Source of the DNA: Lachnospiraceae bacterium C7
Lineage (GTDB): Bacteria > Bacillota > Clostridia > Lachnospirales > Lachnospiraceae
NCBI GenBank assembly: GCA_900113385.1
Contig: FOPE01000025.1
Span: 1 to 46,284 of the forward strand
Reading direction: 5' to 3'
Length of the DNA: 46,284 nt
Shown: positions 1 to 46,284 of the stretch, piece after piece
Layout: the number at the start of each line of letters is the position of its first letter
Numbering within the stretch: position 1 is the stretch's first letter
The notes under the pieces: model-generated
Seen by the model: the letters and a program-made list of their open reading frames with translations, nothing else
The model's database searches: none
Told to the model about the DNA's origin: nothing
Position numbers and translations under genes: made by a program

Positions 1-340
1 GGCGGTAGCTGTTCTTGAGGACTTAACCTCACTTTTTGTATTTTACGAATTCCCAATGGCAATCCGTAGAAGTATATATACAACAAATCTTATTGAGAAC
101 CTGAATAAGAACCTCAAACGCGGAACAAAGCGCAAGGAACAGTTCCCTAACGAAGATTCTCTTGAAAGATATGTATGTAGCTTTTATTGCGACTATAACC
201 AGACAATGGACCGTCGTGTACATAGAGGCTTTAAAGAATGTCGTTCTGAACTAGAAGCGATGTTCATGTAACTTATAAACAAGGTCACTTTTGAAGAAGT
301 ATTTACACAAACTTCTTTACACAATCAACTAGAATTTATG
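1..340 (+). mobile_element. IS256-family insertion sequence, right end (partial)
   Basis: The 3' end of a Mutator/IS256-type transposase gene is followed by a short non-coding tail. At about 315-340 the tail contains TTTACACAAT and then GAATTTATG, which resembles the right terminal inverted repeat of IS256 as I remember it. The left end lies outside the window. I cannot define the target duplication without the other end, so the right boundary is approximate to about ten bases. Confidence 0.6.
2..271 (+). CDS. IS256-family transposase, C-terminal fragment
   Basis: The reading frame is open at the left edge of the window, so this is the last 89 or so residues of a longer protein (full-length members are about 400 residues). 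The segment PMAIRRSIYTTNLIENLNK is the conserved C-terminal motif of Mutator-type transposases (IRKxIYTTNAIExLN in relatives), including the region of the last catalytic Glu. It moves the element by DDE chemistry. An internal ATG at 56 exists but is not a real start, because the frame and the homology continue upstream. Whether the whole gene is intact cannot be judged. Confidence 0.85.
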   Translation, partial: AVAVLEDLTSLFVFYEFPMAIRRSIYTTNLIENLNKNLKRGTKRKEQFPNEDSLERYVCSFYCDYNQTMDRRVHRGFKECRSELEAMFM

Positions 341-369
341 TTATAGTACTTGTAGGGATTTTATATAAT
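341..369 (+). promoter_or_regulatory. Candidate sigma-A promoter for the DUF1294/CLC operon
   Basis: TTATAG, a 17-base spacer and a perfect TATAAT lie 27 bases before the DUF1294 start. The -35 is weak. The site begins right at the inferred right end of the IS256 element, so insertion may have changed the original promoter. I looked for a fluoride riboswitch here and did not see one. Confidence 0.4.
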
Positions 370-395
370 CCAAATATATTTGTTGGAGTAGTATT

Positions 396-665
396 ATGAC
401 ATTAAAAATTTTTTTGACATACTATGTAGCAGTTAACACAATTACATTTATAACATTTTGCACAGATAAAAAACGAGCTATAAAAAAACAATGGAGAATT
501 CCAGAAAAAACATTGTTAGGCTTGTCTTTAATAGGCGGAGCAGCTGGTGGTCTTATTGGAATGTATGGATGCCATCATAAAACAAGAAAATGGTACTTTA
601 GTTTAGGAATTCCTGCAATGCTTGCTTTGCATTGTATTGTTTTAAGATATTTAAAACTTCTTTAA
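396..665 (+). CDS. DUF1294 family small membrane protein
   Basis: A protein of 89 residues with an N-terminal membrane segment (about 3-20), a basic stretch with DKKRAIKKQWRIPE, a Gly-rich membrane segment with GGAAGGLIGMYGCHHKT (about 47-65) and a C-terminal hydrophobic helix. The middle motif (GG.xGxxxGM...HKT.K..F) is the signature of DUF1294, a widespread bacterial membrane family without an assigned function. The start is supported by GGAG seven bases upstream. It lies 16 bases before the CLC-type gene, so the two are probably cotranscribed; whether it helps ion homeostasis is inference only. Confidence 0.85.
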   Translation: MTLKIFLTYYVAVNTITFITFCTDKKRAIKKQWRIPEKTLLGLSLIGGAAGGLIGMYGCHHKTRKWYFSLGIPAMLALHCIVLRYLKLL

Positions 666-681
666 TAGGAAAGGAAAAACA

Positions 682-1908
682 TTGGAGAATAAGACAAAAG
701 ATAAATTTTTACAAACGAACGGTAGCCAGTTTAAGTATCTTGCAATTGCAATAGTTGTTGGATTATCGGTAGGAGCAATTGATGCAATATTTGGAAGAGT
801 ATTAATAGAAATAACAAGTTTTAGGGAACAGAATTATTTGTTTTTACTTCCAGTTTTACCGCTGGCAGGAATTTTTATAATATGGTTTTATAATCGAGTA
901 AGTCCGCTAAGTTTAAAAGGAATGAGTCTAGTATTTGAAGTTGGACAAAAAGAAAGAGAAGATATTCCTATGGCACTAATTCCACTAGTTATGGTTTGTA
1001 CTTGGATCACACATTTATTTGGTGGAAGTGCAGGGCGAGAGGGAGTTGCAGTGCAGATTGGAGCAACATTATCTCATGGAATAGGAAGAAAACTTAAAAT
1101 ATCTGACGATAATAGGATACTTTTAGTAGTGGGAATGGCAGCCGGCTTTGGAGGATTATTTCAAACACCACTTGCAGCTTTATTCTTTGCATTAGAAGTT
1201 ATCGTTGTTGGTAAAATGGCGTATGAAGCATTATTGCCAGCATTTGTAGCGTCATATATAGCAAGTTTTACTTCACATTTTTTAGGCTTAGAAAAGTTTA
1301 GTGTAAAGATAAAAGAAACTTTAGATTTTTCAAACCCTAAGATTCTAGCAGGGTTAGTAGTTCTTGGAGTAGTTTTTGGTTTAGTAGGAAGGGTTTTTGC
1401 TTTTTCTCTTAGTAAATCAAAAAAAATAATAGGACAAAAAATTGAAAATCCATATAAAAAGATTGGAATTTGTGGAATATTCCTTGCAATAGTTTTGATT
1501 ATACTTTTTTCTGGAAGGTATTCAGGCTTAGGTACGAATCTTATTTCTAATAGCTTTTCAGATGGAAAAATTTATCAGTGGGATTGGATTCTTAAATTGA
1601 TTTTAACTATATGTACACTTGCTATTGGATTTCAGGGAGGAGAGGTAACACCGCTGTTTTCAATAGGAGCAAGTTTAGGAATTGTGATAGGTAATTACTT
1701 AGGAATATCACCAATAGTAGCGGCTGCTTTAGGCTATGCAGCAGTATTTGGAAGTGCAACTAACACCATAATTGCACCAATTATAATAGGTCTAGAAGTG
1801 TTTGGAAGTAACAATATAGAGGCCTTTTTTATAGTTTGTATAGTGGCATATATTGTTAACGGAAATATTTCTATATATGGTTCGCAAAAAATATTAGAAA
1901 ATAGATAA
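682..1908 (+). CDS. CLC-F type fluoride/proton antiporter
   Basis: A CLC-family membrane protein of 408 residues starting at TTG, with an AGGAAAGG ribosome site. The gating-glutamate motif is GREGVAVQIGA (E120). The usual selectivity-filter serine of GSGIP is replaced by methionine (KGMSL, M81), and helix N reads GGEVTPLFSIGA (V322, T323). From memory, these substitutions mark the CLC-F branch: the Met-Glu spacing of 39 residues equals that of the Enterococcus homologue (M79/E118), and the VT pair is at nearly the same offset. Such proteins export fluoride in exchange for protons. It is the middle gene of a likely operon with DUF1294 and a PsiE-like protein. A generic EriC chloride channel is the alternative, but the filter residues argue against it. 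Confidence 0.8.
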   Translation: MENKTKDKFLQTNGSQFKYLAIAIVVGLSVGAIDAIFGRVLIEITSFREQNYLFLLPVLPLAGIFIIWFYNRVSPLSLKGMSLVFEVGQKEREDIPMALIPLVMVCTWITHLFGGSAGREGVAVQIGATLSHGIGRKLKISDDNRILLVVGMAAGFGGLFQTPLAALFFALEVIVVGKMAYEALLPAFVASYIASFTSHFLGLEKFSVKIKETLDFSNPKILAGLVVLGVVFGLVGRVFAFSLSKSKKIIGQKIENPYKKIGICGIFLAIVLIILFSGRYSGLGTNLISNSFSDGKIYQWDWILKLILTICTLAIGFQGGEVTPLFSIGASLGIVIGNYLGISPIVAAALGYAAVFGSATNTIIAPIIIGLEVFGSNNIEAFFIVCIVAYIVNGNISIYGSQKILENR

Positions 1909-1933
1909 ATAAAAGGGAAAAGGAGGAGCTTTT

Positions 1934-2398
1934 ATGAGAGAAAAAATCCAAAAAATTTTATACATAATAGCAGATGCATTAGAATTGATAATGGCAGTGC
2001 TTGTAGCTATTGGAATTATTGTAGCAATTTGTGCAGTAGTTCCGCAGTGTATAGAGGTTTGGAAACAAAAAGATGCTACTCAAGATATAATTCATGTTTT
2101 AGAGATGGTATTTTCAATAGTAATTGCAATCGAATTTTTAAAGATGATGTTGCGTCCTGGAATGTCGACTACAGTTGAAACTCTTATTTTCTTGATTTCA
2201 AGACATATGATAGTAAAGGATACAACACCAACGGAAGATTTGTTATCAGTTATCAGTATTTGTTTATTGTTTGCCCTTGAATATTGTCTAAGGGTAGGAG
2301 CTTTGAATTTTGCTAAAAGAAAAAGACATAAAGAAAAACATAAAGAAAAGCACAAAGAAACACAAAACGAAATACAAAGTGAAATAAAAAATAATTAA
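1934..2398 (+). CDS. PsiE-like membrane protein with Lys/His-rich tail
   Basis: A protein of 154 residues. Hydrophobic helices at about 12-40, 55-75 and 100-125 enclose a loop ending in FLISRHMIVKDTTPTEDLL, which resembles the RHI-I region of the phosphate-starvation-inducible E (PsiE) family. The last 30 residues are a polar tail with the repeat KHKEKHKEKHKE, encoded by a short direct DNA repeat. AGGAGG lies seven bases before the ATG. It is 25 bases after the CLC gene and is probably its operon partner. The function of PsiE proteins is not known; the family call is from a short motif and topology. Confidence 0.6.
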   Translation: MREKIQKILYIIADALELIMAVLVAIGIIVAICAVVPQCIEVWKQKDATQDIIHVLEMVFSIVIAIEFLKMMLRPGMSTTVETLIFLISRHMIVKDTTPTEDLLSVISICLLFALEYCLRVGALNFAKRKRHKEKHKEKHKETQNEIQSEIKNN

Positions 2399-2473
2399 AA
2401 AAATTTAAAAACGTGGTAGTCACAACTAACTTTTTCATAAAAATGTGATATACTTATAATAATTTGTAGCAAA

Positions 2474-2506
2474 ATTTCCGAACTATCCCTTGGAGAGTGC
2501 GGAAAT
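2474..2506 (+). promoter_or_regulatory. Hairpin in the leader of the SDR gene
   Basis: ATTTCCG and CGGAAAT form a perfect 7-bp stem around a 19-base loop, 42 bases before the SDR start. A TATAAT-like sequence lies just upstream (about 2448-2460), so the hairpin would be near the 5' end of the transcript. There is no U-run, so it is not a terminator. It could be a stability element or a protein site. Confidence 0.35.
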
Positions 2507-2548
2507 GTAAATTAAAAGTTATAAGATATAATCTTAAGGAGGATTTTT

Positions 2549-3325
2549 ATGTCAAAGGATTATTTTGATTTATCGGGAAGAGTAGCTATTGTTACAGGTT
2601 GCTCAACAGGTCTAGGAGTTCAAATGGCTAAAGCTTTAGCTAATCAAGGAGCTAAAATTGTAGCTTTAGCAAGAAGACAAGAAAAAATTGATGCCGTAGC
2701 AAAAGAAATTCAGGATGAATATGGTGTAGAAGCCATTGCAATTAGATGTGACATTACAGATACTAAGATGGTTCAAGATGCAGTTAAAAAGACAATGGAT
2801 CATTTCGGTCGAATTGATATTTTAATAAATAATGCAGGTACAGGCGCAGTTGCACCAGCTGAAGATATTACAGATGAGCAGTTTGAAAATGAAATGAATG
2901 TAGATTTATTTGGTACATTTAAGATGGCTCGAGAAGTAGCTAAGCAGGCTATGTTAAAACAGAAATATGGAAGAATTATTAATATAGCTTCAATGTATGG
3001 TTTAGTTGGTAATAAAGTCGCTGGTTCATCTCCATATCATGCTGCAAAAGGTGGAGTAGTTAACCTTACTCGTGCTTTAGCTGCAGAGTGGTCTAAGAGT
3101 GGCATTACAGTTAATGCAATTTGTCCAGGATATTTCTATACACCACTTACAAAAGAAACATTAGATATGCCATCATTTAAGGCATATGCAGATACAGTAA
3201 TTCCAGCAGAACGTTACGGAGAAGAAGGAGAGCTTGATACAGCAGCTATTTTCTTAGCTTCAGAACATTCAGCTTATGTTACAGGAATTATGGTTCCAGT
3301 AGACGGTGGATATACAACAGTATAG
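2549..3325 (+). CDS. SDR-family oxidoreductase, gluconate 5-dehydrogenase-like
   Basis: A classical short-chain dehydrogenase of 258 residues. The Rossmann nucleotide motif is TGCSTGLG (about 17-24), NNAG is at about 94-97, and the catalytic residues are S148, Y163 and K167 (YHAAK). The C-terminus ends in the usual VDGGYTTV. The overall pattern (DLSGRVAIVTG near the start, ICPGYFYTPLT, LASEHSAYVTG) resembles gluconate 5-dehydrogenase and related sugar-acid dehydrogenases, but SDR substrates cannot be read from motifs. The start has AAGGAGG at good spacing. It stands alone, ending before a bidirectional terminator shared with the YitT gene. Confidence 0.85.
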   Translation: MSKDYFDLSGRVAIVTGCSTGLGVQMAKALANQGAKIVALARRQEKIDAVAKEIQDEYGVEAIAIRCDITDTKMVQDAVKKTMDHFGRIDILINNAGTGAVAPAEDITDEQFENEMNVDLFGTFKMAREVAKQAMLKQKYGRIINIASMYGLVGNKVAGSSPYHAAKGGVVNLTRALAAEWSKSGITVNAICPGYFYTPLTKETLDMPSFKAYADTVIPAERYGEEGELDTAAIFLASEHSAYVTGIMVPVDGGYTTV

Positions 3326-3416
3326 AAGACACATAGATAAAAGCAAAATAAAAAGCAAACCAAGAATAAATAGTAAAAATCAAAGAATAAATAGTAAATA
3401 ATAAATATTAAATAAT

Positions 3417-3463
3417 AAAAGCGAGATTTAGCAATGTAATGTACATGTTAAATCTCGCTTTTG
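3417..3463. terminator. Bidirectional terminator between SDR and YitT genes
   Basis: AAAAGCGAGATTTA and TAAATCTCGCTTTT form a 14-bp stem with a loop of about 18 bases, with A and T runs on the two sides, so it can serve both convergent genes. The AT-rich stretch before it carries an imperfect direct repeat (AGAATAAATAGTAAA, near 3363 and 3384). Confidence 0.85.
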
Positions 3464-3480
3464 GTTTATAGAAACATAAA

Positions 3481-4368
3481 CTAATTGCGTTTTGATAAAA
3501 ATTTCTGATGTCTATGAGTATCATAAATTTCAGATACCTTATAAACAGTAACAAAAGCCGAAGGGTCTGTTTTTGCAATGAAATTTATTAGAACTTGGTA
3601 TTCTTGTTTATTTACAATAGTGATAAGTTCTTTCCTTTTCATGCCGTTATAAGCTCCAACAGCATCATAAATAGTTGCACCACAATGCATAGTATTCAAA
3701 ATAAAATCTTTAAAGACATCAGTTTCATTACTGATTATGCAAACACGACGTTTTACATTTTGATCAAAAATAAAGTAGTCTAAAACCATGCCGTTGATAT
3801 ATGTTCCAAGAACAGAGATAACTACAGTCTTTTTATCATAAACAAGGGCAGATGAAAGAGCAACACAAAAACCAGCAATAGACATAGCTCTTCCAAGTTC
3901 GATATGTAGATATCTATTTAAAACTTTAGCTACAATATCAAGTCCACCAGATGAAGCGTTGTCATTAAATAAGATGGCCGCTCCAAAGCTAACTAAAAAT
4001 ATATATGCAACAACATCGATAACGGTGTCACCTGTTAAAGACTTATTATTGGGAAAAATGTTTTCAAATAATCCTAAAAATGTAGGTAATAATATTGAAG
4101 TATAAATTGTTTTTGCGCCAAATTCTTTTCCAAAAAGTGCGAATCCTACGATAAGTAACAAAACATTCAAAATCATAGTAATCTGCGATACAGATAGGTT
4201 TACAAAATTTGATAAAATAATTGATAAACCGACTATACTTGAAATTGAAGCATGCGTAGGATATAGAAAGAAAAATACGGCTACGGCAATAATAAAAGTG
4301 GCAATCGTCATAAGTATAATATCTTTAGCCACGAGATAATAATTAACTGTTTTATCAGCTCTTGTCAT
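3481..4368 (-). CDS. YitT family (DUF161/DUF2179) membrane protein
   Basis: A protein of 295 residues with five or so membrane helices in the first 190 residues and a soluble C-terminal DUF2179 domain of about 80 residues (RRVCIISNETDVFKDFILNTMHCGATIYDAVGAY...). NDNASSGGLDIVAKVLN is the typical YitT/DUF161 motif. I chose the ATG at 4368 (MTRADKTV) because TGGAGGT lies just before it; a longer frame to 4449 has no ribosome site. The family is common in Firmicutes and its transport substrate is unknown. A second, divergent member lies at 35363-36253. Confidence 0.88.
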   Translation of the reverse strand: MTRADKTVNYYLVAKDIILMTIATFIIAVAVFFFLYPTHASISSIVGLSIILSNFVNLSVSQITMILNVLLLIVGFALFGKEFGAKTIYTSILLPTFLGLFENIFPNNKSLTGDTVIDVVAYIFLVSFGAAILFNDNASSGGLDIVAKVLNRYLHIELGRAMSIAGFCVALSSALVYDKKTVVISVLGTYINGMVLDYFIFDQNVKRRVCIISNETDVFKDFILNTMHCGATIYDAVGAYNGMKRKELITIVNKQEYQVLINFIAKTDPSAFVTVYKVSEIYDTHRHQKFLSKRN

Positions 4369-4503
4369 GGTGTACCTCCATAAAATATAATACAATTTAA
4401 TTCTATTTTTAAATTGAAAAGTGCATAAGCTAGAAAGATTATACCACAATTTTTTCTAAGTGCAAGAATAGGCGTTAAAGCTTTAATCTGACAAAAAAAT
4501 ACC

Positions 4504-4532
4504 TTAACAGTGGTAAAAATGTGTAGTATCAT
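4504..4532 (+). promoter_or_regulatory. Candidate promoter for the small basic protein
   Basis: TTAACA, a 17-base spacer and TATCAT, ending 72 bases before the start at 4605. A short palindrome TTAAAGCTTTAA lies just upstream near 4474. Confidence 0.4.
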
Positions 4533-4604
4533 AATTATATAAGATTAAATTCAAAAGAAGTGAAGATAAAGATAAAGATAAAAATAGAAATGGAGATGAA
4601 CTAT

Positions 4605-4775
4605 ATGTTTTTGGACAAATACAAAAATCCGGAAGCCTATATCCAAAAAAGATTAGAGCAAGAAAAAAAAGAAAAAGAAAAAAAGGAAAGAAAGAAAAAA
4701 GGTGCCTTAAATGATTTCGAAAAAGAATATTTAGAGTATATGTATCTTAAAGGTGGAGAAGATTTCTGGAAATAA
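4605..4775 (+). CDS. Small highly basic/acidic hypothetical protein
   Basis: A 56-residue protein beginning MFLDKYKNPEAYIQKRLEQ, followed by a run of Lys/Glu (about 20-32) and the tail LNDFEKEYLEYMYLKGGEDFWK. GGAG lies nine bases before this ATG; a longer in-frame GTG at 4560 adds a low-complexity KIKIKIKI stretch and has no ribosome site. There is no membrane segment. I do not recognise a family. The charged centre suggests a helix, perhaps binding nucleic acid or ribosomes, but that is a guess. It is flanked by its own promoter candidate and the pckA promoter, so it is probably a single-gene transcript. Confidence 0.5.
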   Translation: MFLDKYKNPEAYIQKRLEQEKKEKEKKERKKKGALNDFEKEYLEYMYLKGGEDFWK

Positions 4776-4900
4776 AATTCAATAAATTAAACCATTTTTG
4801 GGTTACTTATTTGCTTAGATTATGGTGTCTATAATTACCGATTATAAAAGAGAAAAAATAAGAAAATTTCTCTTATTTTATTAAGAAAAAACCCCACATT

Positions 4901-4928
4901 TTGCAAAAAAAATGATAGAATGTATCTT
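4901..4928 (+). promoter_or_regulatory. pckA promoter
   Basis: TTGCAA, a 16-base spacer and TATCTT, followed directly by AGGGTACTTGT. The last block and the -10 are nearly identical to the promoter at 31716-31744 before a GGDEF gene. The predicted leader is about 100 bases. Confidence 0.55.
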
Positions 4929-5037
4929 AGGGTACTTGTAACAGTTATGAACAATAAAAACGATGTTAAGATTAATTGCAATCCATACAGGTGCATCTTA
5001 ATAGAAAGGTTGCAATAAGAAAAGAGGTAAAAGTAAA

Positions 5038-6642
5038 ATGGGAAAAATCGATTTAAGTAAGTATGGCATTTCAGGCACAACAGAGGTCATCTATAATCCT
5101 TCATACGAGGAGTTATTTGCTGAGGAGACAAAACCAGAACTTGAGGGTTATGAAAAAGGTCAGGTTAGTGAATTAGGTGCTGTAAATGTTATGACAGGTA
5201 TTTACACAGGTCGTTCACCTAAAGATAAGTTTATTGTGGTTGATGAAAATTCAAAAGACACTGTATGGTGGAATTCAGAAGAATATCCAAATGATAATCA
5301 TCCTGCTTCTAAAGAAACATGGGAAGCTGTTAAGAAAATTGCGGTAAAAGAATTATCAAATAAAAAATTATATGTAGTTGATGCATTTTGTGGTGCTAAC
5401 AAAGATTCACGTATGGCAATTCGTTTTATCGTGGAAGTAGCATGGCAAGCACACTTTGTTAGAAATATGTTTATTAAACCAACAGACGAGGAGTTAAAAG
5501 ATTTCGAACCAGATTTTGTTGTATATAATGCATCTAAAGCAAAAGTTGAGAATTATAAGGAGTTAGGATTAAATTCAGAAACAGCAGTAGTATTCAATAT
5601 CACAAGTCGTGAGCAAGTAATCATTAATACATGGTATGGTGGAGAAATGAAAAAAGGTATGTTCTCAATGATGAACTATTATCTCCCATTAAAAGGAATG
5701 GCTGCAATGCACTGTTCAGCAAATACAGATTTAAACGGAGAAAACACAGCAATTTTCTTTGGTTTATCAGGAACAGGAAAAACAACTCTTTCTACAGATC
5801 CAAAGAGACTTTTAATTGGTGATGATGAGCATGGTTGGGATGACAATGGTGTATTTAACTTTGAAGGTGGATGCTACGCAAAAGTTATTAACTTAGACAA
5901 AGAATCAGAGCCAGATATTTATAATGCTATTAAACGTAATGCATTACTTGAAAATGTTACATTAGATGAAAATGGAAAAATTGATTTCGCAGATAAGACA
6001 GTAACAGAAAATACTCGTGTGTCTTACCCAATCAATCATATTAAAAATATTGTAAGACCAATTTCTTCAGCTCCAGCAGCTAAGAATGTTATTTTCTTAT
6101 CAGCTGATGCATTTGGCGTATTACCACCAGTTTCAATTCTTACACCAGAACAGACACAGTACTATTTCTTATCAGGATTTACTGCAAAATTAGCTGGTAC
6201 AGAACGTGGAATTACAGAACCAACACCAACATTCTCAGCATGTTTCGGACAGGCATTCTTAGAGCTTCATCCAACAAAATATGCAAAAGAACTAGTTAAG
6301 AAAATGGAGAAGAGTGGAGCAAAAGCTTATCTTGTAAATACAGGATGGAATGGAACAGGAAAACGTATCTCAATTAAAGATACTCGTGGAATTATTGATG
6401 CAATCTTAAATGGTGATATTTTAGATGCACCTACAAAGAAGATTCCATACTTTAACTTTGAAGTTCCAACAGAATTAAAAGGTGTAGATACAAATATCTT
6501 AGATCCAAGAGATACATATGCTGACCCAACAGAATGGGAGAAAAAAGCAAAAGACTTAGCTTCAAGATTTAATAAAAACTTTGTAAAATACGAAAGCAAT
6601 GAAGCAGGTAAAGCATTAGTATCAGCAGGACCACAGTTATAA
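5038..6642 (+). CDS. pckA: Phosphoenolpyruvate carboxykinase (ATP)
   Basis: A 534-residue enzyme, the normal length for ATP-dependent PEPCK. It interconverts oxaloacetate plus ATP with PEP, CO2 and ADP in the cytoplasm; in gut and rumen anaerobes it often runs in the carboxylating direction to make ATP. Seen: [12 protein letters not shown] near residue 54, the kinase-1a P-loop [11 protein letters not shown] near 242-252, then the metal-binding GDDEHGW, and the C-terminal adenine-binding region [15 protein letters not shown] lies before the ATG. It is transcribed alone from a promoter at 4901-4928 and ends at a terminator at 6784-6819, with an unidentified repeated element between stop and terminator. 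Confidence 0.97.
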
Positions 6643-6705
6643 TTTAGCTGTTAAATGATATTGTAATTTATATGTGATTTAGATTGTGATTTGCATGTAA
6701 TTTAT

Positions 6706-6778
6706 ATCTTAGACGAGACGTCCCTGCATTTAAGTAAAGTGCAGGCGGTGTTAAGTCTCTTAAGCGAGAATTGAGATG
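6706..6778 (+). repeat. Unidentified intergenic element, copy 1 (pckA 3' region)
   Basis: One of three related sequences in the window. Block A is AGACGAG (6711), block B is TAAGTAAA (6731) and block C is GCGAGAATTGA (6764). It can fold: ATCTTA with TGAGAT as outer stem, CCTGCA with TGCAGG as a hairpin around block B, and a TCTC/GAGA hairpin at the 3' side. It lies between the pckA stop and its terminator and so would be in the transcript's 3' UTR. Confidence 0.55.
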
Positions 6779-6783
6779 AAAAA

Positions 6784-6819
6784 GACTCTTGCCTTCCATA
6801 AGGAGGCAGGAGTTTTTTT
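6784..6819 (+). terminator. pckA terminator
   Basis: GACTCTTGCCTTCC and GGAGGCAGGAGT pair (with one bulge and GU pairs) around a short loop, followed by seven T. It is 142 bases after the pckA stop. Confidence 0.85.
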
Positions 6820-6934
6820 ATGGAAAAAATGGAATGGATAAAAAATATTTTTATACAAAAATATAAAGGTTGTGTTAAACTATAAGTAGGGAGAAATGCT
6901 TAATTGTTTAATTGACAAAAGGGGGAAGTATAAC

Positions 6935-7435
6935 ATGAAAACAGCGATAATTTATTATTCGAAACACCATGGAAATACTAAGAAGTTATTAGATGCAATA
7001 GTGGAAAAAAATCCAGATGTAAAACTAATTGACGTAACAGATAAACATGAAGTGAATTTGTGTAAATATGATCGAATTGGAATTGCTTCAGGAATTTATT
7101 ATGGAAACTTTGCGAAACAAGTAATTACTTTTGCTAAGGTTAATCTACCAGAATTTACAAAAGTTTTTTTAATCTATACATATGGCGCTAACAATAAAGA
7201 GAGTTTTACTAAGGAAATTAAAAAAGTAGCAAGAGATCTTTATTGTGACGTAGATGGAGTCTATAGCTGTAATGGGTTTGATACTTTTGGTCCATTAAGG
7301 CTTATCGGGGGAATTCATAGAGAAAATCCAACACAAGATGAAATTAATGGAGCAGTGGATTTTTATGCTGCACTACCAGGGGAAAAAATACGTAGACCAC
7401 TTAGACAAGGAGGTAAAATCGTAGCAGAAGCATAA
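6935..7435 (+). CDS. Flavodoxin family protein
   Basis: A 166-residue protein. The N-terminus MKTAIIYYSKHHGNTKKLL is a flavodoxin FMN-phosphate loop (T/S-x-T/H-GNT), followed by IGIASGIYYGNF and FLIYTYGANN at the positions of the other flavin loops. A small electron carrier or a flavodoxin-like reductase; the partner is unknown. I chose the ATG at 6935 because GGGGGAAG lies before it; an in-frame ATG at 6896 gives a 13-residue extension without homology. A single-gene unit with no clear terminator before the zinc regulator promoter. Confidence 0.85.
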   Translation: MKTAIIYYSKHHGNTKKLLDAIVEKNPDVKLIDVTDKHEVNLCKYDRIGIASGIYYGNFAKQVITFAKVNLPEFTKVFLIYTYGANNKESFTKEIKKVARDLYCDVDGVYSCNGFDTFGPLRLIGGIHRENPTQDEINGAVDFYAALPGEKIRRPLRQGGKIVAEA

Positions 7436-7550
7436 TCATGTTATAAGTTTAATTACAATAAGTTTAATTATAACAGTAATATAATTTAAAACTTAATTTA
7501 AATACAATACAATTTAATATCAACAGTAAGAAGGCACACCAAAATAAAAA

Positions 7551-7565
7551 TGCAAATGATTTGCA
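7551..7565 (+). promoter_or_regulatory. Zur/Fur-type operator 1
   Basis: TGCAAATGATTTGCA is a perfect 7-1-7 inverted repeat, the geometry of Fur-family operators. It lies eight bases upstream of the -35 of the Zur-type gene. Confidence 0.75.
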
Positions 7566-7572
7566 AAAGGTA

Positions 7573-7601
7573 TTGACAAACTTAAGGTAGGATGTTAAAA
7601 T
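7573..7601 (+). promoter_or_regulatory. Promoter of the zinc operon
   Basis: Consensus TTGACA, 17-base spacer and TAAAAT. It lies between the two Fur-family palindromes, so a bound regulator would block it: a self-regulating arrangement. Confidence 0.75.
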
Positions 7602-7608
7602 CAGAAAT

Positions 7609-7623
7609 TGCAAATGACTTGCA
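7609..7623 (+). promoter_or_regulatory. Zur/Fur-type operator 2
   Basis: TGCAAATGACTTGCA repeats operator 1 with one substitution in the right arm. It covers the predicted start site, with its centre 58 bases from the centre of operator 1. Confidence 0.7.
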
Positions 7624-7639
7624 TAAGTGAGGAATAGAA

Positions 7640-8059
7640 ATGCAAAAGAAATATAGAACCAAAACTAGTAAAGCTTTAGACGAATTTGTTGAGTCAAGAC
7701 AAGGAAAATGTTTTTCAGCAGCTAGAGTGTCAAAGTACCTTAAGGAACAAGATATAGAGGTGAATTTGACAACTGTTTATAGAAATTTAGATAAGTTAGT
7801 TGATGAAGGGCGTTTGGTTCGTTTTAAAGCAACAAACAGTGATACATATTCTTACAGAGAGAACGATGAACACACACATTGTGATGAGCATTTTCACATG
7901 CAGTGTAAAAAGTGTGGTAGGGTGATACATCTAGAAGATGATATCATGAAGAAAATCGCTACAGATTTGTGCGCAAAATATGATTTTGCCATTAACTACA
8001 AAGATTCATCAATTAGCGGAATATGTGGTGAGTGCAGAGCAGAGCACGAAAAGAAATAG
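7640..8059 (+). CDS. Fur-family metal regulator, probably Zur
   Basis: A protein of 139 residues with an N-terminal winged helix (SAARVSKYLKEQDIEVNLTTVYRNLDKLVDEG is the Fur recognition-helix region, about 28-60) and a C-terminal dimer/metal domain. The latter has HTHCDEHFHMQCKKCG (structural zinc Cys pair near 90) and a second pair CGEC near the C-terminus. Such proteins repress metal-uptake genes when metal is bound. The neighbours (znuA with a His-rich loop, znuC, znuB and a COG0523 remnant) point to zinc and thus Zur rather than Fe or peroxide sensing. Two palindromic operators flank its own promoter. GAGGAA supports the ATG. Confidence 0.88.
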   Translation: MQKKYRTKTSKALDEFVESRQGKCFSAARVSKYLKEQDIEVNLTTVYRNLDKLVDEGRLVRFKATNSDTYSYRENDEHTHCDEHFHMQCKKCGRVIHLEDDIMKKIATDLCAKYDFAINYKDSSISGICGECRAEHEKK

Positions 8060-8116
8060 CTTATGAGAGCTAGTAGATAAGAATTAAGAAATATGATTTA
8101 AAAGGAGGTGTGCATT

Positions 8117-8416
8117 TTGAGTAAGAGTAGAAGCAGAGTTGTTGCAGTAGTATTTGCTATATTTTTCGTAGCAAGTATTTTATTGTCTGTGAACTTTTCA
8201 ATTGAAAATGCACACCATAAATGTACAGGGGACAACTGCCCAATTTGTATAGAAATAGCACAAGCTATTCAGTTTGTATCTAATATCAAGACTTTGCCAA
8301 CTATGGCGGTTATTTTAAGTATTGTAGGGGTAGTCTATTTTGCAATAGAACAACTTATAGCACAAATAGATAGTACAAAGACTCTTATAACACTTAAAGT
8401 GGAGCTACTAAATTGA
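8117..8416 (+). CDS. Small membrane protein with CTGDNCPIC motif in zinc operon
   Basis: A protein of 99 residues starting at TTG; AGGAGG is eight bases upstream and overlaps an earlier in-frame GTG, which excludes that one. A membrane helix (about 7-28) is followed by a short outside loop with HHKCTGDNCPIC, a likely metal site of two His and three Cys, then a second helix (about 58-78) and a short cytoplasmic tail. It lies between the Zur-type regulator and znuA. I know of similar short proteins with HxCxGxxCxxC beside zinc transporters in Clostridia but no assigned function. A metal relay or sensor at the membrane is inference. Confidence 0.65.
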   Translation: MSKSRSRVVAVVFAIFFVASILLSVNFSIENAHHKCTGDNCPICIEIAQAIQFVSNIKTLPTMAVILSIVGVVYFAIEQLIAQIDSTKTLITLKVELLN

Positions 8417-8495
8417 CAAATACTTTCTATCTAAAACGCAATATCTAGCGTAAATTCCAAAACAAAAGGATTATAGAAAAGAGAGGATTTTTTAA

Positions 8496-9551
8496 ATGAA
8501 AAAAAATAGAATATTAATGTTATTATTAAGCTTTGCATTAATTATTGGAACTTTTGCAGGGTGTGGTACTAGTGCGTCAAAAAATAAGGTTTCCGCAGAT
8601 GACAAAAAAGCAGGAAAGCGCAGCATTGTTTGTACAACTTATCCACAGTATGATTGGGTAAAACAAGTCCTTGGTGATAAAATCAAAGATTATGACGTAA
8701 CATTGTTGATAGGTGAAGGTGTTGATTTACATAGTTACCAACCATCAGCTAGTGATGTAGCTAAAATTTCAACAGCTGACATATTTATTTATGTAGGTGG
8801 AGAATCTGATGGATGGGTTACAAAGGCTTTAAAATCAGCAGTAAACAAAAAAATGCAAGTAATTAATATGCTTGATGTTCTTGGAGATAGAGTTAAAGAG
8901 GAAGAAGTAGTAGATGGAATGCAACATAGTGAACATCACGAGGATGGTGATGAAGATGAAAAGCATGAAGATGAGCACAAAGGACATGATCACAGCGAAA
9001 AATCAGCAGGTGTTGAATATGATGAACATGTTTGGTTATCTTTAAAAAATGCTAAATTACTTGTAAAAGAAATTGAAAAAGATTTAGAAGTAGTTGATTC
9101 AAAAAACAAAGATACATTTAAACAAAATGCAAATAGTTACATCGAAAAATTAAACAAGTTAGATGGAGAGTATACTAAAGCAGTTGAAAATGAAAATAAA
9201 AAAACAGTTGTATTTGGTGACCGTTTCCCATTTAGATATTTAGTTAACGATTACAATATCAAATATTATGCAGCCTTCGTAGGATGTAGTGCAGAAACAG
9301 AAGCTAGCTTTAAAACAATTTCATTTTTAGCTAATAAAGTAGATGAAGAAAATTTAAATACAATTTTAGTTATCGAAAATTCAGATGAAAAAATTGCAAA
9401 AACAATTAAGAATAATACAAAATCAAAGGATCAAAAAATTCTTGTAATGGATTCATTACAGTCTATTACAAATGATGAGTTAAAAGGTGATTATTCATAT
9501 TTAAAAGCTATGGAAAATAACCTTAAAACTTTAAAAGAAGCATTACAATAA
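8496..9551 (+). CDS. znuA: Zinc ABC transporter substrate-binding lipoprotein
   Basis: A 351-residue cluster A-I (ZnuA/AdcA type) solute-binding protein. A lipoprotein signal peptide ends in TFAGC (lipidated C23). Metal ligands are suggested by DLHSYQPSASD (His near 78) and DEHVWLSL. Between them is a His/Asp/Glu-rich loop (about 145-172: HSEHHEDGDEDEKHEDEHKG and onward), the hallmark of zinc rather than manganese binders. It hands zinc to the ZnuBC transporter outside the membrane. It belongs to the Zur-controlled operon. Since znuB is interrupted, the protein may now lack its own permease. Confidence 0.92.
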   Translation: MKKNRILMLLLSFALIIGTFAGCGTSASKNKVSADDKKAGKRSIVCTTYPQYDWVKQVLGDKIKDYDVTLLIGEGVDLHSYQPSASDVAKISTADIFIYVGGESDGWVTKALKSAVNKKMQVINMLDVLGDRVKEEEVVDGMQHSEHHEDGDEDEKHEDEHKGHDHSEKSAGVEYDEHVWLSLKNAKLLVKEIEKDLEVVDSKNKDTFKQNANSYIEKLNKLDGEYTKAVENENKKTVVFGDRFPFRYLVNDYNIKYYAAFVGCSAETEASFKTISFLANKVDEENLNTILVIENSDEKIAKTIKNNTKSKDQKILVMDSLQSITNDELKGDYSYLKAMENNLKTLKEALQ

Positions 9552-9658
9552 AAATAAAATAAGAGACAAACAAAGACGTAAATTAGTATAAAACTAAAAA
9601 ACTAGAAAAGAACTAAAGTAATTCACAAATAACAATGAATGACAGTCAGGAGGTTTAT

Positions 9659-10372
9659 ATGTCATATATCACTTGTAGAGATTTATCATTAGGCTATGAT
9701 GGCAAAACAATAGTTTCTAATTTAAATTTTGAAATTAATAAAGGAGATTATTTATGTATTGTTGGGGAGAACGGTACAGGAAAAAGTACATTAATTAAAA
9801 CATTGCTTAATTTGCAAAGTGCCATAAGTGGTGAAATCTCACTAGGTGATGGACTTAAACCTTATGAAATAGGTTATTTGCCACAGCAGACAGTTGTGCA
9901 AAAGGATTTTCCAGCAACAGTTTGGGAAGTTGTATTATCTGGAACGCTTTCAAAAAAGGATTGGTTCCCATTTTACACAAAAGAGCAAAAAGCAAAAGCA
10001 AAAGAAAAACTTATAGAGTTAGGTATGTGGGAAATGCGAAAAAAATCCTACAAAAATCTATCTGGAGGACAACAACAAAGAGTATTACTTGCAAGAGCCT
10101 TGTGTGCTACAAGTAAAGTCATTTTGTTAGACGAACCAGTAACAGGACTAGATCCTAAGGTAACAGTAGATTTTTATAATCTACTAGAAGAAATTAACAA
10201 ACAGGGAATTACCATTATTATGGTTTCACATGATTTGTCTATATTAAAATACGCAAGTCATGTTTTACACGTTGATAGACAAAAAAGTGTATATGCTAGC
10301 ATTGATGAATATATGAATCACGATAAATGGAGAATGTTTTCAAGTGAAGTAAGTTTTAAGGAGGCACAATAA
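9659..10372 (+). CDS. znuC: Zinc ABC transporter ATP-binding protein
   Basis: A 237-residue ABC ATPase: Walker A GENGTGKST (about 37-45), signature LSGGQQQR (about 135), Walker B VILLDEP followed by VTGLDPK, and the switch His in MVSHD. It powers zinc import with ZnuB. I chose ATG 9659 (MSYITCRD) because AGGAGG is five bases upstream; a longer frame from 9635 starts before the ribosome site. Its stop overlaps the znuB start (TAATG), so the two are translationally coupled. Confidence 0.92.
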   Translation: MSYITCRDLSLGYDGKTIVSNLNFEINKGDYLCIVGENGTGKSTLIKTLLNLQSAISGEISLGDGLKPYEIGYLPQQTVVQKDFPATVWEVVLSGTLSKKDWFPFYTKEQKAKAKEKLIELGMWEMRKKSYKNLSGGQQQRVLLARALCATSKVILLDEPVTGLDPKVTVDFYNLLEEINKQGITIIMVSHDLSILKYASHVLHVDRQKSVYASIDEYMNHDKWRMFSSEVSFKEAQ

Positions 10373-11217
10373 TGTTTGATGTAATAGAAAAAATACAATA
10401 TTATATGCAGTATCCCTTTGTTAGATACGCGCTTATAGTAGGAGTTTTAGTATCATTGTGTTCCTCATTACTTGGGGTAACTTTGGTATTGAAAAGGTTT
10501 TCATTTATTGGAGATGGACTTTCACATGTAGCATTTGGTGCATTAGCAATAGCGTCAGTTTTAAAAGTTGCAGATCAGACATTGCTAATAATGCCAATTA
10601 CAATGATTGCAGCAATCTTTATTCTTAGAAGCGGATAAAATACGAGAATTAAAGGTGATGCAGCAATTGGAATGTTAGCAGTAGGTTCAATGGCTATAGG
10701 TTATTTAATAATGAATGTATTTTCAACAGCTCCTAATTTGGCAGGAGATGTATGTACAACATTATTTGGCTCTACATCAATTTTGTCACTTACAATTGAA
10801 GAAGTAAGAATTTGCGTAGTAGCATCTATATGCGTAGTTGTATTTTTCCTTCTTTTTTATAACAAAATTTTTTCAGTTACCTTTGACGAGAACTTTATGA
10901 AAGCCACAGGACAAAATGTAGATTTATACAATACAATGATAGCAATAATAACAGCAGTAATAATAGTCCTTGCTATGAATTTAGTAGGTTCACTTCTTAT
11001 TACAGCATTGCTTATTTTTCCAGCAATTTCATCTATGAGATTATTTAATAGCTTTAAATCGGTAATAATCTTTTCTGCATTTATTTCGATTTTTGGAGCA
11101 GTTACAGGAATACTTGCATCTATACTTGCAGGAACTCCAGTAGGTTCAACAATTGTACTGGTTTACATTATTATATTTGCATTATCTCAGCTTTTTGCAA
11201 AAGTAACAGGAAAATAA
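10372..11217 (+). pseudogene. znuB: Zinc ABC transporter permease with in-frame stop
   Basis: A ZnuB-type permease of normal length (about 281 codons) carrying one TAA at 10636-10638. The frame, homology and membrane helices continue unchanged after it (…FILRSG, stop, NTRIKGDAAIGMLAVGS…). The first part covers 88 residues with GDGLSHVAFGALA; the second has the remaining helices, with VGSLLITALLIFPAISSMR. No ribosome site precedes the ATG at 10672, so a split but functional protein is unlikely. Either a recent nonsense mutation or a base-call error; the decay of the next two genes favours mutation. Confidence 0.85.
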
Positions 11218-11219
11218 AG

Positions 11220-11336
11220 CAAGGTGTAGAAAACGATGAAATGATTATTACTGGAGAATTCCATGCCTATAAAAGTGAAGATGGTTCGCAGGTATATGGA
11301 AGGATAGAAAATGCAAAACCAGAAGAAGCAAAATAA
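11220..11336 (+). pseudogene. C-terminal remnant of an unidentified gene
   Basis: In the frame starting at 11220 the DNA reads GVENDEMIITGEFHAYKSED and then GSQVYGRIENAKPEEAK before TAA at 11334. This has protein-like composition and no start codon with a ribosome site. It begins immediately after the znuB stop, which suggests a deletion removed the front of the gene. It looks like the end of a small beta-rich domain; I cannot name the family (a YcgQ/DUF1980-type protein is a weak guess from zinc-operon context). Confidence 0.5.
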
Positions 11337-11535
11337 AAAGGGTAAAACCTTAGAAAAAGTACCAGTTACAATGATTACAGGTTATCTTGGGTCAGGAAAG
11401 ACAACACTTATGAATGAAGTGCTAGATGATTGGGATGAAAAATACGGTGATAGAATGAACCAGATTGTTTTTATTGGACGTGGATATGACAAAGAAAAAA
11501 TCATAAATAAACTTAAAGGGTGCCATATTTCATAG
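11311..11535 (+). pseudogene. COG0523 (CobW-like) GTPase with internal deletion
   Basis: A 74-residue frame. Residues 17-32 (VPVTMITGYLGSGKTTL) are the N-terminus and Walker A of a COG0523 metallochaperone GTPase. From about residue 45 (WDEKYGDRMNQIVFIGRGYD) it matches the C-terminal end of the same family. Full-length members are about 300-400 residues, so the middle (Walker B, CxCC zinc motif, NKxD) is missing by an in-frame deletion. GGAAGG before the ATG shows the original start survives. COG0523 proteins are typical Zur-regulated zinc chaperones, which fits the operon. The remnant cannot be a working GTPase. Confidence 0.75.
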
Positions 11536-11571
11536 AAATGTGGTAAAGTATATATAGTGTAAAGAGATTAG

Positions 11572-11609
11572 TAGGCTAGGAAATATAAGTTTCCTAGCCT
11601 AAATTTTTT
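11572..11609 (+). terminator. Terminator of the zinc operon
   Basis: TAGGCTAGGAAA and TTTCCTAGCCTA form a perfect 12-bp stem with a six-base loop, followed by AATTTTTT. It closes the zinc locus 36 bases after the COG0523 remnant. Confidence 0.9.
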
Positions 11610-11640
11610 GACTAACTCATAGATAAAGAAAGTGAGAAAT

Positions 11641-12051
11641 ATGGTAAGAACAATAGTAAAAGACGTTTTATTTTTAAGACAAAAGGCAGAACCTGCCACA
11701 AAAGCAGATATTGGAATTTGCATGGATTTGCTAGATACTTTAAAAGCAAATGAAGCACATTGTGTAGGTATGGCAGCAAATATGATTGGAGAAAAAAAGG
11801 CTATTATAGTTGTAAATATGACATTTACTAATGTAATAATGAACAATCCAAAAATTATTTCAAAATCAAAGCCATTTGAAACAGAGGAAGGTTGCTTGTC
11901 TCTTACAGGTACAAGAAAGACAACTCGTTTTACAGATATAGAAGTAGAATATTATGACATAAACTGGAATAAACAACGCCAAAAATATACAGGTTGGATA
12001 GCTCAAATTATTCAACACGAATGTGATCATTTAGATGGCATTATTATATAA
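11641..12051 (+). CDS. def: Peptide deformylase
   Basis: A metalloenzyme of 136 residues that removes formyl from nascent protein N-termini. All three motifs are present but slightly varied: GMAANMIG (43-50; usual GxGLAAxQ), EEGCLSL (about 82-88, with the metal Cys) and QHECDHLDG (about 125-133, with two metal His and the catalytic Glu). The family usually has Gln in motif I where Asn stands here, so this is a short, divergent form; a housekeeping copy may exist elsewhere. The ATG at 11641 is preferred to the GTG at 11632; the ribosome site is weak. Confidence 0.88.
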   Translation: MVRTIVKDVLFLRQKAEPATKADIGICMDLLDTLKANEAHCVGMAANMIGEKKAIIVVNMTFTNVIMNNPKIISKSKPFETEEGCLSLTGTRKTTRFTDIEVEYYDINWNKQRQKYTGWIAQIIQHECDHLDGIII

Positions 12052-12078
12052 TTTAGATATACGATTGGAGTAATAAGA

Positions 12079-12879
12079 ATGAAGTTAACTATGTTAGGAA
12101 CTGGAAATGCACTAGTAACAGAGTGCTATAATACATGTTTTGTAATCTCAGATAAGGACAAGCACTTTATGATTGATGGAGGCGGCGGAAATGCAGTACT
12201 TTATCAATTGAAACAGGCAGGACTTAATTGGATGGATATGCGTGATATTTTTGTAACACATAAACATCTAGATCATATTCTAGGAGCAGTTTGGATGGTA
12301 AGAATGATTTGCCAATATATGAATCAGGGGTCATATGAAGGTGAAGCAAGAATTTATGGCCACGAAGAAGTTATTGATATTCTTAGAAAAATGGGTATGA
12401 AATTATTGCCAAAAAAACAGTCTAGATTTATAGATGATAGACTTCACTTAATAGTTGTAGAAGATGGTGATAAAGCTGAAATTATGGGACATGAAGTAAC
12501 ATTTTTTGACATAGGTTCCACAAAGGCAAAACAATTTGGATTTACATTTGACATGGGCAGTGGAGAAAAACTTACATGTTGTGGAGATGAACCATATAAT
12601 GAAATTGAAGAAAAATATGCAAGAGATAGCAAATGGCTTTTACATGAAGCATTTTGCCTATATGGAGAGCGAGATATTTTTAATCCATACGAAAAACACC
12701 ATTCAACAGTAAAAGATGCATGTGAATTAGCCGAGACATTAAATGTAGAAAACGTTATTTTATATCATACAGAAGACAAAAATATTGCTAAACGAAAAGA
12801 ATTATATATGGCAGAAGGAAAAGAATTTTACCATGGCAATTTGTTTGTGCCTGATGATTTGGAAGTTATTGAATTATAG
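12079..12879 (+). CDS. MBL-fold metallo-hydrolase, RNase Z-like
   Basis: A 266-residue metallo-beta-lactamase fold protein with TMLGTGNAL at the start, the zinc motif THKHLDHILG (about 60-70), CCGDEP (the later Asp ligand) and a final His (ILYHTED). LLHEAFCL and HHSTVKDACELAE are as in RNase Z/ElaC and arylsulfatase-like relatives. It could be a tRNA 3' processing-like nuclease or a phosphodiesterase; the exact substrate is not readable. GGAG precedes the ATG. It is 27 bases after def and may be cotranscribed with it. Confidence 0.85.
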   Translation: MKLTMLGTGNALVTECYNTCFVISDKDKHFMIDGGGGNAVLYQLKQAGLNWMDMRDIFVTHKHLDHILGAVWMVRMICQYMNQGSYEGEARIYGHEEVIDILRKMGMKLLPKKQSRFIDDRLHLIVVEDGDKAEIMGHEVTFFDIGSTKAKQFGFTFDMGSGEKLTCCGDEPYNEIEEKYARDSKWLLHEAFCLYGERDIFNPYEKHHSTVKDACELAETLNVENVILYHTEDKNIAKRKELYMAEGKEFYHGNLFVPDDLEVIEL

Positions 12880-12913
12880 TTTATAAATGCAATTATAAGA
12901 AGGAGGATTTTTT

Positions 12914-13759
12914 ATGGGGATTAAAAACAAGAAGGGATTAGCTTTATTAGATGGTTTTAAAATTGGAATATTAGCAGGAACTATGGTGATTACATTAGGG
13001 GCATGTGCAGATAGTTCTAGCGCACAAAAAGAAAATACTCAAAAACAGACTACTCAAACTACTGAGAAAAAGAATGCTAAGGCATCTGATACTAATAAAG
13101 CAAAAGAATCAGAACAGGAAGACACAGAATTTAATAAAAAAGCGACTAAAGCGTACAAAGATTTGTTAGTGGAATTGCATGACAAACAAACTCTTGAAGG
13201 CAAAAAAGTAGAATTTGATCCAGCTACATCAGATATTGAATATAATGAATTTGCAATAACTGATATTAATGGTGACGGCAAAAAAGATTTGATTTTAGTT
13301 TACAATACAGCCAGTGAAATAGGCGTTTTCGGAAAAGTGTATGGTTATGATGAAAAAACTAATTCTCTAAAAAGTAAAGTAGTATGTGGTCCAAATATGC
13401 ATTTTTACGAAAATGGTGCTCTTAGAGATGAATTACCAAAATCAGAGAATGCTTCAGAGAAGGTAATTTGGCCATTTGGCTTGTGGAAATATGATAAAAC
13501 TAAAGATGAATATGAAAAAATTGCCTATGTGTCAGCAAGAAACAGCGAAGAGGGAGAACTAGGTTCTGAAGACTTAGAAGAATTTCCTACAGACATTGAT
13601 GCAGATGGCAATGGAATCGTCTACAAAATAAGTGAAGACGATGAAAATTATCATTATTTAGATGATAAGGGCTACAATGAATGGATTAACAGTTATCTAG
13701 GTTCTGGAAAGGAAAAGAAAATAGATTATAGCAAGCTTACAGCAGAAAACATAAAATAA
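12914..13759 (+). CDS. Lipoprotein with EF-hand-like repeat, function unknown
   Basis: A protein of 281 residues. The signal peptide ends in the lipobox TLGAC (C31), followed by a Ser/Gln/Thr/Lys-rich linker to about residue 75. A short acidic calcium-type loop reads TDINGDGKKDLILVYN (about 116-131), like VCBS/FG-GAP or dockerin-type loops, and a second acidic stretch follows near 230 (DIDADGNGI). The family is common in Lachnospiraceae surface lipoproteins, with no known role. AGGAGG supports the ATG. It ends in an AT-rich repeat tract and a shared terminator. Confidence 0.75.
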   Translation: MGIKNKKGLALLDGFKIGILAGTMVITLGACADSSSAQKENTQKQTTQTTEKKNAKASDTNKAKESEQEDTEFNKKATKAYKDLLVELHDKQTLEGKKVEFDPATSDIEYNEFAITDINGDGKKDLILVYNTASEIGVFGKVYGYDEKTNSLKSKVVCGPNMHFYENGALRDELPKSENASEKVIWPFGLWKYDKTKDEYEKIAYVSARNSEEGELGSEDLEEFPTDIDADGNGIVYKISEDDENYHYLDDKGYNEWINSYLGSGKEKKIDYSKLTAENIK

Positions 13760-13762
13760 ATG

Positions 13763-13836
13763 CTATGCAATAAAAAAACTATGCAATAAAAAACTATGCA
13801 ATAAAAAACTATGCAATAAAAATATGCAATAAAAAT
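13763..13836 (+). repeat. Five tandem copies of a TATGCAATAAAAA unit
   Basis: CTATGCAATAAAAA(A) repeats at 13763, 13779, 13794 and 13809, and a shortened copy TATGCAATAAAAA follows near 13824. Units are 13-16 bases. It lies directly after the lipoprotein stop. Probably slippage-generated and a candidate variable-number repeat. Confidence 0.8.
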
Positions 13837-13878
13837 GCTGTATATATAGATATAAATTCTATTAAAAGTAAAAAAACG

Positions 13879-13920
13879 AAAAAGCACTGTATACCAAATC
13901 AGGTAATACAGTGTTTTTTA
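13879..13920. terminator. Bidirectional terminator between lipoprotein and GDPD genes
   Basis: CACTGTATACC pairs with GGTAATACAGTG (one bulged A), with A-rich left and T-rich right flanks, so it can end both convergent transcripts. Confidence 0.85.
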
Positions 13921-13928
13921 TTATAAAA

Positions 13929-14693
13929 TTAATCACAATTTTTTGCTATATCAAGGCATATGTCAGGGTAATTTGTAATAATGGCGTTAACCTTCATTTT
14001 GTTACAATATTCCATATATTCTTTTTCATTAACAGTCCATACATTAACATCAAGTCCTTTTTGGTTAGAATCTTCCATATAATTAGGAAACTGTAAGTTG
14101 TAAAGAGCAGGATGAAGAGCATCTCCACCATTTGATTTGCAATAAGAAGCTACGTCAATAGGGCCATCAGCATATAAAAAACCTACATAGGCTTCAGGTT
14201 GTAATTCTTTTATTTTGCGACAACTATAATGGTTAAATGATGAGTATAAAACTTGTGATTCCATGTTCATTTCTTTAGTTAGATCAAGAACTTTTTCTTC
14301 AATGCCTGTATAGAAAACAATTCCAGTTTTCAATTCGACATTGATAGTAAGATTGGTAGGTTTAAAAAGTTCGTATACTTCCCTAAGAGTAGGAATTTTA
14401 CAATTCTTATATTCAGGAAATTTATCTTTACTATTAAAATTAAAATTACAGAGTTCTTTATAAGTATAATCTTTTACCCAACCTGTTCCATTACTTGTTC
14501 TATCTATTTTTTCATCATGTATTACAACCAAAACTTGATCTTTTGTAAGTTGAACATCTAATTCAACACCATCGGCACCAAGGTCAATAGCTTTTTGGAA
14601 GGCTTCAATAGTGTTTTCAGGTGCATAACCACAAGCACCTCTATGAGCCCAAACTAAAGTACGTGTTTTTTTTCTGAAATTTGAATAATCCAA
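13929..14693 (-). CDS. Glycerophosphodiester phosphodiesterase
   Basis: A protein of 254 residues starting at TTG, with AGGAGG seven bases upstream. It has WAHRGACGYAPENTIEAF (catalytic His, metal Glu), GVELDVQLTKD and VIHDEKIDRT near 17-62, then VELKTG, the standard GDPD layout. It hydrolyses glycerophosphodiesters to glycerol 3-phosphate and an alcohol. No signal peptide is visible, so it is cytoplasmic (UgpQ-like). Its upstream region holds a promoter candidate of its own (TTGAAA…TAATCT) and, further up, an attenuator-like hairpin on the same strand, so expression may be controlled by readthrough. Confidence 0.92.
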   Translation of the reverse strand: MDYSNFRKKTRTLVWAHRGACGYAPENTIEAFQKAIDLGADGVELDVQLTKDQVLVVIHDEKIDRTSNGTGWVKDYTYKELCNFNFNSKDKFPEYKNCKIPTLREVYELFKPTNLTINVELKTGIVFYTGIEEKVLDLTKEMNMESQVLYSSFNHYSCRKIKELQPEAYVGFLYADGPIDVASYCKSNGGDALHPALYNLQFPNYMEDSNQKGLDVNVWTVNEKEYMEYCNKMKVNAIITNYPDICLDIAKNCD

Positions 14694-14821
14694 AAAGATT
14701 CCTCCTTTTATTGTTTTATAAAATAAGATTAAAACTCTTTTAACTATTTTTCAAGGTTAAAAGAAGAGGTACTTGAAATAAAAAATAAATCAGAAAAATG
14801 TAATGAAATCCACAAAAAATG

Positions 14822-14882
14822 AAAAAATAAAAGACGCTATCAACATTATCTCCTAGGACTTAACGATAATGTGGATAACGTC
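14822..14882 (-). terminator. Minus-strand terminator/attenuator upstream of the GDPD gene
   Basis: Arms 14833-14849 and 14866-14882 pair at 15 of 17 positions. On the minus strand the stem is followed by TTTTATTTTTT, a proper intrinsic terminator. It stops transcription about 130 bases before the GDPD start. The run AAAGACG at 14925-14931 (minus strand) could pair with the terminator's own 3' arm and tail (CGTCTTT), giving an antiterminated state. A second strong hairpin (14888-14921) lies between them. Confidence 0.6.
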
Positions 14883-14956
14883 CTTTGATACTAACTAATT
14901 GGTTGATAATTAGTTTAGTATTTACGTCTTTGTCTTTATATTATTTTTACGGTGCG
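14830..14956 (-). ncRNA. Candidate leader RNA or small RNA of about 130 nt
   Basis: A minus-strand promoter (14963-14991), two strong hairpins and a U-rich terminator define a self-contained transcript. Alternative pairings compete for the terminator arm. It matches no riboswitch class I recognise. It could be a cis-acting leader of the GDPD gene (compare the antiterminator control of glp genes by GlpP in Bacillus) or a free small RNA. Confidence 0.45.
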
Positions 14957-14962
14957 TTGTCT

Positions 14963-14991
14963 ATCTTATCAAATTTCAAAGCATTTTGCAA
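14963..14991 (-). promoter_or_regulatory. Minus-strand promoter for the leader/small RNA
   Basis: Read on the minus strand: TTGCAA, a 17-base spacer and TAAGAT, with a start near 14956. It is placed to give a transcript ending at the 14822-14882 terminator or continuing into the GDPD gene. Confidence 0.5.
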
Positions 14992-15025
14992 ATAAAATTT
15001 TTATAAAATTTAATAAATTTTTTTT

Positions 15026-15052
15026 GAAATGTCAACAACCATATTCCGATAT
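15026..15052 (+). promoter_or_regulatory. Sigma-28 (SigD)-like promoter for the chemotaxis receptor
   Basis: GAAA, a 16-base spacer and CCGATAT, close to the flagellar sigma consensus TAAA-N15-GCCGATAT. It would give a leader of about 150 bases that contains repeat element copy 2. Chemoreceptors are classic sigma-28 targets. The rest of 14694-15211 is non-coding. Confidence 0.5.
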
Positions 15053-15140
15053 AGAATTTGAGTGTGTTTGCAGTACTATATAGTGTTTTTTAATAGCGAC
15101 AAATGTGGATTATAAAATTTATTTTTTGAAAAATAAATAT

Positions 15141-15200
15141 ATCTCAGACGAGATGCCCTTGTATCTAAGCAAAGAGTAGGCAGGGAGCGAGACTTGAATG
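15141..15200 (+). repeat. Unidentified intergenic element, copy 2 (receptor leader)
   Basis: Blocks AGACGAG (15146), TAAGCAAA (15166) and GCGAGACTTGA (15187). The distance from A to B is 20 bases, as in copy 1. The sequence between B and C is shorter than in the other copies and lacks the left half of the 3' hairpin. It ends at the ribosome site of the receptor gene, so it lies in the 5' UTR. Confidence 0.55.
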
Positions 15201-15211
15201 GAGGAAAAAAC

Positions 15212-16723
15212 ATGAGTTACAATGAATTGATTAGAAAAAAAACACAGTTTTTAAGTGTGACGTTACTTATTAGTATTGTATTAAGAGGAATTGTAAATGC
15301 TTTTTTTATTGATGTAAAATTAGTCGGAGCAATGGTTATTTTAGGATTAATCATTTCTATAATAGTTCAAATAGTAGGTAAATTTTGTCCACCTAATGTA
15401 ACAATGTTTTTTATGGTGGCGCTTCTTACTATACTTTCCATTTTGTGTATGGTAGTTTTTCCAACAACAACGAATTTTTTGATGTTTTTCTTGGCAATTT
15501 TTATGATTGTTATATATGAAGACTTTTGGCCAATTCTATTACAGTGTATTGCAAGTTCAGCATGCATGATTTTTTTCTATTTTAAATATCAAAGTTACTT
15601 AGAAAAAACATGGTCAGTAGATGCACTAGCTATGTGTATAGTTTATATTTTAAGTGCTTTATTAGTTTATGGTGGATTATGTAGAATGACTCAAAATCAA
15701 TTTAGAACATTAAATGAAAAAATGGAAGAAAGTGAAATGGCAAAAAAACAAGCTGACGATTTATTAGAGGAAATGGCTAAGACAATAGTTAGTTTACATG
15801 AGGTAAGTGATCAAATTAGTATAAGCATAAAGGAATCGGAAAACATATCATCTGAAATAAACAATGCATCAAAGGAAGTAGTAGAAAATGCTTCCCTTGA
15901 GGTAGATGCAGCAGGTCAAATACATGTTATGGTTGAGGATGGAGTAAATAAAATTCATCAAGTATCAGAATCAAGTACTGCAATGACTAAAATATCAAGG
16001 AAAACATCAGAACTTATTGATGATGGAAGCAATAAAATAAATACATTAACATCAGAAATGGCATTATTAGATACTGGAATGAAAAATATAACAGAAAGTA
16101 TTACAGAATTGTCAGAGGAGACAATGCAAATTATTGAAATCCTAGGAACATTAGACAGTATTACTAAGCAGACAAGTCTTTTAGCATTAAATGCATCTAT
16201 TGAAGCAGCAAGAGCTGGTGAACATGGAAAAGGCTTTGCAGTTGTTGCTAATGATGTACGTGAACTATCGGAGGATTCAGCAAAATTTACAAATAAAATA
16301 CATGATATTTTAAATGAAATAAGCAACAAAACTGGTAAAACTAAGGAGCAGATAGAAGAAAATCAAGAATCAGTGTTAGAATGTGTAAACCATGCTAAAA
16401 AAGTGGATGAATCTTTTAGTGTAATATTTAAGAATACAAAAGAAGTTTATGACAGAGCAAAAGATGTAGAAAAAGATGCTGAAATTTTAAAAGATGCCCT
16501 AGATACAACTTTAGATCATGCAAATAACATTAGCAAAAGTGTGGAAACCACTTCAGATACAATGGAAGCTATGTCTAATAATATTGAAAAACTATATGAT
16601 AGTGTTTCTACAATTGACAGTAGTTACGGTGATTTAAAAATTTTAACAAAATCATTATCTGATATCGTTGGTGGAGATGTTGATATAAATAATTATATGA
16701 ATATTGAAACGAATAGTGATTGA
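15212..16723 (+). CDS. Methyl-accepting chemotaxis protein with multi-TM sensor
   Basis: A 503-residue chemoreceptor. The first 165 residues contain about six membrane helices and no large outside domain, so it may sense a membrane or intracellular signal. A coiled coil follows from about 175. The conserved signalling tip LLALNASIEAARAGEHGKGF lies near 324-343, flanked by helices that carry Gln/Glu methylation-type positions. No HAMP domain is evident. I chose the ATG at 15212 because GGAGG is seven bases upstream; a TTG at 15194 falls within the ribosome site. It implies flagellar motility and a CheA/CheW system elsewhere. Confidence 0.92.
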   Translation: MSYNELIRKKTQFLSVTLLISIVLRGIVNAFFIDVKLVGAMVILGLIISIIVQIVGKFCPPNVTMFFMVALLTILSILCMVVFPTTTNFLMFFLAIFMIVIYEDFWPILLQCIASSACMIFFYFKYQSYLEKTWSVDALAMCIVYILSALLVYGGLCRMTQNQFRTLNEKMEESEMAKKQADDLLEEMAKTIVSLHEVSDQISISIKESENISSEINNASKEVVENASLEVDAAGQIHVMVEDGVNKIHQVSESSTAMTKISRKTSELIDDGSNKINTLTSEMALLDTGMKNITESITELSEETMQIIEILGTLDSITKQTSLLALNASIEAARAGEHGKGFAVVANDVRELSEDSAKFTNKIHDILNEISNKTGKTKEQIEENQESVLECVNHAKKVDESFSVIFKNTKEVYDRAKDVEKDAEILKDALDTTLDHANNISKSVETTSDTMEAMSNNIEKLYDSVSTIDSSYGDLKILTKSLSDIVGGDVDINNYMNIETNSD

Positions 16724-16750
16724 CAGAGAAAACCAATAATTTTATAATTT

Positions 16751-16780
16751 GAGATATGCAATGATTTTGTATCTTTTTTT
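16751..16780 (+). terminator. Weak terminator after the chemoreceptor
   Basis: AGATA and TATCT form a short stem followed by seven T. It is plausible but weak. Confidence 0.35.
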
Positions 16781-16814
16781 GTACAATATATGATATACTT
16801 AAGCCTGAGCAAGC

Positions 16815-16842
16815 GCACTGTGTGATTATGAACGCACAGTGC
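16815..16842 (+). promoter_or_regulatory. Hairpin in the leader of the ABC transporter gene
   Basis: GCACTGTG and CACAGTGC form a perfect 8-bp stem with a 12-base loop. It sits just after an extended -10 (TGATATACT at 16791-16799), so it would be near the 5' end of the mRNA, and it covers a potential GTG start at 16839. Confidence 0.4.
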
Positions 16843-16916
16843 ATTATTTAGGATTTACGGACACTGAAGTAGACACTTATATACGGACAGGATATGAAAA
16901 GGAGAAACTTAAGATA

Positions 16917-19900
16917 ATGATAAAAAAAAGACTAGTTAATTTATTGTCCAATGCAAAAAAATATATTTATTACCAGATATTATGGCAGTGGATAGGTTTG
17001 ATTTTGCAAATAATGTTAGTTTACACAATAGCAGCAGCAGTGGATAAGGGATTAAAGGGGTATCTTAATACAAATGATGTAATCGTGAGGGCGATATGGG
17101 CATTTGTGTGTATAATGTTACGTTTTGCTTGTGATAAAGCAGCAGTGAATGCATCAGCTAATGCAAGTGCAAGTGTCAAAAGAATACTTAGAGAAAAAAT
17201 ATATAATAAACTTTTACGTTTGGGAATTTCTTACAAACAAAGTGTGTCTACAAGTTCGGTAGTTCAAATGGCAGTAGAAGGAGTAGATCAACTAGAGATT
17301 TATTTTGGAAAATACTTATCTCAGTTGTTTTATAGCTTACTAGCGCCAATTACATTATTTATTGTTTTAGTTAATGTAAGTTTAAAAGCTAGTTTAGTTC
17401 TGTTAATTTGTGTTCCGTTAATTCCAATTTCTATAGTAATAGTTCAAAAGGTAGCAAAAAGATTATTGTCAAAATACTGGGGAGCATACACCAGATTAGG
17501 AGATAGTTTCTTAGAAAATCTACAAGGACTCACAACCTTAAAAATTTATCAGGCAGATAGATACAAAGCAGAAGATATGGATAAGGAATCTGAAACATTT
17601 AGAAAAGTAACTATGAAAGTACTTACTATGCAGCTTAATTCCACAAGTGTAATGGATATTATGGCTTATGGTGGAGCGGCAGTTGGTATGATAGTTGCGC
17701 TTATAGAGTATAAAAATGGAGTAATAAGTTTTGGAAATACTCTTATGATTTTACTTTTAGCTTCAGAGTTTTTCTTACCACTTCGTTTACTTGGATCATT
17801 TTTCCATGTGGCTATGAATGGAATGTCAGCAAGCGACAATATATTTGCATTACTAGATTTGCCAGAACCAGTTGAAAAAACAGCTAAAATTACAACTGAA
17901 CCAATTGATGTAGTAATGCGAAATGTAGGATATGCTTACGATAGAACTAGACAAGTTTTGCAAGGTATCAATATGACAATTCATAATGGAGAACTTGTGT
18001 CGTTAGTAGGAGAATCTGGTTGCGGAAAAAGTACAATAGCCAAAATCCTTACAGGTCAAAATAAAGGATATATAGGTGGCATAGATATTCAAGGCAAGGA
18101 ATTACTAGATGTATCAGAAACTTCATTAGAAAGAAGAGTTGTTTTAGTATCTCATGAAAATTATATTTTTAAAGGCACTATAAAAGATAATTTATTAATG
18201 GCGGATCCAAAAGCATCTGATGAAACACTAGAAAAAGCCCTTAAAATAGTAAATTTATATGATTTTGCTATTAAAAGAGATGGATTAGAAACAAAAATAG
18301 ATGAAGAAGGAAGTAATTTATCTGGAGGACAGAGACAAAGACTAGCCCTAGCAAGAGCACTTTTATATGATGCAGGTCTTTATATATTTGATGAAGCTAC
18401 AAGTAACATTGATTTAGAAAGCGAAGAGATGATTATGAATGTAATTAGATCTTTAGTCGGAACTAAAACTGTTATTTTAATTTCTCATAGACTTGAAAAT
18501 GTAGTAAAATCAGATCGCATTTATTTTTTGAAAAATGGAACAGTTATTGAAGAAGGAAGTCATCAAGAGCTTATGGATAAAGAAGGCGAGTATGCAAAAA
18601 TGTATACTTATCAAAGAAATCTTGAAGACTATAGTAAAAAAAATAATACTGGACAGGAAATTTTAGAGTTTAAAAATGGTGCTAATAAACCTCAATCAAA
18701 AGAAATTAAACTAGATATTATAGAGCCAAATGCAAAAACAGTAAATGCAACAAGGACAAGTAATGTGGAGACAAATGATTTGTCTGAAGAAGATAATTAT
18801 GCAAAAACCCTAGAAACACGTAGAACAGCCACTAAGATAATGTTTTCATTAATAAAATTAGTTAAGCCATTGTTACCTATTATGATTTTAGCTATTACAT
18901 TAGGTGTTGCAGGATATTTATGTGCGATTTTCTTAACTATACATGGAACACAAATGCTTGTGACATATAGAACACATCAACCTGTAAAATTCATAGGAAT
19001 TCTTGTCGTTTTAGCAGTTTTACGAGGAATATTGCATTATGGAGAGCAATATTGTAATCACTTTATAGCATTTAAATTGTTGGCTATTATTCGACATAAG
19101 ATTTTTGATAAGTTAAGAAAATTATGTCCAGCAAAATTAGAAGGAAAAGATAAAGGAAATCTTATTTCTATTATTACATCTGATACAGAGTTATTAGAGG
19201 TATTTTATGCCCATACAATTTCACCAATTGTAATTGGTGTTGTAACATCTGCAATTATGCTATGTTACATTGCAAGTTATAATTTAGGTGCAGCTGCATT
19301 AGCCTTTTGTGGATATATTTTAATAGGAATAGTTGTACCAATGTATGTAAATCGTAAAGGGGCAGATGTAGGTTTAGAATATAGAAATAAATTTGGAGAA
19401 ATGAATAGTTTGATCCTTATGGCCTTAAACGGTATTACAGAAACATTGCAATACCTACAAGGAAATAAGATGTTAGAAGAAATTTCTACAAAGTCAGATG
19501 AACTATCAGAAACAAAGTTAAAACTTAGCAAATTAGAGGCGGCTCAAAAAGCGACTACTAATCTAATAATACAATTTGTTTCTTATGGAGCATTTTTTGC
19601 GATGTTAGCAGGATTTATAGAAAATAACTTAACTATAGATTATGCAGTAATTGCACTTGTTGCAGTCGTTGGTTCCTTTGGTCCAGTCGTGGCACTAGCA
19701 AATCTAGCAAATAACCTTAATCAAACTCTTGCAAGTGGAGATAGAATTCTTGATTTATTAGAAGAAAATCCAGCTGTAGAGGAAATAAATTTTGACAAAA
19801 AGGTTAAGTCAGCAACCATAGAAGCTAACCATGTTTATTTCTCATATGATAAGAAAAAAGAGATTCTAAGTGATGTGAGCATGAACATTGAAAAAGGAAA

Positions 19901-20462
19901 AATTGTTGGAATTCATGGACCAAGTGGTTGCGGAAAATCTACATTTTTAAAATTATTAATGCGTTTTTGGGATGTAGATAAAGGAACAATCAATTTTGGT
20001 ATAGATGAGATTAGAGATATAGATACAAGTAATTTACGAGATATGGAATCTTATGTAACACAAGAAACATATCTATTTAATGATACAATTGCCAAAAACA
20101 TAGAAATAGGTAAAATAGGTGCAACTCGTGAAGAGGTAATTAAAGCAGCTAAAAAAGCTTCAATACACCAATTTATTGTTAGCCTTCCTAATGGATATGA
20201 CACTCAAATAGGAGATATTAGCAATTCATTATCCGATGGTGAAAAGCAAAGAATTGGTACAGCTAGAGCATTTTTACATGATGGTGATTTTATGCTTTTA
20301 GATGAGCCAACAAGTAACTTAGACGCTCTTAATGAAGGAGTAATATTGAAATCAATCAAAGAAGAAGCTAAAGAAAAAAGTATATTGATAGTTTCTCACA
20401 GAAAATCAACTATTGATATATGTGATAAGGTATATCTTAGAAAAGATGCTACTAGCCTTTAA
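16917..20462 (+). CDS. Fused CydDC-like ABC exporter (two TMD-NBD halves)
   Basis: A protein of 1181 residues with two complete ABC exporter halves. Half 1: membrane domain to about 310, Walker A GESGCGKST near 365, signature LSGGQRQR near 468, Walker B LYIFDEAT. Half 2: membrane domain about 640-910, Walker A GPSGCGKST near 1001, altered signature LSDGEKQR near 1105, Walker B FMLLDEPT. LGDSFLENLQGLTTLKIYQA in half 1 is typical of CydD. CydDC usually consists of two proteins and moves thiols or heme for cytochrome bd assembly; no cydAB is nearby, so the cargo is open. ATG 16917 matches the usual CydD N-terminus, but its GGAG is 12 bases away; an open frame continues upstream to a GTG at 16839. 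Confidence 0.85.
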   Translation: MIKKRLVNLLSNAKKYIYYQILWQWIGLILQIMLVYTIAAAVDKGLKGYLNTNDVIVRAIWAFVCIMLRFACDKAAVNASANASASVKRILREKIYNKLLRLGISYKQSVSTSSVVQMAVEGVDQLEIYFGKYLSQLFYSLLAPITLFIVLVNVSLKASLVLLICVPLIPISIVIVQKVAKRLLSKYWGAYTRLGDSFLENLQGLTTLKIYQADRYKAEDMDKESETFRKVTMKVLTMQLNSTSVMDIMAYGGAAVGMIVALIEYKNGVISFGNTLMILLLASEFFLPLRLLGSFFHVAMNGMSASDNIFALLDLPEPVEKTAKITTEPIDVVMRNVGYAYDRTRQVLQGINMTIHNGELVSLVGESGCGKSTIAKILTGQNKGYIGGIDIQGKELLDVSETSLERRVVLVSHENYIFKGTIKDNLLMADPKASDETLEKALKIVNLYDFAIKRDGLETKIDEEGSNLSGGQRQRLALARALLYDAGLYIFDEATSNIDLESEEMIMNVIRSLVGTKTVILISHRLENVVKSDRIYFLKNGTVIEEGSHQELMDKEGEYAKMYTYQRNLEDYSKKNNTGQEILEFKNGANKPQSKEIKLDIIEPNAKTVNATRTSNVETNDLSEEDNYAKTLETRRTATKIMFSLIKLVKPLLPIMILAITLGVAGYLCAIFLTIHGTQMLVTYRTHQPVKFIGILVVLAVLRGILHYGEQYCNHFIAFKLLAIIRHKIFDKLRKLCPAKLEGKDKGNLISIITSDTELLEVFYAHTISPIVIGVVTSAIMLCYIASYNLGAAALAFCGYILIGIVVPMYVNRKGADVGLEYRNKFGEMNSLILMALNGITETLQYLQGNKMLEEISTKSDELSETKLKLSKLEAAQKATTNLIIQFVSYGAFFAMLAGFIENNLTIDYAVIALVAVVGSFGPVVALANLANNLNQTLASGDRILDLLEENPAVEEINFDKKVKSATIEANHVYFSYDKKKEILSDVSMNIEKGKIVGIHGPSGCGKSTFLKLLMRFWDVDKGTINFGIDEIRDIDTSNLRDMESYVTQETYLFNDTIAKNIEIGKIGATREEVIKAAKKASIHQFIVSLPNGYDTQIGDISNSLSDGEKQRIGTARAFLHDGDFMLLDEPTSNLDALNEGVILKSIKEEAKEKSILIVSHRKSTIDICDKVYLRKDATSL

Positions 20463-20606
20463 GCAAAGCACATGCGATGGAAAGAAACTTGAAAAAACTA
20501 ACAAAATATAAAAACGATTATAAAATAGAACGAAGTAAGTGTTTAATATACAAAAAATATGAAAACGCTATGCATTGAAAAAATTATGGGTTTTTTTCAC
20601 ATCTAT

Positions 20607-20635
20607 TTGTAATCGAATATGAAATTATGTATAAT
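20607..20635 (+). promoter_or_regulatory. Promoter of the AAA15 ATPase gene
   Basis: TTGTAA, a 17-base spacer and a perfect TATAAT, with a predicted leader of about 60 bases. The region 20463-20606 before it holds nothing else I can identify. Confidence 0.6.
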
Positions 20636-20701
20636 GTATTTATGCGAGAAAAATTATATTCAGTATTTATAATAAGTTTTATGAGAAGGGGTAGGTGAAC
20701 T

Positions 20702-21895
20702 ATGTTAATAGAGTTCAATTTTAAAAATTTTAAAGCATTTAAAGACGAGACAGTTTTTGACTTGTCTGCAACTAAAATGACAGAATTTTCGCGCAGAGTA
20801 GCTACAGTTGGTTATGAAAAGATTTTACCAGTGGCAACAGTTTATGGAGCTAATGCTGGAGGAAAAACAACATTATTAGAAGCATTTGAATTTATGACTA
20901 AATTTGTATGTGATTCATTTGGAGCACAAGGAAACTATGAATTTACAAGAGAACCATTTATTTTAGATGAAGATTCTAGAAAAGAGCCATCAGTTTTTGA
21001 AGTATATTTCACAAAAAGAGATGACAAAAAAGAAAAAATCTATAACTATGGATTTAAAATCAACGATGATGTTATTCTTGAAGAGTGGTTTAATGTAAAG
21101 GCTAAAACAGCTAGAAATTTCAAAGAAATTTTTCATAGAGGAACAGACAAAGTAGAATTTGCAGGTTTAGGAAAAAGTTATAAAGATATATTTGGTGCAG
21201 GATTAACAGATACTACACTTTTAGCTTCAATTGGAGCTAGAATGGGAGAGCGTAATTGCGCTACTATCGGAGAATTTTTCTGCGGTAATGAATTTATTAT
21301 GAATGGTCTTGAAAATGCAGCAAACAAAAAAGATATTACAGATAAATATTTAAATGACGAAAAATTCCATCATCTAATGCTTGAGGAGTTAAGATGTCTA
21401 GATAAAACAATTCTAGATGTTAAGGTGACAAAAGATGATGTAACTATAACACATAAACTAAGCGATTCAGATAATACAGTAGAATTTCCTTTAAAAATGG
21501 AATCAGCAGGTATCAAAAAATTATTTGCTTATTTCCCTAAAGCTTATAATGTAATTGATGATGGAGGAATTCTTGTAATTGATAATTTTGATAGTGGATT
21601 ACATCCATTATTTATCAGAAAAGTTTTAAAGGATTTCTTCGCATTAAATAGAGAAAATTTTGAAGGACAGATTATCTTTACAGCTAGTACATCATCATTA
21701 ATGACTAATAAAGCATTTAGACGAGATGAAATCTGGTTCGTTGAAAAAGATGAAAAAGGCATATCAACATTATATTCATTAGCAGATATTGTTGATGAAG
21801 ATGGGTTACATATCAGAAAAGACGAAAGTTATGAGAAAAACTACGTAACTGGTAAATATGGTGCAATTCCAGATGTGTTTGAAGAGCAAATATAA
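20702..21895 (+). CDS. AAA15/COG1106-type ATPase, OLD/AbiLii-like, with altered catalytic residues
   Basis: A 397-residue SMC/ABC-like ATPase with MLIEFNFKNFKAFKDETVFDL at the start and Walker A GANAGGKTT (about 49-57). The D-loop and C-terminal region match the COG1106 family (KNYVTGKYGAIPDVF near the end). The Walker B reads ILVIDNFDSGLHP (about 288-300): Asn stands where the catalytic Glu is usual (DE.D). The following strand reads IFTASTSS where relatives have TTHN, so the switch His is also gone. Relatives act in phage exclusion, often with an RloB nuclease; no partner gene is adjacent. ATP binding may be kept while hydrolysis is reduced. It has its own promoter. Confidence 0.85.
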   Translation: MLIEFNFKNFKAFKDETVFDLSATKMTEFSRRVATVGYEKILPVATVYGANAGGKTTLLEAFEFMTKFVCDSFGAQGNYEFTREPFILDEDSRKEPSVFEVYFTKRDDKKEKIYNYGFKINDDVILEEWFNVKAKTARNFKEIFHRGTDKVEFAGLGKSYKDIFGAGLTDTTLLASIGARMGERNCATIGEFFCGNEFIMNGLENAANKKDITDKYLNDEKFHHLMLEELRCLDKTILDVKVTKDDVTITHKLSDSDNTVEFPLKMESAGIKKLFAYFPKAYNVIDDGGILVIDNFDSGLHPLFIRKVLKDFFALNRENFEGQIIFTASTSSLMTNKAFRRDEIWFVEKDEKGISTLYSLADIVDEDGLHIRKDESYEKNYVTGKYGAIPDVFEEQI

Positions 21896-22092
21896 GATAT
21901 TTTCTTATATTAGATAGTAATATAATCCATATAGAGTTTAATATATAACTCAATGAAAAGAAAAAATCCCTTACTTACTTCGTTGAAGTTGGGGTAGTGA
22001 AAAAATTTACAAAAAGTAACACGAAGACATAATTCTTTATTAAAACTGAATATTGGTTCGGAAGAACAAGTTTCTCATAAATATATTTGTAT

Positions 22093-22133
22093 AAAAAACC
22101 AGTGACTACGGTTGGGTAGCCACTGGTTTTTTT
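22093..22133. terminator. Bidirectional terminator between AAA15 and cstA genes
   Basis: AAAAAACCAGTGACTAC and GTAGCCACTGGTTTTTT form a 17-bp stem with one mismatch and a six- to eight-base loop; it works on both strands. A weaker hairpin (ACTTC/GAAGT, near 21981-21994) lies upstream. Confidence 0.9.
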
Positions 22134-22168
22134 AGTGTGTTTTTAACATAACATGTTTCTAATATAAA

Positions 22169-23695
22169 TTAATGCTGTGGAGCAACATGATGTGTATGTG
22201 AAGTATGTTTCTTTGAAACTGTTGGAATAAATACTCTAAACATAAAGATTCCAAAGAACAACAATGCACCTATAATACCTATAGCATAAGAAACTGCAGT
22301 TCCGTTAGAAAGCTTTGTACCAAATGATAAACATTCAGGAGCAAAGCAGAAGTATGTAATTGAAACTGCTGACATGAATGTTGCAGGTATTGTAGCAATC
22401 CAACCTTTGCTAGGAGAAACTTTCTTTGTTAGGTAAGTAGCACCAGTCCAAAGAGCTATCATAGCAAGTGTCTGGTTAGACCATGAGAAATATCTCCAAA
22501 CGATGTTATAGTCTAAGAAAGAAATTAAGTAACCAACTGCAAGAAGTGGAATTGCAAGTGGTAAACGTGTTTTAATTTTTGATTGATCAATTTTGAACCA
22601 GTCAGCAAGAGTAAGTCTAGCACTTCTAAAGGCTGTATCGCCAGATGTAATAGGACAAGCAACAACACCAAGTAATGCTAAAATACTTCCTACAGGTCCA
22701 AGTAATTCTACTGACATTTTATAAACTGTTGTTGAGTTTCCGCCACCTGCAGCAAATAATCCTGCTGTTGAGAATGGTTTTCCAGCAACATTGTAAAATG
22801 CAATACCAGCTGATGCCCAAATTAAAGCAATGATACCTTCAGAAACCATAGCGCCATAGAAAACGTGACGGCCTTGTTTCTCTGAAGTTAAGCATCTAGC
22901 CATCATTGGTGATTGTGTAGCATGGAAACCTGAAATAGCTCCACATGCAACTGTGATAAACATAAGTGGCCAGATTGGTTGAGCTGCTCCCTTAGGATGC
23001 ATATTTTTAAATCCATCCCAAAGTTCTATCATAGGATGAGTTCCGTTGATATGTCTAATAATTGTAGCACCACCAATACCTAAAGCCATAACGATTAGGC
23101 AGATACCAAAAATTGGATAAACCTTTCCGATTACTTTATCAATTGGCATTAATGTTGCAAGTAAATAGTATGCTAAAATAATAATTGTAAATACTGCAGT
23201 AAGTGTTTTAGCTTGGCTACCGCCTTTTCCACCTGTAATCATTGTAGAAAGTAAACCAGCAGGTCCTACCATAAATACAACACCAACCATTACAAGAAGA
23301 ACAACTGAGAAAACTCTCATAACATTTTTCATAACAGGTCCTAAATATTTTCCTGTTAACTCTGAAACACTTGCTCCATCATTTCGCATAGAAAGCATAC
23401 CAGTTAAATAATCATGTACACCACCAGCAAAAATAGTTCCTAAAACAATCCAAAGATAAACACTTGGACCCCATATTGCTCCAGAAAGTGCACCAAAGAT
23501 TGGTCCAAGTCCTGCAATATTAAGGAGTTGAATCAAATAAGCTCTCCAAGGCTTCATTGGTACATAATCTACACCATCAGGATGCTCAACACATGGTGTT
23601 TTTCTATCGTCAGGTTTGAATACTTTATCTACAAAGGTGCCGTAAATAAAGAAACCGACAATTAATCCTACAAGCGCAATAAAAAATGAAATCAT
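22169..23695 (-). CDS. cstA: CstA-family carbon starvation transporter
   Basis: A 508-residue membrane protein with about 13-15 helices. The family motifs are clear: GPIFGALSGAIWGPSVYLWIV, GVHDYLTGMLSMRNDGASVSEL and a region rich in GFHATQSPMMARC. This is the shorter CstA type seen in Gram-positives. Members import pyruvate or peptides under carbon limitation. AAGGGGG supports the ATG. It ends in a His-rich tail (KHTSHTHHVAPQH). Divergent from nagBA across a 0.4-kb region with its own promoter candidate and a palindrome in the leader. Confidence 0.93.
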   Translation of the reverse strand: MISFFIALVGLIVGFFIYGTFVDKVFKPDDRKTPCVEHPDGVDYVPMKPWRAYLIQLLNIAGLGPIFGALSGAIWGPSVYLWIVLGTIFAGGVHDYLTGMLSMRNDGASVSELTGKYLGPVMKNVMRVFSVVLLVMVGVVFMVGPAGLLSTMITGGKGGSQAKTLTAVFTIIILAYYLLATLMPIDKVIGKVYPIFGICLIVMALGIGGATIIRHINGTHPMIELWDGFKNMHPKGAAQPIWPLMFITVACGAISGFHATQSPMMARCLTSEKQGRHVFYGAMVSEGIIALIWASAGIAFYNVAGKPFSTAGLFAAGGGNSTTVYKMSVELLGPVGSILALLGVVACPITSGDTAFRSARLTLADWFKIDQSKIKTRLPLAIPLLAVGYLISFLDYNIVWRYFSWSNQTLAMIALWTGATYLTKKVSPSKGWIATIPATFMSAVSITYFCFAPECLSFGTKLSNGTAVSYAIGIIGALLFFGIFMFRVFIPTVSKKHTSHTHHVAPQH

Positions 23696-23717
23696 GTAAT
23701 AATACCCCCTTATAGGT

Positions 23718-23731
23718 CACAATTAATTGTG
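23718..23731 (-). promoter_or_regulatory. Palindrome in the cstA leader
   Basis: CACAATTAATTGTG is a perfect 14-base palindrome, flanked by GG/CC that extend the symmetry with one bulge. It lies between the predicted cstA start site and its ribosome site. It may be an operator or a hairpin. Confidence 0.4.
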
Positions 23732-23748
23732 CCTCTCTTCTATTATTG

Positions 23749-23777
23749 TAGATACAATTTAGCAATTATCCCTACAA
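23749..23777 (-). promoter_or_regulatory. Candidate cstA promoter
   Basis: On the minus strand: TTGTAG, a 17-base spacer and TATCTA. The predicted leader is about 45 bases. Confidence 0.4.
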
Positions 23778-23932
23778 TTTAAGTCTAACACTCTAAATTA
23801 TATAATCAATATTAAATTTTTATAAAAATAAAGAAGCATAATTGTGCATTTTTAAATTTTTATGGTTTCCGAGGATGGGGAAAAATTAATTTATTATTGA
23901 TATATGTTTTAGAAAAGTTTATAAAATAAATC

Positions 23933-23961
23933 TTGATTATATTTAAAAAAGAGTATATTCT
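23933..23961 (+). promoter_or_regulatory. Candidate nagBA promoter
   Basis: TTGATT, a 17-base spacer and TATTCT, with a leader of about 130 bases. The leader contains a small hairpin CAATC…GATTG (about 24049-24064). I see no clear NagR-type operator. Confidence 0.35.
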
Positions 23962-24098
23962 TAATAGAGAAAAGCTTCGTCAAAAAGGTGGCAATTTTAT
24001 ACAAAAAACAAGCAAAATTAGGTAATATACACAAAGTCGAATACCATCAATCAAATTAGATTGCCATAGGACGGAGAGTTTTGAAAGGAGATATTCGA

Positions 24099-24833
24099 AT
24101 GAAAATAATAAAGGCAAAAGATTATAAGGATATGTCAAGAAAGGCTGCAAATATTATTTCAGCCCAAGTAATTATGAAACCCCATGCAGTTTTAGGACTT
24201 GCAACAGGTTCGACACCAGTTGGAATTTATAAACAATTAATAGATTGGTATAATAAAGGAGACATCGATTTCTCGGAAGTAACTAGTATTAATTTAGATG
24301 AATATAGAGGTTTAGATCATAATCATAATCAAAGTTATTGGTATTTTATGCAAGAAAATTTCTTTAAATACATTAATATTAGGGAAGATAGTATTAATGT
24401 GCCAGATGGTTCAAATCCAGATGCAAAGCAGGCGTGTGAAGAATATGAAAATATTATACATGCAGCAGGTGGAATTGATTTACAGTTGTTAGGAATAGGT
24501 AATGATGGTCACATAGGATTTAATGAACCAGGAGCAGCTTTCGAATTGGCAACACATTGTGTTGATCTTACAGAAAGCACAATTGAAGCTAATAAGAGAT
24601 TTTTTGGTAGCAAAGATGAAGTGCCAAGACAAGCTTATACTATGGGAATTAAATCAATTATGCAAGCTAGAAAAGTGCTTATGGTGGCAAATGGAAAAGG
24701 CAAGGCAGATATTATTAAAAAGGCGTTTTTTGGTCCAGTAACACCGGAAGTACCTGCATCAATTTTACAAATGCACCCAGATTTCACATTAGTAGGTGAT
24801 GAGGAAGCCTTAAGTAAAATAGAATTAGATTAA
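24099..24833 (+). CDS. nagB: Glucosamine-6-phosphate deaminase
   Basis: A 244-residue enzyme turning glucosamine 6-phosphate into fructose 6-phosphate and ammonia. Seen: LATGSTPVG (about 37-45), INLDEYRGLD with the catalytic Asp (about 65-74) and GIGNDGHIGFNEPG with active-site Asp and His (about 131-144). I chose the ATG at 24099, with AAAGGAGAT upstream; a TTG at 24081 lies before that site. Followed after 18 bases by nagA in the same operon. Confidence 0.96.
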   Translation: MKIIKAKDYKDMSRKAANIISAQVIMKPHAVLGLATGSTPVGIYKQLIDWYNKGDIDFSEVTSINLDEYRGLDHNHNQSYWYFMQENFFKYINIREDSINVPDGSNPDAKQACEEYENIIHAAGGIDLQLLGIGNDGHIGFNEPGAAFELATHCVDLTESTIEANKRFFGSKDEVPRQAYTMGIKSIMQARKVLMVANGKGKADIIKKAFFGPVTPEVPASILQMHPDFTLVGDEEALSKIELD

Positions 24834-24851
24834 CTTAGTTTGGAGGCAAAA

Positions 24852-25973
24852 ATGGTAATAGAAAATGTAAAGGCTTTTTTACCAAGAGCTGGATTTAAAA
24901 AAGTGGATATAACTATAGAAGATGAAAGAATTGTAAAAATAAAAGAGAATAACAAAGCAGAAACAGGTGCAGAAAAGTATGCAATTCCTGGATTATGCGA
25001 TATTCATTTCCACGGAGCAATGCATCACGATTTTGGAGATGCAGATCTAGCAGGACTTAACGAAATAGCAAAATATGAGGCAGAAAATGGAATACTTGCC
25101 ATGGCACCAGCTACTATGACATTTAATGAAGAAAAATTAAATACAATAGTAGATGTGGCTAATGAATATAAAAATACAATAGGTCAGGCTGATTTAGTAG
25201 GAATAAATATGGAAGGACCCTTTGTAAGTCCAGAAAAATTGGGCGCTCAGAATCCTAAATATTTAATGAATCCAGATATTGAGATGTTTAAAAGACTTCA
25301 AGAAAGATCAAAAGGCAAATTTAAATTAGTAGACATGGCACCAGAATTAGATGGTGCAATGGAATTTATAGAAGAATTAAAAGATGAAGTTCGTATTTCC
25401 ATTGCCCATACTTGTGCAGAATATGATACAGCAACAAAGGCCTTCGAAAAAGGTGCAACTCATTTAACTCATATCTATAATGCAATGCCAGGTATACATC
25501 ATAGAAAACCAGGACCAGTTATTGCAGCATACGAAAATAATTCAGAGGCAGAATTAATAGCCGATGGACTTCATATCCATCCAGCAATGGTTCGTTTTAC
25601 ATTTGATATGTTTGGTGAAGACAGAATGATCTTGATATCAGATAGCATGATGGCTTGCGGTTTGCCAGATGGAGAGTATGAGTTAGGAAATCAGGCTGTA
25701 ACTGTAAAAAATGCAAAAGCAACTTTAACAAAAGATGACAGTGTTTTAGCTGGCAGTGTGGCCAATTTATTTGAGTGTATGAAAACAGCTGCAACTAAAA
25801 TGCATATCCCAATGGAGTGGGCGATTAAAGCTGCTTCCATTAATCCAGCTAAATCAATTGGAATAGATAAAGACTACGGTTCAATAGAAGTGGGTAAATA
25901 TGGAAATATTATTTTGACAGATGAGAAATTAAATATTTCTGAAATTATCCAAAAGGGAGAAAAAATTCGCTAA
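24852..25973 (+). CDS. nagA: N-acetylglucosamine-6-phosphate deacetylase
   Basis: A 373-residue amidohydrolase that makes glucosamine 6-phosphate and acetate, feeding NagB. Seen: DIHFHGA (about 50-56), EGPFVSPEKLGAQ with the metal Glu (about 121), IAHT (about 186), THLTHIYNAMPGIHHRKPG and ISDSMMACG with the catalytic Asp (about 264). TGGAGG lies just before the ATG at 24852; an in-frame TTG at 24840 overlaps that ribosome site. With nagB it allows growth on amino sugars such as mucin or cell-wall GlcNAc. Confidence 0.96.
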   Translation: MVIENVKAFLPRAGFKKVDITIEDERIVKIKENNKAETGAEKYAIPGLCDIHFHGAMHHDFGDADLAGLNEIAKYEAENGILAMAPATMTFNEEKLNTIVDVANEYKNTIGQADLVGINMEGPFVSPEKLGAQNPKYLMNPDIEMFKRLQERSKGKFKLVDMAPELDGAMEFIEELKDEVRISIAHTCAEYDTATKAFEKGATHLTHIYNAMPGIHHRKPGPVIAAYENNSEAELIADGLHIHPAMVRFTFDMFGEDRMILISDSMMACGLPDGEYELGNQAVTVKNAKATLTKDDSVLAGSVANLFECMKTAATKMHIPMEWAIKAASINPAKSIGIDKDYGSIEVGKYGNIILTDEKLNISEIIQKGEKIR

Positions 25974-25984
25974 ATAAATTTTAC

Positions 25985-26052
25985 ATTTCAGATGAGTGGC
26001 TCTCCGCTTATAAGTAAATCTCGCACCAAGTCTTGTAAGGGAGACTTGAATT
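25985..26052 (+). repeat. Unidentified intergenic element, copy 3 (nagA to PfkB kinase)
   Basis: Blocks AGATGAG (25990), TAAGTAAA (26011) and GGGAGACTTGA (26039). A to B is 21 bases. The 3' part forms a hairpin AAGTCT/AGACTT. TTCAG and TTGAA could close the element. It starts 12 bases after the nagA stop and ends about 100 bases before the kinase gene. Confidence 0.55.
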
Positions 26053-26154
26053 TTAAAAATATAATTGCAAAAAGCTTGTTTTCATGGTACAGTTTTAGTT
26101 ATCACGTAAAAATGAATTTTATAATTACATTAGAGAAAAAGCGAGGTTTTTAAT

Positions 26155-27078
26155 ATGGGTATCGTAGTTGTAGGTGCTGTATTTGTAGACATTAAAGGTT
26201 ATCCAATGAGTCAGTATATTCCAGCAGGTCGTAATGTTGGTAGAGTTGCTCAAGTACATGGTGGTGTAAGTAGAAACGTAGCAGAAGATATTGCAAACGT
26301 TGAATTAAAGCCAACATTTGTAAGCGTTGTAGATAACTCAGGTATTAGCGATGATGTACTTGCTAAGCTTAATCGTCACAAAGTCGATACACAATACGTT
26401 AGAAGAACAGAAGGTGGAATTGGTACATGGCTAGCTGTATTTGATAATGATGGAGATGTAGTTGCATCAATTTCTCAGAGACCTGATTTAAAGGAAATTG
26501 GGGATATTTTTGATGAACATGGAGATGAAATCGTTAAAAATGCAGATAGTATTGTAGTTGAAATTGATATGGATGCACATATTTTGAAAAAAATATTTAA
26601 ACTTGCAGAAAAATACAAAAAACAAGTTTATGCAGTAGTATCTAATATGACAATTGCAATGGAAAGAAGAGATTTACTTCAAAAAACAGGCTGTGTTGTA
26701 TGTAATCTTCAAGAAGCAGAACTTTTATTTACAGATGATTATGAAAATAAAACTCCAGAAGAAATGGCACAGATCATTCAGAAAAAAGTTAAAGTAGCTC
26801 AAATCCCAAGAATGATAGTAACAATGGGATCAAAAGGCGCAGTTTGGGCTGAGCCAGATGGAAGATGTGGAGTTTGTCCAGCACAAAAAGTAATGGTAGT
26901 TGACACAACAGGTTGTGGAGATGCATTCTTTGCAGGTGTAGCAATTGGTCTTACATATGGAAAATCATTAGCGGATGCATGTGCAATTGGTACAAGACTT
27001 GCTTCATCAGTTATTGCCACAAAGGAAAACGTATCACCACGTTTCTTACCAAGCGAGTTCGATTTAAACGTAAAATAA
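26155..27078 (+). CDS. PfkB-family carbohydrate/nucleoside kinase
   Basis: A 307-residue ribokinase-fold protein. GGVSRNVAEDIANV (about 41-54) is the first PfkB signature, and VVDTTGCGDAFFAGVAIG (about 247-264) is the second, with the catalytic Asp near 255; Cys replaces the usual Ala in DTTGAGD. Similar proteins phosphorylate sugars or pseudouridine; the substrate is not readable. The ribosome site (GCGAGG) is modest. It lies 181 bases after nagA, separated by repeat element copy 3, so it may have its own control. Confidence 0.88.
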   Translation: MGIVVVGAVFVDIKGYPMSQYIPAGRNVGRVAQVHGGVSRNVAEDIANVELKPTFVSVVDNSGISDDVLAKLNRHKVDTQYVRRTEGGIGTWLAVFDNDGDVVASISQRPDLKEIGDIFDEHGDEIVKNADSIVVEIDMDAHILKKIFKLAEKYKKQVYAVVSNMTIAMERRDLLQKTGCVVCNLQEAELLFTDDYENKTPEEMAQIIQKKVKVAQIPRMIVTMGSKGAVWAEPDGRCGVCPAQKVMVVDTTGCGDAFFAGVAIGLTYGKSLADACAIGTRLASSVIATKENVSPRFLPSEFDLNVK

Positions 27079-27101
27079 AACCGAGATAATACAAATAAAA
27101 G

Positions 27102-27162
27102 AAAAGTCACCAAACAATATTTGATGGAGTACTCCATTAGAATATTGTTGTGGTGACTTTTT
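27102..27162. terminator. Long bidirectional terminator with nested palindrome
   Basis: AAAAGTCACCAAACAATATT pairs with AATATTGTTGTGGTGACTTTT (one bulge), about 19 bp. The loop contains ATGGAGTACTCCAT, a perfect palindrome that forms an apical hairpin. It serves the convergent PfkB kinase and glycosyltransferase genes. Confidence 0.9.
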
Positions 27163-27198
27163 AGATGTACTATTAAATGCATTATTGAAAGTGCAAAT

Positions 27199-29487
27199 TT
27201 AATATTCTATAAGACTAGCAATATATTTATGAATCTCTTTTAGGAAGTCTTTAAATTCTTCTGGTTTATTATAAAAACCGCCTCTATTAGCAAACTCAAG
27301 TGCCTTTGTAAAAAGACGACATTTGTCATATGCTATATTACTTCGATCTTTATTCTGCAATTCTGTAATGACTATTTTTCTCATGGTCTCATACGTAAAC
27401 GGATCTAAAACTTCAGGGCCATGTTCGATAGGAATTCTAAGCAAAGGAATCCAGAAGAAATGCTCTATAAAATCTTTAGTTAGAGCAAAGTCAAACTGTG
27501 GATTTTTTGCTAAATACGAATTCTTACGAAGATAATATAGGCGTAAAGCAACAACAGCATCATCTATAGGATCAACATATCGATTATATCTAAAGTATTT
27601 TGGATGTAAATATGTTAAGTTAGAACGTTGTGCTTGTATTTTTTCTCTTACAGACGCATCCATAATAACAGGATAGGTTTCACCTTTGTCTTCAGTTTCA
27701 TATCGAGGTCGTTTTTTATAATCTTCGAAGGAATCTGGTAAGTCCATAAGTTCTATGTAAAAGTCGAGTTTTTCTTCTGGCAAATCTAAATATTGAATCA
27801 TTTTTGCTGATTCAAGACACAAAATAAATTTTTCTTTAAGGTCTAAGTCAAAATTCATAGTATCGAATTTTCCGTTTGGTGCAGGCATAGGATGAACTAA
27901 TTCAGAAAATAGTACATCATTTTCCGAGGTGATGTAAGGAACGATAATGCCTTGGTATGATTTAATGTAAGCAAAGTATGATTCAGTAAATAAAGTCTCA
28001 TAATTAGTAGTATATTCGCTAAAACGGATATTGTGCTCTTTAATGAGCTCTACCTTGAAAAATTTTCCAAGAATAGAAGGCTCGTACATGCAATTAGTGA
28101 GTAAATGAATTGACATGATAGCATCATCTACTTCAAGCCAATTATAAAATGTTGCCATATGAATATCGGTGATTCCATTTATTATAACATTGCCTTCAGC
28201 TTTTAGAACATCACATTGCACTAAATCAGTATTAAATTTGGCCAAGGCCTTGATAATAGGCGTTAAATTGCGAGGATAAATATAACAAAATTGGTTAATA
28301 AAAGTAATGTATTTTCCATCTGCAATGTCAAGGGCTTTGTTTAAAAGGGAACCTTGTCCAATATATTTATCCTGGTGTAAAACATGTAAGTTACCATTGT
28401 ATTTTTGGATGTAAGGCTCAAATCTAGCAGGATCATAATTAGCTGAACCTAAGTCAATATAGATTACTTGAATATATTCTGTGTCTAAATCAAGTAAATC
28501 TAAAAGCATACGAAAAACATTTTCGTTGCTATTAATGCTTGTTGCAACTATAGTTAAAAAGTGTTGATCTTGCAAAGGACCATAAGTGTCTATTAAAAGA
28601 TTGATTTTTTCAACAATTTCATTAAAAAGGCCACATTCTTCTGCTTTGTCTAGAAGATCATTTACTGTTTTTTCTAGAAGAGCATGCTCAATTAAAACAT
28701 TGTAGTATTTTTCAATAAGCATAAGTCTAGCGGTAAAATATCCACCTATATTACCTGAAACTCCACCTGGTGTGACATAGGCATTTACAAGAGGTTCTTC
28801 AATAAATTCAAACTGATATTTTCTAGAAATTCTAAGCATTAACTCATAATCTTCATAAACATGGTAATTTTCATCAAATAAGCCAACATCTAAGACGCAT
28901 TCTTTTTTCATTAAAACAGTTGGTGTGCCAACAAGGTTTTGCTTTAAAAGTTCGGAAAACATTCTTCCAGATTTGTACTCTACTGTAATTTCCTTGGTTG
29001 GACAAATGCCTAAAACAGTGCCATCAGTATCGATGTAATTATACTCGCAATAAACAATTGGACGTTCATCAGTTAACATGTTTAACTGCATCTCCAATTT
29101 TTTAGGCATCCATTCATCATCACTGTCAATAAAAGCAATAATGTCATATTGAGAAAGCTTGATTCCAACATTTCTAGCGTGCGAAGGACCAAAATTTTTT
29201 TCACAAGGATAATAAATAACATTGTCGTGTTCTTGGCAAATCTGGTCTATAATTTTGCTAGTAGAATCAGTTGAGCCGTCATCAACGATAATCAACTCAA
29301 ATTTTTGATGAGTTTGTGCAAAAACACTGTTAACTGCACGTAATAGGAATTCTTCACGATTATATGTAGGTAAAATAATGCTGACATACTTATCAGAATT
29401 CCTGTATTTGTTTATAATTATTTTTTTAGGCATTTCTTCATATTTTTTTGAATTTATTTTTTTCTTTGAAATTTTTTTCTTGGACAT
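27199..29487 (-). CDS. Glycosyltransferase with two GT2-type domains
   Basis: A protein of 762 residues. After a basic N-terminus (MSKKKISKKKINSKK) comes a complete GT2 domain (about 35-260): SIILPTYNREEFL, IIVDDGSTDST and the metal-binding FIDSDDEW. A second, more divergent GT-A-like domain (about 310-480: FLTIVATSINSNENVF, VIYIDLGSAN, FINQFCYIYP) lacks the clear DxD. The C-terminal 280 residues are unassigned. There are no membrane helices. The start at 29487 has GGGGGT upstream; a longer frame to 29547 has no ribosome site. It could glycosylate a surface polymer or flagellin; context does not decide. Confidence 0.85.
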   Translation of the reverse strand: MSKKKISKKKINSKKYEEMPKKIIINKYRNSDKYVSIILPTYNREEFLLRAVNSVFAQTHQKFELIIVDDGSTDSTSKIIDQICQEHDNVIYYPCEKNFGPSHARNVGIKLSQYDIIAFIDSDDEWMPKKLEMQLNMLTDERPIVYCEYNYIDTDGTVLGICPTKEITVEYKSGRMFSELLKQNLVGTPTVLMKKECVLDVGLFDENYHVYEDYELMLRISRKYQFEFIEEPLVNAYVTPGGVSGNIGGYFTARLMLIEKYYNVLIEHALLEKTVNDLLDKAEECGLFNEIVEKINLLIDTYGPLQDQHFLTIVATSINSNENVFRMLLDLLDLDTEYIQVIYIDLGSANYDPARFEPYIQKYNGNLHVLHQDKYIGQGSLLNKALDIADGKYITFINQFCYIYPRNLTPIIKALAKFNTDLVQCDVLKAEGNVIINGITDIHMATFYNWLEVDDAIMSIHLLTNCMYEPSILGKFFKVELIKEHNIRFSEYTTNYETLFTESYFAYIKSYQGIIVPYITSENDVLFSELVHPMPAPNGKFDTMNFDLDLKEKFILCLESAKMIQYLDLPEEKLDFYIELMDLPDSFEDYKKRPRYETEDKGETYPVIMDASVREKIQAQRSNLTYLHPKYFRYNRYVDPIDDAVVALRLYYLRKNSYLAKNPQFDFALTKDFIEHFFWIPLLRIPIEHGPEVLDPFTYETMRKIVITELQNKDRSNIAYDKCRLFTKALEFANRGGFYNKPEEFKDFLKEIHKYIASLIEY

Positions 29488-29622
29488 GATAAACCCCCAA
29501 TTATCGAGTATTAATAACTTTTTGTGGTTAAAAATGTTAAATAACATTTAATTAATAAAAAAAACACATTTTTTTTAAATATCATATGGTTGAAAAATGT
29601 TACAATATATGATATATCAAAA

Positions 29623-29648
29623 TAAATATCGAATAAGTTTTCCGATAA
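29623..29648 (+). promoter_or_regulatory. Sigma-28 (SigD)-like promoter before the YugP-like gene
   Basis: TAAA, exactly 15 bases and CCGATAA: a full match to the core flagellar sigma consensus. It lies 76 bases before the peptidase start, with AAGGAGG in between. Confidence 0.5.
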
Positions 29649-29723
29649 AAATAGTGCTATGATACAATAATATTTTTGAATTTTATAATTTGCAGTAAAA
29701 ATTAAAAAACTAAGGAGGTAAAG

Positions 29724-30455
29724 ATGTATTTCGGAAATGGATTAGGTTATGGGTACGGATATGGTTTGTTTTTTGACCCAACATATATTTTAGTTATTAT
29801 TGGTGCGTTAATCTGTATAATCGCATCAGCAAATATTAAGTGGACATTCCACAGATACAGTAAACAAATGAATAGAAGAGGTTATACAGCTGCACAAGTG
29901 GCACGTATGATTTTAGACCATGAAGGTCTTTATAAAGTTGATATTGAACACATTAGTGGAGATTTGACTGATCACTATGATCCAAGAGCAGATGTGGTTA
30001 GACTTTCAAGCACAGTATACAATTCATCATCTGTTGCAGCAATTGGTGTAGCGGCTCACGAATGTGGTCATGTTTTACAACATCACAAAGGTTATGTACC
30101 AATTAGAGTTAGAAATACATTAGTGCCAGTAGTTAATATTGGTTCTACATTGTCTATGCCAATTATTATTTTAGGTGTAATTCTTAGTTCATTAAATATG
30201 GTTAATTTTGGAATTATTTTATTTTCACTTACATTAGTATTCCAAGTAGTTACATTGCCTGTAGAATTTGATGCATCTCATAGAGCACTTAGAATTTTAA
30301 AAAACAACGGGATTTTATTTGAAGATGAAGTTAAATCATCAAGAAAAGTATTAAGAGCAGCAGCTTTGACATATGTTGCAGCTGTAGTATCAACATTGTT
30401 GCAGATATTAAGACTAGTTTTAATATTTGCTGCAAACACAAGAGATGACGATTAG
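29724..30455 (+). CDS. YugP-like membrane zinc metallopeptidase
   Basis: A protein of 243 residues of the Zn_peptidase_2 (YugP) family. A Gly/Tyr-rich start (GNGLGYGYGYG) and one helix (about 18-38) are followed by AAHECGHVLQHHKGY with the HExxH zinc motif (about 111-118). Two membrane helices (about 135-180) follow, then FDASHRALRIL with a likely third ligand, and a last helix near the C-terminus. Probably a membrane protease; its substrates are unknown. AAGGAGG supports the ATG. A sigma-28-like promoter precedes it. Confidence 0.9.
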   Translation: MYFGNGLGYGYGYGLFFDPTYILVIIGALICIIASANIKWTFHRYSKQMNRRGYTAAQVARMILDHEGLYKVDIEHISGDLTDHYDPRADVVRLSSTVYNSSSVAAIGVAAHECGHVLQHHKGYVPIRVRNTLVPVVNIGSTLSMPIIILGVILSSLNMVNFGIILFSLTLVFQVVTLPVEFDASHRALRILKNNGILFEDEVKSSRKVLRAAALTYVAAVVSTLLQILRLVLIFAANTRDDD

Positions 30456-30588
30456 TCATATAATAGAATTATAGCAAACTTATAATATAACAAATAAAAC
30501 AACAACAAACAAAACAATGAATAGCAAAACCGCTATAATAAAACAGTAATAACAAAACAGTAATAACAAAAATAATAGAAAAATAATA

Positions 30589-30668
30589 AAATAGATATGC
30601 AGATTCTAGGGAAAGAGTTTAGTATTATTGATACAGACAATTTCCTAAAGAAGCATATCTATTTTTTT
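30589..30668. terminator. Large structured bidirectional terminator
   Basis: AAATAGATATGC and GCATATCTATTT form a perfect 12-bp base stem. Inside, TAGGGAAA pairs with TTTCCTA, and GTAT with ATAC near the tip. T runs lie on both sides. It sits between the convergent YugP-like and glycosyltransferase genes and is larger than a typical terminator. The AT-rich stretch before it (30476-30588) has imperfect direct repeats of AAAACAGTAATAAC. Confidence 0.75.
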
Positions 30669-31594
30669 ATATTATCTTCACTTATTATAAAATTAGGTCT
30701 TCTTTTAACTTCTATATAAAGCTGAGACATATAGTGACCTAATACGCCAATTGAAAATAGTTGTATGCCACCAATAAGAAGAATTATACATACGAGAGAA
30801 GACCATCCATTAACAGAATTGTGGTATAAAAGCTGACGTACTATTATAAATATAATGAAAAAAAATGCCATTATACAAAAAAGAAGTCCAGTTAGTGAAG
30901 CGATTATTAAAGGTACATTAGAAAAAGCAATAATACCTTCGATACTGTACTTAAGAAGTCCCCAAAAAGACCACTTGGTTTCCCCGGCACATCTTTGTAT
31001 ATTTTCAAATTCAATCCACTTAGTTTTAAAACCAACCCAGCCAAACATCCCCTTAGAAAAGCGATTGTATTCTTTCATACTTAAAAGGGCATTGACAAAT
31101 TTGCGATTCATTAAACGAAAATCTCGAGCACCATCAACTATTTCAGCATCTGAAATCTTTCGCATTAATTTGTAAAAAAGTCTTGCACAAAAAGATCTGA
31201 TTTTTGGTTCTCCCTTTCTACTAACCCTTCGAGTAGCAGCAGAATCATATCCTTCGTATTTTACAGCATAATAAAGTTTTGGTAGAAGAGAAGGTGGGTC
31301 TTGCATATCTGCATCAAGTATTGCAACATAATCACCAATAGCATTAGTTAGACCGGCGTACATAGCTGCTTCTTTTCCAAAATTTCTAGAAAAAGAAATG
31401 TACTTAACTTTTTCGTCCTTTGTAGCAAGCTCTTTACATATGGGCAAGGTTCTATCAGAAGAACCATCATCTATAAAGATAAATTCAAAGTTAACAGTAC
31501 TCATTTTTGATGTAACATTAATTAATTCTGTATACAAAATTGGAATAGCTTCGGCTTCATTATAACAAGGTACAATTAAAGAAATTTTATCCAT
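30659..31594 (-). CDS. GtrB/DPM1-like polyprenyl-phosphate glycosyltransferase
   Basis: A protein of 311 residues. The GT2 domain (about 1-225) has SLIVPCYNEAEAIP, FIFIDDGSSDRT and LDADMQDPP (metal-binding DxD). Two C-terminal membrane helices (about 232-258, 272-295) follow, then a basic tail. This is the layout of enzymes that load sugars onto undecaprenyl phosphate for later transfer outside the membrane. AGGGGGG supports the ATG at 31594; an earlier in-frame ATG at 31615 lies before that site. It stands alone; its stop lies within the shared terminator. Confidence 0.9.
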   Translation of the reverse strand: MDKISLIVPCYNEAEAIPILYTELINVTSKMSTVNFEFIFIDDGSSDRTLPICKELATKDEKVKYISFSRNFGKEAAMYAGLTNAIGDYVAILDADMQDPPSLLPKLYYAVKYEGYDSAATRRVSRKGEPKIRSFCARLFYKLMRKISDAEIVDGARDFRLMNRKFVNALLSMKEYNRFSKGMFGWVGFKTKWIEFENIQRCAGETKWSFWGLLKYSIEGIIAFSNVPLIIASLTGLLFCIMAFFFIIFIIVRQLLYHNSVNGWSSLVCIILLIGGIQLFSIGVLGHYMSQLYIEVKRRPNFIISEDNIKK

Positions 31595-31715
31595 TTTATC
31601 CCCCCTTGAAATCATAGAAAATCATGTTTAATAATATTTTACTACATTGCAATTATTAAAAAAAGATAAAAATTTCGGCCTAATTATTAAAAAAAAATAA
31701 AATATCGTATTTTAC

Positions 31716-31744
31716 TTGCAAAACAGTATAAAAGATTGTATCAT
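31716..31744 (+). promoter_or_regulatory. Promoter of the first GGDEF gene
   Basis: TTGCAA, a 17-base spacer and TATCAT, followed by AGGGTACATGT. Nearly the same sequence starts the pckA transcript (4901-4939). Confidence 0.55.
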
Positions 31745-31750
31745 AGGGTA

Positions 31751-32095
31751 CATGTCTTATGATTAATTGTAGGCAATTGATATGTAGACAAGGATTATTT
31801 CAACTTAATGTAAGTGAAATAGTCATAAGTGTTTCAAAACTTCTATGGTACATCTAAACGAAACATCTAAGTTTAATCTAAAAGTACCTAGTTACATCGT
31901 AGTTACATCATGGTCACATCAAGAGTACCCAAAATGAGCAAAGAAATGACAATGTAGTAGGTAAAAATGTGTTGCTTTTTGATAGGGAAAAACATTATTT
32001 TTACCAGGTAGTTAAATTCCTACTGAATGGAAATGACTTTAGCACGAATTCATTAAAAGTTAATTGCTGTTCAATAGGAAACAAAGGAGAACAAC
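31751..32095 (+). other. Long leader of the GGDEF gene (about 345 nt)
   Basis: Non-coding. It has clustered ACATC/TCACATC repeats (31852-31920, for example GTTACATC twice) and a hairpin whose arms GGTAAAAAT (31960) and ATTTTTACC (31997) are continued by a TTTTT/AAAAA stem. AGTAGG (31956) and CCTACT (32019) offer a competing outer pairing. I do not recognise a c-di-GMP or other riboswitch here. Confidence 0.4.
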
Positions 32096-33163
32096 ATGGA
32101 ATTTTTGTTTCCAAAGCAAATTGCTAAAAGGGACAAAGAAACTTTCTATCAAAGTAAGTATGAATATTATGGAAGAATAGGGCATTTTGCAGTTATTATG
32201 ATGGGAATAGCTGAAATGATTTATTTTTTTACAGACTGCCAATTATTCGGGAAAATCAAATTAGATACTTTACTACCAAGGCTTTCGGTTTTAATACCAT
32301 TAGTTTTATATATACTAGTTCATAAAAAAAGAAAAGATTATAAAATTAATATGATTTTTGCATATCTTGTAGCCCATGGATCGATGTGGGCAACAATATG
32401 GGCAGTATATTTTCTTGAAAATAAGGATTTTGCTAGGGAAGGTTTCATAATAATGCATTTTGGTTTTATGATTATAGGGTTATGTTATCCAGTAAAATAT
32501 TCTGGACCAATACATAGCTTAATGCTATTAAACATAGCCATATCTAATCAATTTATACATTATGAAGCGTACACCATGATGATAACGTTAGCGATTCCTT
32601 TATATTTTTCAATCGTTTTAATGGAAAAAGTAGTAGAAAATTCCTTTGTTCAACAGTATAATGCTCAAAAAAAATTAGCTGAATTATCGACTACCGATCA
32701 GTTGACACAAGTTTATAACAGAAACAAACTAGACAGTATAGTAGAGCCCGGAACTGAAGCATTTGCTTTCGATGACGTAGAGAATATCGTTATGCTTATA
32801 CTAGACATTGATTATTTTAAAAAAATAAATGATACATATGGCCATGAAGATGGTGATAAAATATTAGTATTTGTGACAGAACAAATCAAGCGTCAGATAA
32901 GAAGTGATGATATGATAATTAGATGGGGCGGAGAAGAATTCGTAATCATTTTGAAAAACTTGTCACCAGAAGTCGGAAAAAGGATTGCTGAAAGAATTCG
33001 TCAATCAATTGAGAAAGCAGATAATCAAGTTAGCCCAATAACAGTATCGATAGGTGTTGCAGCGTATGATAAACATAGTTATAGGGAAACTTTCAAAGAG
33101 GCCGATAAAGCTCTTTATAACGCGAAGAGAAAAGGCCGTAACAAAGTGTGCTGTAGTTTTTAA
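32096..33163 (+). CDS. Membrane diguanylate cyclase (GGEEF)
   Basis: A protein of 355 residues. About six membrane helices (about 28-185) form an uncharacterised sensor, followed by a short coiled linker and a GGDEF domain with STTDQLTQVYNRNKL, LILDIDYFKKINDTYGHEDGD and RWGGEEF (about 277-281). An inhibitory-site RSDD lies five residues before GGEEF, so product feedback is expected. It makes c-di-GMP from two GTP. AAAGGAG supports the ATG. It has its own promoter, long leader and terminator. Confidence 0.93.
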   Translation: MEFLFPKQIAKRDKETFYQSKYEYYGRIGHFAVIMMGIAEMIYFFTDCQLFGKIKLDTLLPRLSVLIPLVLYILVHKKRKDYKINMIFAYLVAHGSMWATIWAVYFLENKDFAREGFIIMHFGFMIIGLCYPVKYSGPIHSLMLLNIAISNQFIHYEAYTMMITLAIPLYFSIVLMEKVVENSFVQQYNAQKKLAELSTTDQLTQVYNRNKLDSIVEPGTEAFAFDDVENIVMLILDIDYFKKINDTYGHEDGDKILVFVTEQIKRQIRSDDMIIRWGGEEFVIILKNLSPEVGKRIAERIRQSIEKADNQVSPITVSIGVAAYDKHSYRETFKEADKALYNAKRKGRNKVCCSF

Positions 33164-33223
33164 AACAGCACAAATATTCAATCAAATGTAAGATATATAG
33201 AATTTCTCCAGATTAATATATTT

Positions 33224-33268
33224 AAAAGCTACCTAATGCAAACTGCGATGTGTTGTGGTAGCTTTTTT
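33224..33268 (+). terminator. Terminator of the GGDEF gene
   Basis: AAAAGCTACC pairs with GGTAGCTTTT, followed by more T; the loop is about 22 bases. Confidence 0.85.
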
Positions 33269-33307
33269 GTTATGTAAAAAGGTGACAATGAATAAAAAAG
33301 AAAATTG

Positions 33308-33336
33308 TTTACAAACCTATGTTCGTGATGTATAAT
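33308..33336 (+). promoter_or_regulatory. Promoter of the Y-family polymerase operon
   Basis: TTTACA, a 17-base spacer and TATAAT, preceded by TTG. The spacer contains a LexA-type box, so repression by blocking RNA polymerase is expected. The leader up to 33500 is about 155 bases. Confidence 0.7.
33312..33325 (+). promoter_or_regulatory. LexA/SOS-type box
   Basis: CAAACCTATGTTCG against the Gram-positive LexA box CGAAC-N4-GTTCG: nine of ten fixed positions match. It lies between -35 and -10. Confidence 0.6.
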
Positions 33337-33357
33337 TGAAAGTGTTCGAAAATCTGT

Positions 33358-33383
33358 TTGCGAACAAAATATAATGTTCGCAA
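33358..33383 (+). promoter_or_regulatory. Large GCGAAC…GTTCGC dyad downstream of the promoter
   Basis: TTGCGAAC and GTTCGCAA are perfect inverted arms separated by ten bases. A further TGTTCG at 33343 pairs with CGAACA at 33361 at a 12-base distance. The half-sites are those of a LexA box but the spacing is wider, so either a second repressor site or an RNA hairpin. Confidence 0.5.
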
Positions 33384-33499
33384 TCTATAAGCTAATATTA
33401 AGTAGATAATAAGATGTATTTAGATAGATAATAAGATAAATTTGGAAAGGAGGATGTTACTGCTAAGACATATAACTATGTAAAAGTGAGCCAGGCGCA

Positions 33500-34906
33500 G
33501 TGACAGAAAATCATATGCAAGCTATCAAAAGAGAGAATAGAATATACATAGCAATAGATCTTAAGTCTTTTTACGCATCTGTAGAATGTGTTGAAAGGGG
33601 ATTAGATCCATTAAAAGCAAAGTTAGTAGTTGCTGATCCTACTCGCACAGATAAGACTATATGTTTAGCAGTTTCTCCAGCCCTTAAAGCATACGGAATT
33701 CCAGGAAGAATTAGACTATTTGAAGTGAAGCAAAAGCTTAAGATAATAGAAGAAAGAACAGGGAAAAAAATAGATTTTGAAATAGCACCTCCTCAAATGG
33801 CACATTATATTAAGATATCGAGTGAAATTTACGAAGTCTATCTCAAGTATGTTAGTCCAGAAGACATTCATGTTTATAGCATAGATGAGTGCTTTATAGA
33901 TGTGACACATTATCTAGAGTTGTACCACATGACACCTAAGCAATTAGCAACTGCTATGATACATGATGTGCTAGACAAGACAGGTATAACTGCAACAGCC
34001 GGGATAGGGACTAATTTATACCTTGCTAAGATTTCTATGGATATTGTTGCAAAGCATGTAAGTGCTGATGAATATGGTGTTAGAATAGCGTCCTTAGATG
34101 AGATGACTTATAGAAAATTGTTATGGGGACATAGACCAATGACTGATTTTTGGAGAATAGGCAATGGAATAGCAAAACGCCTAGAAAAAATCGGTCTTTA
34201 TACTATGGGAGACGTTGCTAGAGCATCTATTTATGAAGAGGATGTTTTATATAAAGAATTTGGAATAGATGCAGAACTTTTAATAGATCACGCATGGGGA
34301 TTTGAACCTTGTACGATTAAGCAGATTAAGAATTATAAGCCAACTATAAACAGCATATCGTCAGGGCAGGTTTTGCATACTCCATATGATATAGATAAAG
34401 CACGTCTTATAGTGAAAGAAATGACTGATTCATTAGTTTTAGATTTAGTAGAAAAAGGATTAAGTACGGATTCAGTCACTTTAACAGTGGGCTACGAACG
34501 AATTGAAGAGACTACATTAGGGGGAAAATATAATGGGAAAGTAGCCGTGGATAGGTATGGACGAATTATTCCAAAATCAGCTCATGGAACGGCAAACCTT
34601 CGTGGACATACTAGTAGTACATCTAAGATAATGGACGGCGTTTTAAAACTTTACGATAAGATTATTGATAACAATTTACAAGTACGTAGGATTACTATTT
34701 GTGCTAATAATGTAACTAATCAAGGTTATGAACAACTTGATCTATTTTCTAATACAGAGCAAAATGAAAAGGAAAAGAAGATACAAGAAGCAATGCTTTC
34801 AATAAAAAAGAAATATGGAAAGAATTCTATTTTAAAAGGCATGAATTTAGAAGAAGGTGCTACAGAAAGAATGAGAAATGAACAAATAGGAGGACACAAA
34901 GCATAA
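33500..34906 (+). CDS. Y-family translesion DNA polymerase (UvrX/ImuB/UmuC-like)
   Basis: A protein of 468 residues. Seen: IAIDLKSFYASVECVERG (catalytic Asp near 18), YSIDECFIDVT (catalytic Asp-Glu near 130), TAGIGTNLYLAKI (helix-hairpin-helix region begins after it) and a beta-clamp motif QLDLFS near 412. It copies damaged DNA with low fidelity. Start: GTG at 33500, which overlaps the stop of a short upstream frame (GTGA); the next ATG is at 33515 and has no ribosome site. A strong AAAGGAGG at 33446 lies too far away to serve it directly. First clear gene of a LexA-type controlled operon; the next gene is its usual YolD-like partner. Confidence 0.92.
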   Translation: MTENHMQAIKRENRIYIAIDLKSFYASVECVERGLDPLKAKLVVADPTRTDKTICLAVSPALKAYGIPGRIRLFEVKQKLKIIEERTGKKIDFEIAPPQMAHYIKISSEIYEVYLKYVSPEDIHVYSIDECFIDVTHYLELYHMTPKQLATAMIHDVLDKTGITATAGIGTNLYLAKISMDIVAKHVSADEYGVRIASLDEMTYRKLLWGHRPMTDFWRIGNGIAKRLEKIGLYTMGDVARASIYEEDVLYKEFGIDAELLIDHAWGFEPCTIKQIKNYKPTINSISSGQVLHTPYDIDKARLIVKEMTDSLVLDLVEKGLSTDSVTLTVGYERIEETTLGGKYNGKVAVDRYGRIIPKSAHGTANLRGHTSSTSKIMDGVLKLYDKIIDNNLQVRRITICANNVTNQGYEQLDLFSNTEQNEKEKKIQEAMLSIKKKYGKNSILKGMNLEEGATERMRNEQIGGHKA

Positions 34907-35358
34907 TGGTTAAAAATCCAGTTGGAAAAAATAATAGATATACACACAAATATGATGACATTATTAAGCTTGATTATCCTACATTTCGCAATAAGGACAG
35001 TCTTATGAAGCATCCTAAGATGAATTTAGATGATAGAGCAAAAATATTCATGCCATTTGCAGCATTAAAAGGCTATGAAGATGCTATTAAAGAAAAACAA
35101 AGGGTTATAGTCCCAAGAAAAGAGTTATCCGAAGAAAGTAAAGAATCAATAGATTATTGTTTAAAAATTATAGAAAAAAACTTACAAGATAATACACATC
35201 CAGTTACAAAAGTGGTATATTTTTTAGAAGAAGATGATGATTATGTAAGCTTTACTGGAAAAGTTGCAAAATTAAATCTTTATTTAAAATATATTCAAAT
35301 AGTAGATAGAGAAATATTTTTAGACGATATCTACTCATTAGAAATAATAGGAGTGTAA
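34906..35358 (+). CDS. YolD-like protein, partner of the Y-family polymerase
   Basis: A protein of 150 residues. The N-terminus NPVGKNNRYTHKYDDIIKL and DRAKIFMPFAALKGYEDAIKEK (about 45-66) are typical of the YolD-like family in Clostridia, which sits directly beside UvrX/ImuB-type polymerases. The second half is a small beta-rich domain (VTKVVYFLEEDDDYVSFTGKVAKLN). Its ATG overlaps the polymerase stop (TAATG), so the two are coupled. It probably binds or regulates the polymerase; the mechanism is not established. Confidence 0.85.
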   Translation: MVKNPVGKNNRYTHKYDDIIKLDYPTFRNKDSLMKHPKMNLDDRAKIFMPFAALKGYEDAIKEKQRVIVPRKELSEESKESIDYCLKIIEKNLQDNTHPVTKVVYFLEEDDDYVSFTGKVAKLNLYLKYIQIVDREIFLDDIYSLEIIGV

Positions 35359-35362
35359 ATAT

Positions 35363-36253
35363 ATGGACGAGATGACACAAAGCAAGGTAGAACCAATTAA
35401 AGAAATCAAAAAAGACGTTAAAAGATTGGTTGTAGTTGTTATTGCAGCGGTATTAATGGCTGTTAATATTAAGCTATTAGTAAGAAATGGAAAATTATAT
35501 CCAGGCGGTGCTACAGGCCTTACAATTTTACTACAGACAGTATTTGAGGATATCTGTGGAATAAAAGTGCAATATGCGGCAATTAATATAATTTTAAATG
35601 CTTTTCCGGCATATATAGGATTTAAATTCATAGGAAAAAGATTTACAATTTTTTCGGTTATAATGATTTTAGTGAACAGTTTTGTTGTTGATATGATACC
35701 AGCATACGTTGTTACAAAAGACATATTACTTATAAGTGTTTTTGGTGGAATTATTAATGGTGTAGCTATAAGTATGTGCTTAATGGTAGATGCAACGAGT
35801 GGAGGTACAGATTTTATATCAATTTATCTATCGCAAAAACGAGGAGTAGATTCCTTTAATATTATATTAGGATTTAACGTTGTTATTTTAGTTACAGCAG
35901 GTATTCTTTTTGGATGGGATAAAGCATTATATTCTATAATATTCCAGTATGCATCAACACAGACAATTCATTTATTATATAGGAATTATCAGCAAGTTAC
36001 ATTGTATGTCGTTACAGATCATCCAAAAGAGATATGTAATGAAATATACAAAATTTGTAAACATGGAGCTACAATTATAGATGCTCACGGTAGTTTCAAA
36101 GGTGGTAATACACAGTTAGTGTATTCAGTTATTAATGCTACTGATCAAAAATATGTAATTAAGGCAATTAATGAAATAGATAGCAATGCATTTGTAAATT
36201 GCATGAATACTCAACAAGTAACAGGTAATTTTTATTATAGACCAAGAGATTAG
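35363..36253 (+). CDS. YitT family membrane protein in the repair operon
   Basis: A protein of 296 residues with the YitT layout: five helices (about 20-195), the motif ATSGGTDFISIYLSQKRG, and a DUF2179 domain at the C-terminus (about 205-290, VTLYVVTDHPKEICNEIYKICKHGATIIDAHGSF). It starts four bases after the YolD-like stop, with GGAG inside that gene, and is followed by the helicase gene after 14 bases, so it is cotranscribed with DNA-repair genes. A membrane protein of unknown cargo is unexpected there. It shares family but not close sequence with the YitT at 3481-4368. Confidence 0.88.
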   Translation: MDEMTQSKVEPIKEIKKDVKRLVVVVIAAVLMAVNIKLLVRNGKLYPGGATGLTILLQTVFEDICGIKVQYAAINIILNAFPAYIGFKFIGKRFTIFSVIMILVNSFVVDMIPAYVVTKDILLISVFGGIINGVAISMCLMVDATSGGTDFISIYLSQKRGVDSFNIILGFNVVILVTAGILFGWDKALYSIIFQYASTQTIHLLYRNYQQVTLYVVTDHPKEICNEIYKICKHGATIIDAHGSFKGGNTQLVYSVINATDQKYVIKAINEIDSNAFVNCMNTQQVTGNFYYRPRD

Positions 36254-36267
36254 AAAGGTAGAAAGAG

Positions 36268-39200
36268 ATGGCTATGGAAACTAACAAGGTTATAAAGCAA
36301 ATGAAAGAGGGTATGCAAGTGGCATACCTTAGTGGAGATGTAAATGTAGATTCTAATTTAGCATTACAACCAGATTTTGTTTCTAATGATTACAGGCAAG
36401 GCAAGAAAGTTATAGTTTCTATAGAGAGAGAATTAAAAAAATGTGATGAGTTTAAGATGAGCGTGGCTTTTATAAAGGGTAGCGCAATTAATTCATTAAG
36501 TATGACGTTAAAAGAATTAGAAACTAAAAATATTCCAGGACAAATTTTAACAACAGATTATAATTTATTTACAGAGCCAGAGGCGTTAGAAGTTCTTGCA
36601 AAATTAAAAAATATACAGGTGAGAATGTACTGTTGCACAAAAGAAATGAAAAATGCATTGGCAAAGGTAAATAAGAAAATTCCTTTTCGCGAGAACTTTC
36701 ATACCAAAGGCTATATATTTAGAAAAGACGAAATATATAGAGTTATAATAGGTAGCTCAAATATGACGTCAAGTGCTTTAACAGTAAATAGAGAGTGGAA
36801 TACAAGCTTTGTGGCAACAAAAGAAGGGCAAATGACACAGAAAATTCTTGGAGAATTCAACGAACTTTGGAATTCTGAGAATTGCTTAGAGTATAAAGAA
36901 TTCATAAAAACATATAAAGCTGTTTATGAAGAAAATAAAAAGAGAGCAGAAATTATTAGAAATCAGCAAAGGATAGCCCTTCAAAGTGACATAGTTTCGC
37001 TAGAAAATTACAAATTAGAGCCTAATAAAATGCAAGTTGGATTTATAAAGAACTTAGAAACTATTGTTAATGAAAAGAAAGATAAAGCATTGCTGATATC
37101 AGCCACAGGAACGGGAAAAACTTACGCATCAGCATTTGCTATGAGAGAGCTAGGATACAAAAGAGTATTGTTTTTAGCTCATCGTAATCAAATTATTAAA
37201 CAGGCAGCAAATTCATATTCAAAAGTATTTGGAAATACTGTAAAGACAGGTATCATTTCTGGAAGTCTTAATAAATTTGAATTAAATGCAGATTATATTT
37301 TTGCATCTATTCAGACAATGTCAAAGGATGAAAATCTTAAGAGAATACCAAAGGATTATTTTGATTGTATAATTTATGATGAAGCTCATCATAGTTCAGC
37401 TGATTCCTACCAAAAAGTTATGAGCTACTTTACTCCTCGATTATCATTAGGAATGACTGCAACTCCGGATAAAAGAGATGATAATAAAGCTGATAATAAT
37501 ATATATGAGATTTTTGAACACAACATAGTATATGAGATTCGATTACAGCAGGCAATGGAAGAGGATTTGTTATGTCCATTTCATTATTTTGGTATAGCAG
37601 ATATTGAAACTGTAACAGACATAGATAACTCGAATACAAAAAAGCAAGGTAAGGTTAAATCAATTGACCTTCAAAGATTTAATGATTTGACAAGTGATGA
37701 GAGAGTTAAGCATATATTTAATACAGCAGAGTATTATAAATACATAGGAGATAGAACAAAAGGCCTTATATTTTGTAGTAGAATTGATGAGGCAGAAGAG
37801 TTATCTACTAAATTTAATCAAATTGGTTGGCAAACAGAAGTATTATCAGGAAGTAATACAGAAGCAGAGAGAAACGAAGTTATATCAAGATTAGTTGATG
37901 ATGACATACCAGAAGAAAAAAGGTTAGATTATATTTTGTCAGTTGATATTTTTTCAGAAGGTGCTGATTTGCCACCAATAAATCAAGTTATTATGTTAAG
38001 ACCTACAGAGTCACCAATTGTATTTATACAACAATTAGGACGAGGCCTTAGAAAATATCCAGATAAAGAGTATGTTGTGATTTTAGATTTTATTGGAAAT
38101 TACAAGAATAATTTTATGATTCCAGTAGCTCTTTCAGGAGATAGGTCTTATAACAAAGATAATGCAAGAAAATATATAAAAGAAGGTAGCAGAATTATTC
38201 CAGGTGCTTCTACAATCCATTTTGATGATATTAGTGCAAAAAGAATATATGAATCGGTGGATAATGCAAATTTCCAAGAATTAAAATTTTTAAAGGAAAA
38301 TTATCACAAGCTAAAAGATAAGCTAGGAAGGATACCTAAAATAGGAGATTTTGATAGATTTGGAGAAATCGATCCAATTAAGTTTGTAGAGAAAACTGGA
38401 TCATATTATAATTTCTTAGTTAAGTATGATAAGGACTATAAAGTTAGATTTTCATCAGAGGAAGAAAATTTAATAAAATTTGTTTCACAAAAATTTATAG
38501 ATGGAAAACGTGCAAGTGAACTAATATTACTTAGAGATATGTTAGAAAATGAAAAAGATATTCTAGCCAACATGATTAATGACATGGAAAAAGAATATAA
38601 TATACAAATATCTCAAGATCAAGTAGATACAGTTATTAATGAGATGACAAATCAATTTTTGACTGGAACTAATAAAGGAAAATACGGTAAATTAGAATTA
38701 ATTCAACGTGCAGGAGAACAAAGAGATAGTGAAATGGTAGAGAGACTTAAAGCATATTATTTGCCATATACATATCACTTGTTAGAGGGGGATAAGAATT
38801 ATTATGAAGTCTCAGCTATGTTTAAAACTATTTCAAAAAATCCTGAAGTAAAAGAACATCTAAAGGAACTTATAGATTTCGGATTAAATAGATTCGAAGA
38901 AAGATATAATCATAAGCAATATAAAGGCACAGATTTTGTCTTATATGAAAAATATACATATGATGACGTATGTAGACTTCTTAATTGGGAGCAAAGTGAA
39001 GTAGCCCTTAATATAGGTGGTTATAAGTACAATGACAAGACAAAAACATTTCCGGTATTTATAAATTATAACAAGGAAGAAGATATAGCAGATACCATAA
39101 AATACGAGGATCATTTTGAAAACCGACAGATACTTTATGCAATTTCAAAGTCAGGTAGAACAAAAGATTCAGATGATGTAAAAAAATTCTTGGAGTCTAA

Positions 39201-39408
39201 AGAAAGAAATATAGAAGTTTCACTTTTTGTTAGAAAGAATAAAGAAGATAAAAATACATCAAAGGAATTTTATTATTTAGGTAGAATGACTCCAACAGGA
39301 AAAGCAGAAGAGTTTATAATGGATAATACAGATAAGACAGCTGTAGAGATTCAATGGAAGTTGGATGTACCAATTAGAGAAGATTTATACGAATATATAA
39401 CAGAATAA
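36268..39408 (+). CDS. PLD-nuclease / DEAH helicase / DUF3427 protein
   Basis: A protein of 1046 residues. N-terminal phospholipase-D-like nuclease domain (about 40-215) with NFHTKGYIF (HxK near 144) and IGSSNMTSSAL. SF2 helicase core: SATGTGKTYAS (Walker A near 279), YDEAHHSS (DEAH near 371), GMTATPDKRD (near 395) and QQLGRGLRKYPDK (motif VI near 588). The C-terminal DUF3427 region (from about 700) ends in YYLGRMTPTGKAEEF. Such proteins are thought to act in DNA repair or phage defence. Only one HxK is visible, so the nuclease half may need to dimerise. It lies 14 bases after YitT and 21 before a Nudix gene. Confidence 0.92.
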   Translation: MAMETNKVIKQMKEGMQVAYLSGDVNVDSNLALQPDFVSNDYRQGKKVIVSIERELKKCDEFKMSVAFIKGSAINSLSMTLKELETKNIPGQILTTDYNLFTEPEALEVLAKLKNIQVRMYCCTKEMKNALAKVNKKIPFRENFHTKGYIFRKDEIYRVIIGSSNMTSSALTVNREWNTSFVATKEGQMTQKILGEFNELWNSENCLEYKEFIKTYKAVYEENKKRAEIIRNQQRIALQSDIVSLENYKLEPNKMQVGFIKNLETIVNEKKDKALLISATGTGKTYASAFAMRELGYKRVLFLAHRNQIIKQAANSYSKVFGNTVKTGIISGSLNKFELNADYIFASIQTMSKDENLKRIPKDYFDCIIYDEAHHSSADSYQKVMSYFTPRLSLGMTATPDKRDDNKADNNIYEIFEHNIVYEIRLQQAMEEDLLCPFHYFGIADIETVTDIDNSNTKKQGKVKSIDLQRFNDLTSDERVKHIFNTAEYYKYIGDRTKGLIFCSRIDEAEELSTKFNQIGWQTEVLSGSNTEAERNEVISRLVDDDIPEEKRLDYILSVDIFSEGADLPPINQVIMLRPTESPIVFIQQLGRGLRKYPDKEYVVILDFIGNYKNNFMIPVALSGDRSYNKDNARKYIKEGSRIIPGASTIHFDDISAKRIYESVDNANFQELKFLKENYHKLKDKLGRIPKIGDFDRFGEIDPIKFVEKTGSYYNFLVKYDKDYKVRFSSEEENLIKFVSQKFIDGKRASELILLRDMLENEKDILANMINDMEKEYNIQISQDQVDTVINEMTNQFLTGTNKGKYGKLELIQRAGEQRDSEMVERLKAYYLPYTYHLLEGDKNYYEVSAMFKTISKNPEVKEHLKELIDFGLNRFEERYNHKQYKGTDFVLYEKYTYDDVCRLLNWEQSEVALNIGGYKYNDKTKTFPVFINYNKEEDIADTIKYEDHFENRQILYAISKSGRTKDSDDVKKFLESKERNIEVSLFVRKNKEDKNTSKEFYYLGRMTPTGKAEEFIMDNTDKTAVEIQWKLDVPIREDLYEYITE

Positions 39409-39429
39409 TTTAGTAAGAAAGGATTTTGT

Positions 39430-39828
39430 ATGAAAACAATAAAAGTTGTGGCAGCAATTATAGAAAATGAAAATAAATATTTTGCAACTCAAAGAGGCTA
39501 TGGAGAATTTAAAGATGGATGGGAGTTCCCAGGAGGAAAAATAGAAAAAGGAGAAACAGCGGAAGAAGCTTTAAAAAGAGAAATAAAAGAAGAATTAGAA
39601 GCAAAAATTAAAGTTGGTGAACATTTATGCACAGTAGAACATGATTATGAAAAATTTCACTTATCAATGGAATGTTTTATGTGTGAAGTGGAAGAAGGAA
39701 ACTTAGTATTAAAGGAGCATGAAGCTGCAAGATGGTTGACTATTAGTGAAATTGATGAAGTTGATTGGCTTCCAGCTGACATACAGGTAGTAGAAGCTCT
39801 TAAAAATATATGTGCAAATAACGCATAA
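39430..39828 (+). CDS. MutT-type Nudix hydrolase
   Basis: A 132-residue (deoxy)nucleoside triphosphate pyrophosphohydrolase. A full Nudix box runs from GGKIEKGETAEEALKREI to KEELEA (about 37-60: Gx5Ex7REUxEExG pattern, the last Gly replaced by Ala). WEFPGGK before the box is typical of MutT/8-oxo-dGTP enzymes. AAGGA supports the ATG. It follows the helicase by 21 bases; nucleotide-pool cleaning fits the SOS and repair context. I see no strong terminator directly after it. Confidence 0.93.
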   Translation: MKTIKVVAAIIENENKYFATQRGYGEFKDGWEFPGGKIEKGETAEEALKREIKEELEAKIKVGEHLCTVEHDYEKFHLSMECFMCEVEEGNLVLKEHEAARWLTISEIDEVDWLPADIQVVEALKNICANNA

Positions 39829-39962
39829 TAAGTGCAATTTAAAGGCCAAATGTATATAATAACCTTCCAAAGTATCCGATGTAATAAATATAACTGTATA
39901 CTAACTGTAGTTACTTTTTTAGTAGTAATAGTTTTGATATTTCATAGGATAGGAGGAAACAT

Positions 39963-41234
39963 ATGCACAAAAAAATTGTAAAAAACATACATTTTGCATT
40001 AGCAGGATTTGTGATTTGTTTTGGATGCTTAGTTATTGCGCAAATAGTTTCTGTTTCTATGCTGTATCAAAATTCATTAAAGTTTGAAAAGGATTATTTA
40101 AAAGATACAGTATGTAATGAAATAAATTCTATAGAAATAGCAAGAAATGAAATAAAACGAGAATGGGATGAGAGTGGAAAAGATTATACTGAAACAGATG
40201 TCAAAGTTGAAATTACAAGAATTTTGAAAAAGAAGCTACATGAAACAACATATTCAAATGAAGGATATATTTGGATTAATGAGGTTAAAAACTATGAAGG
40301 CGGAAATGACTATGGTATAAGATTGATTCACCCTAATTTGGCAGAAACTGAAGGTGAGAGATTATCCACATACACTAAAGATGCCAATGGAAATACTCCA
40401 TATAAAACAGAATTAGAAGGTGTCAAAAATAACAACGAAATTTATTATAGCTATTATTTTAAAAAATTAAATTCCAATAAAGTAGGGAAAAAAATAACTT
40501 ATGCCAAATTATATAAGAGATACGATTGGATCATATGCATGGGAGTGTATTATGATGCAGTTAAAGGAACTACATTTTTGGCAAAAGATTGGGTTCAGTG
40601 GATTTTAGGATTGGGTTATATTGCCTCATTTGGTGGAATAATTATGTTAATAATTTTTACTAGGATGAAGGTAAAAACTGAAATGCTAGCACATGATGAG
40701 GAAATGCAAGGACTTCATAAAAAAATAGATGTAGATACTTTGACGAAAGCTTGTAGTAGGCACTGTGGAGAAGAAATCCTAAAAAAGGAATTTTATTCCT
40801 ATAAACTAGGTGGTAACAGTCCTGCAATTGCAATTTTTGACATAGATCATTTTAAACAGATTAATGATAAATATGGACATAACTTTGGTGATAAAATTTT
40901 AATTACAGTTGTTAGGGCATTAAAAGGATGCTTACGAGAAAAAGATCATATAATACGATGGGGAGGCGACGAATTTATCTTAGTTTTGCCAGGACTTCCT
41001 AAAAAATCTTTGGCTACAGTCATGGAAAAATGTAATAAAATAGTTAGAATTAGTGAAGCAATAAATGAAAATAATATTGCAACATCTGTGACAATATCCA
41101 TCGGAGCTGGATACTTCGAAAAAAGCGATCTTAGTGTGGAAAGCATGATTAAACGAATAGATAATGCCCTATATGATGCAAAAAAAGAACGTAATACATA
41201 TAGAATAGCTAATACAGATTCAAATCTTACTTAG
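39963..41234 (+). CDS. Cache-domain diguanylate cyclase (GGDEF)
   Basis: A protein of 423 residues: membrane helix (about 10-32), an outside single-Cache sensor (about 40-205; EGYIWINE…, RLIHPNLAETEG, YAKLYKRYDWIICMGVYYD), a second helix (about 217-237) and a GGDEF domain. The latter has IFDIDHFKQINDKYGHNFGD and RWGGDEF (about 334-338). REKD five residues before GGDEF is an intact inhibitory site. It should make c-di-GMP in response to a small external ligand. AGGAGG supports the ATG. A separate gene 134 bases after the Nudix gene. Confidence 0.93.
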   Translation: MHKKIVKNIHFALAGFVICFGCLVIAQIVSVSMLYQNSLKFEKDYLKDTVCNEINSIEIARNEIKREWDESGKDYTETDVKVEITRILKKKLHETTYSNEGYIWINEVKNYEGGNDYGIRLIHPNLAETEGERLSTYTKDANGNTPYKTELEGVKNNNEIYYSYYFKKLNSNKVGKKITYAKLYKRYDWIICMGVYYDAVKGTTFLAKDWVQWILGLGYIASFGGIIMLIIFTRMKVKTEMLAHDEEMQGLHKKIDVDTLTKACSRHCGEEILKKEFYSYKLGGNSPAIAIFDIDHFKQINDKYGHNFGDKILITVVRALKGCLREKDHIIRWGGDEFILVLPGLPKKSLATVMEKCNKIVRISEAINENNIATSVTISIGAGYFEKSDLSVESMIKRIDNALYDAKKERNTYRIANTDSNLT

Positions 41235-41262
41235 TAATAAGTGGCTGAAGAGGAGAGACATA

Positions 41263-41943
41263 ATGCAATATAGTAAAATTGTAAAAGCAACATTTAAGTC
41301 TAGACCTAATAGATTTATTGCAAAAGTAGAAATAAACAACAAAGAAGAAGTTGTTCATGTAAAAAATACGGGACGATGTAAAGAATTACTAATAGAAGGA
41401 TGTACAGTATTCTTAGAAGAATCGGACAATCCAAATAGGAAAACAAAATATGATTTAATAGCTGTTATTAAACCTTCAACAGGAGCCTTGATAAATATAG
41501 ATAGTCAGGCTCCTAATAAGGTTGTAAAAGAATATTTAGAAAAAAATAATACAAAAAACGGCTACGATTATATAAAACCAGAATATAATTTTGGAGACTC
41601 TAGAATTGATTTTTACATGGAAAAAGAAAAACAAAAATATTTGATGGAAGTTAAAGGATGCACATTAGAAAAGGATGGAATAGGTTACTTTCCAGATGCA
41701 CCAACAGAAAGAGGTGTAAAGCATTTAAGAGAACTATCAAAAGCTGTCAAAAAGGGGTACAATTGCGCAGTAGCATTTGTTATTCAATTAGAAGGAGTAA
41801 GTGAGGTAAGACCGAATGTAGAAACTCATTTAGAATTTGGAGAAGCATTAGAAGAAGCAAAGGCAGCAGGGGTAAATGTTATATTTTTTAAATGTGCAGT
41901 AACACCAGAAAAATTAGAAATAGTTGAGGAAATTATACAATGA
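41263..41943 (+). CDS. sfsA: SfsA family DNA/RNA nuclease-like protein
   Basis: A protein of 226 residues. The N-terminal OB-like part has RPNRFIAKVE and VHVKNTGRCKELLIEGC. The C-terminal PD-(D/E)xK-like core has RIDFYMEKEKQKYLMEVKGCTLE (about 125-147) and PTERGVKHLREL. Originally named for sugar fermentation stimulation; the fold suggests a nuclease or nucleic-acid binder. Its stop overlaps the next start (ATGA), so the two genes are coupled. Confidence 0.95.
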   Translation: MQYSKIVKATFKSRPNRFIAKVEINNKEEVVHVKNTGRCKELLIEGCTVFLEESDNPNRKTKYDLIAVIKPSTGALINIDSQAPNKVVKEYLEKNNTKNGYDYIKPEYNFGDSRIDFYMEKEKQKYLMEVKGCTLEKDGIGYFPDAPTERGVKHLRELSKAVKKGYNCAVAFVIQLEGVSEVRPNVETHLEFGEALEEAKAAGVNVIFFKCAVTPEKLEIVEEIIQ

Positions 41944-42962
41944 CAGAAAATGAAGACATAATTATGAAAGAAGACATGATACTGTCAAACGAAAGCCTAG
42001 AATTCTTGATAGAGGATTTGATAAAAGAAGGAGCTTTAGAATTTGTCAAAAAAGAAGATGGGTTATATATTCCATATATGATGAATGATTCTACAGAATA
42101 TTTTATTCGTTTAGAATCCCCTAAAGTAATTGGTCGATTGCCCAAAAAAGAAGATACAATCAATAAATATAAAAAATTAGAACCAGATTGTTACACAGAA
42201 AAAAATGAAGATAAAACAGTAAATATTTTATCTTTAAGCGATGGTTATAAAGGCGTTTGTGGAATTCAATATACAAAGGCATATTCTTCTTTTACTTTAT
42301 ATCAATATCATGAAAGTGGACACTATTGGATGAAAGATTATCCAATGCTTAGAAGATTGGTTTATCAAATCGGATTAATATATGATAAATGTGATTATCT
42401 TTCAGAAACAGCCTGCAATAGGACAGAACTAAACATTAAAAATTTAATAGAATTTGCTCCATTTAGGTATTATTCGCCGATTAGTGAGTCTTTAGATGAG
42501 TGGTATCATGATGATATAGAAGGTGCAAAAACAATGTTGGCTATTGCAAACGAAGCAAAAGATAAAAAGTTGCAAATGTTAATAAAAATTTATGTTAAAT
42601 TTAAAACGAATTTTTTAAAGAGAAAAATATCAAAATATTTAATAAGCGCAAGAGGCTTTTATATTTTACAAATAATAGATAAAAAAATAGAAAAAGCGTC
42701 ACAGCCCTATAATAAACGCGTATATTGTAAAAAAACAGAAAAAACTATTAAAGAAAAAAGAGCACAAATTATAAAAAAATTAGAAAAAAGTGGATATGAA
42801 GGTTCATATCCATATTTTCAAAAGGGTCAAGTTTATGTTAAAGTAACAACAGAACAGCCCTTTACAATATTAGATTGGGAAGAAATTTCATATCATTTCA
42901 ATTTAGAAATTACTAAATTAGATGGGAAAAAACAAATCCAATCTGTTGAACAAAAAATATAA
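41940..42962 (+). CDS. Uncharacterised protein (DUF3878-like?) coupled to sfsA
   Basis: A 340-residue soluble protein with no signal or membrane segment. The first half is mixed (ESLEFLIEDLIKEGALEFVKKEDGLYIPYM, then HESGHYWMKDYPMLRRLVYQIGLIYDK), and the second half is strongly basic with long helices (KFKTNFLKRKISKYLISARGF and onward). Size and taxonomic context recall DUF3878, but I cannot confirm this without a profile search. HESGH is like a zinc-protease motif by chance of composition; there is no HExxH. Translation is coupled to sfsA through ATGA, the only hint about its role. Confidence 0.6.
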   Translation: MTENEDIIMKEDMILSNESLEFLIEDLIKEGALEFVKKEDGLYIPYMMNDSTEYFIRLESPKVIGRLPKKEDTINKYKKLEPDCYTEKNEDKTVNILSLSDGYKGVCGIQYTKAYSSFTLYQYHESGHYWMKDYPMLRRLVYQIGLIYDKCDYLSETACNRTELNIKNLIEFAPFRYYSPISESLDEWYHDDIEGAKTMLAIANEAKDKKLQMLIKIYVKFKTNFLKRKISKYLISARGFYILQIIDKKIEKASQPYNKRVYCKKTEKTIKEKRAQIIKKLEKSGYEGSYPYFQKGQVYVKVTTEQPFTILDWEEISYHFNLEITKLDGKKQIQSVEQKI

Positions 42963-43011
42963 GCAAGAACGTAGATAAAGGGCTTTTATAGCACAAGAAA
43001 GGAAACTAACT

Positions 43012-44184
43012 ATGAAATTTAAATTTGATGAAGTACAAAATAGAAGAAATACTAACTCTCTTAAATGGGATGTAGCAGAGAATGAACTTCCAATGTGGGT
43101 AGCTGATATGGATTTTAAAACAGCTCCAGCAATTAGAAAAGCGATGCAAAAACGTTTAGATGGTGGAATATTTGGCTACAGTGATTTAACAGATGAGTGG
43201 TATGAGGCTTACCAGAAATGGTGGAAAACACGTCATGATTTTGATATAAAGAAAGAATGGCTGGTATTTGCTACAGGAGTTATACCTGGATTGTCATCAG
43301 CTGTTAGAAAGTTAACAACACCAGGTGAAAATGTAGTTATTATGACACCGGTTTATAATATTTTTTATAACTCAATTTTAAATAATGGAAGAAACGTTTT
43401 AGAATCTGAGTTAAAGTATGATGGTGAAAATTATGAAATTGATTTTGAGGATTTAGAAGAAAAACTTAGTAATCCTCAAACGTCACTAATGTTTCTTTGC
43501 AATCCACATAATCCAGTAGGAAAAATATGGGATAAGGAAACTTTAGCTAGAATTGGTGAACTTTGCAAAAAACATTATGTAACGGTAATTAGCGATGAAA
43601 TTCATTGTGATTTAGTTGCGCCAGGCCAGAAATATGTGCCATTTGCAACAGCATCAGAAACTTGCAAAGAAATAAGTGTAACATGTATAGCTCCAACAAA
43701 GGCATTTAATATTGCTGGCTTACATACAGCTGCAGTTGTATCAGCAAATCCAAGTTTACGTCATAAAATGTGGCGTCAGCTTAACACAGACGAAGTGGGA
43801 GAGCCAAATGTATTTTCTGTAGACGTTGCAGTAGCAGCTTTTAACGAAGGCGGAGAATGGTTAGATGCTTTGCGTGAATATATTCAGGACAACAAAAAAA
43901 CAGTAGTTGAATTTATCAACAATAATATACCAGAATTAAAAATTGTATCCACAGACGCCACATATTTATTGTGGATTGATTGCGCAAAATTAGGTGATAA
44001 CGTGGAGGATTTAGCACAATTTATACGTAAAAAAACAGGATTATATTTGACAGCTGGAAAAGTATATGGTAATCCGGGAAAGAACTTTATGCGTATGAAC
44101 GTAGCTTGTCCACGTACATTAGTAAATGATGGATTAAATAGATTAAAAAAAGGTATAGAATTATTTAAACAAGAGAGACAATAA
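43012..44184 (+). CDS. MalY/PatB-type pyridoxal-phosphate C-S lyase
   Basis: A fold-type I aminotransferase-like protein of 390 residues. MWVADMDFKTAPAI near the N-terminus is the MalY/PatB hallmark; CNPHNPVGKIW (about 162-172), ISDEIHCDLV (PLP-binding Asp near 201) and APTKAFNIAGL (Schiff-base Lys near 229) follow. It probably cleaves cystathionine or cysteine (beta-lyase), making homocysteine or sulfide. GAAAGGAA supports the ATG. It stands alone and ends in a terminator shared with the opposite GGDEF gene. Confidence 0.93.
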   Translation: MKFKFDEVQNRRNTNSLKWDVAENELPMWVADMDFKTAPAIRKAMQKRLDGGIFGYSDLTDEWYEAYQKWWKTRHDFDIKKEWLVFATGVIPGLSSAVRKLTTPGENVVIMTPVYNIFYNSILNNGRNVLESELKYDGENYEIDFEDLEEKLSNPQTSLMFLCNPHNPVGKIWDKETLARIGELCKKHYVTVISDEIHCDLVAPGQKYVPFATASETCKEISVTCIAPTKAFNIAGLHTAAVVSANPSLRHKMWRQLNTDEVGEPNVFSVDVAVAAFNEGGEWLDALREYIQDNKKTVVEFINNNIPELKIVSTDATYLLWIDCAKLGDNVEDLAQFIRKKTGLYLTAGKVYGNPGKNFMRMNVACPRTLVNDGLNRLKKGIELFKQERQ

Positions 44185-44189
44185 CTGAT

Positions 44190-44248
44190 TTAACATTTAC
44201 ATAAATAACATTTACGTAAACTATATTTACATAAATTATATTTAAATA
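44190..44248. repeat. AT-rich direct repeats after the PatB-like gene
   Basis: About four imperfect copies of ATTTACATAAAT in tandem, about 16 bases per unit, between the gene and its terminator. Confidence 0.6.
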
Positions 44249-44306
44249 AAAAACACCAAGTCAAAACTAACTTAAACAGATATAATTCGTTAGACTTGGT
44301 GTTTTT
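44249..44306. terminator. Bidirectional terminator (PatB-like and GGDEF genes)
   Basis: AAAAACACCAAGTC and GACTTGGTGTTTTT form a perfect 14-bp stem; CTAAC/GTTAG can extend inside the 30-base loop. T runs occur on both strands. Confidence 0.88.
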
Positions 44307-44340
44307 GTATAGTGTTTTTATATAGTGTTTATTTAAAATA

Positions 44341-45819
44341 TCATTCTGAATAAATTTTACAACAACCTTTACCATTGTCCTTTGCTTTGTATAGGGCTTC
44401 ATCAGCCAAATTCATATAGTATGCCAAATTATGTTTTTGTGAGCAACTATGGGAAGTTTTAGCTGAAGATATATAAGCAATTCCAACACTTAAACTAATA
44501 GGCTCATATTCATTGTGGGCAAGAGCTTCATTAATATGATTAAAAAAGCTATTAACCTCTTCAGGAGTGCCATAGTATATCCCAATAAATTCATCTCCGC
44601 CCCACCTAGCACAAATTCCGTCGCCACTAATTGAACTAGAAATTAAATTAGCCACATATTTCAAAATAGCATTACCATATAGGTGCCCATGGGAATCATT
44701 ATAATGTTTAAAATCATCAATATCTAGCATAAAAAGAGTTACGTCTTTTTTGAAAAACTTACTCTTAAAAAGTATCCGGTCAAAGTCAGATTTAAAAATT
44801 CTATTGTTAGGAAGTCCGGTTAATTCATCGGTGTTTTGAATTTTTATAAGACTATGGTTAATATGGGTTAAAAATGTAGTACATAAAGCAACTAATATAG
44901 AGATTATTACTATTATAAAAAATAAACTATTATAAAGTTTACGTAAAAATGTCTCCATAAGAGAATCGATATCTTTTTCCACTACAATATTCCAATTTAA
45001 ATCATTAATATGCTGTATGGCGATACATCTTGTTGAGGTAGAAGCCGCATGTTTTTCAGAGTAATTCTTAGTAATAATATCTGGACTTATATCTAATTCT
45101 TTAGCTAAAGCCTCAGCTGTTTTAAAATACTGTGTTTTACCGGTGTAAGAATTGTGAGCATTTCCAATATTTATGAGAGAAATATTTAAACCATATTTTT
45201 CTTGCAAAGACTTAATGTCAGCTTGTAACCCAGAAATATGTCTACCATTTCCTATAACACCAATAACATTTCCGTTATTATCTTTAACTTTATAATTTAT
45301 AAATAAAGTTACATCAAAATTATTTGTTTCAGATCGATCAATTTGAATATCATAGCTAATAGGTAAATTTAAAAAATTATAGTACCAATTATCAAAATGA
45401 TTATCTTTAGAGACCACCTTGTTAAAGCCATCCTGGTAATAGTAATTGCCAGTTATGCTAGATACGAAAAAAACAACATCATAATCATATGTTAGTTGAT
45501 AATTCTTTAAATAGTGATATAAATTTGCCGCATGGTCATTGTTCACATCAACAGAAAAATCAGAACTAGATTCTTCTTCAGCTATCCATTTCTTTAAAAA
45601 CATGTCGTTAGCAATAGTTTGTGATACTGTTCTTTGCTCAAAAGTATAATTCTCTAATTGCTCTGAAATATTTAGCATAGCTAAAGAAACATCGTTTTCG
45701 ATTTGTTTCTTTGCTAACGACTGATAGTAAATGGCATCATTATATTCAATAACAGTAAAACCTATAATAATTAAAAAAATAATTATAAGATTACTAAAAA
45801 AAACCATATGCTTATGCAA
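44341..45819 (-). CDS. dCache-type diguanylate cyclase (GGDEF), third copy
   Basis: A protein of 492 residues starting at TTG, with AGGAGG seven bases upstream; a longer frame reaches 45939 without a ribosome site. A membrane helix (about 6-25), a large outside sensor (about 35-300, double-Cache-like: YYYQDGF, FINYKVKDNNGNVIGVIGNGRHISGL, INDLNWNIVVEKD), a second helix (about 305-330) and a GGDEF domain (TDELTGLPNNRIF, LDIDDFKHYNDSHGH, ARWGGDEF at 407-411). The residues before GGDEF read SGDG instead of RxxD, so inhibitory feedback is probably lost, unlike the other two cyclases here. Confidence 0.92.
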   Translation of the reverse strand: MHKHMVFFSNLIIIFLIIIGFTVIEYNDAIYYQSLAKKQIENDVSLAMLNISEQLENYTFEQRTVSQTIANDMFLKKWIAEEESSSDFSVDVNNDHAANLYHYLKNYQLTYDYDVVFFVSSITGNYYYQDGFNKVVSKDNHFDNWYYNFLNLPISYDIQIDRSETNNFDVTLFINYKVKDNNGNVIGVIGNGRHISGLQADIKSLQEKYGLNISLINIGNAHNSYTGKTQYFKTAEALAKELDISPDIITKNYSEKHAASTSTRCIAIQHINDLNWNIVVEKDIDSLMETFLRKLYNSLFFIIVIISILVALCTTFLTHINHSLIKIQNTDELTGLPNNRIFKSDFDRILFKSKFFKKDVTLFMLDIDDFKHYNDSHGHLYGNAILKYVANLISSSISGDGICARWGGDEFIGIYYGTPEEVNSFFNHINEALAHNEYEPISLSVGIAYISSAKTSHSCSQKHNLAYYMNLADEALYKAKDNGKGCCKIYSE

Positions 45820-45970
45820 ATTAAACCCTCCTGAAAAACCGTACATTTGTATATAATATATGATATTGTACTTTAAAATTTTAAAATAGTAAAGTTTTTT
45901 AAGTGTTAAATAAATATTAAAAAATTCTAGTATTATCAAGGCATCACGTATGTTATATCGGAGGAATTAG

Positions 45971-45994
45971 ATGAAAAATAAATTGCAAGAATAG
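45971..45994 (+). other. Seven-codon mini-ORF with strong ribosome site
   Basis: CGGAGGAA lies seven bases before ATG, which opens MKNKLQE and then TAG. It could be the start of a lost gene or a leader peptide. Nothing else is visible in 45820-46053. Confidence 0.25.
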
Positions 45995-46053
45995 TCAGAA
46001 AAGAACATTGTGAAAAGCTAATGTTTAGAAAATAAAAAATATGAAATTTCCCC

Positions 46054-46082
46054 TTGCATTACCAAAATATCTTTGCTATAAT
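46054..46082 (+). promoter_or_regulatory. Promoter of the tRNA cluster
   Basis: TTGCAT, a 17-base spacer and a perfect TATAAT, ending about 50 bases before tRNA-Pro. Confidence 0.7.
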
Positions 46083-46133
46083 AACATTCGTCGCAAGGCA
46101 AGAGCGACAAACAAAGAAAAACAAAATATACCA

Positions 46134-46208
46134 CGGGGTGTGGCTCAGCTTGGCTAGAGCGCCTGGTTTGGGACCAGGAGGTCGCAGGTTCGAATCCTGT
46201 CACCCCGA
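46134..46208 (+). tRNA. tRNA-Pro (TGG)
   Basis: Full cloverleaf: acceptor CGGGGTG/CACCCCG, D arm GCTC/GAGC, anticodon stem CCTGG/CCAGG with loop TTTGGGA (anticodon TGG), T arm GCAGG TTCGAAT CCTGT and discriminator A. CCA is not encoded. Confidence 0.97.
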
Positions 46209-46212
46209 CTTT

Positions 46213-46283
46213 GCGGGTGTAGTTCAATGGTAGAACACCAGCCTTCCAAGCTGGATACGTGGGTTCGATTCCCATCACCCGCT
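46213..46283 (+). tRNA. tRNA-Gly (TCC)
   Basis: Full cloverleaf: acceptor GCGGGTG/CACCCGC, D arm GTTC/GAAC, anticodon stem CCAGC/GCTGG with loop CTTCCAA (anticodon TCC), T loop TTCGATT and discriminator T. It is four bases after tRNA-Pro; the cluster probably continues beyond the window. CCA is not encoded. Confidence 0.96.
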
Positions 46284-46284
46284 T

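Follow-up and report, generated by a model that had tools for sequence, protein, structure and literature searches.

We propose that the downstream part of an SOS-type operon in Lachnospiraceae bacterium C7 carries a two-gene module, in which an endonuclease directed at 5-modified cytosine in DNA stands next to a hydrolase that would clear the same base from the dNTP pool; we put the probability of this reading at roughly 60%. The window, that is, the whole stretch of DNA that was analysed, is contig FOPE01000025.1 of assembly GCA_900113385.1 (46,284 nt), and the operon region at 33308-39828 contains the following features:

33308..33336, + strand: sigma-A-type promoter, TTTACA-17-TATAAT (11/12 positions; consensus match only)
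33312..33325, + strand: LexA/SOS-type box CAAACCTATGTTCG in the spacer between -35 and -10 (pattern match)
33500..34906, + strand: Y-family (UmuC/DinB-like) translesion polymerase, 468 aa (Pfam IMS 3.9e-28, IMS_C 1.8e-12)
34906..35358, + strand: YolD-like protein, 150 aa (place after umuC; PF08863 16.4 bits, cut-off 27.5)
35363..36253, + strand: YitT family membrane protein with DUF2179, 296 aa (PF02588 4.1e-50, PF10035 2.7e-13)
36268..39408, + strand: SauUSI-family helicase, 1046 aa (Pfam, PADLOC mREase_IV, PDB 7clg, catalytic residues)
39430..39828, + strand: Nudix hydrolase, 132 aa, PADLOC PDC-S07 type (Pfam NUDIX, PDC-S07, PDB 3gwy)

The five open reading frames are separated by gaps of -1, 4, 14 and 21 nt, 134 nt lie between the end of the Nudix gene and the start of the next gene, and a predicted-site scan found no + strand terminator-like site in 32000-41000. 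The second gene has no Pfam match at the usual cut-off; since its PF08863 score falls below that threshold, the YolD label rests mainly on position. The promoter match comes from a scan that returned 51 such sites versus 52 in shuffles, that is, no excess. The exact box pattern CAAACNNNNGTTCG occurs at only two places in the 2.84-Mb genome, this promoter and just upstream of recA; with one mismatch allowed it occurs at 46 places versus 99 for the reversed control and is not enriched, and the lexA promoter carries only GAACATATTTTC, one mismatch off GAAC-4-GTTC. The gene content, coordinates and single strand proposed in the initial annotation agree with the open reading frame list and the Pfam domains, its operon-like spacing is confirmed by the gaps, and the SOS-type box that it placed at the promoter is upheld by a pattern in common with the recA upstream region. 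The same spacing suggests that SOS control may reach the helicase and Nudix genes.

The sequence of the helicase places it in the SauUSI family of type IV (5mC/5hmC-dependent) restriction enzymes. Its single chain combines a PLD nuclease, an SF2 ATPase and a C-terminal DUF3427/SRA domain (Pfam PLDc_2, ResIII, Helicase_C and DUF3427); the match to PDB 7clg, the SauUSI entry, spans PLD through DUF3427 (E=5.8e-175), and PADLOC mREase_IV (PDLC03658) matches at 1.7e-182. The PLD residues H145 and K147 (HxK), the Walker A Lys and the DEAH Asp-Glu are conserved in 109/109 relatives, the window enzyme carrying ATGTGKT at 279-285, DEAH at 371-374 and QLGRGLRK at 589-596. When compared with the 5mC pocket and catalytic residues described in PMC7913695, the helicase retains Tyr831, Phe841, Ile842 and Asp858 of the SauUSI SRA pocket (four of six published positions) and differs at the remaining two, Trp868 being replaced by Ala958 and Met829 by Ile916; at Glu126 of the published PLD motif H(X)K(X)4E the window enzyme has Arg152, and the family mostly Lys/Arg. 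Cutting of 5mC/5hmC DNA is the activity to be expected of such an enzyme, and the link to repair and defence first drawn for this nuclease-helicase holds, the family being that of type IV restriction.

The Nudix protein matches PADLOC PDC-S07 at 2.5e-52, and its best PDB match is 3gwy (2.8e-30). Among helicase-linked Nudix proteins, the Nudix box residues E42, E51, E54 and E55 are present in 121/121 and R50 in 120/121. Asp117 of the window protein occupies the column of MutT Asn119, which we take to be the residue for 8-oxoguanine, and of NudG Asp118, presumably the base-recognition position. The MutT Asn is thus absent from the window protein; Asp fills this column in all 121 linked proteins (duplicates included) and in 56 of 58 further Nudix proteins, the other two having Asn. 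The MutT model TIGR00586 scores 97.7 bits, slightly below its cut-off of 97.9, and the NudG model scores 88.8, far under its cut-off of 156. For the 3gwy protein, the values given in PMC5158307 are 4.8e6 M-1 s-1 on 5-Me-dCTP, 4.4e6 on 5-MeOH-dCTP and 8.5e4 on 5-OH-dCTP, with much lower values on canonical NTPs. The window protein is most likely a 5-methyl-/5-hydroxymethyl-dCTP pyrophosphohydrolase. The earlier description of a nucleotide-pool cleaner therefore stands as regards nucleotide hydrolysis, but the Asp column and the 3gwy assay indicate that the target is most likely 5-(hydroxy)methyl-dCTP and not an oxidised nucleotide.

The conserved unit is the helicase together with this Nudix gene. 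The two are paired at 121 of 140 fetched helicase loci, or at 113 of 130 once duplicates are removed. A same-strand Nudix gene lies at most 1.5 kb from 96 of the 107 distinct full-length helicases, with a gap of at most 150 nt (overlaps counted) in 89 of these 96 cases. The other eleven helicases have none inside 1.5 kb; among these, three have less than 300 nt of contig left, and a Nudix gene lies 1.8 kb away in one and 3.8 kb away in another. At cut-offs set after seeing the data (helicase 480 bits, Nudix 115 bits), the Nudix type is found in 45/46 helicase genomes versus 43/154 others (Fisher 6e-19), the latter being genomes in which no helicase scores at least 480 bits. In 12 helicase genomes, chosen as controls after seeing the data from genomes whose adjacent Nudix was already known, there are 100 NUDIX genes: 12 adjoin the helicase, a single PDC-S07-type gene in each genome, and none of the other 88 lies inside 1.5 kb of it. 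The order is reversed, with Nudix upstream, at one locus of Spirochaetales and at three from other families of the phylum; Nudix is also upstream of a SauUSI-like gene on Hymenobacter and L. plantarum plasmids (20 plasmid records have a helicase match; three were inspected). In a draw of 14 loci from the phylum, five matched DUF3427 in full and had Nudix upstream (three), on the opposite strand (one) or not at all (one), and the nine of a more distant PLD-helicase clade had it adjacent in only two. A Nudix tree offered too few columns for the question of a shared Nudix-helicase history and was left out of the results. This recurrent pairing suggests that the cell polices one modified base in both DNA and the nucleotide pool.

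The remainder of the operon behaves differently. Whereas helicase and Nudix co-occur in 96/107 cases, relatives of umuC-yolD-yitT stand beside the helicase at a single fetched locus, in the congener G247, out of 140, of which 118 reach at least 3 kb upstream; the five-part system of the initial annotation was rejected as a general, recurrent defence unit. That the genes never co-occur in relatives, which the initial annotation named as its refutation, is wrong for helicase plus Nudix and nearly true of the other genes. A YitT match at E 1e-60 is present in eight of the 60 genomes of the genus, and within the stretches fetched only the window and G247 have umuC-yolD adjoining yitT. In G247, the gene order is the same and a comparable LexA-type box is kept before umuC at the same promoter position, but the helicase is from another SauUSI clade (AU p=0.002, for a helicase pair chosen after seeing the data). 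The window pair thus occupies an SOS-type operon slot held by a different SauUSI clade in G247, the slot having outlasted a change of enzyme. In a further genome, G081, umuC-yolD is preceded at a distance of 1.75 kb by another PLD-helicase-Nudix pair, and LexA-like boxes between its Nudix gene and umuC suggest separate transcripts. We regard it as distinctly unlikely that the five genes are one SOS-induced unit acting jointly after damage: the tight spacing, the single box in common with recA, the order and box kept in G247 despite the change of helicase clade and the neighbourhood in G081 would fit such a unit, but only one fetched helicase locus in 140 has the arrangement and the boxes of G081 argue against a common transcript.

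PDC-S07-type Nudix genes were also found away from a full SauUSI-like gene. At 12 of 44 such loci, another type IV-like nuclease or a remnant adjoins, the alternative partners including McrA-like genes, whose match is restricted to the HNH part, and GmrSD-type genes; a Nudix-Vsr fusion was seen once. Since the other 32 loci have no recognised type IV partner and the type is present in 43 of the 154 genomes without a helicase of at least 480 bits, it also occurs independently of such partners. Six plasmid records carry the Nudix gene, two beside a SauUSI-like gene, one as the Vsr fusion and three with no directly adjoining recognised type IV gene; four of the nine Nudix-bearing phage-collection records were inspected. 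At five loci the Nudix gene adjoins an HNH_4 protein; for the one examined (L268), no PDB relative was found at E 0.01, and an AlphaFold model (mean pLDDT 59.7) was too poor for a fold search. C5-methyltransferases and Schlafen-type helicases are among the defence-type genes near several further loci with this Nudix.

Judging from its family, the SauUSI-type enzyme would bind 5mC/5hmC DNA through its C-terminal SRA/DUF3427 domain and translocate using ATP, and a PLD nuclease dimer would shred the DNA. Helicase and Nudix would then recognise one base as polymer and as monomer. Modified dCTP may arise from breakdown of modified foreign DNA or from phage nucleotide kinases, and by excluding it from nascent host DNA the Nudix enzyme would spare that DNA from attack by the adjacent endonuclease; its role is thus probably to prevent self-restriction. 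The same activity would also reduce the modified dCTP needed by phages with modified genomes. Because the module sits behind a LexA-type promoter in the window species and in G247, DNA damage is expected to induce it alongside translesion synthesis in both. We more tentatively extend this model, at somewhat less than even odds, to a two-level immune design in which unrelated 5-modified-cytosine endonucleases (SauUSI, McrA-like, GmrSD and the second PLD-helicase clade) have one Nudix family in common as an antidote against self-restriction on salvage, sometimes under SOS control. Self-protection also predicts that helicase carriers avoid C5-methyltransferases. The avoidance is not significant (21/46 helicase genomes versus 89/154 others, p=0.18), which weakens a simple autoimmunity picture; the window's own genome has no C5-methyltransferase.

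Three other readings of the pair deserve consideration. The Nudix enzyme may be offensive, stripping phage-made 5-hydroxymethyl-dCTP or 5-methyl-dCTP while the endonuclease cuts modified phages, with self-protection secondary. This is consistent with the use of 5-hydroxymethyl-dCTP as well as 5-methyl-dCTP by the 3gwy protein, with the listing of PDC-S07 by PADLOC as a defence candidate and with a GmrSD-type partner, a family acting on 5hmC or glucosylated 5hmC according to PMC12707154; depletion, however, would yield unmodified phage DNA, which should escape the adjacent endonuclease, and the Vsr fusion and the C5-methyltransferase neighbours at some loci point to host-made 5mC too, so we consider an offensive role unlikely. 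A conventional role in removing oxidised nucleotides, 8-oxo-dGTP or 5-OH-dCTP, within a DNA-repair operon would suit the SOS context and the near miss of the MutT model, but it is very unlikely given the invariant Asp in place of MutT Asn119 in the linked proteins, the roughly 50-fold slower action of the best solved relative on 5-OH-dCTP and the company of restriction nucleases, a polymerase being near at one fetched locus in 140. Least probable, we believe, is that adjacency reflects defence-island clustering only and that endonuclease and Nudix are functionally unlinked. The C5-methyltransferases and Schlafen-type helicases near other Nudix loci and the 32 loci with no recognised partner would agree with clustering, yet the complete absence of the 88 other NUDIX genes of the 12 control genomes from the vicinity of the helicase, the short gaps, the order swaps and the unrelated type IV partners all speak against it.

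If the preferred reading, an endonuclease paired with an antidote, is true, the question of why modification-dependent nucleases spare hosts that salvage modified nucleotides becomes directly testable with two proteins and one laboratory strain, and the measured activity of the 3gwy protein, possibly that of E. coli NudG too, gains a biological use. Adjacency of MutT and SauUSI homologues is already in print: the Fig. 9 legend of PMC7641849, the only paper that we found noting it, shows MutT homologues next to SauUSI homologues in Streptococcus; the neighbour is called there just a small "DNA repair" protein, and section 11 of that paper gives no substrate or mechanism for it. In the literature searched, judged mostly from listings, we found nothing linking a Nudix substrate with type IV restriction, although the SauUSI discovery paper, which was outside our search, may mention the neighbour; the terms MutT, Nudix, operon and pyrophosphohydrolase are absent from the main text of the SauUSI mechanism paper (PMC7913695).

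SauUSI itself, which has been studied as an obstacle to gene transfer in S. aureus, has, as described in PMC7913695, the order PLD - SF2 ATPase - coupler - SRA/DUF3427 and the catalytic HxK of the window helicase. The two differ in length (953 versus 1046 aa), in the Ala at the Trp868 position and in setting, with Nudix upstream of SauUSI but downstream in the SOS-type operon of the window. In the single S. aureus record inspected, the SauUSI gene begins 1 nt after a related Nudix gene, whose product is 5x1x (130/130 residues), deposited as "Mutator mutT protein", and the next open reading frame is SauUSI (7clg residues 1-499). The PADLOC model PDC-S07 covers the same Nudix family as the window protein. 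Bacteroides fragilis Q5LBB1 (3gwy), the 5-methyl-/5-hydroxymethyl-(d)CTP hydrolase of PMC5158307, is a relative, not necessarily an orthologue, of the window Nudix; the published alignment shows Asp at its base-recognition column, and its best plasmid match is the Nudix upstream of a SauUSI-like gene on the Hymenobacter plasmid. E. coli NudG (Orf135; 2rrk), a 5-methyl-dCTP/5-hydroxy-CTP hydrolase, is related in sequence and has the Asp118 column in common with the window Nudix, but its gene lies between ynjF and ynjH with no restriction gene beside it, whereas the window Nudix directly follows its SauUSI-family partner.

The initial annotation had joined five genes behind one promoter into an SOS-type unit (33308-39828) of polymerase, YolD, YitT, PLD-helicase-DUF3427 and Nudix. 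All five were confirmed as reading frames at their assigned positions on the forward strand, with intergenic distances of -1, 4, 14 and 21 nt:

33308-33336, best promoter of 32000-41000, carrying the box CAAACCTATGTTCG
33500..34906, + strand, umuC, with IMS/IMS_C (Pfam)
34906..35358, + strand, YolD-like, but at 16.4 bits against a cut-off of 27.5, and thus without a Pfam hit at the usual threshold
35363..36253, + strand, yitT, with YitT_membrane and DUF2179 (Pfam)
36268..39408, + strand, helicase, with PLDc_2, ResIII, Helicase_C and DUF3427 (Pfam)
39430..39828, + strand, Nudix, with NUDIX (Pfam)

The YolD label is kept in this qualified form, and the nuclease-helicase, whose PLD nuclease and helicase domains stand as annotated, belongs to the known SauUSI family. 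PADLOC assigned it to the type IV methyl-directed restriction enzymes (1.7e-182), and its closest solved relative is 7clg (953 aa; 5.8e-175), the SauUSI entry of PMC7913695, with a match spanning the PLD domain to DUF3427. According to PMC7913695 and PMC3874153, SauUSI is a dimeric PLD nuclease that also has an SF2 ATPase and reads 5mC/5hmC through an SRA target domain. The window protein has an intact HxK pair, invariant in 109/109 aligned relatives, and intact ATPase motifs; Arg replaces the final Glu of its PLD motif. It shares four of the six published SauUSI pocket positions, differing at Trp868 and Met829 of SauUSI.

A survey of 140 helicase loci (60 from family and genus genomes, 80 from named contigs; upstream reach of at least 3 kb in 118) upheld one part of the proposed unit and not the other: a same-strand Nudix gene recurs within 1.5 kb of the helicase at 121/140 loci, duplicates included, whereas relatives of UmuC, YolD and YitT (>60 bits) accompany it at only one of the 140, L130 of G247, a congener of the window species. 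Pairing was seen at 113/130 loci after duplicate removal and for 96 of the 107 distinct helicases longer than 900 aa, 89 of these 96 lying no more than 150 nt from their Nudix gene or overlapping it. Among 200 family genomes, the window's own included, the Nudix type (>=115 bits) was present in 45/46 genomes with the helicase (>=480 bits) vs 43/154 others (Fisher 6e-19). In a control set of 12 helicase genomes chosen because the pair was already known there (100 NUDIX genes), the helicase-adjoining gene was of this Nudix type in 12/12 genomes, and none of the 88 remaining NUDIX genes lay within 1.5 kb of the helicase. One genome, G120, carries the helicase gene in two parts ~56 kb apart on a single contig, with a Nudix gene directly 3' of one part (L094) and another ~5.8 kb before the second (L137).

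The window Nudix corresponds to the PADLOC defence candidate PDC-S07 (2.5e-52), and among solved structures it is nearest to 3gwy (Bacteroides fragilis; 2.8e-30). The column of E. coli MutT Asn119 and NudG Asp118 reads the base; it is Asp in all 121 helicase-linked Nudix proteins, duplicates included, and in 56 of 58 further members, the other two having Asn. In L283, L288, L291, L301 and L281, a single ORF encodes this Nudix type together with a metallo-beta-lactamase-fold, methyltransferase, GNAT or M20 peptidase domain. Genome G039 holds two further, more distant copies (L310, L311), flanked in both cases by a gene of ~350 aa and another of ~280-290 aa, after which comes a gene of 765-811 aa.

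The pairing extends to distant relatives, at times in reversed order, with Nudix upstream of the helicase in L220 (Spirochaetales), in L314, L315 and L317 from other families of the phylum, and on a Hymenobacter and a Lactiplantibacillus plasmid. From the phylum draw, 14 loci were fetched. Five of them match DUF3427 in full, and here Nudix is upstream in three, on the opposite strand in one (L316) and absent in one (L318). The other nine belong to a PLD-helicase clade at greater distance, in which Nudix adjoins in two, lies ~2.3 kb off in one and is absent in six. In an S. aureus record, the Nudix is PDB 5x1x (130/130 residues identical), sharing 50 of 123 aligned residues with the window Nudix, and the ORF starting 1 nt after it matches 7clg residues 1-499, the SauUSI gene being broken farther along; though labelled plasmid, the record also carries scrA and could be a piece of the chromosome. 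The Lactiplantibacillus plasmid row (L330 2589-7984) consists of Nudix, SauUSI-like helicase, a second nucleotide pyrophosphohydrolase and a DNA/RNA helicase-domain protein.

As for SOS control, promoter-like and terminator-like sites in 32000-41000 were not in excess over shuffled sequence, and the exact pattern CAAACNNNNGTTCG occurs at two places in the 2.84-Mb genome, the operon promoter and just upstream of recA. With one mismatch it occurs at 46 places vs 99 in the reversed control, and weaker matches therefore carry no meaning. In G247, CAAACCTTAGTTCG sits between -35 and -10 of the umuC promoter. We take the predicted LexA-type box of the initial annotation as real. A second inverted repeat, the perfect TTGCGAACA-8-TGTTCGCAA (33358-33383), lies downstream of the -10; it repeats the half-sites of the SOS box at wider spacing, and the G247 umuC promoter showed no counterpart of it. 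On either side of the operon lies a GGDEF-domain gene (32096-33163 and 39963-41234), the downstream Cache-GGDEF gene keeping its position in G247.

Gene order in G247 is that of the window (umuC-yolD-yitT-helicase-Nudix-Cache/GGDEF), at identities of 64, 41, 67, 48, 57 and 50 percent, respectively. Despite this shared order, the two helicases fall into separate clades, the window protein with relatives of other genera (29 rows, support 100) and the G247 protein in a clade of 10 rows (support 100); forcing them together cost 406 log units (AU p=0.002, 25 rows) for a pair picked after its low identity had been noticed. Thus, one place behind a LexA-type promoter of the same kind has held different SauUSI alleles. 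G081 has a PLD-helicase-Nudix pair 1.75 kb ahead of umuC-yolD, and LexA-like boxes fall between the two. G247 and G081 together hint, short of proof, that placing the helicase-Nudix module under SOS control is useful.

The Nudix type also occurs with other partners, as seen at 44 loci without a full SauUSI-like neighbour, although some of these genomes carry the helicase elsewhere. A type IV-like partner or remnant was present in 12/44. An McrA-like HNH protein adjoins Nudix in L271, L284, L294, L298 and L305, and L293 has a 118-aa fragment of one at 335 nt; the proteins of L271 and L294 matched mREase_IV in PADLOC, that of L271 also matching 6ghc (EcoKMcrA; 3e-24) in the HNH part only, and the other loci were grouped by sequence similarity. 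A second PLD-helicase clade, likewise mREase_IV, stands beside Nudix in L278, L279 and L309 (opposite strand in L309), DUF3427 remnants in L276 and L281, and a GmrSD protein in L307. Helicases whose genome has its Nudix away from them were seen in G171 (L056, L307), where that Nudix adjoins the GmrSD gene, in G095 (L075, L303) and in G010 (L069), at ~4.2 kb. In 32/44 loci no recognised type IV partner was found; some of these adjoin HNH_4 proteins, C5-methyltransferases or Schlafen-type helicases. An HNH_4 protein, with lengths of 138-406 aa in the retrieved loci, turns up repeatedly near the Nudix type (L268 7387-8496, L275, L280, L288, L271, L364); a PDB search with that of L268 returned no relative, and the AlphaFold model was of poor quality. 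Six plasmid records carry Nudix: two beside a SauUSI-like gene, three lacking a recognised type IV gene as direct neighbour, and one as a Nudix-Vsr fusion (L328 4001-4990, Collinsella aerofaciens). Vsr repairs deaminated 5mC. Of nine unannotated Nudix records of a phage collection, four were looked at; the neighbour of Nudix was a SauUSI-like protein in two of them, a member of the second PLD-helicase clade in another and a Schlafen-type helicase in the fourth.

Judged from sequence, the data fit best with a predicted endonuclease that would shred DNA carrying 5mC/5hmC and a partner Nudix that would clear the matching dNTPs. The Nudix might act purely offensively; we favour a role in self-protection over this, because a 5mC-reading nuclease would put its own host at risk from any 5-methyl-dCTP in the pool and because the Nudix partners include Vsr and C5-methyltransferases. 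The predicted avoidance of C5-methyltransferases by helicase carriers was not borne out (21/46 vs 89/154, p=0.18); the window's own genome, when searched, contained none.

In a literature search, conducted mostly by listings and with the original SauUSI description outside its scope, no paper was found to tie the Nudix substrate to type IV restriction. MutT homologues adjoin SauUSI homologues in Streptococcus according to one figure legend of PMC7641849, and the section consulted with it gives no explanation. SauUSI, NudG and 3gwy are already known, and 3gwy accepts the same modified cytosines that SauUSI recognises in DNA.
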